Of a DNA stretch of 64,000 nt, positions 1 through 64,000 are shown in pieces. Each line of letters starts with the position of its first letter. Positions within the stretch are counted from its first letter, which is position 1. The DNA is from Robiginitalea myxolifaciens (lineage in GTDB: Bacteria; Bacteroidota; Bacteroidia; Flavobacteriales; Flavobacteriaceae), in the NCBI RefSeq assembly GCF_900115205.1, contig NZ_FOYQ01000001.1, positions 709,240 through 773,239 of the forward strand, given 5' to 3'. Both the position numbers and the translations under genes were made by a program. The notes beneath the pieces were generated by a model. That model ran no database searches. It was not told the origin of the DNA and saw nothing but the letters and a program-made list of their open reading frames with translations.

Positions 1-298
1 CATCCCGAATTTGGGCCGGGGTCATGGAAGATAACATGGTACGCGCAGTAGAGGCACCTACCCCGGAAACCGAAAGTAAGAGGCGAAAAATCTCTCGCTC
101 TCCCGGGGTGTAAAATCCGAATAGGGTGTGTGCGTCTTCCCGTACCTGGAGATGTGTGTAAATTTTGAGGGCTTCCTGGTCGGGGATGGCAGCATACGTA
201 TTCAGGGAAATATTCACGAAGTAGCCTACCCCGCCGCATTCAATAACAATGTGGGTTGGGTTCTTTTCAATGAGCCTGCCGCTGAGGTGTTCGATCAT
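1..298 (-). CDS. ruvA: Holliday junction branch migration protein RuvA (partial, C-terminus off the window)
   Basis: The reverse strand from an ATG at 296-298 reads an N-terminus starting MIEHLSGRLIEKNP, followed by ECGGVGYFV and then LLLSVSGVGASTARTML. The first part is the OB-fold of RuvA and the second is its first helix-hairpin-helix. RuvA is the tetrameric DNA-binding core of the RuvAB branch migration motor. About 99 codons are visible, roughly half of the usual 190-200, and the rest lies beyond base 1. Its start is 5 bases below the maeB stop, so the two are probably co-transcribed. The motor partner ruvB lies about 8 kb away on the same strand. Confidence 0.93.
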   Translation of the reverse strand, partial: MIEHLSGRLIEKNPTHIVIECGGVGYFVNISLNTYAAIPDQEALKIYTHLQVREDAHTLFGFYTPGEREIFRLLLSVSGVGASTARTMLSSMTPAQIRD

Positions 299-303
299 GG
301 TAT

Positions 304-2601
304 TTAGGTAGTACTTTGCTTGGCTTTACGGCGTTTTTCGCGTTCCTGGGCATCGATTACAGCCACCGCCGTCATATTCACAATTTCCTCTACGCTTGCG
401 CCCATAGGGACGATGTGCACCGAACGCCGCAGCCCCAGAATAATTGGACCAATGATATCCGAAGCGTGTAGTTCCTTAATGAGTTTATAGGTGATGTTGG
501 CCGAATCCAGGTTGGGGAAAATGAGGGTATTGACCTTTTGACCGTTGAGCTTGGAAAAGGGGAATTGACGTTGCCGGAGTTTGCGGTTCAGAGCAAAATC
601 GGTCTGGATTTCCCCGTCTACGAGCAATTCGGGATTTTCCTTATGGAGGATTTCTATTGCTTTCCGCATCTTTCGCGCGCCAGGGTGGGAAGAAGAACCG
701 TAGTTCGCATAAGACAAGAGCGCCATAATCGGTTCAAATCCGAACGCATTGGCAAGATTGGCCGTCATCCGTGTGATCTCCACGAGCTCCTCCGCCGTCG
801 GATCGATATTCAGGGAAGTATCGGCAAGAAACAACGGGCCCAGGGAGGTAATCATAATATGGACCGTAGCCGCTTTGGACACCCCAGAGGCCCGTCCAAC
901 GACTTCGAAAATCGGTTTTACCACCGAGCTATACGCCCGGGAATACCCGGATATCATTCCATCGGCATCCCCTTCCATGACCATCATGGCTCCGAAGTAA
1001 TTCCGGTCCCGCATCAGGCTCTGGGCGCTGTACATATTAGCCCCTTTACGTTGGCGCTGTTCCCAGTAGTTCCGGGCGTACTTCTCGCGCTTTTCCAGGG
1101 ATCCCTCTTCGAACTGGTCAATGATTTCGACATCGGCGTCGAACTCCAGTTCCTGCATCAGGCCTTCAATGGTGGGGCGATTCCCTAGCAGCACCGGTGT
1201 CGCGATACCTTCTTCATAGGCGATCTGAGCAGCCTTCAGGACATCGAGCTGGTCGGCCTCGGCAAAGACAATTTTCTTGGGTGCCGCCTTAGCCCGGCTC
1301 ATGAGCAGCCTGATTACTTTCTTATCGTCCCCGGAGCGCTGCAGCAGTTCGTCGCGATAGCGGTCCCAATCCTGTATCGGGGCTCGGGCAACACCGCTTT
1401 CCATAGCGGCCTTGGCCACTGCGGGCGGAATTTCCGCAATAAGCCGCGGATCAAAAGGTTTGGGAATGATGTATTCTTCGCCAAAGGTGAGGCGCATTTC
1501 CCCGTAGGCGATATTGACCTGTTCAGGGACAGGCTGCTTGGCCAATTGTGCCAGCGCAAGGACGGCGGCCATCTTCATTTCTTCATTGATCTTGGTGGCG
1601 CGAACATCCAGTGCACCTCGAAATATAAAGGGGAATCCCAGTACATTGTTTACCTGGTTGGGATGATCGGAGCGGCCCGTAGCCATAATGATGTCCTCCC
1701 GTGTTGCCATGGCGGTATCGTAGGCGATTTCGGGATCCGGGTTGGCCATCGCAAAAACGATGGGCTTGTCGGCCATACTCAGGAGCATCTCCGGGGAAAC
1801 GATATCCGCTATGGAGAGGCCAATAAAGACATCGGCATCCTTCATGGCTTCCTCCAGGGTATCGATTTTCCGATCGGTGGCAAACTCCCTTTTCTCGTCC
1901 GTGAGGGTTTCTCGGTCGCTGCGAATAACACCTTTGCTGTCGAGCATTACCAGGTTTTCGGGTTTTGCACCAAAGGCGCGGTACAAGCGGCTGCAGGATA
2001 TGGCCGCTGCGCCGGCTCCGCTAATGACGATCCGGACGTCTTCTATTTTTTTACCGCACAATTCCAGGGCATTTAACAGGGCTGCTGCAGAAATTATCGC
2101 CGTCCCGTGCTGGTCGTCGTGCATCACCGGGATATCCAGTTCCTCTTTGAGCCGTCTTTCGATTTCGAAGGCTTCTGGTGCTTTGATATCCTCCAGGTTA
2201 ATTCCACCGAAAGTAGGCGCAAGGATCTTTACGGTCTCCACAAACTTATCGACGTCCTTGGTATCCAGTTCAATATCGAAGGCATCGATATCTGCAAATA
2301 TCTTGAAGAGCAATGCCTTTCCTTCCATGACCGGCTTGGATGCCTCGGGACCGATATCACCCAGTCCTAGCACCGCCGTACCATTGGAAATGACGGCAAC
2401 GATATTCCCCTTTGAAGTGTACTTGTAGACCGTTTCCTTGTCCCTTTTGATTTCCAGGCAGGGTTCGGCTACCCCGGGCGAGTAAGCCAGGGCGAGATCC
2501 CGCTGGGTGGAATAGGGTTTGGTGGGCACTACCTTAATTTTCCCGGGACGGGGTTTAGCGTGGTAAACCAGCGCTTCGCGCCTTTTCTTTTCCTTGCTCA
2601 T
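304..2601 (-). CDS. maeB: NADP-dependent malic enzyme with fused phosphotransacetylase-like domain (MaeB type)
   Basis: This 765-residue protein joins two domains. Residues about 1-430 are malic enzyme: a PGVAEPCLEI segment, the MHDDQHGTA metal and malate site, and the GAGAAA nucleotide-binding turn. Residues about 430-765 are a phosphotransacetylase-like domain, with KIVFAEADQLDVLKAA at its start and SGYSRAYSSVVKP and GSSSHPGARKM inside. It makes pyruvate, CO2 and NADPH from malate; in MaeB enzymes the second domain is regulatory and normally not an active acetyltransferase. Length is typical for the fused form. It starts with ATG at 2599-2601. It is followed closely by ruvA. A TAnnTTTG-type box sits about 20 bases upstream. 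Confidence 0.96.
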   Translation of the reverse strand: MSKEKKRREALVYHAKPRPGKIKVVPTKPYSTQRDLALAYSPGVAEPCLEIKRDKETVYKYTSKGNIVAVISNGTAVLGLGDIGPEASKPVMEGKALLFKIFADIDAFDIELDTKDVDKFVETVKILAPTFGGINLEDIKAPEAFEIERRLKEELDIPVMHDDQHGTAIISAAALLNALELCGKKIEDVRIVISGAGAAAISCSRLYRAFGAKPENLVMLDSKGVIRSDRETLTDEKREFATDRKIDTLEEAMKDADVFIGLSIADIVSPEMLLSMADKPIVFAMANPDPEIAYDTAMATREDIIMATGRSDHPNQVNNVLGFPFIFRGALDVRATKINEEMKMAAVLALAQLAKQPVPEQVNIAYGEMRLTFGEEYIIPKPFDPRLIAEIPPAVAKAAMESGVARAPIQDWDRYRDELLQRSGDDKKVIRLLMSRAKAAPKKIVFAEADQLDVLKAAQIAYEEGIATPVLLGNRPTIEGLMQELEFDADVEIIDQFEEGSLEKREKYARNYWEQRQRKGANMYSAQSLMRDRNYFGAMMVMEGDADGMISGYSRAYSSVVKPIFEVVGRASGVSKAATVHIMITSLGPLFLADTSLNIDPTAEELVEITRMTANLANAFGFEPIMALLSYANYGSSSHPGARKMRKAIEILHKENPELLVDGEIQTDFALNRKLRQRQFPFSKLNGQKVNTLIFPNLDSANITYKLIKELHASDIIGPIILGLRRSVHIVPMGASVEEIVNMTAVAVIDAQEREKRRKAKQSTT

Positions 2602-2619
2602 GCGGTTGGATTAGTAATA

Positions 2620-2627
2620 CAAAAGTA
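2620..2627 (-). promoter_or_regulatory. Candidate Bacteroidota -7 box before maeB
   Basis: The reverse strand reads TACTTTTG, matching TAnnTTTG, about 20 bases before the maeB ATG. I see no TTG at the expected -33 position, so this is a weak call. Confidence 0.3.
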
Positions 2628-2651
2628 AGGGATTGGATGGGATTGAAATAG

Positions 2652-4043
2652 TTATTTCAGGGGGAATGGAAATTGGGGATGATCCAGTATTCCGGCAAAT
2701 AGTGGATTCGCCCGAATCCGAGCAGCAGGCCCCATGCCAAGCTCTTTCGCCTTTTGCAAAGCATTGATGGCCTCGTTGGGAGCATCTTGAAGCATCCTGG
2801 CCTCTGCCAGTCGTATCCACGAATATCCGCTATCCGGAAAAAAGAGTGTTAGCAGCTCACTACAATAAGCATAAGCTTTCGCCAGTCCAGGCACCTTCCA
2901 GGGATCAGAGGTCTCCACGATCATGGCAAATAGCCTGTTCTCCAATCGCGCAGCCATATTCACCAGATATGGATCTCCGGATTCTTTGTAGCGCTGACGG
3001 AGCTGCTCGCGTTGTTTTTTCCACCATTTGGCATCTGGATTTGCTTTATCCGATTTGCGCGCATTTTGAAACTTTTCGCGGTAGGTAGCCCATATGGATT
3101 CCTCAATTTCGGTAACCTTCTCCCAAGTGCGCTGTTGCTTTATGTATTCCGTACTTGTCGCCAAGCTGTGTGTGCGACGCGCCAGATCCTCGGGCAGGCG
3201 AGCCGCAGGGTAGTCGGCCTGAACGCCTCTCAGGGTCCTGACCGCTCCCAGGTAATCATTGGCCGCCTCGAGGCTGTCGGCAAGGCTCAACTCCCGGTCG
3301 AGAGCGGCCTGCCGTTGCGTTGCCATAGCCGGGTCGGCCGAGGCATCCGTGGCATGTTTCAGGTAGCGCATGGCCCTGAGGATAGCATCCTGCGGCGGCC
3401 AGCGATGGCGCCCGTCGAAAAAGAACAATCGGTTCGGGACGGAAATCGAGTTTAACCAACCCTCGGCCTGAAGCAGTTCCTGATAATTCATGTCCTTGTT
3501 CCCCACAATTCCGGCCCAAACAAAATTGGCTCCCGGTGCGGGAAAATGACCGGTGTTCTGAGAAAAGGATGCCCCACAACCAATGACTCCACGAATACTC
3601 CCACTCAATACAGCGATTGCCCCGGCCAGCCGGGCGCCACCACTAAAACCAGCGGTATATATGTTCTCATTATCGAGGGGATATTTCCGGAAAGTCTCGT
3701 CGATCAGGCGCTGGGCAACTTCAAAATTCAGTTGATACGAACCATTGCGGCTCCCATAAGAGCAAAAAACAGCCCAACCATTTTCAGCGGCGGCCGCAGC
3801 AAACACCGCCACCCCAAGCCTGCCGCGGGCAGCCGGGTCAAAGACGTACAAAACGGGATAACCTTCAGGTCCTGGTGCCTGCTCGGGAAGGTAGAAGGCA
3901 TAGCTTTCTGCCGGGTGCCCGGGAAGCGAAATACTATCGTTTATAACGCCCCGTCCAGGGTCCGTATTCGTTTGACTTAAGACGCTAGTAGAACCAGCAC
4001 ATAGAAGTACCAGGGAAACCCAGTATTTCCACTGCCGTACTAT
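2652..4043 (-). CDS. Secreted alpha/beta hydrolase (esterase/PHB depolymerase-like) with a helical C-terminal region; start codon unclear
   Basis: The frame is open from a stop at 4047-4049 down to 2652. It begins with a signal-peptide-like stretch (VRQWKYWVSLVLLCAG...VLSQ), then a hydrolase domain with a GFSGGAR nucleophile elbow (GxSxG) and a probable late His in DGRHRWPPQ. After about residue 230 comes an alpha-helical region that may hold TPR-like repeats near the end (SGYSWIRLAEARML). Substrate is unknown; an esterase is likely. No ATG, GTG or TTG precedes the signal peptide. The first possible codon is an ATA at 4041-4043 that overlaps the TAG of the transporter gene upstream, which suggests coupled translation. 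The first normal alternative, TTG at 3849-3851, would remove the signal peptide and the first strand of the fold. Confidence 0.7.
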   Translation of the reverse strand: MVRQWKYWVSLVLLCAGSTSVLSQTNTDPGRGVINDSISLPGHPAESYAFYLPEQAPGPEGYPVLYVFDPAARGRLGVAVFAAAAAENGWAVFCSYGSRNGSYQLNFEVAQRLIDETFRKYPLDNENIYTAGFSGGARLAGAIAVLSGSIRGVIGCGASFSQNTGHFPAPGANFVWAGIVGNKDMNYQELLQAEGWLNSISVPNRLFFFDGRHRWPPQDAILRAMRYLKHATDASADPAMATQRQAALDRELSLADSLEAANDYLGAVRTLRGVQADYPAARLPEDLARRTHSLATSTEYIKQQRTWEKVTEIEESIWATYREKFQNARKSDKANPDAKWWKKQREQLRQRYKESGDPYLVNMAARLENRLFAMIVETSDPWKVPGLAKAYAYCSELLTLFFPDSGYSWIRLAEARMLQDAPNEAINALQKAKELGMGPAARIRANPLFAGILDHPQFPFPLK

Positions 4044-5368
4044 GACTCAGGATTTTTGTCTTTGAAGACGATGGCTTTCTGAAATTTCAATCGCAATGCC
4101 AGGACAGCGGCAATGGCAAAGAACGTTGCTGCAAATAGCATGGCATTCACCGCATTTCCTCCCAGGAAGGTCGAAAAAATAGGACCGAAGGTTACCGTTT
4201 CAATACCCATAGGGATCACAATCATCATGTTGAGAATTCCCATATAGACCCCCCGACGTTCTTGAGGAACCACCTTGGAGACCATACTATACGGGATCCC
4301 CATCATCGCAGCCCAGCCTATTCCGAATAGTACCATAGGAACCAAAACCATTACAGGATCCGTGATATAGGGTATTGCGAATATCGCTGCTGCCGTACCG
4401 AACAAGCTGAGCGCATATACTTTTTTGCCGCCAAAACGCATGGTGAGCGGCACTAGAATTAAAGCTACAACCGCAGTTACGATATTGTAAGTTGTACTCA
4501 TTTTAGCGGCCTGTGCTGCCGCCTGAGAGGTATCATATCCCATTGTAGTCCGGAATAATGGGGTAATGAATTGCCAATAAATAAACAGGGCATACCACTG
4601 GAAGAAATAAACTATCGATAAGCTCCACATAAATTTGGGCATCTTCTTTACGGCTTCTGCGATTTCGATGAACGGGATCTTCAGCCGCTCCCCAAAAGGC
4701 AAAGCCTTATGCCGGTTTATTTCGGCCAGTTCTTCCTCCGAAGGCGGTATCTCAGGAGTCTTGGAAACCGACCACAATATGGTTGCCAGAGAAAGGAATG
4801 ATCCAATAAAGAAGGAGTAGTACAGCCATTTTGGAACCTCTCCCGTAATTTCCTCTCCCCCTCCAAACCAATCCTGGAACAGGAAAATTGAGGCATTGGC
4901 CATCAGGATACCGGCACCTACAAAAAGACTCTGCATCTGGTAACCGAGGTTCATTTGCTGATCGGGTAATTTGTCCCCGACGAAGGCGCGGTACGGTTCC
5001 ATAGCCATGTTATTTCCAACATCCAAAATCCATAAGAGACCCACGGCGAACCAAAGGGCCGGGCTTAGCGGAAACAGGAAAAGACAGATACTCCCCAGAA
5101 TGGCACCGATCAGGAAGAACGGTTTACGACGCCCCCAGCGAGGCGACCAGGTTCGATCCGATACGGCTCCGATAATGGGTTGTACGATCAACCCGGTAAT
5201 GGGTCCGGCGATATTCAGGATAGGGAGGATTTCCTCAGAGGCTCCCAAAAACAGGAAGATGGGATTGATTGCACTCTGCTGGAGACCGAAACTGTACTGG
5301 ATACCCAAAAATCCAACATTCATGTTGAAGATTTGCCAGAAACTAAGGCGCGGCTTTGGAATGGTCAT
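4040..5368 (-). CDS. MFS sugar transporter, SLC45/GPH-like
   Basis: This 442-residue protein has about 12 hydrophobic segments. After the second helix it carries GAVSDRTWSPRWGRRKPF, the loop motif of sucrose and maltose carriers of the SLC45/GPH type, and an NMAMEPYRAFVGD segment is also typical of this group. It probably moves a di- or oligosaccharide with a cation across the inner membrane; the sugar cannot be read from sequence. No glycosidase or TonB-dependent receptor lies nearby, so it is not in a polysaccharide utilisation locus. It starts with ATG at 5366-5368. Its stop overlaps the likely start of the hydrolase gene downstream. Confidence 0.85.
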   Translation of the reverse strand: MTIPKPRLSFWQIFNMNVGFLGIQYSFGLQQSAINPIFLFLGASEEILPILNIAGPITGLIVQPIIGAVSDRTWSPRWGRRKPFFLIGAILGSICLFLFPLSPALWFAVGLLWILDVGNNMAMEPYRAFVGDKLPDQQMNLGYQMQSLFVGAGILMANASIFLFQDWFGGGEEITGEVPKWLYYSFFIGSFLSLATILWSVSKTPEIPPSEEELAEINRHKALPFGERLKIPFIEIAEAVKKMPKFMWSLSIVYFFQWYALFIYWQFITPLFRTTMGYDTSQAAAQAAKMSTTYNIVTAVVALILVPLTMRFGGKKVYALSLFGTAAAIFAIPYITDPVMVLVPMVLFGIGWAAMMGIPYSMVSKVVPQERRGVYMGILNMMIVIPMGIETVTFGPIFSTFLGGNAVNAMLFAATFFAIAAVLALRLKFQKAIVFKDKNPES

Positions 5369-5488
5369 AGTCTGAATTGGTTATGGAAAGCAGGCAAAGC
5401 ACCCGCTTGTTCGCTTGGTTTGAACCTTAAATATAGTAACTTATAGGTCTTTAGCAGGAGGAAGCCTTAGAAATTAGGCCAAACTCCC

Positions 5489-6418
5489 TCAAGTGCCCGG
5501 TTCCAGAAATTGAATGTTCCGTTGCAGACCGGAAAATTTCGTGCGTTTTACCGCTGATTTTGGAAAGACCTGTCGAAAGACTTCTTCGGTAAGTTCCTGC
5601 CAATCCTCCCTGCGCATCCCCTTCAACGCTTCAGATGGCTGGAATCGCGGTTCCCCGTGCGGTTTTGAAAAACGATTCCAGGGACAAACATCCTGGCAAA
5701 CATCACACCCAAATATCCAATCGTCCCAGGCTCCGCTCATCTCCGGGGGAATCTCATTTTTCAGCTCAATAGTATAATAAGAAATGCATTTGCTGCCATC
5801 GACCACATAAGGGGCCACAATGGCTTGTGTCGGGCAGGCATCCAGGCAGGCCGTGCAACTACCGCAATGATCGGTAACCGGACTATCCTCGGGCAACTCC
5901 AGATCGAGTATGAGTTCGGCGATAAAATAAAAGGACCCTACCTGCTGGGTCAGGAGATTGCTGTGTTTGCCAATCCAACCCAGGCCACTGCGGGCTGCCC
6001 AGGCCTTATCGAGCACAGGTGCAGAATCCACAAAAATGCGCCCGCCCACTTCTCCAATTTCCTCCTGGATAATGACCATTAACTCCCTTAGCTTATCCTT
6101 GATCACCTTATGGTAGTCTTCCCCGTAGGCGTATTTGGAGATTTTATAACCCTCCGCCGAAAGTTCTTCCGATGGGTAGTAATTGTACAGTAGCGAAATT
6201 ACTGACTGGGCGCCCGGGACCAGTTTTCGCGGGTCCAGGCGTTTGTCGAAATGGTTTTCCATATACGCCATTTCACCGTGCATCCCATGCTTGAGCCATT
6301 GTTCCAGGCGGGGGGCCTCCTCCTCGAGAAAATCGGCGCGGGAGATACCGCAAGACAAAAAGCCCAGGCGTTTTGCCTCGGCTTTTATCAATACTGCATA
6401 TTTACCGCCATTGCTCAC
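5489..6418 (-). CDS. queG: Epoxyqueuosine reductase QueG
   Basis: QueG reduces epoxyqueuosine to queuosine in the tRNA wobble base, using cobalamin and two [4Fe-4S] clusters. The 309-residue protein has the expected cluster motifs, [13 protein letters not shown] followed by a lone Cys in DGSKCISYY, and [11 protein letters not shown] near residue 245. Upstream, [16 protein letters not shown] and GWIGKH are the family's cobalamin-domain signature. Length is normal for the short form without C-terminal HEAT repeats. The start is a GTG at 6416-6418 ([12 protein letters not shown]); an ATG two bases further upstream is out of frame and meets a stop at once. It is likely in one transcription unit with the genes upstream, although a repeat-rich spacer separates them. 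Confidence 0.95.
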
Positions 6419-6472
6419 ATTGGGAAGGTAGGCGGAATTCCCAGTTTATCCAAGTACCCGAAATTTCTGTAA

Positions 6473-6512
6473 GGAATTTGGAGCTTGGAATTTGGGATTT
6501 GGGATTTACAAT
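6473..6512. repeat. Short degenerate direct repeat, GGAATTTGG/GGGATTT type
   Basis: The spacer between the cytochrome c gene and queG contains ggaatttgg, ttggaatttggg, gggatttggg and ggatttacaattt in succession. Each unit is a 7-9 base variant of GG(A/G)ATTT. It is too short and irregular for CRISPR and may be slippage-derived intergenic filler. Confidence 0.5.
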
Positions 6513-7142
6513 TTACATCGAAGCGGTAGGCGGCTGAAAACCCGGGACTACATTCTCGATGGGTTTGAGGGATTTGAGGTAGGTGAAAATGGCTTCGACA
6601 TCGTCGTCATTTAAGAAACGATACGCTTCAACCGGCATAGGTGGCATGATCGGACGGCTTTCATCGATACCCTTGAATTTCCCCTCGCGCAATGCTTTGG
6701 AAAACTGATCCAGGTCCCAGGTCCCGATCCCGGTAGCATCCGGGGTCAAATTCCCGGCATAGGAAGTCCCCCAGGGGCCAACCGCTGCCATCAAGTCTCC
6801 GGTAAATAGCACCCAGGGGCCTATAGGAACATTGTCCGGTACCGGAGGTAAAGACTGTGTACCATCAAATCCCATCATGTACTTGTCCATATCCAATACA
6901 GGTCCGCGTTCGGACATTTTCTTTGGGGTATGGCAATCGGCACAACCCATGATATTCACGAGGTATTCCCCCCTGGCTGCAAAATCCTCTTCCGAAGTTG
7001 GCTCAGCAATGTCTTCAACAACCGCCATGGTTCCATCGGGCGCACTGTCTTTAGTATCTGATTCTTTGCAGGCATCAATGGCTATTAAAGTTGGAATTAG
7101 TAGCCACAAAGCTTGTTTTGCGGAAAGTCTTGTGAGTTTCAT
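6513..7142 (-). CDS. Monohaem cytochrome c lipoprotein
   Basis: This 209-residue protein has one haem c site, CADCH, at about residue 65. Candidate distal Met ligands lie further on in PIMPPMPVEAYRFL, and DDVEAIFTYLKSLKP is the usual C-terminal helix of class I cytochromes c. The N-terminus MKLTRLSAKQALWLLIPTL ends in a Cys (IDAC) that fits a lipoprotein signal, although Asp at -2 is unusual. It should sit on the periplasmic face and carry electrons, but the partner is unknown. I chose the ATG at 7140-7142 because longer frame starts lack a signal. It lies 117 bases below the P450 gene on the same strand. Confidence 0.85.
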   Translation of the reverse strand: MKLTRLSAKQALWLLIPTLIAIDACKESDTKDSAPDGTMAVVEDIAEPTSEEDFAARGEYLVNIMGCADCHTPKKMSERGPVLDMDKYMMGFDGTQSLPPVPDNVPIGPWVLFTGDLMAAVGPWGTSYAGNLTPDATGIGTWDLDQFSKALREGKFKGIDESRPIMPPMPVEAYRFLNDDDVEAIFTYLKSLKPIENVVPGFQPPTASM

Positions 7143-7259
7143 TTGTAGTTGGTTATAAATTGTTCCTTCTAATCTAATCAAAATCAATAGACTACAGCTG
7201 AATGCTTGTATGGTTCGCCCAACAAACTGTACAACAAACAATTTCTATCTCCCGATTGG

Positions 7260-8573
7260 TCAGGATCTCTTCTCGAGTCGTACCCGTGCATTGGCCGGCT
7301 TGAGCGTGATCAAGGGCTTAATCTGTATTTCTCCGGAACCCGGAAAGAGCTGGTATTTGCCGAGGAGTTGTTGCAGTACCAGGGTCATTTCCATCATCGC
7401 AAAGTAAGCACCAATGCATTTGCGGGGTCCCGCTCCGAAAGGATAGAAATGCGGAGGTGCCTTCCCGGCTTCGGGCGCAAAGCGCTCCGGGCGGAAGGTG
7501 TCGGGATCTTCCCAAAAATCGGGGTGTCGGTGAATCTCATAGACTGAAAACAGCAGATCGGTTTGCTCGGGGATGTCAAAGCCCTGGGCGGTGTCGGCAG
7601 TGAGATTCTTGCGATCGATAAAATAGGCCGGTGGATAGAGCCGCATGGACTCGAGCAATACCTGTTCGGTAATGGATCCGGGACCCGGGTTGCGTCCTGC
7701 TTCGGATCGGATAGCCTCCTGCCAGGCTGGGTTTTCCGCCAGTAATTGGGCGGTAAAACTCAGGGCATTGGCTGTTGTCTCGTGCCCGGCTACAAAAAGG
7801 ACCAGGATCTCATCGATCAACTGCTCTTCCTCGATGGCGCCCCCGTCTTCGTACCGTGCCTGCAGCAACATATCGAGCAGGTCCCCGTGATCTGAAGTTT
7901 CGGCCTGTCGCCTTCGGATAATCTCGCGCAGTACTTCACGGGACCGCTGGGTTTGATTTAACTGACGCCGGATTACCCCAAAGTTTTCAAAATACCATTG
8001 CAAATAAGGTTGCCTGAGCTGACGAACCAACATCTGTTGATTAGACTCGGTGCTTTCGCGCAACGCCTCAATTTCCGCCTCCCCGACTGCTCCACTGAAC
8101 AGGGCCTCCACCACCACGCGGAAGGCCAACTTGCCGAATAAAGGATATACATCTACCTGACCTGCCTCCGGGAGATCCACTAATTCGCGGGCAATCGTGC
8201 TTGAAACAGTCTGGTAGAGTTTGTCGAGCTGTTTTTTGTGGAAACCCGGTTGGATCAATTTGCGCTGGCGGCGCCAAAGTTCTCCTTCAGAGGTGAGTAA
8301 GCCCTTGCCGAGATACCGGGCAACATCCTGGGTTTGAATACTCGTCTTGGTAAAGTTTTTCCAATTCTTTTGCAGGGCATATTCCAGCAAGATGGGATCC
8401 CTGGAAAAAATAACCGAGCGCTTGATCCCGACCTGTAAGCGGAATGAGTCGCCCAATTTTTCAAAGTTGTTTCGGTGGAACGGGAGCGGATTCTTCAGGA
8501 TTTCAAGGGAGTGTTTCAGAAAGCGAAACAAGCCCACCCTGGGGAACGACCGGTTTGAATCTGCGGTAGCCAA
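7260..8573 (-). CDS. Cytochrome P450
   Basis: This is a full-length bacterial P450 of 437 residues. It shows the I-helix oxygen-binding motif AGHETTAN, the K-helix ExxR motif in ESMRLYPP, the PERF meander segment (FRPERFAPE) and the haem-thiolate loop FGAGPRKCIG with the ligand Cys. No transmembrane segment is seen, so it should be cytoplasmic. The substrate is unknown; the sequence resembles fatty-acid-type bacterial P450s in general layout. No ferredoxin or reductase is adjacent. The start is a TTG at 8571-8573, two bases below the ruvB stop, and there is no upstream ATG in frame. Tight spacing suggests coupling to ruvB, an odd partner. Confidence 0.95.
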   Translation of the reverse strand: MATADSNRSFPRVGLFRFLKHSLEILKNPLPFHRNNFEKLGDSFRLQVGIKRSVIFSRDPILLEYALQKNWKNFTKTSIQTQDVARYLGKGLLTSEGELWRRQRKLIQPGFHKKQLDKLYQTVSSTIARELVDLPEAGQVDVYPLFGKLAFRVVVEALFSGAVGEAEIEALRESTESNQQMLVRQLRQPYLQWYFENFGVIRRQLNQTQRSREVLREIIRRRQAETSDHGDLLDMLLQARYEDGGAIEEEQLIDEILVLFVAGHETTANALSFTAQLLAENPAWQEAIRSEAGRNPGPGSITEQVLLESMRLYPPAYFIDRKNLTADTAQGFDIPEQTDLLFSVYEIHRHPDFWEDPDTFRPERFAPEAGKAPPHFYPFGAGPRKCIGAYFAMMEMTLVLQQLLGKYQLFPGSGEIQIKPLITLKPANARVRLEKRS

Positions 8574-8575
8574 AA

Positions 8576-9598
8576 CTAGAATAAGCCAGGTTGATCTCCT
8601 CCGTGAAGCCTGCCCAGATGCTTATAGGCTAGCTCAGTAACCTCACGCCCCCTCGGGGTCCGCATGATAAATCCCTGTTGAATCAGGAAGGGTTCGTAAA
8701 CCTCTTCAATAGTTTCTGCATTCTCGGATACTGCGGTTGCCAGGGTAGTCAGACCAACAGGTCCCCCTTTAAATTTATCGATAATGGTGGCGAGGATCTT
8801 GTTGTCCATCTCATCGAGCCCATGGGCATCTACGTTGAGTGCCTTCAAGCCAAATCGCGCGATGTTCATATCTATATTGCCATCTCCCTTGATCTGCGCA
8901 AAATCACGGACCCGGCGCAGCAAGGCATTGCTGATACGAGGCGTCCCCCGACTTCGGCCTGCAATCTCAATGGCAGCCTCCTCCGAGATCGGCACACGTA
9001 AAATATCTGCCGAACGCTGGACTATGGTTGAGAGCAACTCGGTATCGTAATACTGGAGCCGGCTGGAAATCCCGAATCGCGCACGCATGGGTGCTGTAAG
9101 TAATCCGGAACGGGTAGTAGCCCCTACCAGGGTAAAAGGTTCCAGGTGAATCTGAACTGAACGGGCATTGGGTCCGGATTCGATCATGATATCTATCTTA
9201 TAATCCTCCATGGCCGAATAGAGATACTCCTCTACCACAGGGCTCAGTCTGTGAATCTCATCGATAAAGAGTACATCCCGGGGTTCCAGGTTGGTCAGCA
9301 GGCCCGCCAGGTCTCCCGGCTTGTCGAGGACGGGACCGGAACTCACCTTGAGACCAACACCAAGTTCATTGGCGAGGATGTGGGCGAGGGTTGTCTTCCC
9401 AAGCCCCGGGGGGCCGTGCAAAAGCGTATGGTCCAACGCTTCCTTTCTCAAGTTCGCAGCTTGCACAAATATCTTGAGGTTTTCCAGAACCTGTTGCTGT
9501 CCGGTAAAGTCCTCAAAGGATATTGGGCGCAACGCCCTTTCGATATCTATTTCCTCTGGGGAAAGGCCTTCTGCGGACGGATCGAGATATTCATTCAT
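8576..9598 (-). CDS. ruvB: Holliday junction branch migration ATPase RuvB
   Basis: RuvB is the hexameric AAA+ motor that drives branch migration with RuvA. The 340-residue protein has Walker [10 protein letters not shown], Walker [10 protein letters not shown], sensor 1 GATTRSG followed by the [10 protein letters not shown] segment, and a C-terminal winged helix ending GLDEMD...[14 protein letters not shown]. The ATG at 9596-9598 ([11 protein letters not shown]) is chosen; the frame extends six codons further but that extension is not conserved in RuvB. A -7-like box ends only about 7 bases upstream, so the message may be almost leaderless. The P450 follows after two bases. Confidence 0.97.
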
Positions 9599-9604
9599 GG
9601 TAAA

Positions 9605-9612
9605 CAAAGATA
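9605..9612 (-). promoter_or_regulatory. Candidate -7 box of ruvB
   Basis: The reverse strand reads TATCTTTG (TAnnTTTG). Transcription would start within a few bases of the ruvB ATG. No clear TTG at -33. Confidence 0.4.
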
Positions 9613-9660
9613 GCAAAAAGGCAGCGCGACTTTTCTGTGGATATGTTGTATTTTACAGTT

Positions 9661-11934
9661 ATGAATTCATCGCAATATCCCTCCGGCACACACGCCTATC
9701 TCCCCTTCTTATACGTAATCTGGTCCGACGATTTGCTCTCCGCTTCGGAACTGGAGGTAATTCGGCTCGCGATTACTTCTGATAAGGAATTACCGGCGGC
9801 GGCCCGTAAATTACTCCTGGGTTGGATCAATCCGGATACCCCCCCGAGCGCAGCCACTCAAAAACACTGGCGGGAATTGATACGGGAGAGCGGAGCCAGC
9901 TACCGGGAAGAGACCGCATATCCCCTTTCTGAGTTAAGCAGTGCTGTTGGAAAGGCCCTGGATCCAGAGCGGGGGACACCTCCGGACCTGACGGTACTGG
10001 AACAAAACCTCGGGATTCAGCCCAATCACTATCGCCATGTATTTGAACAGTACAGTGCGCCCCGCAGTTTTTCGGAATATTACGATGGTACCCTCCTGGC
10101 ACAACATCATTTGGGTAAGGCCTATTCGGTCTATCGCTCTCTGGATAGCCTTTGGGAGCAAAAGGATTTCCGTTGGGAAATACAGCGCAACAAAGAGCAG
10201 CATCGCCAGCGGGTGAGCCGGCAAGTAAAACATTTGGCCAATAAGGGCTACGGCGCCCTCGCCTATCCCGAAGGTTCAGGAGGAAAAAACGACATGCCCA
10301 GCTATGCGGCCGTTTTTGAAAACCTGGTATTCCTCGACGGCAGTCTTTGCGTCAAATTTGGTGTTCAATTCGGGCTCTTTGGAGGAAGTATAGAAAAACT
10401 GGGGAGTGAAAAACACCGCAAGGCCTATCTCGGAAAGGCCGGTACCCTGGAACTGCCCGGATGTTTCGCCATGACCGAAACCCGTCACGGTTCCAATGTT
10501 CGCGGGATTCATACTACAGCTACCTACCTTCATGAAAGCCGGGAACTGGTTATCAATACGCCTGGCCCCGATGATAACAAAGAATACATCGGCAATGCCC
10601 TGGAGGCACGGATGGCTACAGTATTTGCCCAATTGATTGTAGGCGGAAAACGCCACGGGGTCCATGCGGTCCTGGTTCCCCTGCGGGATGCGTCCGGGGA
10701 GGTCCTTCCGGGAATCCGGGTCGAGGACAATGGCTACAAATTGGGCTTGAATGGGGTAGACAACGGAAAGATCTGGTTTCGTGAGGTCCGGGTTCCTGTC
10801 GATAACTTATTAGACCGTTATGGGGGAATTAACGCTGAGGGCGAATACAGCTCAGAACTCAAGAATTCCAATAAACGGTTTTTTACGATGCTCGGCACCC
10901 TGGTAGGCGGACGAATCTGCGTCGGGAAGGGAGCGCTCGCCGGCGCGAAAATGGCGCTGGGAATTGCAGTGCGTTATGCCCTTCGGCGTCGGCAATTCAA
11001 CGATTCCAAACGGATGCAGGAGGACTTGATCATGGACTATCCCTCCCACCAGCTTCGCCTGATCCCCAGGTTGGCCTCGTGTTACGTATACCAGGCCGCC
11101 CTCGACGAGCAAATGGAAAATTACCAGCAACTCACAGGAGGAGACACGCAAAAACTCGAAGCCCAGGTGGCGGGGCTTAAGGCCATCATCACGGACTTTG
11201 CTAATGACGCCATCCAGGAGAGCCGGGAAGCCTGCGGGGGCAAAGGCTATTTATTGGAAAACCGCATAGCGGATTTACGAAGCGATATCGACATCTTTAC
11301 CACTTTTGAAGGAGACAATACCGTTTTGCTCCAATTGGCTGCCAAAGGTCGCCTTACCGACTTCAGGACGGCTTTTAATTCGGATGATTTTTTCGGGGTC
11401 CTGCGCTTGCTCCGAACACAGGCGGCCCGAAGGCTTGGGGCGATTAACCCGGTCTATGTCAACAAAACGGACCGCGAACATCTCTATAAGCCCGCCTTCC
11501 ACCAACACGCTTTTGAATACCGTACCGCGCGACTTACATACACCCTGGCGCTCCGGATCCGGGATTACATCAAAAAAGGCCTGCCGGCGTACCAGGCCTA
11601 CCTCAAGGTGCAGGCTCATTTCCTGGCCCTGGGCAGGGCATATAGCGAAGAGATTGCGTATCAGAGCTATCGCAGGGTTTGCGAGGGTATAACGGATGAG
11701 AAACACCAAGCCCTGTTCGATCGTCTGGGAGCGCTCCACGCCCTGGAACGTATCACCGCTGATATGGACTGGTATTTTGAGCAGGGTTATGTCGGGAAAC
11801 GCAAATCCAAAGCGATCAAAAGGCGTGTGGAACGCCTGACCACGGAATTAAGGCCTCATGTAGCTTCCCTGGTCGAGGGGTTTGCGATTCCGGAAGAATT
11901 AATGCAGCAGGTTCCGATTGCTCGGGATCATTGA
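9661..11934 (+). CDS. Acyl-CoA oxidase/dehydrogenase-like flavoprotein
   Basis: This 757-residue protein belongs to the acyl-CoA dehydrogenase superfamily, in the large ACOX-type form (dehydrogenases have about 380-400 residues). The mid-region FAMTETRHGSNVRG is the flavin-contacting segment. CGGKGYLLENRIADLRSD followed by TTFEGDNTVLLQ is the ACOX signature that carries the catalytic Glu. It should introduce the 2,3 double bond into acyl-CoA with FAD and may pass electrons to oxygen; this is inferred from family. I start it at the ATG 9661 (MNSSQYPSGTHAY); GTG 9637 and ATG 9643 are also possible. It stands alone on the plus strand, divergent from ruvB. Its last 7 bases overlap the convergent gene downstream. 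Confidence 0.88.
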   Translation: MNSSQYPSGTHAYLPFLYVIWSDDLLSASELEVIRLAITSDKELPAAARKLLLGWINPDTPPSAATQKHWRELIRESGASYREETAYPLSELSSAVGKALDPERGTPPDLTVLEQNLGIQPNHYRHVFEQYSAPRSFSEYYDGTLLAQHHLGKAYSVYRSLDSLWEQKDFRWEIQRNKEQHRQRVSRQVKHLANKGYGALAYPEGSGGKNDMPSYAAVFENLVFLDGSLCVKFGVQFGLFGGSIEKLGSEKHRKAYLGKAGTLELPGCFAMTETRHGSNVRGIHTTATYLHESRELVINTPGPDDNKEYIGNALEARMATVFAQLIVGGKRHGVHAVLVPLRDASGEVLPGIRVEDNGYKLGLNGVDNGKIWFREVRVPVDNLLDRYGGINAEGEYSSELKNSNKRFFTMLGTLVGGRICVGKGALAGAKMALGIAVRYALRRRQFNDSKRMQEDLIMDYPSHQLRLIPRLASCYVYQAALDEQMENYQQLTGGDTQKLEAQVAGLKAIITDFANDAIQESREACGGKGYLLENRIADLRSDIDIFTTFEGDNTVLLQLAAKGRLTDFRTAFNSDDFFGVLRLLRTQAARRLGAINPVYVNKTDREHLYKPAFHQHAFEYRTARLTYTLALRIRDYIKKGLPAYQAYLKVQAHFLALGRAYSEEIAYQSYRRVCEGITDEKHQALFDRLGALHALERITADMDWYFEQGYVGKRKSKAIKRRVERLTTELRPHVASLVEGFAIPEELMQQVPIARDH

Positions 11935-12797
11935 TCCGGTTCCTTGTGGATTTCGGCCCGGTCGGCAAACTCCTGAACCGTTATGTTAGGATTACCGTAG
12001 ATATAAGTGCGAGAGCCACCGGAGAGGCTCAGGGAACAAGAGTTAACCGCCCGCACCCGTGCAGTTGCGCTCTCCATAGCCTGCAGATCGAGATGATCGG
12101 CTTCCATTTTTTGTGCCTTGTACGTTACATTTCCATCCAGCACAGTACGCACTTCAGTACTTATGCCCTCCAGGGTAAGGCCGGAATTTCCGTTTAGCTT
12201 TATTTCCATTCCCTTGTTTACCGTATAAATAACAGCGTCGCTGCGATCCATTAAGGCTACAGAAACGGTATCAGCATCCAGGTTTAGGTCGGCTTTTCCA
12301 TTGCCCTGAAGCAGAACCCTGCAAAAATCGGCACGCACCCGCATATTGAGCCTGCCCTCATCCCGCGCCTCCAGGTCAAGGCTTACCCCCGGAATGGGTT
12401 GTTCGCTGATCAACTCCCCGTCTGTTGCCGCCACGCCGGCCAACTCCGTGTAATAGACGGTAATATCCAATTTCTTGCTTCCTGTAATATTGTAGAAGGA
12501 GGAAATCTTAAGCGTACTGTCCCGAACTTCGAAGCGCAATACATCGACGAGGTTTTCATCCACTTCCAGACGATACCCTTCCGCCGCTGCTCGCTCCAGA
12601 TTCACTTCCAGGTCATCGTTGAGATCCAGGTATCGGAATGCCGGCAGGGATTCATTTACCGAAGCAACGATCCGGTTCCCTTTTATTTTGGGTTTGCGCT
12701 GCGCCAGGAGGGCGACAGGTGACATAATAAAAAACGCGAAGGCAACGATAGACAGCCATGTAAAGGAGCTGCCGCTTGTAGAAGTTTTAAAGCACAT
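11928..12797 (-). CDS. Secreted DUF2807 (GIN-domain, adhesin-head-like) protein
   Basis: This 289-residue protein has an N-terminal signal peptide (hydrophobic SIVAFAFFIMSPVALLAQ) followed by a beta-rich region of short alternating strands such as LDITVYYTELAGVAATDG and GNGKADLNLDADTVSVAL. This layout fits the DUF2807/GIN family, whose members form right-handed beta-helices and are exported; their role is unknown. It begins with ATG at 12795-12797, about 60 bases past the terminator that closes the respiratory operon, so it must have its own promoter, which I could not find. Its stop overlaps the end of the acyl-CoA oxidase gene. Confidence 0.8.
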   Translation of the reverse strand: MCFKTSTSGSSFTWLSIVAFAFFIMSPVALLAQRKPKIKGNRIVASVNESLPAFRYLDLNDDLEVNLERAAAEGYRLEVDENLVDVLRFEVRDSTLKISSFYNITGSKKLDITVYYTELAGVAATDGELISEQPIPGVSLDLEARDEGRLNMRVRADFCRVLLQGNGKADLNLDADTVSVALMDRSDAVIYTVNKGMEIKLNGNSGLTLEGISTEVRTVLDGNVTYKAQKMEADHLDLQAMESATARVRAVNSCSLSLSGGSRTYIYGNPNITVQEFADRAEIHKEPDQ

Positions 12798-12855
12798 AGT
12801 GAATTCTCTTGTATAAAGATATTATATAATAGCAAATACCGGGCCGGGATAAAAG

Positions 12856-12884
12856 AAAACCCGCTCGGGATGCGAGCGGGTTTT
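12856..12884 (-). terminator. Intrinsic terminator of the act-cox operon
   Basis: Perfect inverted repeat AAAACCCGCTCG / CGAGCGGGTTTT (12856-12867 and 12873-12884) with a 5-base loop. On the minus strand it is followed by TTTTCTTTT. It sits just past the coxA stop at 12911. Confidence 0.92.
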
Positions 12885-12910
12885 GACTTTTATTGACATA
12901 GGATTTACGG

Positions 12911-14734
12911 CTAATGCTCGTAATCCTCTTCACCTTCTTGCAGTGGAATATGTTGCGGAACAAAGTCCTGTCCTGGGATAATATACTCCCCATTCTCATC
13001 GACCTTGCTGTAATCATAACACCAGCGGTGTACTTCCGGGATAGCACCAGGCCAGTTCCCGTGAATGTGTTTTTGAGGTGTGGTCCATTCCAGGGTGGTG
13101 GCATTCCACGGATTCTGTGGTCCACGCTTACCGTAGAATATACTGCGCACAAAATTGTAAACGAAGATCAATTGTGCGGCTGCAGTAATCAAGGCAAATA
13201 CCGTCATCAATTCCTGGATGTCTACTAGTTCGTCGAACATCGGGAAGGCGGTATTCTGGTAGTAACGCCGCGGCACCCCTGCCATCCCGACAAAGTGCAT
13301 CGGGAAGAAGATTCCGTAAGAGCCTACAGCAGTAATCCAGAAGTGTACGTAACCCAGGTTCTTGTTCATCATACGTCCCTGGAACATTTTAGGGAACCAG
13401 TGGTATACCCCGGCAAATAAACCATAGAGCGCTGATATTCCCATTACCAGGTGGAAGTGCGCTACTACAAAATACGTATCGTGAACGTTGATGTCCAGCG
13501 TACTGTCCCCGAGAATAATTCCCGTGAGTCCCCCGGTAATAAAGGTGGAAACCATTCCGATGGAGAATAACATCCCCGCATTGAGCTGCAGATTACCTTT
13601 CCACAAGGTAGTGATCCAGTTAAAGGCCTTTACACCGGACGGTATAGCGATAAGCAATGTTGTAAATGTAAATACAGATCCGAGGAATGGATTCATCCCG
13701 GAGATAAACATGTGGTGCCCCCAAACGATAGTGGAAAGGAAGGCAATCGCCAGGATGGAGGCGATCATTGCGCGATACCCGAAAATAGGTTTCCGGGCAC
13801 CTACAGCCATTACCTCCGAAACGATTCCCATCGCAGGAAGAATCACGATATAGACCTCAGGGTGACCCAGGAACCAAAACAGGTGTTCGTAGAGTACGGG
13901 CGAGCCTCCCTGGTAGTGCAGTACTTCTCCCTGAATAAAAATATCCGAAAGGAAAAATGAGGTGCCGAAACTACGGTCCATTAACAGCAGCAATCCTGCA
14001 GAAAGTAGTACCGGGAAAGAAATTACCCCGATCACCGCAGTTACAAAGAATGCCCAGATGGTAAGCGGTAAACGCGTCATGGACATTCCTTTAGTTCGCA
14101 GGTTAAGTACCGTTACGATATAATTCAGTGATCCCAAAAGGGAAGAGGCAATGAATATGGTCATAGATACTAGCCACAACGTCATCCCCATTCCCGAACC
14201 GGGTTGGGCCATAGGGAGGGCACTTAACGGCGGATAAATTGTCCATCCAGCAGCGGCAGGTCCGGCTTCCACAAACAAGGAGATAACCATAACAACGCTG
14301 GAAATAAAGAATAACCAGTACGAAATCATGTTCAGAAATCCCGAAGCCATATCACGTGCTCCGATCTGCAACGGAATCAAGAGGTTACTAAAGGTTCCAC
14401 TTAATCCTGCTGTAAGAACGAAGAAAACCATGATCGTACCGTGGATGGTCACCAGGGCCAGGTAAATATCGGCGTCCATTACGCCATCCGGGGCCCATTT
14501 TCCGAGCACGGCTTCAAAAACCGGGAAGGATTCCCCCGGCCAGGCCAATTGCATGCGAAACAATAATGACATCGCAATCCCGATGAATCCCATAATCAGT
14601 CCTGTAATGAGGTACTGCTTGGAGATCATCTTGTGATCCTGGCTAAAGATGTATTTGGTTATAAAGGTTTCTTTGTGATGATGCCCGTGATCGTGAGCGT
14701 GATCGTCTGTAAGGGCCGGTGCATGTGCTGACAT
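12911..14734 (-). CDS. coxA: Cytochrome c oxidase subunit I (A-type haem-copper oxidase)
   Basis: This 607-residue, 12-helix subunit carries the oxygen-reducing centre. HPEVYIVILP holds the CuB His, the cross-linked Tyr and the Glu of A1-type oxidases, WGHHMF gives the other CuB histidines, and HDTYFVVAHFHLVMG gives the haem a3 and haem a ligands. It reduces O2 to water and pumps protons in the inner membrane. The N-terminal 25 residues are unusually His-rich (DDHAHDHGHHHKE). It is the last gene of the operon, 36 bases below coxB. Subunits III and IV are not encoded in this cluster. The ATG at 14732-14734 is clear. Confidence 0.97.
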   Translation of the reverse strand: MSAHAPALTDDHAHDHGHHHKETFITKYIFSQDHKMISKQYLITGLIMGFIGIAMSLLFRMQLAWPGESFPVFEAVLGKWAPDGVMDADIYLALVTIHGTIMVFFVLTAGLSGTFSNLLIPLQIGARDMASGFLNMISYWLFFISSVVMVISLFVEAGPAAAGWTIYPPLSALPMAQPGSGMGMTLWLVSMTIFIASSLLGSLNYIVTVLNLRTKGMSMTRLPLTIWAFFVTAVIGVISFPVLLSAGLLLLMDRSFGTSFFLSDIFIQGEVLHYQGGSPVLYEHLFWFLGHPEVYIVILPAMGIVSEVMAVGARKPIFGYRAMIASILAIAFLSTIVWGHHMFISGMNPFLGSVFTFTTLLIAIPSGVKAFNWITTLWKGNLQLNAGMLFSIGMVSTFITGGLTGIILGDSTLDINVHDTYFVVAHFHLVMGISALYGLFAGVYHWFPKMFQGRMMNKNLGYVHFWITAVGSYGIFFPMHFVGMAGVPRRYYQNTAFPMFDELVDIQELMTVFALITAAAQLIFVYNFVRSIFYGKRGPQNPWNATTLEWTTPQKHIHGNWPGAIPEVHRWCYDYSKVDENGEYIIPGQDFVPQHIPLQEGEEDYEH

Positions 14735-14770
14735 AAATCCCTAAATTTTAATTTTCTTTTCTAGCAATAA

Positions 14771-15841
14771 TTATTCGTTCATGGCCATGGTCTGACCAAA
14801 GGTTTGTTGTTCGGCTATCCAGGCTTCATATTCCTCCTGAGTTTCGACGATGATCTTCATCTGCATGTTGTAATGCGATCTTCCGCAAATCTTATTACAG
14901 AGTAAGATAAAGTCGAATTCCCAAGGGTCAATATTTTCAGTTTCACCAGCCGCAGCACGCTCTGCCCGAAGGGCATTGGTTCGAGCTACTTTGTCAATTA
15001 TCTCCGGCTTTAAGCGCATTTCTGCCGTTGTGATTGTCGGCGTAAAGGAGAATTCCGTGATCATTCCGGGAACGCAATTCATTTGCGCGCGGAAGTGAGG
15101 CATGTAGGCGGAATGCAAAACATCCTGCGCCCGCATTTTAAAGTTAACCTTTCGACCCACTGGCAGGTGTAATTCCTTAACGATTACATCGTCCGTTGCG
15201 TTTGGATCAGATTCGTCTAATCCCAGAACGTTAGCCCGGTTGATATCGATCATGCGGACGTTGGCACCGCCGAGGACATTGTCTTCCCCTCCGTAGCGTG
15301 CCGTCCAGTTGTACTGCTGCGCATAGAGTTCTACTATCAACGGATCGTCCTCCTCATTGACATCCATGATATCGGTCCAGGTAAATAATCCCCAAAGGAT
15401 AAGTCCGGCAAGCACAATCACAGGGATAATAGTCCAGATAAACTCAAGACGATCATTATCCGCATAAAACAGTGCCTTTTTACCTTCCTTCCCTCGGTAT
15501 TTATAAGCGAAGTAATGGAGCAGGAACTGGGTAATGGTTTGAGTAACAAAAATAACCACAAAACTCCAGAGCAATAAGGTATCATAGGTGTCTCCGTGAG
15601 CTGATGCAGCTTCTGGCAGGATAAACTTCCCGTACTTCCAGAAACTAAATATGGTTAACACATAGATGAAGACCAAAAAAGCGAACATCAGTATCCCATT
15701 GTTCTTGTTGTCTTCATCGGTAGCTACTTCTCCCCTGTCAGATTTCTTGGCGTGTAGTTGAGATAACTCGAATATCTTCGTCATCTGCCATATGGCTATG
15801 GCCACGAGAACCAGAACAGAGATGGTGAGTAATGCTGTCAT
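14771..15841 (-). CDS. coxB: Cytochrome c oxidase subunit II (no fused haem domain)
   Basis: This 356-residue protein starts with hydrophobic segments at about 1-20, 48-70, 88-110 and 137-160; this is more than the usual two. The C-terminal cupredoxin domain has the CuA site: a His in DVLHSAYMPHF and the CNKICGRSHYNM ligand loop (Cys, Cys, His, Met). There is no CxxCH, so this is an aa3-type rather than a caa3-type subunit, and a separate haem protein must deliver electrons. The canonical Glu between the two Cys is Lys here. It lies 27 bases below actF and 36 bases above coxA. Confidence 0.96.
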   Translation of the reverse strand: MTALLTISVLVLVAIAIWQMTKIFELSQLHAKKSDRGEVATDEDNKNNGILMFAFLVFIYVLTIFSFWKYGKFILPEAASAHGDTYDTLLLWSFVVIFVTQTITQFLLHYFAYKYRGKEGKKALFYADNDRLEFIWTIIPVIVLAGLILWGLFTWTDIMDVNEEDDPLIVELYAQQYNWTARYGGEDNVLGGANVRMIDINRANVLGLDESDPNATDDVIVKELHLPVGRKVNFKMRAQDVLHSAYMPHFRAQMNCVPGMITEFSFTPTITTAEMRLKPEIIDKVARTNALRAERAAAGETENIDPWEFDFILLCNKICGRSHYNMQMKIIVETQEEYEAWIAEQQTFGQTMAMNE

Positions 15842-15868
15842 TTTATTCGTTTAAAACGCGGTTGCTAA

Positions 15869-17197
15869 TTAATAATGAAACTGTCTGCTTTCCTCCAGGA
15901 AAGGGTTCCTTTCCGGTTGCAAAGGCGCTTTGGTCAATGCGCGGAATACCCAGAAAATAAAGGCGCCTGCAAAGAACAGAACAGCTCCGATTTCCGGAAT
16001 TCCGATATACCATTGATCTCCAACGGTTGCCGGGGTTATCATGATATACACATCGAGGTAGTGTCCGACAAGGACCACAATGCCCGTCATGACCACAAAC
16101 CAGTTTACACGTTTGTAATCGCTATTCATCAGTACCAGAAGTGGGAATATAAAATTCATCACTACCATACCAAAGAACGGCAGTTTAAAGTCTTCAATAC
16201 GGGTTACGAAATACGTAACCTCCTCGGGGATGTTGGCATACCAGATCAGCATGAATTGCCCGAACCAGAGGTAGGTCCAGAAGATGCTGATACCAAACAT
16301 AAACTTGGCCAGATCATGGATGTGGCTATTGTTCACATCGGGAAGGTATCCACGGGATTTCAGGTAAATAGTTACCAGAGCAATGGTCGTGATTCCACTA
16401 ACAAACATACTGGCGAAAACGTACCACCCAAAGAGGGTACTGAACCAGTGTGGATCTAAGCTCATGATCCAATCCCAGGACATCATTGATTCCGTTACGA
16501 GATAAAAGACCAGGAATCCTGCAGACCATTTGAAATTTTTGATAAAATTGCTGTTGTCGTCCGACTTATCCTGAGCCAGGGAAAGACGTCGCGATATTTC
16601 GCGATAGGCAATCCACCCTCCCAGGAAGAAAGCGGCGCGGATCAGGAAAAAGGTAGGATTCAGATATCCCGCTTTTCCTTGTAACAGCGCGTCTTCGGCA
16701 ACAGTCTCAGCATCCATCCACACAAAGAGGTGGTTCATGTGCATTACCGAAAGTACGAGGATAACGAAGATCACGATACCCCCCGGAACAATATAGGAGG
16801 TAATCCCCTCCATAACCCGGAAAAGCAGAGGTGACCAACCGGCCTGTGCTGCGCGTTGGATGGCGTAAAATGCCAGTACCCCCAAAGCGAGCATAAAGAA
16901 GAAAAATGCTGCGATGTACACTGCAGACCAGGGACGGTTCTGTAACTGGTGAAGCAGGTGTTCGCCGTGATCTGTTCCATGCCCGGCTTCTTCGCCATGT
17001 GCATCTGCAGCCGCACCATGAGATGCGTCAGCAGCCTCATGTCCGCCACCGTGACCATCGTCGTGGGAAGTGGCAACCATTGCCTGCGCCTCTTCAACGG
17101 TACTTGGCGCTGAGATAAAGCCAATCCCCATACCCAGCAGGCCTAAGGCCATTAAGACCAGGGATCCTATTTTCAATCGGTTCGAAAAGGTATACAT
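15869..17197 (-). CDS. actF: Alternative complex III membrane subunit ActF
   Basis: This 442-residue polytopic protein has about 10 helices and matches the NrfD/PsrC-like ActF subunit of quinol:cytochrome c oxidoreductase. After the first helix it carries a periplasm-sized insert of about 45 residues packed with His, Asp, Glu and Ala (HDDGHGGGHEAAD and more); 12 of those residues are His. In known complexes ActF pairs with ActC to form the membrane core. It starts with ATG at 17195-17197, 13 bases below actE, and is followed by coxB, tying complex III to the oxidase in one transcript. Confidence 0.93.
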   Translation of the reverse strand: MYTFSNRLKIGSLVLMALGLLGMGIGFISAPSTVEEAQAMVATSHDDGHGGGHEAADASHGAAADAHGEEAGHGTDHGEHLLHQLQNRPWSAVYIAAFFFFMLALGVLAFYAIQRAAQAGWSPLLFRVMEGITSYIVPGGIVIFVILVLSVMHMNHLFVWMDAETVAEDALLQGKAGYLNPTFFLIRAAFFLGGWIAYREISRRLSLAQDKSDDNSNFIKNFKWSAGFLVFYLVTESMMSWDWIMSLDPHWFSTLFGWYVFASMFVSGITTIALVTIYLKSRGYLPDVNNSHIHDLAKFMFGISIFWTYLWFGQFMLIWYANIPEEVTYFVTRIEDFKLPFFGMVVMNFIFPLLVLMNSDYKRVNWFVVMTGIVVLVGHYLDVYIMITPATVGDQWYIGIPEIGAVLFFAGAFIFWVFRALTKAPLQPERNPFLEESRQFHY

Positions 17198-17210
17198 TGA
17201 CTTCGTATTC

Positions 17211-17774
17211 TTATTGAGTTAGGTTTTCTTTTAAGACCATCACGTATTCGGATACCTGCCAACGCTCTGTTTCATTGAGCTGATTGGCATAGGATCCCAT
17301 GGCGTTTTGCCCGTAATAGATTACGTGATAAGTACTTCCCAGGTTAATATTGCGGCCTACGTCATCGTAGGAAGGCACCCCAAGAATTTTCTCTCTTTTA
17401 ACCAGCGTGCCCTGCCCGTCCCCTTTGGTTCCGTGGCAAATGGCACAATAGATATCGTATAATTCCTTCCCTACCGCGAGGTTCTCTTCGGACTGCAGGG
17501 AGTCCAGCGGGCTTGTCAGCGCACGGGAAAGTTCCTTCCCAGCCGGATTGTTCTCAATTCCATAAGGAATTTTACCGCGGGCTATGGTGTGTTCAGCCGG
17601 AAGCTGTGCCTCAGTTCCTGCAGGCAGCCATTCCACTTTTTCGTAAGTCTCATAACCCACCGATTCGTACATGTTGGGCATGTACTGGTAATTCGGCTCG
17701 CGTTCGTTCTGGCAGGAAGCCAGCAGCAAGAGCCCGGTGGCACAAATGAGGGATATGGATAGAAGTTGCTTCAT
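17211..17774 (-). CDS. actE: Alternative complex III monohaem cytochrome c ActE
   Basis: This 187-residue lipoprotein (LLLASC lipobox at about residue 20) has one haem site, CAICHGTKGDGQG, at about 112, and a likely distal Met in NAMGSYANQL. In the family ActE docks at the end of the ActA haem chain on the periplasmic side and hands electrons to the oxidase or a soluble carrier. It begins with ATG at 17772-17774, 9 bases after the actD stop. Length and order fit the act operons of other flavobacteria. Confidence 0.95.
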   Translation of the reverse strand: MKQLLSISLICATGLLLLASCQNEREPNYQYMPNMYESVGYETYEKVEWLPAGTEAQLPAEHTIARGKIPYGIENNPAGKELSRALTSPLDSLQSEENLAVGKELYDIYCAICHGTKGDGQGTLVKREKILGVPSYDDVGRNINLGSTYHVIYYGQNAMGSYANQLNETERWQVSEYVMVLKENLTQ

Positions 17775-17783
17775 CTTACTCGC

Positions 17784-18305
17784 TTACTTTTCTACAGTAT
17801 TGATTTCTACGGCTCCGGTTTCCTGTAACAGGCTTGTTAATTCTGCCTCGTTGCCATGGACACCTATTTCCATAATAAAATGGTCGTCGGTGGAACGCGG
17901 ATCCGGGTTCTCGGCTTTTTTAAATGGCCAGAGCTTGGAACGCAAATAAAAGGTGATCACCATAAGGTGCGCCGCAAAGAACACGGTCATTTCGAACATT
18001 ACCGGCACAAAGGCAGGCATATTCTCGATATAACTAAAACTCGGTTTCCCACCGATGTCTTGAGGCCAGTCCTGTATCATGATAAAGTTCATCATCACGA
18101 TAGCCACAGTTAACCCCAGGCATCCATATAAAAAAGACGTAATAGCGATACGTGTGGGCTCCAGGCCCATGGCCTTGTCCAATCCGTGCACTGGAAAGGG
18201 ACAATACACCTCTTCGATATGGTGGTGGGCTGCCTTAACCTTCTTGACTGCGTGCATGAGCACGTCGTCATCATTATAATAGGCCTGTACTACTTTAGAT
18301 GCCAT
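17784..18305 (-). CDS. actD: Alternative complex III subunit ActD (DUF3341)
   Basis: This 173-residue protein has a short cytoplasmic N-terminal part (MASKVVQAYYNDDDVL) and two central helices (about 60-80 and 100-120), the layout of DUF3341/ActD. It is a structural membrane subunit of complex III with no cofactor. I prefer the ATG at 18303-18305, which lies just past the actC stop at 18307. An in-frame ATG at 18321-18323 would add six residues and overlap actC. It sits 9 bases above actE. Confidence 0.93.
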   Translation of the reverse strand: MASKVVQAYYNDDDVLMHAVKKVKAAHHHIEEVYCPFPVHGLDKAMGLEPTRIAITSFLYGCLGLTVAIVMMNFIMIQDWPQDIGGKPSFSYIENMPAFVPVMFEMTVFFAAHLMVITFYLRSKLWPFKKAENPDPRSTDDHFIMEIGVHGNEAELTSLLQETGAVEINTVEK

Positions 18306-18306
18306 A

Positions 18307-20046
18307 CTATTGTTTCTTTGCATTCAATACCTGTGCCTGTCCTGCCCAATCGTCGCGTTGCGCCCGGCCAGGGAAAGATCCAGTTATCTCGTCTAACATA
18401 TTGTATTCCTCCTCAGTCATACGACTGACCTGAGCAAAGGTGTAGATCCCCAACTGATTGAGCGCACGCTCCATCTGAGGCCCGATTCCCTTGATGCGTT
18501 TTAAATCATCTGCTTTATCGGTAATGGGGTCAAAAGTCCCCAGGCGATCCAGCAAGGTGTTTACCTGATTTTCACGACTGGCCGCGGCCCGTTCGGAATT
18601 TTCTTCAACGCTTCCTGCTGCAGAAATTTCAGCTAAAGTCTTAGGCATTTCATATAAGGGCTTTCCCGCTTCTCGTAGCTTCTTATAGCGCTCCCCGGAA
18701 GACTTCAAAATAGATTTCACTTCAGCCTGCGCAATTACCGGGAAGGTTCTGGAATACAAGAGGAAGAGCACAAAGAAGAATCCGATTGTTCCGATGAATA
18801 TTCCGATATCCACGAATGATGGAGAGAACATTGTCCAGGAGGACGGCAGATAATCGCGGTGCAGCGAGGTAACGATGATTACGAAACGCTCGAACCACAT
18901 CCCGATGTTTACAACGATAGATATGATAAATGAAATCAGGATACTGGTTCGGATTTTTTTGAACCACATTACCTGAGGACTTACCACATTACAGGTCATC
19001 ATCAGGAGGTACGACCACCAGTAAGGTCCGGTTGCCCGGTTCAGGAAGGCATACTGCTCGTATTCTACGCCGGAATACCAGGCGATTACCAACTCGGTGA
19101 TATAGGCACATCCCACAATCGAACCCGTGATCATGATTACGATATTCATAAGCTCGATGTGCTGCACCGTAATATAGGCTTCCAGGTTACAAACTTTCCG
19201 CATGATAATCAGCAGGGTCTGTACCATAGCAAATCCAGAGAAAATCGCCCCGGCCACAAAATACGGCGGGAAGATCGTGGTGTGCCATCCCGGGATTACC
19301 GAGGTGGCAAAGTCAAAGGATACGATGGTGTGAACGGAAAGTACAAGTGGTGTCGCCAAACCGGCAAGAACCAGGGAAACTTCCTCAAAGCGCTGCCAAT
19401 CCTTGGCACGACCACTCCATCCAAAACTAACCAGGGAATAGATCTTTTTCTGAAACGGCTTTACAGCGCGATCCCGAATCATTGCGAAATCGGGTAACAA
19501 GCCCGTCCACCAGAATACCAGGGATACTGAAAGATAGGTGGATATCGCAAATACGTCCCATAGCAGGGGCGAGTTGAAATTCACCCAAAGCGAGCCGTAG
19601 GCATTGGGAATAGGCACTACCCAGTACGCCAGCCAGGGGCGTCCCATGTGAATGATCGGGAACAATCCAGCCTGGATAACTGAGAAAATTGTCATCGCTT
19701 CAGCAGAACGGTTAATCGCCATTCTCCACTTCTGGCGGAATAGCAGGAGTACGGCCGAAATCAGTGTGCCGGCGTGTCCGATACCTACCCACCAAACGAA
19801 GTTGGTGATATCCCAGGCCCAGTTAACCGTGCGGTTGAGTCCCCAGGTTCCAATTCCTGTAGATATGGTATAGATAATGCATCCTACCCCCCAAAGAAAT
19901 GCTACCAACGCGATGGAAAATACTATCCACCACTGTTTGTTGGCGCGTCCTTCAACAGGAGCAGCGATATCCACGGAAACTTCGTGGTATCCTTTGTCTC
20001 CCAGGACTAGGGGTTTACGTATTGGTGCTTCGTAATGCGAGGCCAT
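18307..20046 (-). CDS. actC: Alternative complex III quinol-binding subunit ActC, with extra C-terminal helix-hairpin-helix domain
   Basis: Residues about 1-440 form the NrfD-like ten-helix membrane subunit that binds menaquinol next to the iron-sulfur subunit ActB. Recognisable pieces are WAWDITNFVWWVGIGHAG near residue 80 and the GRPWLAYWV loop. A soluble linker follows. Residues about 509-579 then form a separate small domain with DDLKRIKGIGPQMERAL and GIYTFAQVS, a helix-hairpin-helix with the GIGP hairpin, ending in a Trp/Gln-rich helix. The usual ActC has about 440-480 residues, so this is an added domain. The C-terminus should face the cytoplasm. Very similar sequence ends RpsB in this window. 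The ATG is at 20044-20046, 27 bases below actB. Confidence 0.94.
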   Translation of the reverse strand: MASHYEAPIRKPLVLGDKGYHEVSVDIAAPVEGRANKQWWIVFSIALVAFLWGVGCIIYTISTGIGTWGLNRTVNWAWDITNFVWWVGIGHAGTLISAVLLLFRQKWRMAINRSAEAMTIFSVIQAGLFPIIHMGRPWLAYWVVPIPNAYGSLWVNFNSPLLWDVFAISTYLSVSLVFWWTGLLPDFAMIRDRAVKPFQKKIYSLVSFGWSGRAKDWQRFEEVSLVLAGLATPLVLSVHTIVSFDFATSVIPGWHTTIFPPYFVAGAIFSGFAMVQTLLIIMRKVCNLEAYITVQHIELMNIVIMITGSIVGCAYITELVIAWYSGVEYEQYAFLNRATGPYWWSYLLMMTCNVVSPQVMWFKKIRTSILISFIISIVVNIGMWFERFVIIVTSLHRDYLPSSWTMFSPSFVDIGIFIGTIGFFFVLFLLYSRTFPVIAQAEVKSILKSSGERYKKLREAGKPLYEMPKTLAEISAAGSVEENSERAAASRENQVNTLLDRLGTFDPITDKADDLKRIKGIGPQMERALNQLGIYTFAQVSRMTEEEYNMLDEITGSFPGRAQRDDWAGQAQVLNAKKQ

Positions 20047-20073
20047 AAATGCTACTTTTCGTTTCGTAAAGAA

Positions 20074-23000
20074 TTAAGCTTCGTTGGTATTGCGGACCTT
20101 AACCTGGTAGAACACATTTGGTTTTGTTCCTACGTGTTCAAGCAGGTGGTACATCCTGTCGTTTTTCGCCAGCTGACTTACCTCACTCTCGGGATCGTTG
20201 ATATCCCCAAAGACGATGGCCCCAGAGCTACAAGCGTTAGAACAAGCGGTTTGGAACTCTTCGTCCGTAACCGGACGTCCTTCCCGCTTGGCATCCAGGA
20301 TAGATTTCTGTGTCATTTGGATACACCAGGAGCATTTCTCCATCACCCCACGGGAACGTACATTCACATCGGGGTTCAGCACCATTTTGCCCAGGTCGTT
20401 ATTCATATGGTAATCGAATTCCTCATTGTCACTGTAGAGGAACCAGTTAAATCGGCGAACCTTATACGGACAGTTATTCGCACAGTAGCGGGTTCCAACG
20501 CAACGGTTGTAAGCCATGTGGTTATGGCCCTGACGGCTATGCGCAGTAGCAGCAACCGGACACACCGTTTCACAGGGTGCATGGTTACAATGCTGGCACA
20601 TAACTGGTTGGAAAGCTACCTGTGGATTAGCAGCCGGGTCTTCCATTTCCTCGAAACCTCGCTTGGATTCCAAAGGACCTGAAATCTCGTCCTTCTTAAT
20701 ATTGTCCCCTTCAAAGGTGTCCTCTGAGGAGTAGTATCGGTCGATACGCAGCCAATGCATATCGCGCGACTTGCGGATCTCTTGCTTCCCAACGACCGGA
20801 ACATTGTTCTCCGCATGACAAGCAATGACACATGCCCCACAACCCGTACAGGCGTTCAGGTCAATAGACATATTAAAGTGGTGTCCAATGGAGCGGTCAA
20901 AACTATCCCAAAGATCAACGGTGGTTGCGGGAACTTCCTGGTGGTCCAGGCTAACCTGGGGAACGTGGTTCCAGTGGGAAGCGTCCTGGGTGTTGAAAAT
21001 TTCCAGGGTAGTTTCCTTGATGATGTCTCCACGACCCATTAAGGTGTTGTGCAACTGGATACACGCGAACTCGTGCATGCCAGATGCTTTCTCGATTTGT
21101 ACAGACTGGGTGCGACTAAAATTGTTGTAGAGTGCGAAGCCATTAACTCCTGTCTGCATCTCCGTCTTCAATCCGGTAGTTTTCCCGTAGCCCAGTGCAA
21201 GGCCTACGGTACCTTCAGCTTGACCAGGCTGTATGATAACCGGTACATTATTCAGGGTGGCTCCTTCTACGGTAAGGTTTACATAACTTCCGTTAAGACC
21301 TCCGTTAGCGACGTTTTCGTTTTCCAGACCCCATTTCGCGGCATCGGCCTTGCTTACGGTCAGGTAATTATCCCAACTGACGCGTGTTATCGGATCAGGG
21401 AATTCCTGCAACCATGGGTTTCCGGCCTGACGCCCGTCTCCCATACCCACTTTGGAGTATAATTGCAGACTGATTTCCCCATCCTGTGCACTGGCCAGGC
21501 GTCGCATGGCCGCAGCCATTTGCGTAACCGGACTCTCCGTGGTTGCACCCTCATCTTCCGAGGCTTCTTCCTTGTCGGCGTCAGCAGCCATCATCATTTC
21601 CGGGTCCGCAGCACCAGCCGGCTCAAAAATACCGTCGTGCAGCGCGGAATTCCAATCGGCGCCGGCGAGGATATCCGTTTCCCAGGTAGCTTTGATGTAT
21701 TCATACCAGCTTTGCTCTGAACCCATCCATTCCAACAGGCATTGCTGGAACTGGCGGGTATCGAACAATTCGCGGATAACAGGCTGTGTCAGGCTGTAAT
21801 GTCCTTTTTTAAGCTGGGCATCGCCCCAGGACTCCAGGAAATGGTTGGAGGCGGCAGCAATGGTGCTGACCGCAGTTGTTTCGTTAGGGTTGGTAGAGAA
21901 ACAAACGGATAAATCCACCTGGCCCAGGGCTTCTGCAAATGCAGCACCGTTGGGGAGGGAATAAACCGGATTAACACCATCCATGATCAGGGCACCGACG
22001 CGGCCAGCTTGCATTTCGCTGAGGAGACGCGCTACTTCCCGGTTATTCCCCTGGCGAATGTATCGCGGGGAGTCCGGTTGGAAGGCTTCGCTACCCAATA
22101 ATTCGTTTATAGCCAGGGTTACGGCCTGGGCATCTACGTCGTCCAGTCCGCAAAGTACCACCCCGCGGCTGCGGTTGGCACTCAGTCCGGCAACAACGCT
22201 GTCCAGCGTACGGCCTACTGCCTCTGGCAAATCTCCCGAAATGGAGCTACCGTTCAGGCGGGCGTATAAATGGGCAAGCGCGAGTTTCTGAACCGCAGGT
22301 TTCAGGGGAACGCGCTTATCGGCGTTGGCACCGCTGAGGCTCATATTGGATTCGAACTGCACGTGGCGGGACATCTTGCCCTCAGAGGGTATGCGTCCTT
22401 TGGCATAACCACTATCGTAGCCACCTCCCTGCCAGTCACCGAGAAAGTCGGCTCCGAAGGAAACGATGAGATCGGCTTTGGACAGATCGTAATCCGCCAG
22501 GGCGCGTTCTCCGTATTTGGCCTCGTAGGCGTCGAGCGCAGCGTCTTCGCCTATCGTATCGTAAGTAATGTGTTCTGCATTCGGATTGGCCGCGAGGAAT
22601 TCTGCAACCAGTTTCGAAGTGGACGGGCTGGCGTAACTCTGAGTTAAGAAGACCGCCTTCTTACCGCCGTTTGCCAAAGCTCCCATACGAGATTTGACCG
22701 CGGCGTTCACATATTCCCAGGTAACGTCCCCATCGGCATTGACAGGTCCCTGCAGGCGCTTACTGTCGTAAAGCGAAAGCACTGATGCGTGAACCCGGGC
22801 GTTTCCGTGACCGAGCACAGATGCCATCTTATTATTTTCAATCTTAATCGGACGGCCTTCACGGGTCTTCACCAGGATACTGGCAAAGTCGAATCCATCG
22901 GCGATTGTCGTAGCGTAGTAATTGGCAACCCCGGGGATAATCCGTTCGGGCTGTACCACGTAAGGGATGGACTTGTGAACCGGGCCCTCACAGGCAGCCA

Positions 23001-23202
23001 GGGAGGCCGCAGCCGTACTAAAGCCCACATACTTCAGGAAATCACGTCGGGAAGTCTGGCTTTCGGCAAGTTGCTCTTTGTCGCCCAGAAATTCGTCTAC
23101 CGGAATCTCCTCCTGGAATTCGTTGTTGCGGAGCTTCTCTACCAGCGCATTGCCGGGGGTCAGTTCCGCTTCACTCTTCCAGTACTTTTTAGTTGATGCC
23201 AT
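20074..23202 (-). CDS. actB: Alternative complex III iron-sulfur subunit ActB (Tat-exported)
   Basis: This 1042-residue protein combines a molybdopterin-oxidoreductase-like domain (residues about 80-750), which in this family holds no molybdenum cofactor, with a ferredoxin-like part (about 770-1000). The ferredoxin part has four Cys clusters: CTGCGACVIAC, CQHCNHAPCETVC, CVGTRYCANNC and the CSWC...CSNAC pair. It passes electrons from ActC-bound quinol to the haems of ActA. A twin-arginine signal, SRRDFLKYVGF, lies unusually far in, at about residue 52, followed by ASLAAC. The residues before it are charged and conserved-looking, as in other Bacteroidota ActB proteins. ATG at 23200-23202. Confidence 0.95.
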   Translation of the reverse strand: MASTKKYWKSEAELTPGNALVEKLRNNEFQEEIPVDEFLGDKEQLAESQTSRRDFLKYVGFSTAAASLAACEGPVHKSIPYVVQPERIIPGVANYYATTIADGFDFASILVKTREGRPIKIENNKMASVLGHGNARVHASVLSLYDSKRLQGPVNADGDVTWEYVNAAVKSRMGALANGGKKAVFLTQSYASPSTSKLVAEFLAANPNAEHITYDTIGEDAALDAYEAKYGERALADYDLSKADLIVSFGADFLGDWQGGGYDSGYAKGRIPSEGKMSRHVQFESNMSLSGANADKRVPLKPAVQKLALAHLYARLNGSSISGDLPEAVGRTLDSVVAGLSANRSRGVVLCGLDDVDAQAVTLAINELLGSEAFQPDSPRYIRQGNNREVARLLSEMQAGRVGALIMDGVNPVYSLPNGAAFAEALGQVDLSVCFSTNPNETTAVSTIAAASNHFLESWGDAQLKKGHYSLTQPVIRELFDTRQFQQCLLEWMGSEQSWYEYIKATWETDILAGADWNSALHDGIFEPAGAADPEMMMAADADKEEASEDEGATTESPVTQMAAAMRRLASAQDGEISLQLYSKVGMGDGRQAGNPWLQEFPDPITRVSWDNYLTVSKADAAKWGLENENVANGGLNGSYVNLTVEGATLNNVPVIIQPGQAEGTVGLALGYGKTTGLKTEMQTGVNGFALYNNFSRTQSVQIEKASGMHEFACIQLHNTLMGRGDIIKETTLEIFNTQDASHWNHVPQVSLDHQEVPATTVDLWDSFDRSIGHHFNMSIDLNACTGCGACVIACHAENNVPVVGKQEIRKSRDMHWLRIDRYYSSEDTFEGDNIKKDEISGPLESKRGFEEMEDPAANPQVAFQPVMCQHCNHAPCETVCPVAATAHSRQGHNHMAYNRCVGTRYCANNCPYKVRRFNWFLYSDNEEFDYHMNNDLGKMVLNPDVNVRSRGVMEKCSWCIQMTQKSILDAKREGRPVTDEEFQTACSNACSSGAIVFGDINDPESEVSQLAKNDRMYHLLEHVGTKPNVFYQVKVRNTNEA

Positions 23203-23239
23203 ATAAAGTTGGTCTTATATAACGCTTACAATTATCGAA

Positions 23240-24634
23240 TTAATAGTGGCATTTTCCGCACTCCAGGCCACCCATTTGTGCAGCTGTCACCTTTTCCACA
23301 CCGTATTTCTTAGCCAGCTCTTTGTGGATTTGATCGTAGTATTCGTTGCCTTCCATTTTTACTTCGGTTTCCCGGTGACAGTTGATACACCATCCCATGG
23401 TAAGCGATGAATACTGATACATGATCTCCATTTCCTCTACAGGCCCGTGACAGGTCTGGCATTCTATCTGGCCAACTGTTACGTGCTGTGCGTGGTTGAA
23501 ATAGGCAAAATCCGGCAGGTTGTGGATGCGTACCCACTCAACCGGTTGTGGCTCGTTGGCGTAACTCTGGGTTTCTTCGTCCCAGCCTACCGCCTTGTAT
23601 AATTTCTTGATCTCCCCGGTATAGAATTCGTTGGTGTACCCTTTGGCCAGATCTTCGGCAGAGGGGCCTTCAGGATTCCCCTTGTATTCGTAAATGGACT
23701 TGTGACAGTTCATACAAATATTGAGGGAAGGAATACCGGAGTGCTTGGATACCCGGGCAGAGGAGTGGCAATACTTACACTCGATCTGGTTGTCCCCGGC
23801 GTGAATCTTGTGGCTGTAGTGGATCGGTTGGATGGGCGCATACCCCTGGTCTACCCCTACCTGCATCATCCAGCCGTAAGCGAAGTAAGCCGACGCTAAA
23901 AGGAGGAAAACAACGCTAACCAAAACCAGGAACTGGTTCTGCGCAAAGGCTTTCCAAATTGGTGTGCGTTGTTCTGCTTGTTCTTTCTCCAATACCACGC
24001 CATTGGCTTCGGCAATACGACGCAGGGTTTTATTGACCAGGATCAGCATCACAACAAGCAATCCAAACACCAGGGCCAGCGCCCCGAGGATTACCTGGTT
24101 GGAGATTCCTGAACCAGTAACCTGGCCTCCGCCGGTTGTATCCAAAATAGCCTCGGCCTGGACAGGTGCCGGTGGCGGCGCCTCGGTATAGGCCAGGATA
24201 TCGTTGATGTCCTGGGTGCTCAGCGTAGGGAATGCCGTCATCTGCGCCTGGTTGTATTCGGCGTAGATGGCGTTGGCATAAGAATCCCCTGAGGAAATCA
24301 TTCCGGCCGGGTTTGCGATCCAGTTGTAGATCCAATCGCAATCCAGTCCCTCCTCCTCGATAAGACGAGCAGCGACATTGGCCAGCGCAGGACCGGTCAT
24401 TTTTCGATTCAGGTTGTGACAGGCCGCACAGTTCGTGTTAAACAACTGCTTACCCTTTACCGGGTCGCCCGGACCACAAGGCCCTTCCGATGCGGCGGCT
24501 TCGGCAGCAGGTTCTGCAGCAGCCGTATCGGCAGCAGCATCCTGTGCGCTAAGCGAAGCAGAAAAAAGGAAGGAAAGGACTAAACAAAAACCAAAAAACG
24601 CAGAAAACCCGTGGCGGTTGGAAACCTTTTTCAT
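23240..24634 (-). CDS. actA: Alternative complex III multihaem cytochrome c ActA, six haem sites
   Basis: This 464-residue protein has a signal peptide (residues 1-30), an acidic Ala-rich linker and a class I cytochrome c domain with CAACH at 69-73. Two transmembrane helices follow, at about 180-200 and 235-255. After them come five more haem sites: CKYCH, CMNCH, CQTCH, CINCH and, at the very C-terminus, CGKCH. The pentahaem part is the standard ActA electron wire; the N-terminal monohaem domain is additional to the classical pentahaem description. I chose the ATG at 24632-24634, since the 35 upstream codons have no signal and no similarity I can see. It is the first gene of the operon. Confidence 0.94.
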   Translation of the reverse strand: MKKVSNRHGFSAFFGFCLVLSFLFSASLSAQDAAADTAAAEPAAEAAASEGPCGPGDPVKGKQLFNTNCAACHNLNRKMTGPALANVAARLIEEEGLDCDWIYNWIANPAGMISSGDSYANAIYAEYNQAQMTAFPTLSTQDINDILAYTEAPPPAPVQAEAILDTTGGGQVTGSGISNQVILGALALVFGLLVVMLILVNKTLRRIAEANGVVLEKEQAEQRTPIWKAFAQNQFLVLVSVVFLLLASAYFAYGWMMQVGVDQGYAPIQPIHYSHKIHAGDNQIECKYCHSSARVSKHSGIPSLNICMNCHKSIYEYKGNPEGPSAEDLAKGYTNEFYTGEIKKLYKAVGWDEETQSYANEPQPVEWVRIHNLPDFAYFNHAQHVTVGQIECQTCHGPVEEMEIMYQYSSLTMGWCINCHRETEVKMEGNEYYDQIHKELAKKYGVEKVTAAQMGGLECGKCHY

Positions 24635-24805
24635 GTGTTGTTCTTCAATATATTTTGAACCTGAACTTGCTGATCCTGAGCGAGGCACGTTTTTCAGCGA
24701 CCTGAAGGATTCGCAAGGAATTGCAGGTTTTTCGTTCAATCTGTCCGATAAAAGCCCAAAATTTCGGTGAATTTTAGGGGGTTTTTAACCGGTTCAAATT
24801 GACAG

Positions 24806-24813
24806 CAAATTTA
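24806..24813 (-). promoter_or_regulatory. Candidate -7 box of the act-cox operon
   Basis: The reverse strand reads TAAATTTG (TAnnTTTG), about 170 bases before the actA ATG. No TTG is found at -33, so the match is partial. Confidence 0.35.
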
Positions 24814-24915
24814 AGACATAGACTTTGTTTTTGGAAATCTTAACGGTTTTATAATTTCTAATTTATAACCGTTCTAAATAGAGTAAATTTAAATCCAAAA
24901 AAGCCTCGAAAAACG

Positions 24916-24923
24916 TATTTTTG
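24916..24923 (+). promoter_or_regulatory. Candidate -7 box of the SPOR-domain gene
   Basis: TATTTTTG matches TAnnTTTG and lies 30 bases before the preferred ATG. No TTG at -33. Confidence 0.35.
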
Positions 24924-24953
24924 AAGACCGCCATGCGGACAAAATTATCCAGA

Positions 24954-25316
24954 ATGAAGCGATCCGGAATACTCCTTATTACCCTCCTAAGCCTGCCCTT
25001 GATGGCTACCGCTCAGCAAGGTCAGATTACCCTGGATCAGGACCCGGGAATCGAGAAACTCCTGGAAATTTACAAGAAAAACCTCAGTGAGGCCGGCTAT
25101 TTTACGATTCAGGTCGGCTTTGGAAACTCCTCGTTTGCCCAGGAACTTAAAACAGAAGCTGAGGTGGATTTTCCACAATGGCGGGCCCGGATCGTATTCG
25201 ATTCTCCCACATACAGAGTGCAACTGGGCCGGTTTAAAACCCGCCTGGAAGCCGAACGGGAATTCCTTACCGTCCGAAAGAAATATCCCGGAGCTATTTT
25301 GCTGCGGCCGGAGTAG
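24954..25316 (+). CDS. Exported SPOR-domain protein
   Basis: This small protein of 120 residues has a signal peptide (MKRSGILLITLLSLPLMATAQ). The mature part matches the SPOR peptidoglycan-binding fold in its key pieces: FTIQVGFGNS as the first strand, YRVQLGRFKTRLEAEREF as the central strand and helix, and YPGAILLRPE as the last strand. SPOR domains bind denuded glycan strands, often at division sites, but Bacteroidota have many small exported versions without known roles. ATG 24954 gives the best signal peptide; ATG 24933 is an alternative. It stands alone, divergent from actA and convergent with infB, and shares a terminator with infB. Confidence 0.82.
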   Translation: MKRSGILLITLLSLPLMATAQQGQITLDQDPGIEKLLEIYKKNLSEAGYFTIQVGFGNSSFAQELKTEAEVDFPQWRARIVFDSPTYRVQLGRFKTRLEAEREFLTVRKKYPGAILLRPE

Positions 25317-25371
25317 AAAAGTTCCAATTCCCAAGGAGCTTTTCCCTATCATTTCCCAGACCTTAAGCAAT

Positions 25372-25402
25372 AAAAAAGGCCCGCTGTTGAGCGGGCCTTT
25401 TT
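25372..25402. terminator. Bidirectional terminator between the SPOR gene and infB
   Basis: Perfect 13-base inverted repeat, AAAAAGGCCCGCT at 25373-25385 and AGCGGGCCTTTTT at 25390-25402, with a 4-base loop. It has A tracts on one side and T tracts on the other, so it can stop both converging genes. Confidence 0.92.
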
Positions 25403-25418
25403 CTTTGGTTTAAGTAAA

Positions 25419-28043
25419 TTACAGCGTCTTCTTGACGGCAACTTCCTGGAAGGCTTCGATAATGTCGCTTTCCTTGATGTCGTTGTAATTCTTTATTTGT
25501 ATACCGCAATCGTAACCCTTGGATACTTCCTTCACATCGTCCTTGAAACGCTTGAGGGAAGCCAACTCGCCCGTGTAAATCACTACCCCGTCGCGAATCA
25601 GGCGTATCTGAGAGCTGCGGAAAATCTTTCCACCGGTAACCATACATCCTGCGATGGTTCCGATCTTGGAAATTTTAAAGGTCTCACGGATTTCGGCTGT
25701 ACCGGTAACTTCCTCCTTGATTTCCGGAGAAAGCATCCCTTCCATCGCATCCTTGACGTCGTTAATGGCGTCATAGATAATGGAATACTGACGGATATCG
25801 ATTTCCTCCTTATCGGCAACATCCCGTGCATTCCCCATGGGTCGCACGTTAAATCCGATGATGATTGCATCAGAGGCGGAGGCCAGGAGCACGTCGGACT
25901 CGGTAATCGCACCAACACCCTTGTGAATGATATTCACCTGGATCTCATCTGTCGATAATTTCTGGAAGGAATCCGAGAGGGCTTCTACAGAACCATCCAC
26001 ATCACCTTTAAGGATGATATTGAGTTCCTGGAAGTCGCCCAGTGCAATGCGGCGTCCGATTTCGTCCAGGGTAATGTGCCGCTGCGTACGTACATTTTGC
26101 TCACGGAGCAATTGAGAACGCTTGGAAGCGATTTGCTTGGCTTCCCGCTCGTCCTCCAGTACATTGAACTTATCCCCGGCCTGAGGCGCTCCGTCCAGTC
26201 CTAAAATGGATATTGGCGTAGAAGGTCCGGCCTTCTTTACATTTTTACCGCGTTCGTCCTGCATGGCCTTTACTTTACCACTACAGGTTCCCGCCAATAC
26301 GTAATCCCCGATTTCCAGGGTTCCCGCCTGGACCAGGATGGTCGACACGTAGCCCCGCCCTTTATCCAGGAAGGCTTCGACAACGGTACCCGTGGCCAGC
26401 TTGTCCGGATTTGCCTGAAGTTCAAGCAATTCGGCCTCCAGCAATACTTTCTCTAAAAGCTCCTTTACGCCCTGACCTGTCTTAGCCGAAATATCATGGG
26501 ATTGGATTTTTCCTCCCCAATCTTCGACCAGTAAGTTCATTCCGGCCAGACCTTCTTTGATCTTGTCGGGATTTGCTGTGGGCTTATCGACTTTGTTGAT
26601 CGCAAAGACGATTGGGACACCGGCTGCTTGCGCGTGGCTGATCGCCTCTTTGGTCTGCGGCATGATGTCGTCGTCTGCAGCAATCACGATAATCGCGATA
26701 TCGGTTACCTGGGCACCACGAGCACGCATTGCCGTAAAGGCCTCGTGACCCGGAGTATCCAGGAAGGTTATCTTCTGACCGCTGTCCAGGCTCACCCCGT
26801 AGGCACCAATGTGCTGGGTAATTCCTCCACTCTCCCCGGCAATAACATTCTCCTCGCGGATATAATCCAGGAGGGAGGTTTTACCGTGATCCACGTGACC
26901 CATTACCGTAACAATAGGAGCACGGGGTTTGAGGTCTTCCGGAGCATCTACTTCCTCCTCAATGGATTCTTCGATTTCAGCGGTTACGAATTCTACTTCG
27001 TAACCAAACTCCTCGGCCACAATGGACAGGGTTTCCGCATCGAGTCGCTGGTTCATGGTAACCATGATTCCCAGGGACATACAGGCGGAAATAATATCGG
27101 TGGTCGGAACATTCATCATGGTAGCTACTTCCTGGGCGGTAACAAATTCCGTTACCTTCAGGGTTTTGCTTTCCAATTCCTGTTGCTCCAGATCTTTCTC
27201 GGTCTGCTGGCGGTGCTGATCCCGCTTGTCGCGGCGATACTTGGCACCCTTGCCCCGCTTGGATTTCCCCTGCAGTTTCTCGAGGGTTTCCCGAACCTGC
27301 TTTTGCACTTCCTCCTCCGTTGGCTCAACTTTAGGAGCACCGAAACGAGATTTCTTATTCCCTCCGCGGCCTCGGCTGTCGGAGTCGTTCTTACTGACAA
27401 TGCGGCGACGGCGGCGTTTTTTGTCCTTATCGTCGGCCTTATCTTCTTTTTTCTTCTTAGGCTTGTCGAATTTGGAGAGGTCGATCTTGTCTTTGATCTT
27501 AGGACCGGATAACTTCTTGTATTCCGTCTCGATCTTTTCGGGCTTCTCCTCCTCGGCAGGCTTAGCTGGCTCAGCTTTCGCAACTTCGGCTTTAGGTGCT
27601 TCCTTTGCAGGAGCTTCGGCCTTGGGTGCTTCCGGCTCCGGAACTACTTCCGGTTCCTCCTTTTTAGCAGGTGCTGCAGGAGCGTCCAGGTCAATTTTTC
27701 CGACTTGCTTTGGTCCGGAAAGTTCTACCTTGGCCTTGACTACTTCAGGTTCTGCCTTGCGCTCGCGAGCCATTCGCTTTTCTTCCTGCTCCTGTTCGCG
27801 TTGCTGGCGGATGGCTTCAATCTCCTTGCGCTTCTCCTCCCCTACTTCCTTGGAGGCAACCTTTTTGCTTTTGTCCGATTGGAATTCATCCAGGAGTACC
27901 TGATATACCTCGCCGGAAATTTTGGTAGTCGGGCGTGCGTCGACATCGTGGCCTTGAGTAGCCAGGTAGTCCACTGCCCGATCCAGCGAAATATTAAGTT
28001 CCCGGAGGACTTTATTAAGCCTTATGGTTGCGTTTTCTGCCAT
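25419..28043 (-). CDS. infB: Translation initiation factor IF-2
   Basis: IF-2 is the GTPase that places initiator tRNA on the 30S subunit. The 874-residue protein has an N-terminal IF2-N domain ([13 protein letters not shown]), then a long charged linker rich in Ala, Lys, Glu and Pro (residues about 90-290) and a second IF2-N-like segment ([11 protein letters not shown]). The G domain has GHVDHGKT (G1), DTPGHEAF (G3) and NKVD (G4), and domains II-IV follow. Size is normal for the phylum. It is last in rimP-nusA-infB, 41 bases below nusA. ATG at 28041-28043. Confidence 0.98.
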
Positions 28044-28084
28044 AAAAATTACCTACGTTCTTTATTATAATGTGCTAATATAGC

Positions 28085-29317
28085 TTAATCTTCAAATTCT
28101 TCCTTGAGGATACGGACCACATCCAGGATGGTCTCTTCTTCCAGATCGGTACGCTTCACAAGGTCTTCGACATCCTGTTCGAGAACCGCTCGTGCAGTAT
28201 CCAATCCAATCTTGCGGAACTCCGCAATAATCCACTCCTCAATCTCATCGCGGAACTCGGTGAGTTCCACATCTTCCTCGACTCCTTCGCGATAGACATC
28301 GATCTCGTAGCCAGTCAGCTGACCTGCCAGACGGATGTTGTGTCCTCCGCGACCGATGGCCTTACTCACCTCTTCGGGTTTCAGATATACCTGTGCGGTC
28401 ATCTCCTCATCGTTTAGTTTAACCTGCGTTACACGAGCAGGGCTCAGGGCGCGGGTCACCATTAATTGAGGATTGTTGGTCCAGTTCAGGACATCGATAT
28501 TTTCATTCCCCAGTTCGCGAACGATCCCGTGGATCCGGGATCCTTTCATCCCCACACAGGCCCCAACCGGGTCAATACGGTCATCGTAAGAATCCACAGC
28601 GACCTTAGCTTTTTCACCAGGGATGCGGACTACCTTTTTCACGGTGATCAATCCGTCAAACACCTCAGGGATTTCCTGGTGGAATAATTGCTCCAGGAAC
28701 TTGGGCGAAGTCCGTGAAAAGATAATCAGTGGCTTGTTCCCCTTGAGTTCAACACTCTCAATGATTCCCCGAACATTGTCCCCCTTGCGGAAGAAGTCAG
28801 AAGGGATTTGCTTTTCCTTAGGCATGATCAGTTCATTGCCCTCGTCGTCGAGCAGGATAATGGCACGGTGGCGAATGTGGTGCACTTCAGCGGTGTAAAT
28901 CTCACCTTCCAGGTCCTTGAACTGCTTGTAGATCGTGGTATTGTCGTGCTCGTGGATACGGGCGATCAGATTCTGGCGCAGGGCCAGGATCGAACGACGT
29001 CCGAGGTCTTTGAGTTTTACCTCTTCCGACACATCTTCCCCAACTTCAAAGTCAGGCTCAATTTTACGGGCCTCGGTCAGTGAAATCTCCTCGTTCGGTT
29101 CTTCTACCTCCCCGTCGGGAACCACAACGCGGTTCCTCCAGATTTCGAGGTCACCCTTATCCGGGTTAATAATGATATCGAAGTTGTCGTCCGAGCCAAA
29201 TTTGCGCTTTAGCGCAGCCCGGAATACTTCCTCCAATATGGCCATTAAGGTTACCCGGTCAATGAACTTATCGTCCTTGAACTCGGAAAATGATTCGATC
29301 AATGCAAGATTTTCCAT
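28085..29317 (-). CDS. nusA: Transcription termination/antitermination factor NusA
   Basis: This 410-residue protein contains the N-terminal RNA polymerase-binding domain (residues about 1-125), an S1 domain (about 130-200, GEIYTAEVHHI) and two KH domains. GACVGMKGSRIHGIVREL is the GxxG loop of KH1, and AIGRGGHNIRLAGQLTG is that of KH2. The acidic C-terminal repeats of E. coli NusA are absent apart from a short helical tail, as is usual outside Proteobacteria. NusA modulates pausing, termination and antitermination. It starts with ATG at 29315-29317, 14 bases below rimP. Confidence 0.97.
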   Translation of the reverse strand: MENLALIESFSEFKDDKFIDRVTLMAILEEVFRAALKRKFGSDDNFDIIINPDKGDLEIWRNRVVVPDGEVEEPNEEISLTEARKIEPDFEVGEDVSEEVKLKDLGRRSILALRQNLIARIHEHDNTTIYKQFKDLEGEIYTAEVHHIRHRAIILLDDEGNELIMPKEKQIPSDFFRKGDNVRGIIESVELKGNKPLIIFSRTSPKFLEQLFHQEIPEVFDGLITVKKVVRIPGEKAKVAVDSYDDRIDPVGACVGMKGSRIHGIVRELGNENIDVLNWTNNPQLMVTRALSPARVTQVKLNDEEMTAQVYLKPEEVSKAIGRGGHNIRLAGQLTGYEIDVYREGVEEDVELTEFRDEIEEWIIAEFRKIGLDTARAVLEQDVEDLVKRTDLEEETILDVVRILKEEFED

Positions 29318-29331
29318 CTCCTGATTTGACG

Positions 29332-29805
29332 TTAAAATGTTAAGATAACTTTTGCTTCTTCAATCTCGGAATACGGGATTACCGCTTCCTTCTGTACTGT
29401 ATGTTTTCCTTTCCCCACTGGCTTGGGCTCCCTGACTTTCCAGTTCAGGGTGATTTTTTCATCATCGGCCCCGGCCAATTTACCTTCCGTTTCCCCGCCC
29501 TGGTGTTTTACCTTGAGCTTGCGTCCCAAATGTTTCGCGAATTGCCTCGGCAGTACCAGGGGCGCAGTGGCTCCAGCGGAACTCACCTCCAGGGAAAAAT
29601 CAAATTCCTCCCGATCCAGGGAATGTTCAATGGCCCGGCTAACATCCATACAATCCTGGAGGTTTATCCCCTTATCCCCGTCGAGGGTAATTCGGATAGA
29701 CTGATCCGGATTTACCTTAAGATCGATTAAAAACAAATCGGGACGGGCTTTCAGTGCCTGTTCCAGGAGAACGTCTACGTGCTCTTGCAGCGATTTTCGG
29801 GCCAT
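29332..29805 (-). CDS. rimP: Ribosome maturation factor RimP
   Basis: RimP helps assemble the 30S subunit. The 157-residue protein has the family core: ALKARPDLFLIDLKVNPDQSIRITLDGDKG-like strands, CMDVSRAIEHSLDREEFDFSLEVSSAG and the C-terminal SH3-like domain. The ATG at 29803-29805 (MARKSLQEHVDVL) is chosen; the frame runs 29 codons further upstream, but that part overlaps the likely promoter and leader hairpin. It is the first gene of rimP-nusA-infB. Confidence 0.95.
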   Translation of the reverse strand: MARKSLQEHVDVLLEQALKARPDLFLIDLKVNPDQSIRITLDGDKGINLQDCMDVSRAIEHSLDREEFDFSLEVSSAGATAPLVLPRQFAKHLGRKLKVKHQGGETEGKLAGADDEKITLNWKVREPKPVGKGKHTVQKEAVIPYSEIEEAKVILTF

Positions 29806-29836
29806 ATTATTACTTCGGATTACCGGCAATAAAAGA

Positions 29837-29853
29837 GGGGACCTGTCGTCCCC
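29837..29853 (-). promoter_or_regulatory. Terminator-like hairpin in the rimP-nusA-infB leader
   Basis: GGGGAC at 29837-29842 and GTCCCC at 29848-29853 form a six-pair GC-rich stem with a 5-base loop. On the minus strand it is followed by TCTTTTATT. It lies between the candidate promoter and the rimP ATG, so it may be an attenuator. The stem is short and the T run broken. Confidence 0.45.
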
Positions 29854-29881
29854 CCATGAATTCCGTGTTCCATAAGTGGCG

Positions 29882-29889
29882 CAAATATA
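29882..29889 (-). promoter_or_regulatory. Candidate -7 box of rimP-nusA-infB
   Basis: The reverse strand reads TATATTTG (TAnnTTTG), about 77 bases before the rimP ATG. There is no TTG at the usual spacing. Confidence 0.45.
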
Positions 29890-30005
29890 CAATAATTTCA
29901 GGATTAAACTACCATAGCAATCAGAATTGAATTTCCTCAGGATCAGGGAATGGCGCTGCTGTAATTTTCTTAGATTTAATCCGCACTAACCCAACCTACC
30001 CATCC

Positions 30006-31340
30006 ATGGAATTATTCTCTTCCTATAACCTCATTATCGAAGGAGCGCTGGTCCTGATCCTCTCGTTTTGGTTCAATGGACTCTCCAAAAAAACCAACAT
30101 CCCCTCGGTACTCATGCTCATTGTGCTGGGGGTTGTACTGCAGTATGTTGCGAAGGCATTTGTACCCGCCCTGCCTGACTTTTTCCCAATCCTGGAGATA
30201 TTGGGAATCGTGGGGCTGATCATGATTGTGCTGGAGGCTGCACTGGAACTGGAGTTACGCCGGGATAAATTCTGGCCCATTGTAAAATCCCTGACCATAG
30301 CCATAGGGGGCTTGATGGCCTCTACCTGGGTGGCCGCCCTGATCCTGGAGAACCTTATCCCCGGGATGAGTACCGCTTCGGCCTGGCTCTATGCCACCCC
30401 GCTCTCCATTCTCTCCAGCGCCATTATTATCCCCAGCGTCGGGGGGCTGAGCGAGGCCAAAAAAGAATTCCACGTGTACGAGAGTACCTTCTCTGATATT
30501 GCGGGGATCATCCTGTTTTATTTCCTGGCAGGACAGTTGAATCCGGCGGAGGCTGTAGGCCCAGCTGGCTTTGCCGGGACCCTGGCCCTGACCCTGGTCA
30601 TTGCCCTGGTGGCGAGCTATGTGCTAATCCTGATCTTTCAAAGTATCAAGACCCAGGCCAAGCAGTTCCTGCTTATCGCAGTCTTATTGCTGCTTTATGC
30701 CCTGGGTAAAAAACTCCACCTGAGTTCCCTGATCATTATCCTGGTCTTTGGCCTGGTGATCGCCAATATGAAATTGTTCTTCGCGGGACCCCTGCGGAAA
30801 TACCTGAAGGAAGACCGCGCTAAACAGATTTATCACGAACTGCACATCATTACCCTGGAATCGGCTTTTGTGGTACGCACCTTTTTCTTTGTGGTCTTTG
30901 GGCTTACCATTGTCCTATCCTCCCTGTTAAGTGTAAAAGTGCTTCTGATCAGTGTGCTGATCCTGGCGTCCATTTACCTGATCCGGTTTATTTTCCTGCG
31001 GGTGTTTTTTGGCAGCGATATCCGGCCACAACTGTTTATTGCTCCGCGGGGCTTGATAACCGTGCTGTTGTTTTACGGCATCCCTATGGAAGCGCGGGTG
31101 GAAGCTTTCGAGCCTGGGATCCTGCTCTTCATTATAATAGGTACCAGCCTCATCATGACCTGGGCCATGATTCGCGACAAGCAAAAAATGGTGACCGCCC
31201 TGGACGAAATCGAAGAGGAATACGACAAGCTGGACGAGGCCTATGATGCTGAGCAGGAATTGGAGCTCAGTCAAAAGCCGACTCCGGAAACAGGCCTGAC
31301 CCCACCCGTGGAACCGGACAATCTACAGGAGGAAGAATGA
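30006..31340 (+). CDS. Cation/proton antiporter (CPA family)
   Basis: This 444-residue protein has about 12 hydrophobic helices and an acidic C-terminal tail (residues about 395-444, rich in Glu, Asp and Pro). Conserved-looking pieces are the charged EAALELELRRDKFW after helix 3, SAIIIPSVGG, and ESTFSDIAGIILF with the acidic residue used for cation exchange. It belongs with Na+/H+ or K+/H+ exchangers of the inner membrane; the ion cannot be read. It starts with ATG at 30006 and overlaps the next gene by 4 bases (ATGA), so the two are translationally coupled. Confidence 0.88.
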   Translation: MELFSSYNLIIEGALVLILSFWFNGLSKKTNIPSVLMLIVLGVVLQYVAKAFVPALPDFFPILEILGIVGLIMIVLEAALELELRRDKFWPIVKSLTIAIGGLMASTWVAALILENLIPGMSTASAWLYATPLSILSSAIIIPSVGGLSEAKKEFHVYESTFSDIAGIILFYFLAGQLNPAEAVGPAGFAGTLALTLVIALVASYVLILIFQSIKTQAKQFLLIAVLLLLYALGKKLHLSSLIIILVFGLVIANMKLFFAGPLRKYLKEDRAKQIYHELHIITLESAFVVRTFFFVVFGLTIVLSSLLSVKVLLISVLILASIYLIRFIFLRVFFGSDIRPQLFIAPRGLITVLLFYGIPMEARVEAFEPGILLFIIIGTSLIMTWAMIRDKQKMVTALDEIEEEYDKLDEAYDAEQELELSQKPTPETGLTPPVEPDNLQEEE

Positions 31341-31750
31341 TTAACTGGAAACGCTTTATCGCTGTTTGGCCGTTGACCGCATTGGGTGGAACCATACTGC
31401 TGTTTGTATTGATGAATATCCATTTATTGATTACCGGGGATGAGCCCCTATACACCATGGAAGACCTGGAAATCGTGCCTTACTTTTTGGGAGTAACAGC
31501 TGCCTGCTCCGCTCCTGCCTGGATAATCCTTATTGTACTTGGAATCGTTTCCAACAGAAAAGCCGCGTTCGATAAAACACGAAAGAACCTTTTGCTGGCT
31601 CATTTATTCCTGGGAGGCCTGACCTTTGTTGTTCTAATGTCTTTGGGGTACGGGGTGATTGCTTTCTTTTTAATCCTGGGTGCCGTCTTTATCGGATTAG
31701 GGCAATTATTACTGTATCACTGGGGCCTCAAACCCAAGACCTTGCCATAA
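31337..31750 (+). CDS. Small four-helix membrane protein, unknown function
   Basis: I do not recognise a family. The 137 residues hold about four hydrophobic segments (residues about 8-28, 45-68, 85-105 and 108-128) with short polar loops, such as TGDEPLYTMEDLEIVP between the first two. The ATG overlaps the antiporter stop by 4 bases, so the proteins are made together and this one may be an accessory subunit; that is inference from position only. The 3' end of the gene holds the -33 TTG of the next promoter. Confidence 0.75.
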   Translation: MINWKRFIAVWPLTALGGTILLFVLMNIHLLITGDEPLYTMEDLEIVPYFLGVTAACSAPAWIILIVLGIVSNRKAAFDKTRKNLLLAHLFLGGLTFVVLMSLGYGVIAFFLILGAVFIGLGQLLLYHWGLKPKTLP

Positions 31751-31772
31751 GTCCTTAACTGCTATATCTTTG
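31742..31772 (+). promoter_or_regulatory. Promoter (TTG-N20-TATCTTTG) of the secreted protein gene
   Basis: TTG at 31742-31744, 20 bases, then TATCTTTG at 31765-31772. Both parts and the spacing match the Bacteroidota housekeeping consensus. The start of transcription would fall only a few bases before the ATG at 31782. Confidence 0.7.
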
Positions 31773-31781
31773 CAGTCGAAT

Positions 31782-32372
31782 ATGTTAGCTTTAAACCGAC
31801 CCTTCCTCCTGAAAAACTGCAGTAGCCTAATGGCTTGCCTTGCCCTATTGCTGGCATTGACGGTGCCGGGACAGGTATGGGCACAGCCCGCCGCCCCGGG
31901 GTTTGCGACCACAGGGGTCGGCCAGGCCGATGAAGCAAAAAGCACTCAGGAGGCACTTCCTATTGAATTACAGGTACTGACCGATTCCATTGCTGAAGTA
32001 AACCAGATTCACGGGCCCTATATCGGGTTCGACAATACCCAACCCGAGCAATACCTCCGTTTTGTACGCCTGGTGGAGCGTGCCGATTGCCAGGAACTCC
32101 TGGCTTGTACTTCCCATGATAATGCCACAGTCCGCGCTTATGCTTTTTGGGGTTTGGCCCGAAAGCAGTATCCCGACCTTGAAAAGGTTTTGCTGGATCA
32201 CGCCAAAGACGAAGAATACGTCAGTGAGATCCAGGGGGGCGTGCTCACCCAAATCCCGCTGATCGAATTCATGCAGTGGGTAGTGGATCCGGACATGCTC
32301 GATGGGGACGAAAGTAAAAAGCTCGATCCCGCAGTGCACCGCAAAGTAGCCGAACTCCGGTTTTCAGAATAA
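31782..32372 (+). CDS. Secreted protein, possible HEAT-like repeat, unknown function
   Basis: This 196-residue protein has a signal peptide (hydrophobic SLMACLALLLALTVPGQVWAQ at residues 16-35), a low-complexity stretch and a helical region. In the helical region, DNATVRAYAFWGLARKQYPD looks like one HEAT or Armadillo-type repeat. Two Cys flank it (DCQELLAC). Proteins that track position-by-position loss of residues in helical repeats are common, but I cannot name this one. ATG 31782 sits just below a well-matched promoter, which supports this start. It converges with the nucleoside hydrolase gene. Confidence 0.7.
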   Translation: MLALNRPFLLKNCSSLMACLALLLALTVPGQVWAQPAAPGFATTGVGQADEAKSTQEALPIELQVLTDSIAEVNQIHGPYIGFDNTQPEQYLRFVRLVERADCQELLACTSHDNATVRAYAFWGLARKQYPDLEKVLLDHAKDEEYVSEIQGGVLTQIPLIEFMQWVVDPDMLDGDESKKLDPAVHRKVAELRFSE

Positions 32373-32388
32373 TCACTAACCCTTGTTG

Positions 32389-33297
32389 CTACCGTTTTTT
32401 AAAAGCTCGCACGGCCGTGAAGAAGTCGGCGTAGATGGCTTCGGCGTCAATCCAATCATAGACCTGAATGACCCGGTTGCCGCTATCCCGCGAGGTTGTG
32501 AATTCCACCTGCCGGGCCCGCTCCGGATGGGCATAAGCGGCCACTAAAGCCAAATCCCATAGGATGCGCTTTTCGCGAGAACCATCCAAGTGCTGTTCCC
32601 AGCGTGCAATTAAGTATTCGCCCAACTCGGTTGAACCGATCTCCTGGTCCAGCCGTTCCCGGGATATTTCCATAGCAACGGCAACGTTGAGGGGGATAAT
32701 ATGTAAATCGGCACGGGACTCCAGGAGATAATCCAGGGCGAAAGGATCCATCAGTGGATTGAAATCGTTGCGCTTCATGACACCGGTTTCAAAATCCATC
32801 GTAGTCCCCAACCAGTAGATCTTCAATTTCGGCGCTATCTCCGGAGCAATAAATACGGCCGATGCCAGGTTAGTCAAGGCTCCCATAGCGATGATCTCCA
32901 GGGAATCTCCTTGCCTTGCCTGACGGATTATCTCATAGGCGGCAGCGGAATGCTGGGCGCGGTCTCCCCAATCGTACATGCGTGCCGGGGCCCCTCGCAA
33001 GGTGGGTACATCCATACCCATTTCCCCCAATAGTTGCTGGTTGAGCCGGTGGCTGTTTTCCATAGAATTTGCCACGGCCCAATGACTGGTTTGCCAGTGT
33101 GCGGCATTGAGGGCGGTAACCTCCAGGTCGTCGGACAGGAGGATATGGGCAAGCGCAAAGAGATCATCGACCTCGTTTCCCGTGTCGGCATCGACAATAA
33201 GCGGACGTTGGGCAAAGGCAAAGCTTGCAAAACACAGGAGCGGAAGGAAACTTACCCTTCTGATAAATTGTATTGGTCTTTTAGCAGTTGCCTTCAT
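32389..33297 (-). CDS. Exported nucleoside hydrolase (inosine-uridine type)
   Basis: This 302-residue protein has a signal peptide (RRVSFLPLLCFASFAFA) and then VDADTGNEVDDLFAL, the Asp-rich calcium-binding motif of IUNH-type ribohydrolases. LEIIAMGALTNLA, in the middle, is another family block, and FNPLMDPFALDYLLES carries late Asp residues. Such enzymes cut ribose from nucleosides. Export is unusual for the classical enzyme and suggests periplasmic nucleoside scavenging. ATG at 33295-33297. The M28 peptidase lies 39 bases upstream on the same strand. Confidence 0.85.
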   Translation of the reverse strand: MKATAKRPIQFIRRVSFLPLLCFASFAFAQRPLIVDADTGNEVDDLFALAHILLSDDLEVTALNAAHWQTSHWAVANSMENSHRLNQQLLGEMGMDVPTLRGAPARMYDWGDRAQHSAAAYEIIRQARQGDSLEIIAMGALTNLASAVFIAPEIAPKLKIYWLGTTMDFETGVMKRNDFNPLMDPFALDYLLESRADLHIIPLNVAVAMEISRERLDQEIGSTELGEYLIARWEQHLDGSREKRILWDLALVAAYAHPERARQVEFTTSRDSGNRVIQVYDWIDAEAIYADFFTAVRAFKKR

Positions 33298-33336
33298 ACG
33301 GTTAGCAATTCAAATGATTAAGATAAAGGAAAAAGC

Positions 33337-35460
33337 CTACTCCCCCAGACTATCGGTCAAAGCCATGACTTTAGTCGTAAGGGATTCGATTGCCGCTGCA
33401 TAGCGCTGATCCCATTCTTCCAGGCGTTCGGTGGATTTAAGGGAAAGCTCATATTCTATTCCCGGCAAAATCCAGGAGGCATATCCGCTGAATGGGTCGG
33501 TAGAGGCGTACAGGGACCTGTACCAGGACCCGTAATACATGCCTTTGTTATCTATAAAGCTCTTTTCCAGCGCAAGCAGTTGCTCGTTAATACTTCTGAT
33601 CTCCTTTCCGGAAAGCTCGCCACTGCCCAGAGCAACAGTGAGCGCGTCGTTAAAAATCTGGGAATTTTTTTCCAGCTCAATCAAAGCAGCATTCACCTGG
33701 TCAAATTCCACAAAATCAGGCTGGAGTTCTTTTACTTTTTTTACCGCATTCTCGAAATGCCCTTTTAAATCACTGGCATACCTGTTCACATCGTAGGGGA
33801 TGACCTCCGCATTGGCCAGGCGCAAGGCCATAAGCCCTGCCCATTGTTGTACCGTGCCTCCCATTTGAAACTCCGGGTCCACGTAATTTTTATAAAAATC
33901 GAAACTGTCGTAATTCGTATGATACAGGGTCGGGCCTCCCGCTCCGCCACTCATGGAAGGTACCCCAACATGCATGTAAAAACCAATATGATCGGACCCT
34001 CCTCCGAGATTGCCAATCGCAGGTTCTTCGCGATCCCCCCGCCAATGATCGTAAAGCGATTCCTCAGAATAGGGATAGGCTACTTCTTTTGCCGCGTCGG
34101 TCATTAATTGTTTCAGCGTCGGGGAGGAAGCCCCGCCGACATTTCTTCCGGAAACACCCCCGTCAAAATTCATGTAGGCTACTGCTTTTGCCCCGAGTTC
34201 CTCCTTGAGCTGCTCTACCCATTCGCTTGAGCCTAAAACCCCGTGTTCTTCCCCGTCCCAATGCGCAATGAGAATGGACCGCTTCGGAGCCATTCCTTGT
34301 TTTGCCAACTTGCCCAGGGTTTCACTTAAGGAGATTAACATTGCTGTGCCGCTATTGGGATCTGTCGCACCAAAAGCCCAGGCATCGTAGTGGCAACCCA
34401 GAATAATCCACTCGTCCGGATGGGTGGTCCCCCGGAAGGTTCCAATGATATTATTCACCCGGACAAAATCCCTTTTTTGATCCACCGCAATCCGTACCAG
34501 CAATTCATCTCCACCTTCCAATCGATAGGTAAAGGGCAACCCTCCCTGCCAGCCCGAAGGCACGACCTGTCCTGACATCCGGCCCAGGATTTCTTTAGCA
34601 GAACCATAGGGCAATGGCAATACTGGGATTCTCGGCAGACTCGCCTCGGCCGGATCCATCCGGTTAATCTTTTTCTTTCCATCTAAAGGGAGCGCAGGTT
34701 CAAAAGGAGTTAGGGGATCGCCTGTAAAATCGCCAGTGAGAATAGACCCGCGCTGTATTGCGCTTTCGTTGTAGTACACCCCCTCCGGATAGACCAGCCC
34801 CCGGGTAAATCCGCTATCTGCTGGATCGGTATAAATGATTAGCCCGGCCGCTCCGTACTGTTCTGCAAATCGGGCTTTGTAACCCCTGAAATTTCCGCCA
34901 TAACGGGCAATTACAATTTTCCCTGCAATATCAACACCCATTGCAACCAATTTCTCAAAGTCTTCCTTGGTGCCGTAGTTGGCGTATACGACCTGAGCAG
35001 TCACGTCCCCGCTACCGGAATAGGCATTCCATCCTTTCTTCAGGTTGGGGTCGGCGGAAAACGAATCTTCTTCCAGGATATATTCCTGTTGGTTAAGGGG
35101 AAGGCGTAAGGGCTGCACCAGTTCCACCGCGGAATTACCACCATCAGTAGACATGTAGATATCATAAGGGTAGCGCTCAACCCGCATCCCGGCCATTTCC
35201 ATCACTTGCGCAATATAGTTGGCAACTTCATCATTGGCAGGGGTCCCGGCCACATGCGGTTGTAAGGTCAATTGCTTTAGGTGTTCCCGGAAAATCGAAA
35301 AGTCTACCGCCTCGAGAAATGCAGTTTCGACCGCTTTTTGATTTTCGGTAGATTCCTGGCTGTATCCGCGATAATTCTGGGCATGAACGGCGTGTTTCGT
35401 ACCGCTAATCAGGAGTAAAACCAGCAGGAGTAAATTCTTAAGAATGTCGTATTTACGCAT
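33337..35460 (-). CDS. Exported M28 zinc peptidase, glutamate carboxypeptidase II-like
   Basis: This 707-residue protein has a signal peptide (MRKYDILKNLLLLVLLL...HAQ), a protease-associated domain at about residues 120-300 (GKIVIARYGGNFRG, then AAGLIIYTDPAD) and an M28 peptidase domain. GCHYDAWAFGATDPNSG carries the first Zn His and the bridging Asp, DGEEHGVLGSSEW the catalytic Glu pair, and GGGSDHIGF another Zn ligand region. A helical dimerisation domain closes the protein. The order matches mammalian PSMA-type carboxypeptidases, so it should release C-terminal residues from small peptides in the periplasm. I start it at ATG 35458-35460; the longer frame has no signal. Confidence 0.93.
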   Translation of the reverse strand: MRKYDILKNLLLLVLLLISGTKHAVHAQNYRGYSQESTENQKAVETAFLEAVDFSIFREHLKQLTLQPHVAGTPANDEVANYIAQVMEMAGMRVERYPYDIYMSTDGGNSAVELVQPLRLPLNQQEYILEEDSFSADPNLKKGWNAYSGSGDVTAQVVYANYGTKEDFEKLVAMGVDIAGKIVIARYGGNFRGYKARFAEQYGAAGLIIYTDPADSGFTRGLVYPEGVYYNESAIQRGSILTGDFTGDPLTPFEPALPLDGKKKINRMDPAEASLPRIPVLPLPYGSAKEILGRMSGQVVPSGWQGGLPFTYRLEGGDELLVRIAVDQKRDFVRVNNIIGTFRGTTHPDEWIILGCHYDAWAFGATDPNSGTAMLISLSETLGKLAKQGMAPKRSILIAHWDGEEHGVLGSSEWVEQLKEELGAKAVAYMNFDGGVSGRNVGGASSPTLKQLMTDAAKEVAYPYSEESLYDHWRGDREEPAIGNLGGGSDHIGFYMHVGVPSMSGGAGGPTLYHTNYDSFDFYKNYVDPEFQMGGTVQQWAGLMALRLANAEVIPYDVNRYASDLKGHFENAVKKVKELQPDFVEFDQVNAALIELEKNSQIFNDALTVALGSGELSGKEIRSINEQLLALEKSFIDNKGMYYGSWYRSLYASTDPFSGYASWILPGIEYELSLKSTERLEEWDQRYAAAIESLTTKVMALTDSLGE

Positions 35461-35606
35461 AGTTTGAGCATTTTGAGAAGCCCTAATATAAGGACTCTGA
35501 AGATTTACCCCACACGCAGGAAATAATAGCCCGCTCAAACTGACGGTTGTCATATTTTTTAAAGGGGAACAGTAGTAGCTTTAATCTAATATTTAAAGCA
35601 AACGCC

Positions 35607-36056
35607 ATGCGTGTTCTATCCGACAATCAATGCCTCCGGGTGCTGGAAGATAATTACATCGGAAGGCTCGGTTTTATATCAGGTGGAGGTCCGACAATTC
35701 TGCCCGTGACTTATTTCTACGATGCAGATGGGCACTGCATTATTTCCTATTCCGGGGAGGGCACCAAGATTGAAGCAATGCGGGAAAATGGAACCGTTGC
35801 CCTGCAGGTCGATACCATTATCTCCCTGGATCATTGGGAATCCGTGCTGGTCCATGGCACCTATGAAGAACTCAGCGGGATAGACGCTCGGCACCTGCTG
35901 CATAAGTTTGCAGAAGGCGTTCGAAAAATTCTGCTGGCTGAGGATGCCAGGCCCGGGACACACCTCAGTGATATTTCAAGTAAGGTGTCTACGGATAAAG
36001 CCCCAGTAGTCTATCGCATCACCATCGACGAAATCACAGGGCGGAAACGACCCTGA
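35607..36056 (+). CDS. Pyridoxamine 5'-phosphate oxidase-like flavin-binding protein
   Basis: This 149-residue protein has the split-barrel fold of PPOX-like proteins. NYIGRLGFISGGGPTILPVTYFYD is the usual first beta hairpin, followed by GTKIEAMRENGTVALQVD and WESVLVHGTYEEL. Members bind FMN, F420 or haem; the cofactor cannot be read here. I use the ATG at 35607 (MRVLSDNQ); the frame extends 20 codons upstream. It is followed after 29 bases by a UspA gene, so they probably form one stress operon. Confidence 0.87.
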   Translation: MRVLSDNQCLRVLEDNYIGRLGFISGGGPTILPVTYFYDADGHCIISYSGEGTKIEAMRENGTVALQVDTIISLDHWESVLVHGTYEELSGIDARHLLHKFAEGVRKILLAEDARPGTHLSDISSKVSTDKAPVVYRITIDEITGRKRP

Positions 36057-36085
36057 GGCTTATTATAACTCAAACACCAAGGGAC

Positions 36086-36937
36086 ATGAAAAAGATATTA
36101 TTACCCACCGATTTCTCAGAGGTTGCACTCAATGCCATCCACTACGCCCTTGAATTTTATAAGGATCAGGAATGCTTGTTTTTCCTCCTCCACACCTATA
36201 CCCCACCGGTATACCATCCCGAATATATTTTGGGTAGTCCGGGTCAGATAGGCCTGGGGGACGTGATGCAGGAGGCTGCGGAAACCCGCCTAAAAAAGCT
36301 AAAACACAGTCTGGAGGAAAAATTTCCGAATCCAAATCACTCGCTGCGTATCCACGCCGCTTTTAGCACCCTCGTACATGAGATCCACGACCGGGCAGCC
36401 CAGGAAGGAGTGGACCTGGTAATCATGGGAACCAAAGGAGCTACAGGAGCCCGGGAAATCCTCTTCGGCAGCAACGCAGTGCATGTTATCAAAAATAGCA
36501 ACTGTCCGGTTTTGGTGATTCCCCCCGGCTACAGCTATCAGGAACCGAACATAATCCTGTTTCCCACCGATTATGAAATCGAATACACCGGGGAGTTACT
36601 GGGGCCTCTTACGGAAATTCAAAAGAATCATAAAAGCACCGTCCATGTGCTCCATGTATCCGCCGGTCCTGAATTGAGCGCCAGGCAAGCTGCCTTGCGC
36701 AAATTGCTGAAGGCCAAACTCGGAGATACTGCTCATTTCCACGATATAGCGGATACCCCGTTGATTAGCGCTATTAATGAGTTTAAAAGCGAAAAACCCG
36801 TAAACCTGCTCGCTATGGTGCGCAACAAGCACACGTTTGTCGAGCGATTATTTATAGAACCTGTGATTAAGAATATAGGGTTTCATGTAAATGTTCCCTT
36901 TTTGATTCTGCCACCGGATAAATCCTTTGAATTATGA
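36086..36937 (+). CDS. Universal stress protein, two UspA domains in tandem
   Basis: This 283-residue protein has two Usp modules. The first (residues 1-150) starts MKKILLPTDFSEVALNAIHYA and ends with GTKGATGAREILFGSNAVHVIKNSNCPVLVIP, the GxxG...G(S/T) ATP-binding signature. The second (151-283) is degenerate: it starts NIILFPTDYEIE and lacks the full nucleotide loop. Tandem Usp proteins of this type are common in Bacteroidota. It overlaps the next gene by 4 bases (ATGA). Confidence 0.93.
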   Translation: MKKILLPTDFSEVALNAIHYALEFYKDQECLFFLLHTYTPPVYHPEYILGSPGQIGLGDVMQEAAETRLKKLKHSLEEKFPNPNHSLRIHAAFSTLVHEIHDRAAQEGVDLVIMGTKGATGAREILFGSNAVHVIKNSNCPVLVIPPGYSYQEPNIILFPTDYEIEYTGELLGPLTEIQKNHKSTVHVLHVSAGPELSARQAALRKLLKAKLGDTAHFHDIADTPLISAINEFKSEKPVNLLAMVRNKHTFVERLFIEPVIKNIGFHVNVPFLILPPDKSFEL

Positions 36938-37353
36938 GAAAAGTTGGTATTTGGATTGATCGAAAAAATGCCCACCTGGTCTTCCTGACCCCGAAGGGCG
37001 AAGTAATGCACACTGTTGAATCCGAATTGGAATTCTTTCGGCCCAAAGGTGGATCGGGAACTCCGAATGCCCGTTGGGGTCCACAGGATGTAGTGCAGGA
37101 TAGTAAATATCTGGAGCGTCATAAACACCAGATGAAGCAGTATTTCAGTGAAGTCGTGAAGCATCTCAAGGCCGGGGACAGCATTGTATTGTTCGGACCT
37201 GCCGATACGGCTGCCCTACTGCGTACCGAACTGGAGACAAATCACCACGACCTGGCAGCCGGGATTACCTCGGTACATAAGGCCGATTCCATGACCGATA
37301 ACCAGGTCAAAGCCTGGGTTCGGGATTATTTTGCCACCTCCGATGTGGAATGA
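36934..37353 (+). CDS. Conserved hypothetical protein, possibly eRF1-domain-like
   Basis: This 139-residue soluble protein starts RKVGIWIDRKNAHLV and has SIVLFGPADTAALLRTEL in its second half. That order (a strand with an Asp, then a GPA-type loop before a helix) resembles the third domain of eRF1 and the bacterial host-attachment/BaeRF proteins, but the resemblance is weak. Between them lies a basic segment, GGSGTPNARWGPQDVVQDSK, that could contact nucleic acid. It overlaps the UspA gene by 4 bases, so it belongs to the same stress cassette. Function unknown. Confidence 0.75.
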   Translation: MRKVGIWIDRKNAHLVFLTPKGEVMHTVESELEFFRPKGGSGTPNARWGPQDVVQDSKYLERHKHQMKQYFSEVVKHLKAGDSIVLFGPADTAALLRTELETNHHDLAAGITSVHKADSMTDNQVKAWVRDYFATSDVE

Positions 37354-37413
37354 CCCTATGCCCTGATCAGTAGGGGAAAAGCAAAGTTTGTGACTTGGAT
37401 TGGGGGTCGGATG

Positions 37414-38799
37414 TTATAAAAGCGGGCTAAGCACGCGTCCGATCCCCTCTTTTAATCGGGCTCCCCAGGAGCGATCCCGAAATTCGTGGTAGGCCAGCAT
37501 CCTGCTGATATTTATTTCTTTCAGGAAATCTTCCTTTAGTTTTTGTGCCACCGCTTCGTCATATACTAAGGCATTGACCTCGAAATTGTGCTCCAGGCTT
37601 CGGCTGTCGAGGTTAGCCGTACCCACCATTGCAAAATTGTCGTCGGCTACTACCATCTTGCTGTGCAGGAATCCTTCCGGATAGAGATAAATCTTAATTC
37701 CCGCCTTCAAAAATCCTTCGAAGTAAGACCGGACACTCCAGCCAACGATTCGACTGTCTGAACTTTCCGAAAGCAAAACACGGACGTCTATTCCACTGCG
37801 GGAAGCGGCTACCATGGCTTTTTGAAGGGCAGGCCCCGGAATAATATAAGGATTGATGATATAGACATAGTGCTGGGCGTTGAGCAGGGCAGCTAAGTAC
37901 ACCCATTCCAGTGAAGCAAAGTCATCGTCGGGCCCGCCGTGTAGAATCTGAATAGCCACCTTCCCCGGAGCAGGAGTAATCCTCGCTTGCTCCCATTGCG
38001 GATCAAAAATATCTTGTCCGCTAACCATGTACCAATCCTCAACGAAGATGCGGTTCAAATGCCAGGCAGCGCGGCCACTTATCCTGAGGTACAAGTCGTG
38101 CCAATTTCCGAGCACAGGGTCTCCCTTGAGGTACTTATCCGACATATTGATTCCCCCTGTAAAGGCGACACGATTATCTACCACGATAATTTTACGGTGA
38201 TTTCTGTGGTTCAGGGACTCGAGGAAACGTCCGAAACGAAATGGCAGGAAGGGAAATACTTCAACTCCGGCCTTTTCCAGCTTCCTGCGGTACGCGGCGC
38301 TTAGGGTTAAACTGCCGATAACATCATAGATCAGGCGCACCCGGACACCCTGGGTTATTTTCAGCTTAAACAGTTCCAGCAGGCGTTGGGTCAGTTCCCC
38401 TTCCTCAAAGATGTAGTACTGCAAGTGTATGTGATCCCTTGCCCCTTCCAGGGCCTGAAAAATGGCTTCAAAGGTACTTTTACCATCAGTTAGTAAGCGC
38501 AACGCATTGTCCTGAGAAGGAGCCAGCTGGTTATGGTTATATGCGATTCGGACTACTTTTTGAATCAGCAGACTATCCACAGGCAGGGATGCCGAAGTCG
38601 GTTCCGGTTCGCCCGGAAGTGTTAATTTGTCGATGGAGAGTTTTTTCCGCCTTCGATTGCGACCCAGCACCCAATAAAAAAGGATTCCCCCAACCGGGAC
38701 GGTTAGGATGGCCAGAATCCAGGCAAGCGTTTTAGATGGTTTGGCCCCATGAACCAGCAAACCCAAGATGAGGATGAGGGCAACCAGGGCGTACAGCAC
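37414..38799 (-). CDS. cls: Cardiolipin synthase (phospholipase D family)
   Basis: This 461-residue inner-membrane enzyme has two N-terminal helices (residues 1-20 and 27-45) and two HKD motifs. The first is HRNHRKIIVVDNRVAFTGG at about 210 and the second is HSKMVVADDNFAMVGTAN at about 390. It joins two phosphatidylglycerol molecules to give cardiolipin and glycerol. The start is a GTG at 38797-38799; no ATG is in frame before the stop upstream. It sits below the tRNA-Gln terminator, so it must have its own promoter or depend on readthrough. Confidence 0.95.
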   Translation of the reverse strand: MLYALVALILILGLLVHGAKPSKTLAWILAILTVPVGGILFYWVLGRNRRRKKLSIDKLTLPGEPEPTSASLPVDSLLIQKVVRIAYNHNQLAPSQDNALRLLTDGKSTFEAIFQALEGARDHIHLQYYIFEEGELTQRLLELFKLKITQGVRVRLIYDVIGSLTLSAAYRRKLEKAGVEVFPFLPFRFGRFLESLNHRNHRKIIVVDNRVAFTGGINMSDKYLKGDPVLGNWHDLYLRISGRAAWHLNRIFVEDWYMVSGQDIFDPQWEQARITPAPGKVAIQILHGGPDDDFASLEWVYLAALLNAQHYVYIINPYIIPGPALQKAMVAASRSGIDVRVLLSESSDSRIVGWSVRSYFEGFLKAGIKIYLYPEGFLHSKMVVADDNFAMVGTANLDSRSLEHNFEVNALVYDEAVAQKLKEDFLKEINISRMLAYHEFRDRSWGARLKEGIGRVLSPLL

Positions 38800-38882
38800 C
38801 AGAGCGATTATGATTCCGGGGTTTTCGATACCTGCAGGTTTACAATCCGCTACCTCTTAAAGGTAGTACCTGTATCGCCAAT

Positions 38883-38914
38883 AAAAAAACCCCCGGAAAT
38901 ACTTCCAGGGGTTT
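38883..38914 (-). terminator. Intrinsic terminator of tRNA-Gln
   Basis: On the minus strand AAACCCCTGGAA pairs with TTCCGGGGGTTT across a short loop, followed by seven T residues. It lies 8 bases below the tRNA 3' end and upstream of cls. Confidence 0.85.
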
Positions 38915-38921
38915 CTTCTTG

Positions 38922-38993
38922 TTGGCCTACTAGGACTCGAACCTAGAATGACTGAACCAAAATCAGTAGTGTTGCCAATTACACCATAGGCCA
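38922..38993 (-). tRNA. tRNA-Gln (anticodon UUG)
   Basis: A 72-base cloverleaf on the minus strand. The acceptor arms TGGCCTA and TAGGCCA pair fully, with discriminator A. The anticodon stem ACTGA/TCAGT encloses the loop TTTTGGT, giving anticodon TTG for glutamine CAA codons. The T arm has CTAGG-TTCGAGT-CCTAG. The CCA tail is not encoded. It stands alone with its own promoter and terminator. Confidence 0.96.
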
Positions 38994-39012
38994 ATCAGCC
39001 GTTAAGCGGATG

Positions 39013-39042
39013 CAAATTTAAAACAAAGTTCGGGAAGGGCAA
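39013..39042 (-). promoter_or_regulatory. Promoter (TTG-N19-TAAATTTG) of tRNA-Gln
   Basis: On the minus strand TTG (39042-39040), 19 bases, then TAAATTTG (39020-39013). This is a full match to the Bacteroidota consensus, 20 bases before the tRNA. Confidence 0.7.
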
Positions 39043-39136
39043 ACTATTTTTTTGGCTGTTAAAGCTTTCCTCAAATTAGGCAGGGAATGTGGGTTATTTA
39101 CTAAATTCGCCTCGTACTGGTAAAACCCATCCGCGC

Positions 39137-42100
39137 ATGCTTGCGAAAAACTTCAAGAAGTGGGACACCCTTTGCGGGTGGTTCGTTTTTGCTTTCAGCT
39201 TTATCATCTATTTCATTACGACCGAACCCACTGGCAGCTTTTGGGATGCCGGGGAATACATCGCTACCTCTGCCAAACTGCAGGTAGCCCACCCCCCCGG
39301 GGCTCCGTTCTTTCAGATGATGGGTGCCTTTTTTGCCATGTTTGCTCCAGATCCCACGGATGTAGCCTTCATGGTTAACCTCATGTCGGGGGTTTCTGCC
39401 GCTTTTGCCTTGCTATTCATGTTCTGGACCCTGACCAACCTCAGCCGCAAACTCACCGGGTTTTCTGCAGAAAGTACCAACGGGAAAGCGATTGCCATAC
39501 TAGGTGGAGCCCTTGTTGGCACACTTAGCCTCTGTTTTTCGGATAGTTTCTGGTTTAACGCCGTCGAGACCGAGGTGTATGCGATGGCCAGTTTAATTAT
39601 GTCCCTCCTGCTCTGGCTGGGCCTGAAGTGGACAGACAACCTGGATAATCCAAGGGGAAATCGCTATCTCGTTTTGATTGCCTTTGTGGTAGGACTCACC
39701 TTCGGGATCCAGTTTATGGGCTTTTTGGCCATACCCTCCATAGGGTTGATGTACTATTTCAAGCGATACAAGACCGTAACGCCATTGAACTTTATCCTGG
39801 CCAATATTGCAGTGATTGGGGTCTTGTTCCTGGTCTTTAAATTTTCGCTGACCTATGTGCTGATGTTATTCGGGTGGAGTGAAGTTTTCTTTATCAATGA
39901 TGTAGGCCTGCCCTTTAATTCGGGAACAATTATCATGGGGCTGCTCTTTGCCGGGGTTTTCTTTTGGGGTCTTCGCTATACCCGAAAGAATGAAATGTAC
40001 CGGATCAATACGATAATTCTCTGTGGCCTGTTCATGTTCCTGGGCTTTTCCTCCTGGCTCATGCTCCCCATACGGGCCAATGCCAAGGTGGTGATCAACG
40101 AAAATAACCCGGCCGATGCGCGTGCCTTATTGGCCTATTATAACCGGGAACAGTATCCCGGGGTAGACAGCCCAGTATATGGGGCCTATTACTCTGACCG
40201 CTTCGCTGAGGCTGGTCCCAGCCGGGACGATAGCCCCAAGTACGAAAAGGACGAAGCTCTGGGTAAATATGTTATTGTAAACCAGTACGAAGATGCCCTG
40301 CCGGGTCCAAATCCGGATCATGTAGGCCTGCTCCCCCGGATGTGGAGTGATCAGCACGCCGAAAACTATATGCGCTATTTCGGGCCGCTGGATTTTAAGC
40401 TTACCGAGAACAACGCCGAATTGCGGGCAGCTGCAGCACAGTTGCGACAGGGCCTTGAAGCCGGGGAGATCGAAGAAGATCAATACATCAGTTTCCTGAA
40501 TCGCTTCCGGGATTACCTGGAGGTACAACCCCCAACCGTCGGACAAAACCTGGATTATATGGTGCGTTTCCAGTTCGGCTACATGTATTGGAGGTACTTC
40601 ATGTGGAATTTTGTGGGCAAGGAAAACGATAAACAGGGGCGCTATAATGGCAATGGGGAATGGCTCAGCGGGATTGGCTTTGTAGACAATTGGTTCCATG
40701 GCAGCCAGTCTAACTTGCCCCAGGATGTACTCGACAATAAAGGAAGGAATACCTATTTCTTCCTCCCGCTATTACTTGGAATTATCGGGCTGGTTTTCCA
40801 AATAAGCCGTAACCCCAAGCAATTCTGGGTGCTTTTTGTTTTCTTCCTCTTCACGGGAATTGCGATTCAATTTTACACCAACCCCTATATTTTCCAACCG
40901 CGAGAACGGGACTACTCCCTGGTTGGCTCCTTCTTCATTTTTACGATTTGGATCGGAATGGGAGTAGTTGGGCTTTATGAAGAATTTAAACGGCTGATTG
41001 CGCCGAAAATCTGGGCGCCCGTAGTGGTGTTGCTCTGCCTCTTTGCGGTACCGGGAGTCATGGCTTTCCAGAATTGGGACGACCACGATCGCTCAGGCCG
41101 CTACACGGCCAGGGCAGCTGCTAAAGCTTACCTGGATAGCTGTGAAAAAGACGTGGGGGCCATGCTGTTTACTATTGGGGACAACGATACATTCCCCCTG
41201 TGGTATGCCCAGGAAATTGAGAATTATCGGACCGATGTCCGGGTAATCTGTACCAGCCTGTTTGCCACCGACTGGTATGTGGATCAGATGAAGCACAAAG
41301 CCTATACCAGTGATCCGATTCCTTCCCAGCTAACGCACGATTTATATCGCTATGGGAACCGGGATGTGATCTACCACCAGGCACTAACTGAAAATCGCTG
41401 GAATATTAAAGACTTCATGGCGTGGATTGCCAGCGACCGCCCGGAAACCAAACTGCGCTCCTACCTGCAGCGCGTTGGAGCCGACGTTAACGAATATCCT
41501 GAAAGCACCTTGGATCTGGTTTTCTATCCGACCAATAAAATCCGGGTACCCGTAAACAAAAGGAATGTGCTTGAATCCGGCCTTGTCGCCGAAAAGGATT
41601 CCGCACTGATCGTGGATTATATCGATATAGACCTGCCTGGGGTTCTGCCCAAGAATCGCATTCTGATGCTCGATATCCTGGCCAATAACGATTGGAAGCG
41701 ACCCATCTATTTTTCAGGAGGAAGCTTTGACCGGGCGGAGTATATCTGGATGAAAGAATACCTCCAACTCGAGGGGATGGCCTATAAATTGGTCCCCATT
41801 CGCACCGAGAACCGCAACTCCTTTGAATTGGGTCGTATCGATACCGAACGGATGTTCAACGTGGTAATGAACTGGGATTTTGGAAATTCGGGTAGTGACG
41901 ACATTTACCACGATCCCCAAACCCGATCCCAGGGACTCTCGGTTCGGGCCAATACAGCACGCCTGGTAGAAGCCCTGATCGACGAAGGAAAAATAGATGA
42001 AGCCAAGCAGGTTATTGAACTCATCATGACCAACCTTCCGGTGAAGCACTTTGATTTCTACACCTTTGTTGAGCCTTTCGTCGACGGGTATTTCAAAGTA

Positions 42101-42502
42101 GGGGAAACGACCAAGGGCCGCGAATTGTTCCGCGAGCTCAAAGCTATTTACATGGATCGGCTGGATTACTACGCTGGTATCCCGCGGGAAGAACAGATTT
42201 CCCTGGCCGAATCTATCTATTCGGACCTGGAAGCGTACAAACGATTAATCGGGATTCTTCAGGCCAATAACGAAACTGAACTGGCTGCCAGCGAAGATTT
42301 GATATTCCGGGAGCAAATGGATCGGATTGCTCTGATGCGTCCGAGTTTCCTCGAGGAATTGCCAGACCTGCCAGAAGAAAGGATGGATCCGGATATGATG
42401 GATTCCGCACCGCTGATCGATACACTACCTGTGTCCGATACCCTGGCAACAGATAATACCAACGTAGACGAACCGGCCGACAGCGCGGTGATCAATAACT
42501 AA
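39137..42502 (+). CDS. Large DUF2723 membrane protein (protein O-mannosyltransferase-like)
   Basis: This 1121-residue protein has about 10-12 transmembrane helices in its N-terminal half and again at residues 550-690, and a soluble C-terminal half. The N-terminal block EPTGSFWDAGEYIATSAKLQVAHPPGAPFFQM is the DUF2723 signature. Its acidic DAGE and the HPPG motif recall the lumenal loop of GT-C glycosyltransferases such as protein O-mannosyltransferase. Bacteroidota use O-glycosylation of secreted proteins, so a role as a glycosyltransferase is a reasonable inference, not proved. A helical region resembling TPR (about 930-1060) and a Pro/Asp-rich tail close it. I use ATG 39137 (MLAKNFKKWDTL); the frame opens 16 codons earlier. 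Confidence 0.88.
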   Translation: MLAKNFKKWDTLCGWFVFAFSFIIYFITTEPTGSFWDAGEYIATSAKLQVAHPPGAPFFQMMGAFFAMFAPDPTDVAFMVNLMSGVSAAFALLFMFWTLTNLSRKLTGFSAESTNGKAIAILGGALVGTLSLCFSDSFWFNAVETEVYAMASLIMSLLLWLGLKWTDNLDNPRGNRYLVLIAFVVGLTFGIQFMGFLAIPSIGLMYYFKRYKTVTPLNFILANIAVIGVLFLVFKFSLTYVLMLFGWSEVFFINDVGLPFNSGTIIMGLLFAGVFFWGLRYTRKNEMYRINTIILCGLFMFLGFSSWLMLPIRANAKVVINENNPADARALLAYYNREQYPGVDSPVYGAYYSDRFAEAGPSRDDSPKYEKDEALGKYVIVNQYEDALPGPNPDHVGLLPRMWSDQHAENYMRYFGPLDFKLTENNAELRAAAAQLRQGLEAGEIEEDQYISFLNRFRDYLEVQPPTVGQNLDYMVRFQFGYMYWRYFMWNFVGKENDKQGRYNGNGEWLSGIGFVDNWFHGSQSNLPQDVLDNKGRNTYFFLPLLLGIIGLVFQISRNPKQFWVLFVFFLFTGIAIQFYTNPYIFQPRERDYSLVGSFFIFTIWIGMGVVGLYEEFKRLIAPKIWAPVVVLLCLFAVPGVMAFQNWDDHDRSGRYTARAAAKAYLDSCEKDVGAMLFTIGDNDTFPLWYAQEIENYRTDVRVICTSLFATDWYVDQMKHKAYTSDPIPSQLTHDLYRYGNRDVIYHQALTENRWNIKDFMAWIASDRPETKLRSYLQRVGADVNEYPESTLDLVFYPTNKIRVPVNKRNVLESGLVAEKDSALIVDYIDIDLPGVLPKNRILMLDILANNDWKRPIYFSGGSFDRAEYIWMKEYLQLEGMAYKLVPIRTENRNSFELGRIDTERMFNVVMNWDFGNSGSDDIYHDPQTRSQGLSVRANTARLVEALIDEGKIDEAKQVIELIMTNLPVKHFDFYTFVEPFVDGYFKVGETTKGRELFRELKAIYMDRLDYYAGIPREEQISLAESIYSDLEAYKRLIGILQANNETELAASEDLIFREQMDRIALMRPSFLEELPDLPEERMDPDMMDSAPLIDTLPVSDTLATDNTNVDEPADSAVINN

Positions 42503-42516
42503 ATACTGGGAGGAAA

Positions 42517-42813
42517 TTACAGGTACTCGTTTAGGATTCCGATGAGGGTATTGGCATCCTGCTCGCCGCTCTGGCGCCATACCATCTCTCCTTTTTTATA
42601 GATCATCAAAGTAGGAAGGCCTTTGATGCGAAGTGCCTGGGAGAGTTCCTTATTCTTGTCGACATCGATTTTAATGACCTTGCCTTTGTCTCCAAGGGCA
42701 GCAGCCACATCCCGGAGTACGGGATGCATCGCCGTAGATTGTTCGTTCCACTCGGCGTAGAAATCCAGGAGTACCGGGATATTCTGGTCGATTAATTCAC
42801 CGAATTTAGACAT
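42517..42813 (-). CDS. Thioredoxin-fold protein lacking both active-site cysteines
   Basis: This 98-residue protein clearly has the thioredoxin fold: PVLLDFYAEW, KVIKIDVDKN, GLPTLMIYKKGE with the cis-Pro before TLM, and a closing helix. Where thioredoxin has WCGPC it reads WNEQSTAMHP, so both redox cysteines are missing and there is no Cys in the whole protein. It cannot act as a disulfide reductase. A structural or binding role is likely. It starts with ATG at 42811-42813; a -7-like box lies about 25 bases upstream. It converges with the DUF2723 gene. Confidence 0.9.
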   Translation of the reverse strand: MSKFGELIDQNIPVLLDFYAEWNEQSTAMHPVLRDVAAALGDKGKVIKIDVDKNKELSQALRIKGLPTLMIYKKGEMVWRQSGEQDANTLIGILNEYL

Positions 42814-42836
42814 ATAGGTGTCGTTAAATTACCCCT

Positions 42837-42844
42837 CAAAAGTA
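42837..42844 (-). promoter_or_regulatory. Candidate -7 box of the thioredoxin-fold gene
   Basis: The reverse strand reads TACTTTTG (TAnnTTTG) 24 bases before the ATG. No TTG at -33. Confidence 0.3.
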
Positions 42845-42904
42845 AGAAAAAATGTTAAATAGCCTTTCAGAAGGCCTGTAATTAGGGGGTTTAGAGCGTT
42901 AAAT

Positions 42905-44134
42905 TCACGTTAAACCCTTCCGTTTAAGTTCGATCACGGTAATCTCAGGCCAAATGCCAACACGTCCCGGATATCCCAGAAATCCAAAACCGCGGTTAAC
43001 ATTGATGAACTGTCCGAGTTCCTCGTAGATACCTGCCCAGTATTTATAGCGCCACTTGACCGGGCTCCATTTGATCCACCCGGGAATCTCAATCCCAAAT
43101 TGCATCCCATGGGTATGACCGCTCAGGGTGAGGTGGTAATGCAGCTCATCCTGTATCACCTGATCCTCCCAATGTGAAGGATCGTGGCTCATCAGGATCT
43201 TAAAGGCAGCCGGGTCCAGGCCTTCGGTTGCTTTGCGCAGGTCACCTGCTTTCTTAAAACCACCACGCCCCCAGTTCTCCACTCCTACCAGGGCTAGGCG
43301 CGCTCCGTTTCGCTCTAAAAAGGTGTGTTCATTAAGGAGCAGCTTAAAACCCATATCCCGTTGGAGGTTTTTCAGATCTTCCAAATTCTGAGATTTGGCT
43401 TCCGCGGTTTCCCAACTGACGTAATCCCCGTAATCGTGATTCCCCAGAACGGAGTATTTCCCATCCGGAGCGCTGAGGGTGCTGAACAACTCCGCCCAGG
43501 GTTTCATTTCCACCGCCATATTGTTGACCATGTCCCCGGTGAACAGGATCACATCGCTTTGTTGTTTATTGATCAGATCTACGGCGTATTCGATCTTGTC
43601 GCGATTGTCAAAACTTCCACTATGAATGTCGGAAATCTGTGTCAGCGTATAGCCGTCAAAGGCCTCGGGCAAATCCTTGAACTCCAGGGTGTATCGGAGC
43701 ACTTTAAAATTGTACTTCCCCCGGAACATGCCATACAGCAAAGCCCCAAAAGGCAGGGAGGCCAAACCAAGTGCCATCAGGCTCAGGAAACGGCGGCGCC
43801 CAGGTACCGTGAACTCCCCTTTACCCCCAAGAAATTTGTGATAGATGCCCACCACCAGGCGAACGATATCCTCTGAGAACAGGAATAAGATGGTGATCAG
43901 GTTAAAGGTGAGCACCGCCAGTAAAAATCCGAAGGCAAAACTCTTTGGTCGGCTCAATACCCGACCCTGAACTTCACCCAGCGTAAACTGGTAAATAAAA
44001 TTCCCGAGAATGACCAGAACAATAGCGATATACAGGAAACGCACCCATGGAAAGCGCACCGCGGCCTGTAGCGCCTGTAAGGTATACAGGCATAAAGCAA
44101 AATAAACGACAATAAAAATGATCCAACGCCACAT
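42905..44134 (-). CDS. Membrane-anchored metallophosphoesterase (YaeI-like)
   Basis: This 409-residue protein has N-terminal hydrophobic segments (residues about 1-20, 30-55, 70-95 and 115-140) and then a calcineurin-like phosphoesterase domain. The metal motifs are in order: TQISDIHSGS, FTGDMVNN, LGNHDYGDY, SHDPSHW and LSGHTHGMQFG. Homologues hydrolyse UDP-diacylglucosamine or other phosphodiesters at membranes; the substrate here is unknown. The fourth hydrophobic segment starts with RRRFLSLMALG, which looks like a twin-arginine motif but sits deep in the protein. ATG at 44132-44134. cutC lies 17 bases upstream on the same strand. Confidence 0.9.
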   Translation of the reverse strand: MWRWIIFIVVYFALCLYTLQALQAAVRFPWVRFLYIAIVLVILGNFIYQFTLGEVQGRVLSRPKSFAFGFLLAVLTFNLITILFLFSEDIVRLVVGIYHKFLGGKGEFTVPGRRRFLSLMALGLASLPFGALLYGMFRGKYNFKVLRYTLEFKDLPEAFDGYTLTQISDIHSGSFDNRDKIEYAVDLINKQQSDVILFTGDMVNNMAVEMKPWAELFSTLSAPDGKYSVLGNHDYGDYVSWETAEAKSQNLEDLKNLQRDMGFKLLLNEHTFLERNGARLALVGVENWGRGGFKKAGDLRKATEGLDPAAFKILMSHDPSHWEDQVIQDELHYHLTLSGHTHGMQFGIEIPGWIKWSPVKWRYKYWAGIYEELGQFINVNRGFGFLGYPGRVGIWPEITVIELKRKGLT

Positions 44135-44150
44135 GGGTTAAAGATACCTA

Positions 44151-44879
44151 TTATATAGCCTTGATGCGGTGGACGGTTTCAGAAATACGGGTTGCATCGG
44201 AAAGCAGTGGGCTGGTTTCCCGCAACATCCCGGGGCTGTTCATTGCAGGACCGTGAAAGAGCTCCTGTTCCTGCGGAACCTGAACTCCGCTTAAATGAAT
44301 AGCAGTAAATCCGGCATCGGCAAACAGGCCTGCATTGTCGGGGCCAATCCCCGCCCCCGGCATGAATTTGCAATTTCGGGCTTGCGCAGCGAGACCTACC
44401 AATGTGGACAGTCCGGCCGTTGCGTTGGAAGCCTGTCCGCTGCTCAGGATATACATCGGGCCCAGGGTTTCGAGCTGCTCCAATACTTTCTCGGGTTCCG
44501 GGCAGCGGTCGAAGGCGCGATGAAAGGTAAAGGTGGAATCCCCGGCGGCCTCTTTCAGAATTTGGGTGCGCTCCATATCCAGGGATCCATCCTGAAATAA
44601 AACGCCACTCACGATTCCAGCGACCCCGGCTTCCCGTGCCAGGGCAATATCCCGAAGCATGGCCTTAAACTCGGATGCATCGTAACAGAAATCTCCGCTG
44701 CGTGGTCGGATCAAAACATGTACCGGAATGCGCACCTCCTCCAGGACCTGGGTCAGCATCCCCAGGGAAGGGGTAATCCCTCCTACGGCCAGCTCACTGC
44801 AAAACTCAATTCGGTCCGCTCCGGCAGCCTGGGCGATTTTCGCAGAGCTCACAGAATTGGCACATACTTCTACCAGCAT
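44151..44879 (-). CDS. cutC: CutC family protein (copper homeostasis)
   Basis: This 242-residue TIM-barrel protein begins LVEVCANSVSSAKIAQAAGADRIEFCSEL and continues with GGITPS, the conserved CutC N-terminus, followed by VHVLIRPRSGDFCYDASEF in the second strand. CutC was linked to copper tolerance in E. coli, but the biochemical role is still unsettled. The nearby act-cox operon needs copper, but it is 20 kb away. ATG at 44877-44879; the divergent glycosylasparaginase starts 40 bases away. It is likely co-transcribed with the phosphoesterase. Confidence 0.93.
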   Translation of the reverse strand: MLVEVCANSVSSAKIAQAAGADRIEFCSELAVGGITPSLGMLTQVLEEVRIPVHVLIRPRSGDFCYDASEFKAMLRDIALAREAGVAGIVSGVLFQDGSLDMERTQILKEAAGDSTFTFHRAFDRCPEPEKVLEQLETLGPMYILSSGQASNATAGLSTLVGLAAQARNCKFMPGAGIGPDNAGLFADAGFTAIHLSGVQVPQEQELFHGPAMNSPGMLRETSPLLSDATRISETVHRIKAI

Positions 44880-44918
44880 ATTGTTATCTTTAAAATTCGA
44901 ATTTAATCCCTTAGGACG

Positions 44919-45953
44919 ATGGACAGAAGGAAATTTCTGGAAAATTCCTCTTTAGGCGCCACGGGCATCCTGGCCGTGAGTGCATTAGCCTCCTGCAACA
45001 CCGGATCGGACAAATCGGGAACTGCTGGAACTATGGCCGGCGAGGCCGATAAAACCGCCGAAGCAGGGGAGGCCATAGCAGGTCCTATTGCCCTTTGCAC
45101 CTGGAACTTTGGCAAGGCCAGCGAGGCCGCCTGGGAAGTGCTCAATGCCGGAGGAAGTTCCCTGGATGCTGCCGAAGCGGGAGTCCGCGTCGAGGAGTCA
45201 AATCCCGAAAATATGACTGTAGGTTTAGGGGGCAGGCCCGATCGGGATGGCCATGTAACCCTGGATGCCTGCATTATGGATTCCGATGGGAATTGTGGGG
45301 CGGTAATGGCCCTGGAAGGTTTTGAACACCCGGTATCGGTTGCCCGTAAGGTAATGGAAGAAACCCCTCATGTAATACTCGTTGGAGAAGGTGCCGCGCA
45401 ATTTGCCAGAGAGCAGGGGTTTGATACCCGCGAGTTATTGACCGAGGCTGCCCGTGAGGAGTATGAGGAATGGAAAAAAACTTCGGATTACAAACCTGTC
45501 ATCAATATTGAAAACCACGATACCATTGGCATGCTTACCCGGGACTCGGCAGGGAATATTGCCGGAGCCTGTACCACCAGTGGCCTGGCCTATAAAATGC
45601 GCGGGCGTGTAGGAGATAGTCCGGTAATCGGAGCGGGACTTTATGTCGATAACGAGGTTGGCGGTGCCACGGCAACAGGAATGGGTGAGGAAGTGGTGCG
45701 AACTGTCGGAAGCTTTTTGATTGTAGAATTAATGCGCCAGGGACTTAGCCCGCAGGCTGCCTGTGAAGAAGGCGTGCGGCGAATCCTGGCAAAGAACAAA
45801 GGACGGCAGGACTTCCAAATTGGTTTTATCGCGCTCAATAAGCAAGGACAAACCGGGTCCTATTGCATCCACCCGGGATTCAGCTATCGCCTCTATGATG
45901 CCAACGGACACCGCAATGTCCCATCTGCAAGTTTTATTCAACCCGAGTCATAA
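44919..45953 (+). CDS. Exported glycosylasparaginase (N4-GlcNAc-asparaginase)
   Basis: This Ntn hydrolase of 344 residues cuts the bond between GlcNAc and Asn left by N-glycoprotein breakdown. The autocatalytic site is in NIENHDTIGM, where the Thr becomes the new N-terminal nucleophile after Asp-Thr cleavage; the upstream chain (about 45-195) becomes the alpha subunit. Substrate pieces follow: RVGDSPVIGAGLYVDN and GATATGMGEE. The N-terminus MDRRKFLENSSLGATGILA...ALASC fits a twin-arginine signal ending in a lipobox Cys, so it is probably a lipoprotein. ATG at 44919. The family was studied in Elizabethkingia (Flavobacterium) meningosepticum. polA starts 9 bases after it. Confidence 0.93.
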   Translation: MDRRKFLENSSLGATGILAVSALASCNTGSDKSGTAGTMAGEADKTAEAGEAIAGPIALCTWNFGKASEAAWEVLNAGGSSLDAAEAGVRVEESNPENMTVGLGGRPDRDGHVTLDACIMDSDGNCGAVMALEGFEHPVSVARKVMEETPHVILVGEGAAQFAREQGFDTRELLTEAAREEYEEWKKTSDYKPVINIENHDTIGMLTRDSAGNIAGACTTSGLAYKMRGRVGDSPVIGAGLYVDNEVGGATATGMGEEVVRTVGSFLIVELMRQGLSPQAACEEGVRRILAKNKGRQDFQIGFIALNKQGQTGSYCIHPGFSYRLYDANGHRNVPSASFIQPES

Positions 45954-45962
45954 ATCGATAAA

Positions 45963-48791
45963 ATGTCAACAAAGAAACGACTCTTCCTCCTGGACGCCTA
46001 TGCCCTGATCTTCAGAGGATATTACGCCCTCATTAAAAATCCGAGAATCAACTCCAAGGGTATGGACACCTCGGCAATTATGGGCTTTATGAATAGCCTT
46101 TTCGATGTGATCCGCCGTGAGAAACCGGATCACCTGGCGGTATGTTTTGATAAAGACGGCAGTGCTGAACGCACCGAACTCTTCCCGGAATACAAGGCCA
46201 ATCGGGACGAAACCCCCGACGCCATCCGGGTTGCCGTTCCTTGGATACAGGATATCCTTAAGGCCATGCATATTCCCTGCATTGAGCGATCCGGACTTGA
46301 GGCAGACGATATCATCGGGACACTTTCCCGACAGGCAGAAGCTGAAGGCTTTGAAGTCTTCATGGTTACTCCCGATAAAGACTTTGGGCAACTCGTCACT
46401 GAGCACACCTTTATGTACCGACCCGCCCGAATGGGTAACGGGATCGAAATCTGGGGGATTCCTGAGGTTCAGAAACGATTTGGTGTGGAGCGGCCAGAAC
46501 AGGTTATCGACTATCTGGGGATGATGGGTGATGCCAGTGATAACATTCCTGGTTTTCCTGGCGTTGGCGACAAAACGGCCAAGAAATTTATAGCCGAATA
46601 CGGTTCTGTAGAAGGGTTGTTGGCCAATGTTGACCAGCTCAAGGGTAAAATGAAGGAAAAAATCGAGGCCAATGCCGAACTGGGCCTACTCTCCAAAAAA
46701 CTGGCCACGATCTGTTTGGACTGCGATGTCGAATTCGATGCCGAGGATTTTGAGCTGAGTATGCCCGACAGCCAAAAAGTGCAGGAACTTTTTGAGGAAC
46801 TGGAATTCCGCCGCCTCAAAGAACAGTTCCTGAAGCTGTTCTCCGGCGAAGCGGAACCAGCCGCCCAGGTAAGCAGCACGGAAACCGCTCGCAAACAGCA
46901 GCGCGAAGCGGGGAGTGGACAATTCAGCCTCTTCGGGGACGCAGCGGAAAGCCAACCTTTGGAAGAATACTCAGGCCGGAGGACCATTGCCGATGTAGAT
47001 CATCACTACCAGGCGGTAGCCAGTGGAATGGCCCGAAAACTATTCCTGCAAAGCCTGATGTCCCAAACCCGTGTTTGCTTTGATACTGAAACCACCTCGC
47101 TGAATCCGTTGGAAGCCGAGTTGGTCGGGATCGCTTTCAGCTGGGAAGCTGGAAAAGGCTTCTACCTCCCCTTCTCGGAATCGCGGGAAGAGGCCCTGGA
47201 ATTGTTAGAAGAATTGCGGCCGTTTTTTGAAGACACCAACATTGAAAAAATCGGGCAAAACCTGAAATACGACATCAAGGTCCTGCGGATGTATGGGATC
47301 GAGGTGAAAGGGCCACTTTTCGACACCATGCTCGCGCATTACCTCATCAATCCAGACATGCGGCACAACATGGATGTGTTGGCCGAAACCTATTTGAATT
47401 ACAGCCCGGTTCCCATCAGCGACCTCATTGGAAAAAAAGGCAAGAACCAGTTGAGTATGCGCGACGTACCGCTGGAGGATCAGAAGGAATACGCTGTGGA
47501 AGATGCCGACATTACTTTGCAGTTGGCCCATCAGTTTGAAGGGGAACTCAAAGAAGCCGGGACAGCCGGGTTATTCCGGGATATCGAAATCCCCTTACTC
47601 CGTGTACTGGCCGATATGGAACTGGAAGGCATTAAACTGGATACGGATTTCCTGGGAAGTCTGGCCGCAGCCTTGAATAGCGATATAGAAAAACTCGAAC
47701 AGCAGATTTACCAAGACGCGGGGGAAGAATTCAATATCGGATCGCCCAAGCAACTCGGCGAAATCCTGTTCGATAAAATGAAATTGGTCGATAAGCCAAA
47801 GAAGACCCGAACCGGCCAGTATTCGACTGCGGAGGATGTCTTGTCCTCCCTGGCTAAGGATCATCCGATTATACAGCATGTACTCGATTACCGGGGACTG
47901 ACCAAATTAAAGTCTACCTATGTAGATGCCCTCCCGGAGCAAGTGGCTGCGGGTACCGGACGGGTGCATACCGATTATATGCAGACCGTAGCGGCAACCG
48001 GGCGGCTGAGCAGTAATAATCCCAATCTGCAAAATATCCCCATCCGAACCGAAAGGGGGCGGCAGGTGCGCAAGGCTTTTGTGCCGAGGGATTCTGACTA
48101 TTGCCTTATGGCAGCAGATTACTCCCAGATTGAACTGCGCATCATTGCAGCCTTGAGTGAGGAAGACAACATGATCGAATCCTTCAAGAAAGGAGAAGAT
48201 ATCCACCGCTCCACGGCGGCTCGGGTTTTTGGGGTATCCCAGGAGGAAGTGACCCGGGAACAACGCGCGAACGCCAAAACAGTAAATTTTGGGATCATTT
48301 ATGGGGTCTCCGCCTTTGGCCTGAGCAACCAGACCGATTTGAGCCGCACCGAAGCCAAGGAACTTATCGACACGTATTACAAGACGTATCCCAAGTTGCG
48401 GAACTACATCAGCGATCAGATCGATTTTGCGCGGGAAAATGGGTATGTGCAAACCGTGCTGGGGCGCCGGCGTTACCTGAAAGACATCAACGGCAGCAAT
48501 GCAGTCGTTCGCGGGGCAGCCGAGCGCAATGCGGTAAACGCACCGATACAGGGTAGCGCAGCGGACATTATCAAAATCGCAATGATCCGCATCCATGATA
48601 AACTCCAGGCAGGGAATTACAAGACCAAAATGTTACTGCAGGTGCATGACGAACTGGTCTTTGACCTGTACAAAGCAGAGGAAAAAGAAGTCTGTGCAAT
48701 GATTGTGGAGGAAATGGAAAACGCCTATGAGCTATCCGTGCCGCTTGTTGTCGATATGGGCCTGGGCGATAACTGGCTGGAAGCGCACTAA
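45963..48791 (+). CDS. polA: DNA polymerase I
   Basis: This 942-residue enzyme has all three domains. Residues 1-290 are the 5'-3' flap exonuclease (LEADDIIGTL and GDASDNIPGFPGVGDKTA). Residues about 360-560 are a 3'-5' exonuclease with its acidic residues present (CFDTETTSLNPL, IGQNLKYDIKVL, EYAVEDADI), so proofreading is expected. The polymerase follows: motif A ADYSQIELRI, motif B with RANAKTVNFGIIYG, and motif C QVHDELVFD. It fills gaps in repair and removes RNA primers. ATG at 45963, 9 bases after the previous gene. It converges with the lipoprotein gene 3 bases downstream. Confidence 0.98.
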   Translation: MSTKKRLFLLDAYALIFRGYYALIKNPRINSKGMDTSAIMGFMNSLFDVIRREKPDHLAVCFDKDGSAERTELFPEYKANRDETPDAIRVAVPWIQDILKAMHIPCIERSGLEADDIIGTLSRQAEAEGFEVFMVTPDKDFGQLVTEHTFMYRPARMGNGIEIWGIPEVQKRFGVERPEQVIDYLGMMGDASDNIPGFPGVGDKTAKKFIAEYGSVEGLLANVDQLKGKMKEKIEANAELGLLSKKLATICLDCDVEFDAEDFELSMPDSQKVQELFEELEFRRLKEQFLKLFSGEAEPAAQVSSTETARKQQREAGSGQFSLFGDAAESQPLEEYSGRRTIADVDHHYQAVASGMARKLFLQSLMSQTRVCFDTETTSLNPLEAELVGIAFSWEAGKGFYLPFSESREEALELLEELRPFFEDTNIEKIGQNLKYDIKVLRMYGIEVKGPLFDTMLAHYLINPDMRHNMDVLAETYLNYSPVPISDLIGKKGKNQLSMRDVPLEDQKEYAVEDADITLQLAHQFEGELKEAGTAGLFRDIEIPLLRVLADMELEGIKLDTDFLGSLAAALNSDIEKLEQQIYQDAGEEFNIGSPKQLGEILFDKMKLVDKPKKTRTGQYSTAEDVLSSLAKDHPIIQHVLDYRGLTKLKSTYVDALPEQVAAGTGRVHTDYMQTVAATGRLSSNNPNLQNIPIRTERGRQVRKAFVPRDSDYCLMAADYSQIELRIIAALSEEDNMIESFKKGEDIHRSTAARVFGVSQEEVTREQRANAKTVNFGIIYGVSAFGLSNQTDLSRTEAKELIDTYYKTYPKLRNYISDQIDFARENGYVQTVLGRRRYLKDINGSNAVVRGAAERNAVNAPIQGSAADIIKIAMIRIHDKLQAGNYKTKMLLQVHDELVFDLYKAEEKEVCAMIVEEMENAYELSVPLVVDMGLGDNWLEAH

Positions 48792-48794
48792 TAG

Positions 48795-49310
48795 CTAGCG
48801 CTTAACAAAAACCAATTCCCCGTCGCTGACCACGTCGTCAAAAACGCTGCCTTCGAGTTGAAGGATGAGCTGATTTCCGCTGACAGAAGCCTCAGCTGTG
48901 GAAGTCACCCCCATGGCATCTACCACGGTTAGCTGGCCATTTTCGAAGGTGTAGGTGGCTTGCTCAACATTGGATTGCGAGGGGCAGGGAATGTCGAAAT
49001 TTCCGGTAGCGAGTCCGCTCAGATCCAAATATTCCGAAGAGTTTTCGGCCTCCGCAGTACCGTCGGCATTGAAAGTAAGGCTGAGGATATAGCAATCTTT
49101 GGCTGCGAGGATATCGAGGAAATCCTTTGCGAGTAATTCGTCTTCCGTAGCGGTGTTCTCATCTATTCGCAATTCCCGGGCATCCCAGGTGCCCACAATA
49201 CTGGCCGGCGCATCGTCCCCGCTGTCATTGGAGCAGGAAACCATGAGAAAGCTGCTCGTTAACAGGGCAGAAAGCAGGAATAATTTGGAAATTTCTTTGA
49301 GGACTTTCAT
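48795..49310 (-). CDS. Lipoprotein, lipocalin-like
   Basis: This 171-residue lipoprotein has an N-terminal signal ending in VSCSND, with the lipidated Cys at about residue 26. The mature part starts SIVGTWDARELRIDEN, the opening strand of lipocalin-like domains seen in many Bacteroidota lipoproteins (GTW motif), and ends with alternating strands such as QLILQLEGS and ELVFVKR. The ligand is unknown. Cys residues in KDCYIL and DIPCPSQ could form a disulfide. ATG at 49308-49310; the longer frame adds eight residues before the signal. Confidence 0.8.
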   Translation of the reverse strand: MKVLKEISKLFLLSALLTSSFLMVSCSNDSGDDAPASIVGTWDARELRIDENTATEDELLAKDFLDILAAKDCYILSLTFNADGTAEAENSSEYLDLSGLATGNFDIPCPSQSNVEQATYTFENGQLTVVDAMGVTSTAEASVSGNQLILQLEGSVFDDVVSDGELVFVKR

Positions 49311-49404
49311 GTGGCGTAGTTTCTGAAATAACAATTAACCCGGCAGCTACCCTACCTGGGTGTTATTCCAATAACGTAAGGCAGCACATAATATTTTCTG
49401 CGCC

Positions 49405-52104
49405 TTAGAGCGCAAAACGATATGTCGCCTTTAAGAGGAAGATATTCCTGGGTTGCACATCTCCGAAAATATTCGATTCTAAAGTATCTAGTAGCGGGTC
49501 GGCTGGATTTCCCGAAGCGGTGAGGTCCTGGGACCAAACCAGGAAGAGCTCCGAACCTGGAATATACTCCCAGCGAATCACCAGGTTGGAACGAAACTGC
49601 ACAAAGGAGAAATCGGGATCCCCAAAGGTAAAGTCCACGCTCCCGTTACTATTTTCATCTACGGAATATACACCTTCCTGGAAACTGATTTCCTGGTCCG
49701 AATACCGCGTAATACGGTCCTCGAACTCGGCCGCAAGGGGATCGGTTACTATCTTAAATTCGGAATAACGGCCGCGCGAAATAAACGGTTGCCCCCAATA
49801 CTGCAGGGTGAGGTTGGGGTTAATGGTATAGTTCAGGCGAATCGACATGGAAAGCGTTTGCTGCTCAATAAACCCATTGAGGTATCGGGTGTCGTCCCCA
49901 ACAGAAATATTGCTGATCCATTGCAACTGGTCCCGGTTTATGGACCAACTCGGAAATGCAGAAAGGCTCAGGGCATTGGTCGGCTGATAAAAGAAGCCGC
50001 CGCTGACGCGATAATTCCTAAACGAATCATCAAAGGCGCGGTATCCATTGTGGCGCAGGGTAAACCGGATTTTCTTGCGACTGTCTGTATTAATACCACT
50101 CCAAAAACTTATCGCCGGGGACAGCCGAAGGCGGGGACCACCCCGCAGTGCAAAATTGTTGTGCTGGCTGGCCACTACCGTGGTCCCCAGATTGGAGAAC
50201 CAGTTATTGGCCCAGTTCTGCCAGCTGTTGGTATTGAACATCAGTAAATTGTTGTTGCCCCCAAAATCCCATGCACCCCAGTGGTTGTAATTTATTCCGA
50301 CACGCCGGAAGGTCTTGTCGGGTTTCAGGGTCTGATAACCAACCCAGGTGTAGTGGCGGATATCATCGGCCTGCCGCTGAAATCCGATGTCATTCAATTC
50401 CAACTCCGGCGATCTCCAGGTTCCACCCGTCTCAAATCGCCAATGACCATTACCCACTTTGCCCAATTGCAGGTTTCCCCCTGTTCCGGTAAGGGAGGTA
50501 CGATTGGGATCCACCTCGAGATAATCTGCGCCTTCGCGCTGAAAGAGGTGCTCAATCGATTCCTGAGTACGTTGGATGGCACCTTCGCTTCCTTCGACAT
50601 GGCTCCATACCAATCCCCCACCAACATACCAATCCCGATTGTTCCACTGATGCTTAAAGTCGACTCCTCCTGTATAGGCTGCCTGGTGTAAAAAATCGAC
50701 AGACTCAGCCAGGGATTCGCGATTCGTAGCTGTAAAGAGGGTACCTACATAAGTGTCTCCGTCGTTGAAATCCTTTTGGACCCGACCCACCATATAATTG
50801 GTTAGCGGTTCAACAACCTCTTTGCGTCGATCCCCATTGTTATCGATTACTGCCTGCCTTCTTGCGGTTACGCTTTCCAAAAATCCTATAGACCAGCCAT
50901 CGCGGGTTTTACCGCTAAACTTGGCAGCCCCCAGAATGGGTGTATTGGATGGTTGGTCTACAAATTCCCCATCGGCAAGGGAAGGAAATCCCTGTGGGCT
51001 GCGCCCAATCCTTCGGGAATAAAACACGTTGTCCGAACCGAACGTCTCTCCGGCCTGCGATTGGGAGACGGGCATTTCAAAAATGTTCTTATTCTCGATA
51101 AAGAAAGGCCGCTGTTCCCGGAAAAATATCTGAAACCCATCCAGGGCAATGGCGGAAGGGTCGGCTTCGACCTGCCCGAAATCCGGATTTAGGGTCAGGT
51201 CCAGGGTCAGGTCATTGGTAATGCCCACTTTGGCATCCAGCCCTCCGTTAAGATCGGTAAGACTTCCGTCTTCAAACGGATTGCCCTCCTGGGCGGGAAA
51301 AGTTATACTCCGGGCTACGGTGTAGGGCTGAATCTCCAGCTGATGTTGGCGTTCCAGGTCTTTAAGGCCATGCAATTCCCCGAATTCGCTGACCCACCCG
51401 GGTTGATCTATGGGCTTTCGTTGCCAAAGGGAACGCTCCTCCTCCCGAAAAAACCGTCGGGTCGACTGCAGCCCCCAGATCTGTTCCTCGGCATCCCCGA
51501 ACTTAAGCTGGCTGAGCGGAATGCGCATCTCGGCCGTCCATCCCTCAGCATCAGTAGCTGTCTTGACAAACCAGATCGGATTCCAACTATCGTCCCAGTT
51601 ATTCCCGTTGTTGGAGACAAATTCATCGCCTTTTACCCCGGCTGCCGTAACAGTAAATGAAAAGGAAGTCCTTTTGTCAAAATAGCTGTCGATGTTCAAT
51701 TCTACCCAGTCTCCGGCAAAACCGTCACGGCGGGACAGGCGTTTTTCTATTTTGTCCGGTTCCGGATCGTAACATTTAAACGCTACATACAGGTTTTTGG
51801 CATCGTACAGAATCTTGAAGCGGGTTTCAACGCTGGGGTCGGTGTTCTCGTCGGGCTGAAATTCGGTGTAATCCCCAGCCCATTCTACCTGATCCCAGGC
51901 AGGATCGTTTAAGTTTCCGTCTATGGCCGGGGCAGCGGCATCCCCGACAGGTGCCGTCACGTAAATTTTCTTGGGAACTTCTTCTTCGCTTGTGGTAGTG
52001 AGTGCCTCCTCTGTGCCCGATGAAGCCACAGGTCCACTGGCCTCCTGAGCGCCGGCCTTAACAGTAAGAAATGTCAGGGCCAGCATTAATAACAGCTGTC
52101 TCAT
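49405..52104 (-). CDS. DUF5916 outer-membrane-type protein with CBM9-like domain
   Basis: This 899-residue exported protein has a signal peptide (MRQLLLMLALTFLTVKAGAQ), then a CBM9-like beta sandwich (residues about 45-230) with PAIDGNLNDPAWDQVEW, NLYVAFKCYDPEP and GDWVELNID. A DUF5916 region follows, rich in amphipathic strands that are typical of an outer-membrane beta barrel, ending in the strand FLLKATYRFAL. Function is unknown. CBM9 suggests carbohydrate contact, but many DUF5916 proteins sit outside sugar loci. ATG at 52102-52104. Confidence 0.85.
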   Translation of the reverse strand: MRQLLLMLALTFLTVKAGAQEASGPVASSGTEEALTTTSEEEVPKKIYVTAPVGDAAAPAIDGNLNDPAWDQVEWAGDYTEFQPDENTDPSVETRFKILYDAKNLYVAFKCYDPEPDKIEKRLSRRDGFAGDWVELNIDSYFDKRTSFSFTVTAAGVKGDEFVSNNGNNWDDSWNPIWFVKTATDAEGWTAEMRIPLSQLKFGDAEEQIWGLQSTRRFFREEERSLWQRKPIDQPGWVSEFGELHGLKDLERQHQLEIQPYTVARSITFPAQEGNPFEDGSLTDLNGGLDAKVGITNDLTLDLTLNPDFGQVEADPSAIALDGFQIFFREQRPFFIENKNIFEMPVSQSQAGETFGSDNVFYSRRIGRSPQGFPSLADGEFVDQPSNTPILGAAKFSGKTRDGWSIGFLESVTARRQAVIDNNGDRRKEVVEPLTNYMVGRVQKDFNDGDTYVGTLFTATNRESLAESVDFLHQAAYTGGVDFKHQWNNRDWYVGGGLVWSHVEGSEGAIQRTQESIEHLFQREGADYLEVDPNRTSLTGTGGNLQLGKVGNGHWRFETGGTWRSPELELNDIGFQRQADDIRHYTWVGYQTLKPDKTFRRVGINYNHWGAWDFGGNNNLLMFNTNSWQNWANNWFSNLGTTVVASQHNNFALRGGPRLRLSPAISFWSGINTDSRKKIRFTLRHNGYRAFDDSFRNYRVSGGFFYQPTNALSLSAFPSWSINRDQLQWISNISVGDDTRYLNGFIEQQTLSMSIRLNYTINPNLTLQYWGQPFISRGRYSEFKIVTDPLAAEFEDRITRYSDQEISFQEGVYSVDENSNGSVDFTFGDPDFSFVQFRSNLVIRWEYIPGSELFLVWSQDLTASGNPADPLLDTLESNIFGDVQPRNIFLLKATYRFAL

Positions 52105-52251
52105 GGTTAGGTTTGTCGATTGATGCTGAATTAAAGACCTTTCCCACGACCCAGTGTTACAGAAATCCCGAATAAATCTCAAATTTTAACAGGATCGGGC
52201 GCAAAAAGTTGTTCGGGCGAGATCGGGGAAAAAATATTGCGATATAAGCAT

Positions 52252-52281
52252 TTGTAATTCAACATATAGTTCGTACATTTG
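52252..52281 (+). promoter_or_regulatory. Promoter (TTG-N19-TACATTTG) of the rplM-rpsI operon
   Basis: TTG at 52252-52254, 19 bases, then TACATTTG at 52274-52281. Transcription should begin near 52285-52288, at the 5' arm of a small hairpin (CCCG-TTTAT-CGGG, 52285-52297). The leader before rplM is then about 40 bases. A ribosomal-protein leader of the L13-Bacteroidia type is possible; I cannot test it. Confidence 0.78.
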
Positions 52282-52327
52282 CAGCCCGTTTATCGGGATT
52301 GAAGCGTTTAATATTAATTACAATATA

Positions 52328-52783
52328 GTGGATACACTGAGCTACAAGACCTTGTCCGCCAACAGCAAGACCGTAACCAAAGAATGGGTACTGGTAGATG
52401 CTGAAGGGCAGCCTTTAGGCCGTATGGCCTCTAAAGTGGCCAAAATTTTACGTGGGAAGTACAAGCCCGACTTTACCCCTCACGTGGATTGCGGTGACAA
52501 TGTGGTTATCATCAATGCTGAGAAGGTTAGCCTTTCCGGCAACAAATGGGACGATAAAGAGTACATCCGTTACACAGGTTATCCGGGAGGTCAGCGCAGG
52601 CGAACTGCTCGCGATCTGCACGCCAAGAAGCCAGAAGCCATCGTTGAGAAGGCTGTAAAAGGAATGCTCCCTAAGAATAAACTCGGTGCCGATCTCTTCC
52701 GCAACCTGCGTGTATACGCCGGAGCGGAGCACGATCAGGAAGCTCAGAAACCCAAAGCGATCAACTTAAACGACCTTAAATAA
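52328..52783 (+). CDS. rplM: 50S ribosomal protein L13
   Basis: L13 is an early assembly protein of the large subunit. The 151-residue sequence has VTKEWVLVDAEGQPLGRMAS, PHVDCGDNVVIINAEKV and KAVKGMLPKNKLGADLFRNL, the conserved blocks of the family. The start is a GTG at 52328-52330 (MDTLSYKTLSANSK), which agrees with the usual flavobacterial N-terminus. The TAA overlaps the rpsI ATG by one base, so L13 and S9 are coupled. Confidence 0.97.
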   Translation: MDTLSYKTLSANSKTVTKEWVLVDAEGQPLGRMASKVAKILRGKYKPDFTPHVDCGDNVVIINAEKVSLSGNKWDDKEYIRYTGYPGGQRRRTARDLHAKKPEAIVEKAVKGMLPKNKLGADLFRNLRVYAGAEHDQEAQKPKAINLNDLK

Positions 52784-53169
52784 TGGAGGTAATTCACAAA
52801 ATTGGAAGAAGGAAAACAGCGGTAGCCCGTGTTTATGTTTCCAAGGGAAAAGGAAATATCAGCGTAAACAAGCGTGAGCTGAACACGTATTTCCCAACTC
52901 CTACCCTGCAGTATAAGGTTAAGCAACCTTTGGCCCTTACAGAAAACGAAAACGCTTTTGATGTAAAGGTTAATGTATATGGTGGTGGAATCACCGGTCA
53001 GGCCGAAGCTGTTCGCCTTGCACTTTCCCGTGCAATGGTAGAACTGGACGAGGAGAACCGCGGGATCCTGAAACCAGAAGGATTGTTGACGCGTGATCCA
53101 CGAATGGTAGAACGGAAGAAATTCGGTCAGAAGAAAGCCCGGAAGAAATTCCAGTTCTCCAAGCGTTAA
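52783..53169 (+). CDS. rpsI: 30S ribosomal protein S9
   Basis: S9 places its C-terminal tail near the P-site tRNA. The 128-residue protein has HKIGRRKTAVARVYVSKGKG at the start and DPRMVERKKFGQKKARKKFQFSKR at the end, with the basic tail ending in the conserved SKR. The ATG overlaps the rplM stop. Two hairpins follow within 75 bases, one of which may be its terminator. Confidence 0.97.
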   Translation: MEVIHKIGRRKTAVARVYVSKGKGNISVNKRELNTYFPTPTLQYKVKQPLALTENENAFDVKVNVYGGGITGQAEAVRLALSRAMVELDEENRGILKPEGLLTRDPRMVERKKFGQKKARKKFQFSKR

Positions 53170-53417
53170 AATTTCCTGCTCGGATCATTTTTGGTCCGGG
53201 CATTATTATATGTTCAACGTCGCCTGGTGCGACACCTTTTTAACCCTGTTCCTTGAAAGACTTCCCGCCTGCGGGGAGTCATGCTGAGACCCGAAGGCCT
53301 TTTGGCCCGACGGAGCCCGCTTAGTTTAGCATCTAAATGACTAAGGCGCGTTTTGGGAGTATTCCCTAAACAACCACTTGGTCATTGCGCATTCAAAGAA
53401 CGTAAACTAAATGAAAA
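53170..53417 (+). promoter_or_regulatory. Structured leader between rpsI and rpsB, candidate S2 leader
   Basis: No gene lies here. The RNA can form a series of stems: 53178-53187 with 53192-53201 (10 pairs, two G-T); 53219-53223 with 53229-53233, followed by ACC and TTTTT at 53237-53241; 53259-53267 with 53272-53280 (nine pairs); 53296-53299 with 53304-53307; 53320-53325 with 53340-53345, holding an inner TTAG/CTAA stem; and GGGA/TCCC at 53355-53366 inside GCGC arms at 53346-53349 and 53387-53390. No TAnnTTTG box is visible. Such leaders often bind the encoded ribosomal protein. Confidence 0.55.
53219..53241 (+). terminator. Possible terminator after rpsI
   Basis: Perfect stem GTCGC/GCGAC with a 5-base loop, then ACC and five T residues. 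It could end the rplM-rpsI message or be part of the rpsB leader. Confidence 0.5.
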
Positions 53418-54617
53418 ATGGCTGTAAAAGCTGAAGTCAAAGACTTACTGGAAGCTGGGGTGCACTTTGGTCACCTCACAAGAAAGTGGAACCCGAATAT
53501 GGCGCCCTACATCTACATGGAGCGCAACGGAATCCACGTAATCAATCTGTACAAAACTGTTGCCAAGCTCGAAGAAGCTTGCGAAGCACTGAAGAAAATT
53601 TCTGCTTCAGGCCGCAAAATCCTTTTCGTCGCTACCAAGAAGCAAGCGAAGGATATTGTTGCCCAGAAGATTTCTGAGGTCAACATGCCTTACATCACTG
53701 AGCGCTGGCCCGGTGGAATGCTGACAAACTTTGTCACTATCCGGAAAGCGGTCAAGAAAATGACGGCTATCGATCGCATGAAGAAAGACGGTACTTTCAA
53801 CACCCTTTCTAAAAAGGAGCGTTTGCAAGTAGATCGCCTGCGTGCGAAACTGGAAAAGAACCTCGGATCTATCTCGGATATGACCCGTTTGCCCGGAGCT
53901 ATCTTTGTTGTGGATACCATGCGCGAGCACATTGCCGTAAAGGAAGCCCAAAAGCTGAATATTCCGGTTTTTGCCATGGTGGATACGAACTCTGATCCCC
54001 GTCCTATAGACTTTGTTATTCCATCTAACGACGACGCCTCCCGCTCAATCGAAGTAATCATGAGCCGCGTTGCGGAAGCAGTTTCTGATGGTCTTGCCGA
54101 GCGCAAGTCCGAGAAGGCTGCCGAGAAAGAAGGGAAAGAAGAAAAAGCGACCGAAGCCAAAGCAGAAACCAAAGTAGCCGAAGCCCCTAAAGCAGAAGCG
54201 CCAAAGGCGGAAGCTCCTGTCGAAGCAGCTCCGGCCAAAGAGGAAAAGCCAGCAGCAGCTGAAGCGCCTAAAGCCGAGGAAAAGAAGGCAGCTCCTAAGA
54301 AAGAGGAAGCTCCTGCTAAAGAAGCGAAGAAAGAAGCCCCTGCCAAAGCAGCTAAAGCAGCTACCGCAGAAGATCTCACCAAGATCGAGGGAATTGGACC
54401 AAAGGCTGCTGAAGCCCTTACCAAAGCTGGAATCAGCACTTATGCTGCGCTTGCCGAAGCTAAGCCCGATGCCATCAAAGAAATCCTCACTGAAGCCAGC
54501 TCCCGTATGGCACACCTGGATCCAGGATCCTGGCCAAAGCAAGGTAAAATGGCTGCCGAAGGTAAGTGGGATGCCCTTAAAGAATGGCAGGACAACGCCA
54601 AAGGTGGCGTAGAATAA
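53418..54617 (+). CDS. rpsB: 30S ribosomal protein S2 with long linker and C-terminal helix-hairpin-helix domain
   Basis: Residues 1-232 are a normal S2: EAGVHFGHLTRKWNPNM, YITERWPGGMLTNF, GAIFVVDTMREHIAVKEAQ and NSDPRPIDFVIPSND. Residues about 233-315 are a low-complexity linker of Ala, Lys, Glu and Pro ([19 protein letters not shown] and similar). Residues 316-399 form a separate domain with AEDLTKIEGIGPKAAEALTK, a helix-hairpin-helix, followed by DPGSWPKQGKMAAEGKWDAL. Bacterial S2 normally has about 230-260 residues. The extra domain is very close to the tail of ActC in this window. ATG at 53418. tsf follows after 55 bases. Confidence 0.96.
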   Translation: MAVKAEVKDLLEAGVHFGHLTRKWNPNMAPYIYMERNGIHVINLYKTVAKLEEACEALKKISASGRKILFVATKKQAKDIVAQKISEVNMPYITERWPGGMLTNFVTIRKAVKKMTAIDRMKKDGTFNTLSKKERLQVDRLRAKLEKNLGSISDMTRLPGAIFVVDTMREHIAVKEAQKLNIPVFAMVDTNSDPRPIDFVIPSNDDASRSIEVIMSRVAEAVSDGLAERKSEKAAEKEGKEEKATEAKAETKVAEAPKAEAPKAEAPVEAAPAKEEKPAAAEAPKAEEKKAAPKKEEAPAKEAKKEAPAKAAKAATAEDLTKIEGIGPKAAEALTKAGISTYAALAEAKPDAIKEILTEASSRMAHLDPGSWPKQGKMAAEGKWDALKEWQDNAKGGVE

Positions 54618-54672
54618 GGAGTAATTAGTAGATAAACCAAGCCGTAGTACGGCTTACAAACACTATAATAAA

Positions 54673-55497
54673 ATGGCAAAAATCACTGCCGCTGAAGTAA
54701 ATAAACTGCGAAAGGCTACCGGAGCCGGGATGATGGATTGTAAAAACGCATTGGTGGAAGCCGATGGCGATTTTGACAAAGCAATCGAAATCCTGCGCAA
54801 GAAGGGTCAAAAAGTTGCCGCTAAGCGCGCTGACCGTGAATCTTCAGAAGGAGCTGCTATCGCGAAGGTAAACGAAGGTAAAACCACAGGGGTAATTATT
54901 TCCCTCAACTGTGAGACCGACTTTGTAGCCAAGAACGAAGGTTTTGTAAACCTGGCCAATGAACTGGCTGAGCTTGCCCTGGCATACAACGATAAGGATT
55001 CATTCCTCGCAGCCGATTACAACGGCATGAGTGTTCAGGAAAAACTGACTGAGCAAACCGGGGTGATTGGAGAGAAAATCGAAATCGGAGGGTTCTCCAA
55101 ACTCGAGGCTCCTTTCGTAGGTTCTTACATCCACGCCGGTAACAAGATTGCTACCCTGGTTGGGCTTTCTGCTGCGGTCAACGGAGCTGCTGAAGTTGCC
55201 AAAGATGTTGCGATGCAGGCTGCTGCCATGAATCCTGTTGCCCTGAACGAAGAAGGCGTTAATCAGGAGACTATTGATAAAGAAATCGAAATTGCCAAGG
55301 ACCAACTTCGTCAGGAAGGAAAGCCGGAAGCCATGCTCGATAAAATTGCCCAGGGGAAACTCAAGCGTTTCTTCAAGGACAATACCCTGGTAAATCAGGA
55401 TTTTATCAAAGACAGTAAGCAAAGCGTTGCTCAGTACGTGAAGTCTGCCGATCCTTCCCTGGAAGTGACCGGATTCGAGCGCGTAGCACTGGGATAA
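54673..55497 (+). CDS. tsf: Elongation factor Ts
   Basis: EF-Ts recycles EF-Tu by nucleotide exchange. The 274-residue protein starts with the UBA-like N-terminal domain (VNKLRKATGAGMMDCKNALVEA), then carries the EF-Tu contact motif CETDFVAKNEGF and two core subdomains; FFKDNTLVNQDFIKDSKQSVAQY lies near the end. Length is normal for Bacteroidota. ATG at 54673. It closes the ribosomal operon and is followed by a strong terminator. Confidence 0.98.
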   Translation: MAKITAAEVNKLRKATGAGMMDCKNALVEADGDFDKAIEILRKKGQKVAAKRADRESSEGAAIAKVNEGKTTGVIISLNCETDFVAKNEGFVNLANELAELALAYNDKDSFLAADYNGMSVQEKLTEQTGVIGEKIEIGGFSKLEAPFVGSYIHAGNKIATLVGLSAAVNGAAEVAKDVAMQAAAMNPVALNEEGVNQETIDKEIEIAKDQLRQEGKPEAMLDKIAQGKLKRFFKDNTLVNQDFIKDSKQSVAQYVKSADPSLEVTGFERVALG

Positions 55498-55557
55498 GTA
55501 AGTAGCGCTGGAATAAGCCTATTGGATTGTACCTGGAGTACCATCCATAACAAAAAG

Positions 55558-55586
55558 AAAGCCACCCGATTTGGGTGGCTTTTTTT
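55558..55586 (+). terminator. Intrinsic terminator of rpsB-tsf
   Basis: Perfect stem AAAGCCACCC/GGGTGGCTTT (55558-55567 and 55573-55582) with loop GATTT, followed by a T run to 55586. It may also serve the converging DUF4097 gene. Confidence 0.92.
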
Positions 55587-55603
55587 ATTCAGAAAATGCA
55601 TAT

Positions 55604-56422
55604 TCAGCGCGATGCCTGGCGGATGTAGACATTTCCATTGTATGTTTTAAACAGGTACTGTGGTCCGCCATTGCCTATTGCGCCGATAACCCAATCAGAG
55701 ACTTCGACCTTTACCGAACCATCGGACTGTTTGCTTGAGGTAACCGTCTGACTTTCCTCAATAGCGATCTCAAAATCGGTAAAGACATCGCCCCAATCAG
55801 AACGTGCCTTGACCCGGGCATTCAAACGCGAAGGAAAGGTAACGTCCAGATGACCGTTCAGGCTGCTGAATGCCATACTGGCGTTCGGGTCTACACCCAT
55901 AAAATCCACTGTAATATCTCCATTAATCGAGTCGGCAGTCACTGCCCCGCTCACCTTACTAAGGGATATGGAGCCATTAACATTGCTGAGTTCAAAACTC
56001 CCACTGAGATTACTTACCTCAATTTCACCGTTGTTGACCGTCTTCAGCTTTAACGAAAAATTACGCGGCACCTGAATATCAAAGTCTACAATTTTGTTCC
56101 AGCCTTTGTTTCTGATGTAGACCGTATTGTTGGATTCCTCCCCGGTTACCTTGCCGGAAGTAGTGGCTATTTTTCTCATCCCGTCTTTTACGGGTTCTCC
56201 GGTTTTTTTATCGGTTTCTGAGCCAAAGGTAGCCTTTACCTTTACGGTATTTCCATCGTAACCCGATACCCGGATTGATCCCTCGATTTGTTGCAAGACC
56301 AATTGGCCGGACTCGGAAGGCCTGCTCAGGGCAATTTCAAATAACTCTGATTGTTGTTGGGCCAACAAGGGATTCATTCCAATGACAAGGCCAACTATAG
56401 TGATCATTATAATGCGTTTCAT
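55604..56422 (-). CDS. Exported DUF4097 adhesin-like beta-strand repeat protein (copy 2)
   Basis: This 272-residue protein has a signal peptide (MKRIIMITIVGLVIGMNPLLAQ) and a beta-rich body of short repeated strands, such as LKLKTVNNGEIEVSNLSGS, ELSNVNGSISLSKVSG and MAFSSLNGHLDVTFPS. The recurring x-VNG-x-I-x-V pattern is typical of DUF4097, related to the DUF2807 beta-helix. It is about the same size as its upstream neighbour and clearly paralogous. ATG at 56420-56422, 4 bases after the neighbour's stop. It is the last gene of the sigma-factor operon. Confidence 0.87.
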   Translation of the reverse strand: MKRIIMITIVGLVIGMNPLLAQQQSELFEIALSRPSESGQLVLQQIEGSIRVSGYDGNTVKVKATFGSETDKKTGEPVKDGMRKIATTSGKVTGEESNNTVYIRNKGWNKIVDFDIQVPRNFSLKLKTVNNGEIEVSNLSGSFELSNVNGSISLSKVSGAVTADSINGDITVDFMGVDPNASMAFSSLNGHLDVTFPSRLNARVKARSDWGDVFTDFEIAIEESQTVTSSKQSDGSVKVEVSDWVIGAIGNGGPQYLFKTYNGNVYIRQASR

Positions 56423-56426
56423 AGCG

Positions 56427-57308
56427 CTATATTTTTTTGACATAAACATTACCATTGAGCGTTTCGAACTCATGCATTACCGCTCCTGATCCAATACGTA
56501 TAACCGGCTTGGCTACATATTTGTAGCGCCCCTTTTTGTTCTTCCCACGATCTTCGGTTTCCGTTCGCGTATACTGGTCTCTTATCTCGAAGTCCGTATA
56601 GATTTCCCCATTCATGGATTCAAATCCTATCTCCGCAGATAAATCTTCCCGGAACTGAACGGTGACGTCCCCATTGAGTGAATAGAAACTGGATCCTTTG
56701 TCCGGATTGGCATGGTAAGAGATCTTCACTGCTCCATTGATGGCATTTACCTTGGTCTTGCCGGTTACGTCCTCCAGGGTAATCCCCCCATTGACATTCC
56801 CGGCCTGGAGCGTTGCTCCTCGCAATCCGCGAACCATAACTTCCCCCTGGTTAACAGTTGAGACTTTTAGATTTGTTGCTTGCGGTACCTTTACCCGGAA
56901 ATTTTGGATATAACTATATCCGCGATCCCGATTACATTCCTTTCGCTCCTGGGGATCTAAATCCCAGGGGTTCTCGCTTTCACTACCCCATTTTACACAG
57001 GGACCTGTCATACGGACAACAGCCTTATCTCCGAGTCGGGTAGCCTCGAAATCAATTTCAGCAAATCCGGCTTCCAGGTTGGAGGCCTGCTCGGCTTTCA
57101 CGATTCTTTCTACTTCTATCAGGATAACCGAACCGGGATAGGCCTCTACTGTAACAGAGCCGTTCAGGTTCCAAACTTCCAGTTCATTTGATCCTGATGG
57201 AAAGCTGAGTTCCCTGGAAATAACCTCCCGTTTTTCCAGTTGTTGTGCCCCTGCCGGAGCGATCGCTAAAACCAGGCATGTGGCGAGGATAAACTTGTAA
57301 AACTTCAT
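56427..57308 (-). CDS. Exported DUF4097 adhesin-like beta-strand repeat protein (copy 1)
   Basis: This 293-residue protein has a signal peptide (MKFYKFILATCLVLAIAPAGAQ) and the same repeated strands: LEVWNLNGSVTVEAYPG, LKVSTVNQGEVMVRGLRG, LQAGNVNGGITLEDVTG and FYSLNGDVTVQF. It differs from the next copy by a Cys-containing insert (TGPCVKWGS...ERKECNRDRG) that could form a disulfide loop. ATG at 57306-57308, 42 bases below the anti-sigma-like gene. Confidence 0.87.
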   Translation of the reverse strand: MKFYKFILATCLVLAIAPAGAQQLEKREVISRELSFPSGSNELEVWNLNGSVTVEAYPGSVILIEVERIVKAEQASNLEAGFAEIDFEATRLGDKAVVRMTGPCVKWGSESENPWDLDPQERKECNRDRGYSYIQNFRVKVPQATNLKVSTVNQGEVMVRGLRGATLQAGNVNGGITLEDVTGKTKVNAINGAVKISYHANPDKGSSFYSLNGDVTVQFREDLSAEIGFESMNGEIYTDFEIRDQYTRTETEDRGKNKKGRYKYVAKPVIRIGSGAVMHEFETLNGNVYVKKI

Positions 57309-57350
57309 GATTGTTGTAATTAAATTGATGAATAAACCGGGCACTGATAT

Positions 57351-58169
57351 TTAGATTATTTGTTTTACAGATTCTTCCAGCGCCCTTCGGACAATAGAAT
57401 CTGTTTGCTCTTTTTCTATGATTATGCGCAAGGGGGCCACCGAGCTTTGCTCCTGTATTTCTGCCATGAGCGCGGCCAGGGTAATCTGGAGCATGGGAGA
57501 ATCCTGATGGGGAATTGCAGACACTAATCCCTCCCTCACGATAGGAATATCGGTATATCCCTTTAAGACTTCTACTGCAGCGAGGCGGACATTCACGTTC
57601 GAATCGGTGATCAAAGTCTGCAGTAAAGCCCGTATAACCTGCTCGTCGGCCGAAGACATTTCGGCAACCTGGTTAACCCCCTGCAAACGCCGTGAGGCTA
57701 TCGGCTCCTCCAAAAGAGTCAGGATGGCATCGGGTGCCGACCCGGATTCTTCGGGGGACGTATTCGTGTCTACTAATTCAACCCCGGGAGTCGGCATTGG
57801 TTCCGTAGGGCTGCCGGGCTGGAAGACATACCGTCCCAACAAAAATCCGCCGAGGAGCAAACAGGCGGCCAGCAGCCAATTTGGGATTTCCGTTGTACCC
57901 GATTTCCCGCGTGTGATTGCTATGGGCTGCGTTTCATCTTGTATTCTTGAATCCAGCACATCCTCAAAGTTTGAAATTGCCTGCCGGGAAGCCTCGGGTA
58001 CGGGCGCCGTTTCAAGGTGTCCCCACAGCACCCTCATGTCATTAATCTCTTGTTCCTTCTCCGGATTGGCGGTGAGAAAGGCTTGAAATTCCTGTGCTTC
58101 CTTCTCTGAGAGTTCCCCATTTAAGAAGGCTATGGACAGTTTTTCGTATTCAGATTCCTTCATTCCCAT
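57351..58169 (-). CDS. Putative anti-sigma factor with transmembrane helix and HEAT-repeat region
   Basis: The 272 residues split into an N-terminal cytoplasmic part with a helical zinc-finger-less segment (ESEYEKLSIAFLNGELSEKEAQ, typical of Bacteroidota anti-sigma N-termini with few Cys), one transmembrane helix (about 95-113, NWLLAACLLLGGFLLGRYV) and a periplasmic helical part. The latter holds HEAT-type repeats, for example SNVNVRLAAVEVLKGYTD and DSPMLQITLAALMAEIQ. Position and layout suggest it holds the ECF sigma factor at the membrane and senses the envelope; that is inference. The ATG overlaps the sigma stop by one base (TAATG). Confidence 0.8.
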   Translation of the reverse strand: MGMKESEYEKLSIAFLNGELSEKEAQEFQAFLTANPEKEQEINDMRVLWGHLETAPVPEASRQAISNFEDVLDSRIQDETQPIAITRGKSGTTEIPNWLLAACLLLGGFLLGRYVFQPGSPTEPMPTPGVELVDTNTSPEESGSAPDAILTLLEEPIASRRLQGVNQVAEMSSADEQVIRALLQTLITDSNVNVRLAAVEVLKGYTDIPIVREGLVSAIPHQDSPMLQITLAALMAEIQEQSSVAPLRIIIEKEQTDSIVRRALEESVKQII

Positions 58170-58702
58170 TATTCAACGGTTTTGATCATTATCTCGCGTA
58201 AAGCTTTTAAGGCGCGATGCGCGCGCACTTTGGCAGCGCCTTCTGTGCAATCCAGTATGGATGCGATTTCTATAAACGTCAATCCACGTAGTTTGCTTAA
58301 AACCAGTATTTCGCGTTGTTCAGCCGGAAGCGAATCCATGGCATTTCTTAAATCGCGTATGAGGCCCTCCCGAACACCCTCATCTTCCGCAAGCACTGCA
58401 GCAGATTTGGAAAGTTGCCAGGGTTCCCCGGTATAACTAACCGGGTGTTTTCCGTTGGCTTTAAAATGGTCGTACTGCAGGTTTCTTGCAGTACGGAATA
58501 CCCAGGAAGCAAAGGATCCCGATCCGGAAAAGGTATGGCGATAGTCTATGAGCCGAATGAACAGGTTTTGCACCAGATCCTCACTCAGGGCGGCGTCCCC
58601 ATTCATCTTATAAAAATATCCGAACAGCTTGCGATTATAGCGTTGGTAAAGCACCCCCATTTTTCTGAGGTCGCCGCCTTGCACTTGCTGCATCAGGCTC
58701 AT
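58169..58702 (-). CDS. ECF-type RNA polymerase sigma factor
   Basis: This 177-residue protein has sigma region 2 (MGVLYQRYNRKLFGYFYKM, then SEDLVQNLFIRLIDYRHTF and SFASWVFRTARNLQYDHF) and region 4 (MDSLPAEQREILVLSKLRGLTFIEIASILDCTEGAAKVRAHRAL), with no region 1 or 3. It should direct polymerase to a small regulon, probably including its own operon. I use ATG 58700-58702 (MSLMQQVQGG); a TTG six codons upstream is possible. The next gene, its likely anti-sigma, overlaps by one base. Confidence 0.94.
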   Translation of the reverse strand: MSLMQQVQGGDLRKMGVLYQRYNRKLFGYFYKMNGDAALSEDLVQNLFIRLIDYRHTFSGSGSFASWVFRTARNLQYDHFKANGKHPVSYTGEPWQLSKSAAVLAEDEGVREGLIRDLRNAMDSLPAEQREILVLSKLRGLTFIEIASILDCTEGAAKVRAHRALKALREIMIKTVE

Positions 58703-58799
58703 GTCGGTTGGTGCGTTCAAGAGGGTTTATTCGTCTTTTATACCGGTAATACTTCTCAAAAAGTCAAAGGTTACAGAAAATACGCGAATTCTTTTTGGA

Positions 58800-58836
58800 A
58801 AAAGAAAAGCACCGCGAATTGCGGTGCTTTTCTTTT
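58800..58836 (-). terminator. Intrinsic terminator of the M61 peptidase gene
   Basis: Perfect 16-base inverted repeat AAAAGAAAAGCACCGC/GCGGTGCTTTTCTTTT (58800-58815 and 58821-58836) with a 5-base loop. It lies 33 bases past the peptidase stop on the minus strand and would also isolate the sigma-factor operon from readthrough. Confidence 0.93.
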
Positions 58837-58868
58837 GATTCCAGCCTTGGTCTTTGGCAAAAACGGAA

Positions 58869-60737
58869 CTATTTCCCCATCCAGGCTTTTCGTAAAGCTA
58901 TCGCCTCTGCCGAAGCATCACTAGCTTCAAAAATACCTTTTTCAATTACCGTCGGCGTGCCCGCCTTGCCTTCCAGGGTAAGCAGCTCCCCGTCGCGTTC
59001 CACGACCATGGTAACATCCGTATCGGCGGTCCACCCAAAACTTTGGCCAATAACGTTGCGAATCGCTTCCAGGGTAATGTCCGTCCCGTTGATGTTCTTT
59101 ATAATATCTCCTCCCTGGGCTCCCAATCCGGTAAAGAAGGTGTTTAGCGGGAACCCTTCGCGAACAAAGATGATATCTGTGTTATCCGGGTCTACATCGA
59201 TAAAAGGAATCTGAGATTCCAGGTCTTTCAGAAAGTAGCCCGATGAAATTTCCTGTTCCCCCATTTTCAACCCGACTTCTTCCATCAGGGACGAGTAGTC
59301 TATAGGCGTATCCCCTACTACATGGGTTTCAAAAAAAGTAGCGATCTCAGGATAGGTCATGGCCACAATCTCGTCGATAAGGGCTTCGTCCTTAAAGGGC
59401 GTATCCACATCGTATTTTGCTGCCAGCTCCTTCATCAGGTCCAGAACACCGTAGCTTCCGTCGCTGAGTTGGAGGAGGCGGATATCCAGCGCCATATTAA
59501 TCAGCGCTCCTTTCTCATAAACATTCGTGTACTCATCCTCATACTCCGGTTCGAGGACATTCGCGCTCATCTCAGTAAAAGAGAGGCTGTCGTTGTAACG
59601 CATGGAATTTTGAATCTTCCCGACGATCCTTTCGTAAAAATCTTCATTGTCTATCAGGCCTTCGCGGATCTGAAAGATATTGGCGAAGTATTCCGTGGTG
59701 CCCTCGTACATCCAGAGATGACGGGACATTTTCGGGTCGTTGTAATCAAAGTACTGTACCTCCTCCGAATGGATATTCAAGGGGGTAACAATGTGGAAGA
59801 ACTCATGACTCACCACATCGACCATGGTCTGCTCCAACTGGTCTTTGGGCATCTGTTCCGGGAGTACAACTACCGTTGAAGTATGGTGTTCCAATGCCCC
59901 GAAGCCCATGGCATCCCCCTCGAGTGTTGAGAGATAAAGCAGGATGGCATACTGCTTAGTTCCATCGATGTCCCCCAGGAATGCCTTTTGTGCCTGCATC
60001 ATCTTTTCCATGGAAGGCTTAAGGTCATTGGCCGAATAGACTCCATTGGGAGAATAAACGCTCAATATTACTTCGATATCTCCCACGTTAAAGGAAACCG
60101 GGTCGCTATTCGCCCATTGCATGGGGTTGTCGATAACGTCAAAATAGCGACCTGCATTGAATTGGTAGTTGCCGGATTCCGTGTGGACTACCGGGAGTGT
60201 GGTAACGGGTTTCAACGCTGCAGGAGCCTTGATATCTATTACATAGGGTATTTCTTTTAAGGTCCCAAAGTACCCCACGAACCCATGGAGATTCAGCATA
60301 AAGTGTTGCCCTTCCAGGATGTTGGTCCCTGCCGGGGAAAATGGGGCAGGATCTCCACCGCGCTCGCTGTCATAACTGTCATTTACCACATAGGAGATAC
60401 GATCGAGCAAAGCGCCATTGCTAAACAGCCAGGTGTTATCGTCTTCACGGACTACTTCCAGGGTTTCCCCCTGATATCCGTAAGCCGTAAGGGATGCTAC
60501 ATAACGTCCATAATTATCTTCGCTGTACGTCCCGGGTACGGTTTTCGGGATTGAAAACCGGACCGGTCCTTCGGGAAAAGCCCCGGGGTCCACAGCGACG
60601 GTAAGCTGATCATCGGATACCGCGGTTAAATCTATTTGAACATTTATTGGAATTTCCGTTACGCCGGCCAATTTCTTCCCGGACCCGCAACCCGCAAGTA
60701 AAAGCAGGGTCAATACGCCCGCAAAAAGCTGTTTCAT
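58869..60737 (-). CDS. M61 family metallopeptidase lipoprotein with PDZ domain
   Basis: This 622-residue protein has a lipoprotein signal (MKQLFAGVLTLLLLAGCGSG), an N-terminal beta domain and a gluzincin catalytic domain with HEFFHIVTPLNIHSEE (HExxH, then the downstream Glu in WMYEGTTEYFANIF). It ends with a PDZ domain (about 510-600; FFTGLGAQGGDIIKNINGTDI). M61 enzymes (glycyl aminopeptidases) remove N-terminal residues; here the site would be the periplasm. ATG at 60735-60737. It stands alone between a strong terminator and the divergent pyrH. Confidence 0.92.
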   Translation of the reverse strand: MKQLFAGVLTLLLLAGCGSGKKLAGVTEIPINVQIDLTAVSDDQLTVAVDPGAFPEGPVRFSIPKTVPGTYSEDNYGRYVASLTAYGYQGETLEVVREDDNTWLFSNGALLDRISYVVNDSYDSERGGDPAPFSPAGTNILEGQHFMLNLHGFVGYFGTLKEIPYVIDIKAPAALKPVTTLPVVHTESGNYQFNAGRYFDVIDNPMQWANSDPVSFNVGDIEVILSVYSPNGVYSANDLKPSMEKMMQAQKAFLGDIDGTKQYAILLYLSTLEGDAMGFGALEHHTSTVVVLPEQMPKDQLEQTMVDVVSHEFFHIVTPLNIHSEEVQYFDYNDPKMSRHLWMYEGTTEYFANIFQIREGLIDNEDFYERIVGKIQNSMRYNDSLSFTEMSANVLEPEYEDEYTNVYEKGALINMALDIRLLQLSDGSYGVLDLMKELAAKYDVDTPFKDEALIDEIVAMTYPEIATFFETHVVGDTPIDYSSLMEEVGLKMGEQEISSGYFLKDLESQIPFIDVDPDNTDIIFVREGFPLNTFFTGLGAQGGDIIKNINGTDITLEAIRNVIGQSFGWTADTDVTMVVERDGELLTLEGKAGTPTVIEKGIFEASDASAEAIALRKAWMGK

Positions 60738-60807
60738 AATATGCGTTTTGAAGCAAAAATGGGGCTTTTACCCCAGAAGGGCCAGTATTTTAGAATTTAA
60801 TTTTGAT

Positions 60808-60815
60808 TATTTTTG
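60808..60815 (+). promoter_or_regulatory. Candidate -7 box of pyrH
   Basis: TATTTTTG (TAnnTTTG) lies 21 bases before the pyrH ATG. The -33 region is T-rich but has no TTG. Confidence 0.45.
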
Positions 60816-60836
60816 TGCGGAATCAAGACGGCTCAA

Positions 60837-61544
60837 ATGCAGTACAAAAGGATACTCCTGAAGCTTAGCGGGGAAGCCCTTATGGGGGATAGAAACTATG
60901 GAATTGACCCGGCTCGCCTGGAGTTATATGCAGATGAAATTGAGCAGGTACTCCAACGTGGTGTGCAGGTAGCCATTGTCATTGGCGGAGGAAATATTTT
61001 CCGAGGTGTTGCCGGTGCCAGTAATGGCATGGACCGGGTACAGGGAGACCATATGGGCATGCTGGCCACGGTTATAAACGGGCTGGCACTGCAGTCTGCC
61101 CTGGAAAACAAAGGCCTGGACACCCGTCTGCAATCTGCCATCAAGATCAACGAAGTGGCAGAGCCGTTTATCAGGCGCAGGGCCATGCGACACCTGGAAA
61201 AAGGGCGCGTCGTTATTTTTGGAGGTGGAACAGGGAACCCGTATTTCACCACGGATTCGGCCGCCGTGCTCCGAGCCATTGAGATCGAGGCAGACGTTAT
61301 CCTCAAAGGGACCCGGGTAGATGGCATTTACACCAGCGACCCTGAAAAGGACAAATCGGCCACGAAATTCGATCAGATCAGCTTTCAGGATGTATTGAGC
61401 CGGGGGCTCAAAGTAATGGATACCACAGCATTTACGCTCAGTCAGGAAAACGAACTGCCTATCGTGGTATTCGATATGAATAAGAAAGGAAATTTACTGA
61501 AGATTGTCTCCGGGGAAAATATCGGAACGGTCGTCAATTTATAA
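60837..61544 (+). CDS. pyrH: UMP kinase PyrH
   Basis: PyrH is the hexameric bacterial UMP kinase. The 235-residue protein has [13 protein letters not shown] at the N-terminus, [10 protein letters not shown] (nucleotide loop), [29 protein letters not shown] and [20 protein letters not shown], the full family pattern. The ATG at 60837 (MQYKRILL) is used; the frame opens 8 codons earlier. frr follows after 4 bases. Confidence 0.98.
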
Positions 61545-61548
61545 TAGC

Positions 61549-62103
61549 ATGAACGAAGAAGTCCAGTTTGTAATCGATACGGCCAAAGAGGCCATGGAAA
61601 AAGCTATGGCCCACCTGGAAAAAGAGTTGGTCAAAATCCGGGCTGGTAAAGCGAGCCCTTCCATGCTCTCTTCTGTGATGGTGGAATATTACGGGAGCCA
61701 AACCCCACTCTCTCAGGTAGCCAATGTCAATACTCCTGATGCACGCACCATTTCTGTGCAGCCCTGGGAAAAGAGCATGATCCCCGAAATAGAAACGGCC
61801 ATCATGAACGCCAACCTCGGGTTCAACCCCATGAATAACGGGGAAATGGTGATTATCAATGTCCCGCCGCTGACAGAAGAACGACGCATTCAACTCACCA
61901 AGCAGGCTAAGGCCGAAGCCGAAGATGCCAAAGTGAGTATCCGCTCGGCCCGGCAGGAAGCCAATAAGGACGTAAAGCAGTTGGATATTTCGGAGGACCT
62001 CGAAAAAAATGCCGAAATCGACATTCAGGAACTTACCGATAGCTATACCAAAAAAGTCGACGCCATCCTCGAAGTTAAGGAGGCGGAAATCATGAAAGTT
62101 TGA
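61549..62103 (+). CDS. frr: Ribosome recycling factor
   Basis: RRF splits post-termination ribosomes with EF-G. The 184-residue protein has the family's three-helix bundle: MEKAMAHLEKELVKIRAGKASPSML, VEYYGSQTPLSQVANVNTPDART, and NVPPLTEERRIQLTKQAK. ATG at 61549 gives the normal 184-185 residue length; the frame opens earlier inside pyrH. The order pyrH-frr is widespread. Confidence 0.98.
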   Translation: MNEEVQFVIDTAKEAMEKAMAHLEKELVKIRAGKASPSMLSSVMVEYYGSQTPLSQVANVNTPDARTISVQPWEKSMIPEIETAIMNANLGFNPMNNGEMVIINVPPLTEERRIQLTKQAKAEAEDAKVSIRSARQEANKDVKQLDISEDLEKNAEIDIQELTDSYTKKVDAILEVKEAEIMKV

Positions 62104-62110
62104 TCGGCTT

Positions 62111-62157
62111 GGCTGGGCAAATGCAACGGAGTGAAACACTCCCGACAACTTCCAGCC
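62111..62157 (+). promoter_or_regulatory. Nested hairpin between frr and the RND gene
   Basis: Outer stem GGCTGG (62111-62116) with CCAGCC (62152-62157); inner stem GGAGTG (62128-62133) with CACTCC (62137-62142) and a 3-base loop. There is no T run. It ends 7 bases before the next ATG. Confidence 0.45.
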
Positions 62158-62164
62158 GTACCCT

Positions 62165-64000
62165 ATGGTAGCTAAACTCACACAAGGATTTTGGGCCCGT
62201 ACCGCCAGGATCATTTTGCGAAATCGCATCCTGATCCTATTGGCGATCGCAGCGATCACGGTCTTTATGGGAACGCAGTGGCAGTATATGCGTTTTTCCA
62301 CCTCAGAGGCCAACTTACTCCCCGACGACCATCCGGAAACGCTGGGGTATCAGGAATTCCTCAAACAGTTCGGCGAAGAGGGTAATGCGGTTGTCCTGGC
62401 CATTCGGGACAGTGCCTTGTTTACCCCGGAACGTTTTAATCAATGGAACATCCTGAGCAAACAGCTCGAAGCCTTTCCCGAGGTAGATCTGGTCGTCTCC
62501 ACGGAAAACCTCAGGCGCCTGGTTCGGGACACTACTGCGAATGCCTTTGCCCTCCAACCCTGGTTGGAAGGGCCAGTTGCCGACCAGATGACCCTCGACA
62601 GCCTCAGCGGAGAACTCTTTGAGCGCTTACCATTCTACGAAGGCTTATTATACAATCCCGAAAGTAAGACCATTCAAACGGTGGTCTACATGGACAAAGA
62701 CCTGGTGAATACCCCGGTGCGGAAAGACTTTGTCCTGAACGATTTGCGGAATCTGGTTTCGGACTTCGAGGAGGAGACCGGGATGGACGTTCATATATCC
62801 GGTATGCCGTACATCCGGACCATGAATTCGCAGAACATTATCGACGAGATCGGGATATTCATTGCCGGTGCCTTATTGGTAACCTCCCTGATCTTTTTCT
62901 TCTTCTTCCGATCCTTCCGGGCTACACTTATTTCGATTTGTGTAGTAGTTATTGGGGTGATGTGGGCCTTTGGTACGCTGGGATTACTCAAATACGAAAT
63001 CACGGTCCTAACTGCCCTGATTCCTCCTGTAATCATTGTTATCGGAATCCCCAATTGCATCTTCCTGATCAATAAATACCAACAGGAAGTAAAAAAACAC
63101 GGGAATCAGGCCCTTTCCCTGCAGCGGGTTATTTCCAAAATTGGGAATGCCACCCTGATGACCAACGTCACTACCGCCTCGGGGTTTGCCACTTTCATCA
63201 TTACGGATAGTCAATTACTTTCCGAATTCGGTATTGTCGCCTCGATCAATATCTTGAGTATTTTCATTCTCTCCCTGCTGATTATCCCCATCCTGTACAG
63301 CTTTATGCCGCTTCCCAAAACCAAGCACCTGAAGCATTTGAACAAACGGTGGATCGACGCCTTTGTGAGTTGGATGGAACGCATTGTCCGCAATCACAGG
63401 ATCGCGGTGTATATGGTGACCATTGGCACCCTGGTGGCCAGTATCATCGGGATGTATCAGATTCGAATATCCGGGAGCCCCATTGAGGATATGCCGAAAG
63501 GGGAGGAATTCTTCCAGGATATCCGCTTCTTTGAGCAGGAATTCGACGGGATCATGCCCGTTGAAATCGTAATCAATTCCCAACGTCGAAACGGTATCAT
63601 GAAGCCGGCGACATTGCGCAGGATGGACCAGTTGGGCACTTACATCGAGGAAACCCCGGAACTTTCCCGTCCGGTTTCCGTGGTAGATCTGGTCAAATAC
63701 TCCAAGCAGGCCTTTTACAATGGCATCCCAAAATATTATCAACTCCCCACCTCCCAGGAAAGTAATTTTATCCTGGATCTGGCGCGGAAATCACAGGACA
63801 ACTCCAACCTACTGGAGAGCTTTGTGGATTCTACCGGGCAATACGCGCGCATGACCACGTATATGCGCGACATGCCTACCGAGCGCATGGAGGAAATAGA
63901 GGAAGACCTCAAGGCAGAGATCGCCAAGATATTTCCGGAGGAGCGTTACGAGGTATCCATGACCGGAAAGGCCTTGTTATTCCTGAAAGGCACCAAGTAC
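62165..64000 (+). CDS. RND superfamily transporter, MMPL/SSD type (partial, C-terminus off the window)
   Basis: From ATG 62165 the frame is open to the edge (612 codons visible). The protein starts VAKLTQGFWARTARIILRNR, then a first transmembrane helix, a large periplasmic domain (residues about 45-215) and a bundle of five or six helices with IVIGIPNCIFLINKYQQEV, the sterol-sensing-like RND segment. A second periplasmic domain begins at about residue 425 (SPIEDMPKGEEFFQDIRFF). The half-size family exports lipids or hydrophobic compounds; the cargo is unknown. It lies 61 bases after frr and is probably co-transcribed with pyrH-frr. Confidence 0.9.
   Translation, partial: MVAKLTQGFWARTARIILRNRILILLAIAAITVFMGTQWQYMRFSTSEANLLPDDHPETLGYQEFLKQFGEEGNAVVLAIRDSALFTPERFNQWNILSKQLEAFPEVDLVVSTENLRRLVRDTTANAFALQPWLEGPVADQMTLDSLSGELFERLPFYEGLLYNPESKTIQTVVYMDKDLVNTPVRKDFVLNDLRNLVSDFEEETGMDVHISGMPYIRTMNSQNIIDEIGIFIAGALLVTSLIFFFFFRSFRATLISICVVVIGVMWAFGTLGLLKYEITVLTALIPPVIIVIGIPNCIFLINKYQQEVKKHGNQALSLQRVISKIGNATLMTNVTTASGFATFIITDSQLLSEFGIVASINILSIFILSLLIIPILYSFMPLPKTKHLKHLNKRWIDAFVSWMERIVRNHRIAVYMVTIGTLVASIIGMYQIRISGSPIEDMPKGEEFFQDIRFFEQEFDGIMPVEIVINSQRRNGIMKPATLRRMDQLGTYIEETPELSRPVSVVDLVKYSKQAFYNGIPKYYQLPTSQESNFILDLARKSQDNSNLLESFVDSTGQYARMTTYMRDMPTERMEEIEEDLKAEIAKIFPEERYEVSMTGKALLFLKGTKY

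Follow-up and report, generated by a model that had tools for sequence, protein, structure and literature searches.

A conserved candidate leader RNA upstream of rpsB (uS2) in Bacteroidia

In Robiginitalea myxolifaciens the genes rplM-rpsI-rpsB-tsf follow each other in this order, and rpsI and rpsB are separated by a gap of 248 nt (53170-53417; positions are those of the window, the whole stretch of 64,000 nt that was analysed). The questions raised by this locus are whether the gap carries a regulatory RNA, which of its stems belong to it, and what such an RNA would respond to. A first-pass annotation had described the gap as a strongly folded leader without a promoter box, possibly a new S2 leader for flavobacteria. 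The genes concerned are the following:

52328-52783, plus strand: rplM (uL13), two genes before rpsB; start as in the listed open reading frame, Pfam PF00572
52783-53169, plus strand: rpsI (uS9), the immediate 5' neighbour of the rpsB gap; open reading frame and Pfam PF00380
53418-54617, plus strand: rpsB (uS2), the putative target of the regulation, whose product would be the ligand; Pfam PF00318, E = 5.6e-92
54673-55497, plus strand: tsf (EF-Ts), the gene after rpsB and putatively co-regulated with it; Pfam PF00889

The gap as a whole folds to -83.2 kcal/mol, compared with -64.1 +/- 4.9 kcal/mol for 200 dinucleotide shuffles (z = -3.9, no shuffle being as low), which bears out the claim that it holds more structure than a simple intergenic gap. 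The fold includes stems of 11 bp (53177-53202), 5 bp (53219-53233), and 9 bp (53259-53280), followed by a stem of 10 bp (53336-53386) that encloses an apical hairpin and one of 8 bp (53321-53328 with 53403-53410). The stems noted in the first-pass annotation thus exist; they do not form one unit, however, as about half of them lie outside of the conserved element. The annotation was also right about the promoter, since no sigma-70-like box is found on the plus strand of 52700-53700. The flavobacterial promoter box has the form TTG-N17-23-TANNTTTG, and it occurred in none of 84 related gaps, where 0.68 occurrences were expected.

When the gap is compared with its counterparts in related genomes, the conserved element comprises only the 3' part, 53321-53410. 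Together with two flanking bases this core adopts the consensus structure when folded alone (z = -2.97; of 200 shuffles, 2 were as low). The consensus consists of a helix P1, UUAGUUUA/UAAACUAA (GUUUA/UAAAC), a GCA/ACG internal loop, the 3-bp helix P1b (UCY/RGA), and P3, a long hairpin of 10-11 bp with a bulged A, after which a 3' bulge mostly begins with GC. A side loop of P3, either GGC/ACCAC or GAC/CUAC, is conserved in most leaders. In the window the parts are placed as follows:

53321-53328, plus strand: 5' strand of P1, TTAGTTTA, pairing with 53403-53410; covariance model R2, whose alignment includes the window, matches 53321-53410
53329-53331, plus strand: internal loop GCA, facing ACG at 53400-53402; columns mostly near-invariant
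53332-53334, plus strand: 5' strand of P1b, TCT, with partner AGA at 53397-53399
53336-53346, plus strand: 5' strand of the lower stem of P3, with covariation
53350-53371, plus strand: apical hairpin of P3, different among relatives
53375-53386, plus strand: 3' strand of the lower stem of P3, with bulged A at 53376 and covariation
53387-53396, plus strand: 3' bulge, with conserved GC at 53387-53388 and with TTCAA at 53392-53396 as 3' strand of the helix PA (see below)
53397-53402, plus strand: 3' strand of P1b, AGA, and internal-loop ACG, placed by alignment and covariation
53403-53410, plus strand: 3' strand of P1, TAAACTAA, ending 7 nt 5' of the rpsB ATG

Two other pairings of the core were considered and are not favoured. 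The local hairpin GUUUAG-CAU-CUAAAU can be drawn in many sequences, but its A-U pair is broken by a GCAUCC variant, which in A1 (an alignment of cores, defined below) was seen by eye to keep P1, P1b (as C-G), and P3. The pairing UUAGC/GCUAA, again judged by eye, has a 3' side that changes to GCGCA, GCUCA, GCACU, or GCUAU while the 5' side stays constant.

At every locus extracted, rpsI precedes rpsB. The 5' and 3' anchor words of the element were present in all 110 gaps of a first batch when a permissive pattern was used, and with a stricter pattern the anchors were found in 165 of 173 gaps (those 110 and 63 further ones); the eight gaps without them all belong to the 63 further loci and to four families of the order. 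Covariance model R1 located the element in 81 of 99 relatives, with 81 of 82 matches adjoining rpsB and the remaining one at a contig end (78 lay within the adjacency cut-off, and three more, checked by hand, run 6-9 nt past the rpsB start). The genomes missed by R1 include four without a usable rpsB start, families that lack the element, and one family with diverged copies, which were found by R2. A second genomic place of the leader was not seen, apart from one genome in which two contigs carry rpsB. In a class-wide sample, 65 of 395 genomes gave one R1 match each, all 65 between rpsI and rpsB; R2 likewise gave one match each in 54 of the 395 genomes of a phylum sample, with all 19 newly fetched loci at rpsB. 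Of the genomes missed by R1 or R2, 26 were inspected. Four have the element (in one of these, L296, it reached only E = 0.027 and was recognised by eye); the other 22 lack it, and in 16 of these the gap measures 7-53 nt. The leader is therefore widespread in Bacteroidia, yet not universal. "Flavobacteria" in the original proposal has proven too narrow, because 51 of the 65 class-sample matches fall in 11 Bacteroidia families outside of the R1 alignment; what holds is a conserved and covarying element at rpsB that matches no Rfam family. Three of the leader-less Bacteroidia have an 18-nt rpsI-rpsB gap with AGGAGG, even though recognition of Shine-Dalgarno sequences is reported to be absent from ribosomes of this class.

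Conservation and covariation in close relatives, on which the first-pass annotation had made its proposal depend, are both strong, and the covariation holds up against a tree-aware null in which substitutions are redistributed on an rpsI/rpsB tree. Two alignments were used: A1 holds 97 of 131 diverse cores, the class with a short P3 and cores with large inserts being excluded although P1 and the loop can be seen in them by eye, and the class-wide A2 holds 77 of 116 sequences. In A1, 93.6% of the cells are paired versus 80.9% after shuffling, and 255 cells have changed on both sides versus 68 +/- 8; in A2 the corresponding values are 91.3% versus 75.4% and 330 versus 117 +/- 9. Controls in which the strands were slid against each other brought the pairing in both alignments down to 30-49%. 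In the lower stem of P3, nine of the 11 pairs have changed on both sides, and a single pair can show as many as 20 compensatory events. Under the tree null, p = 0.002 is reached by eight pairs of P3 when the G statistic is used; for compensatory events the same holds for seven of these, with p = 0.056 for the other one. For P1, the same null supports pair 3 (four compensatory events, p = 0.002) and pair 4 (one event, p = 0.016), while the outer pairs 1 and 2 are unsupported (p = 0.46 and 0.22), and five inner pairs hardly vary in A1, three of them never. Additional compensation in P1 was seen by eye in leaders that the scans had missed, with GGGUUCA/UGAACCC in L299 and GUUCA/UGAAC in L310. Pair 3 of P1b is supported by four compensatory events (p = 0.004) and follows a Y-R pattern (UA 39, CG 21, and UG 6 among 77). 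G-U occupies 81 of 1833 cells, which points to an RNA rather than a DNA palindrome.

Based on these comparisons, we consider it probable (at roughly 0.72) that 53321-53410 is a cis-acting Bacteroidia rpsB (S2) leader that controls the translation of rpsB, and perhaps also of tsf. Its likeliest ligand would be uS2, both because of the gene context and because of the precedent in E. coli, for which repression of rpsB-tsf by uS2 through the 5' UTR has been described (PMC10931766). In the proposed mechanism, uS2 that exceeds the free 30S precursors would stabilise P1 by binding the RNA near the GCA/ACG loop and near the bulge that separates P3 from P1b. A closed P1 would block the loading of the 30S subunit on rpsB, resulting in less uS2 and probably also less EF-Ts; at low levels of uS2, P1, a helix rich in A and U, would open and allow translation of rpsB. 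The blocking step is proposed on account of the position of P1, the end of which lies 7 nt from the AUG and which in some families extends into the AUG itself. Among 165 Flavobacteriales leaders, the distance from the end of the UAAAC word of P1 to the AUG is 8-13 nt in 147 and 0-3 nt in 3; it is also 0-3 nt in 11 of 65 class-sample leaders. Where the distance is that short, start-codon bases can become part of P1. Nine leaders have UAAAC directly abutting the rpsB AUG. If the proposal is true, it adds an S2 leader to a class whose ribosomes are described as not recognising Shine-Dalgarno sequences (PMC9976891) and in which translational control must differ; a P1 beside or touching the AUG would be a directly testable mode of such control.

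Alternatively, the structure could be a genuine rpsB leader that responds not to uS2 alone but to EF-Ts, bS1, bS21, or a uS2-bS1 complex. The next gene is tsf, uS2 of E. coli is reported to need bS1 for good repression (PMC10931766), and initiation in flavobacteria is described as unusual, with a role for bS21 (PMC9976891). On the other hand, rpsB follows the motif directly wherever adjacency was checked, the GFP signal of an rpsB fusion in F. johnsoniae was highly similar across bS21 backgrounds in the experiments reported there (PMC9976891), and in the text of the 2020 r-leader survey all known r-leader ligands are encoded by a regulated gene (PMC7247131). We thus regard a ligand other than uS2 alone as unlikely. 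The odds are somewhat poorer still for a ligand-free structure that merely fixes rpsB translation or the stability or processing of its mRNA, with the uS2 share constant. Such a role would suit an element that sits between terminator-like hairpins and a start codon and whose ligand is itself deduced from context, but the loops GCA, ACG, and GGC/ACCAC or GAC/CUAC are conserved across many families, which exceeds the needs of a plain stability element.

The leader could also be a diverged homologue of a known one. The rpsB motif of Proteobacteria and others (t44, RF00127) likewise lies before rpsB(-tsf) and has a long helix and variable hairpins; its published order is a first helix P1 (PA being the P1-like helix in Flavobacteriaceae, see below), a P2 hairpin, J2-3, P3, the 3' strand of the first helix, and a 3' extension that pairs with J2-3 (PMC2704228). 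Shared ancestry as well as function would explain why the same gene is preceded by the same element order in Flavobacteriaceae, as judged from that description. The Bacteroidia core differs in that P1, P1b, and P3 are nested, that their conserved loops are distinct, and that P1 lies beside the AUG; gaps of about 81-100 nt, as found in many Bacteroidia, are too short for the additional helix PA. Moreover, covariance models gave no match in either direction: the t44 model, which scored 83.5 bits on the E. coli leader as control, had no match at E <= 10 in 52783-53600 or at E <= 1 in 20 loci, and R2 had none to the E. coli rpsB leader. Descent from a common rpsB motif therefore appears about as improbable as a ligand-free structure, and we class the element as a new structural variant among r-protein leaders, outside of the t44 family.

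It also did not correspond to any other catalogued family, a point that the first-pass annotation had left to a comparison with Rfam. No family of Rfam 15 matches the window region or the 20 loci, and only a tRNA reached its gathering score in the window; the sub-threshold matches to whalefall-1 (16.6 bits, gathering score 37), bxd_5 (11.9, 50), and MIR6426 (26.5, 96) were dismissed. Among published leaders, the Bacteroidia L13 r-leader comes closest, as it is an r-protein leader of the same class in the same cluster, rplM-rpsI-(rpsB); its first regulated gene is rplM, and it is set apart by position from the S2 element, which lies after rpsI (PMC7247131). The S4, S15, and S16 r-leaders of Flavobacteria and the S4 r-leader of Bacteroidia were predicted from covariation in the same lineages at other genes (PMC7247131). 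Table 1 of that survey by Eckert and Weinberg contains no S2 leader for Bacteroidota (PMC7247131), and none was found in the main text of the open-access literature covered. The leader could readily be submitted to Rfam as a new family. Mimicry of 16S rRNA by sequence received no support, as 0 of 14 cores resembled a single 16S locus of the same genus (4524 nt with flanks) at p < 0.05. This locus was used because RF00177 had no match in the assembly from which the window comes, unlike in six of six relatives searched; the 16S gene is probably missing from or was left out of that assembly.

In leaders with long gaps, a further strand upstream of the core is complementary to the 3' bulge (UGUUG/CAACA, CGUUG/CAACG, CUGUUA/UAACAG, and others). 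The resulting helix PA would cross P1 and thereby give the element order of the Proteobacterial rpsB motif, so that the PA-bearing form of Flavobacteriaceae would share the pseudoknot order described for that motif (PMC2704228). The relevant parts in the window are the following:

53248-53257, plus strand: 5' strand of PA, GTTC-C-TTGAA, which can pair with 53392-53401; a helix in the whole-gap fold
53259-53280, plus strand: hairpin of 9 bp that follows the PA strand and precedes P1, with an unconserved sequence that differs among relatives

The 9-bp hairpin is placed as P2 is in the known rpsB motif. Of 61 rows that have CAACRG on the 3' side, 36 combine A97 (A1 numbering) with U in the upstream strand and 17 combine G97 with C there; the remainder are two G-U pairs, one mismatch, and five rows with no such strand within 60 nt. 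When the 3' segments were shuffled among leaders, the mean of 12.65 for the real combinations exceeded the maximum of 5000 shuffles (12.54). In the tree test, which covered the 48 of 97 rows with an alignable upstream strand, PA2 (three events, p = 0.004), PA5 (two events, p = 0.008), and PA6 (three events, p = 0.004) were supported, while pairs 1, 3, and 4 showed no covariation; in individual leaders PA was significant in 18 of 108 at p <= 0.05 and in 2 of 108 at 0.01. The comparative support for a putative pseudoknot is thus moderate overall in Flavobacteriaceae, and it is weak in the window because the pairing barely varies in the window's class (GUUC-UUGAA).

Important to note here is that R97 and G98 are claimed by PA as well as by P1b, which makes the full pseudoknot and the nested fold, as drawn, mutually exclusive. 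R97 covaries both with Y14 of the core (P1b) and with the upstream Y (PA), and the joint states of the upstream base, 97, and 14 in the 48 rows are U-A-U in 25, C-G-U in 12, C-G-C in 5, and others in 6, which would be compatible with either a switch or base triples. In Flavobacteriaceae, pairing of the PA strand with the bulge would lock P1 in a pseudoknot. A speculative and on balance doubtful extension of the uS2-leader reading is that the Flavobacteriaceae leader is a two-state pseudoknot switch in which uS2 chooses between P1b and PA, or that it forms U.A-U and C.G-C major-groove triples, and that the pseudoknot order has been selected independently in Bacteroidota and Proteobacteria. With the many Bacteroidia gaps that leave no room for PA, the pseudoknot looks like an addition to the core. 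Side by side with the Proteobacterial rpsB motif, the leader would make it possible to test for a repeated choice of the same pseudoknot by a single late-binding r-protein.

Upstream of PA, a AAGTTCAT word, which also precedes P1, is conserved in a number of Flavobacteriaceae gaps, and it is present even where the PA strand of the leader lies elsewhere. The 5' part of the gap has two further elements:

53177-53212, plus strand: terminator-like element behind rpsI, an 11-bp hairpin (53177-53202) with a T-rich tail, outside of the conserved leader
53219-53243, plus strand: second terminator-like hairpin of 5 bp, followed by a T tract

Terminator-like hairpins were found in the 5' parts of 38 of 84 related gaps, compared with 2.5 in shuffles. 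The first two stems of the gap are therefore best read as putative intrinsic terminators of the rplM-rpsI unit and not as leader, and the same hairpins suggest that Flavobacteriaceae frequently transcribe rpsB-tsf as a unit of its own, although no promoter consensus was found. Despite these hairpins behind rpsI and in the 38 gaps, it is scarcely credible that the structure as a whole serves to terminate or attenuate transcription between rplM-rpsI and rpsB-tsf. The hairpins lie upstream of the conserved core, the core in the window has no called terminator-like site, many Bacteroidia gaps are too short for such hairpins, and this reading would account for the initial stems but not for the conserved element.

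The possibility that the sequence TCATGCTGAG...CGAAG (from about 53279) is a dispersed repeat was rejected, as the genome has one exact copy, the next best site has two mismatches, and 80 sites with at most three mismatches compare with 45 for a reversed control. The whole rpsI-rpsB gap is single copy in its own genome. No relatives of rpsB were met in a scan of viral contigs. In residues 240-399 of the encoded uS2 (53418-54617), a linker rich in Ala, Lys, and Glu is accompanied by a helix-hairpin-helix domain at the C-terminus (HHH_5 at 318-356). Several genomes of the same genus and family give full-length matches to this form of uS2; in many relatives, a similar tail is also present at a second place.
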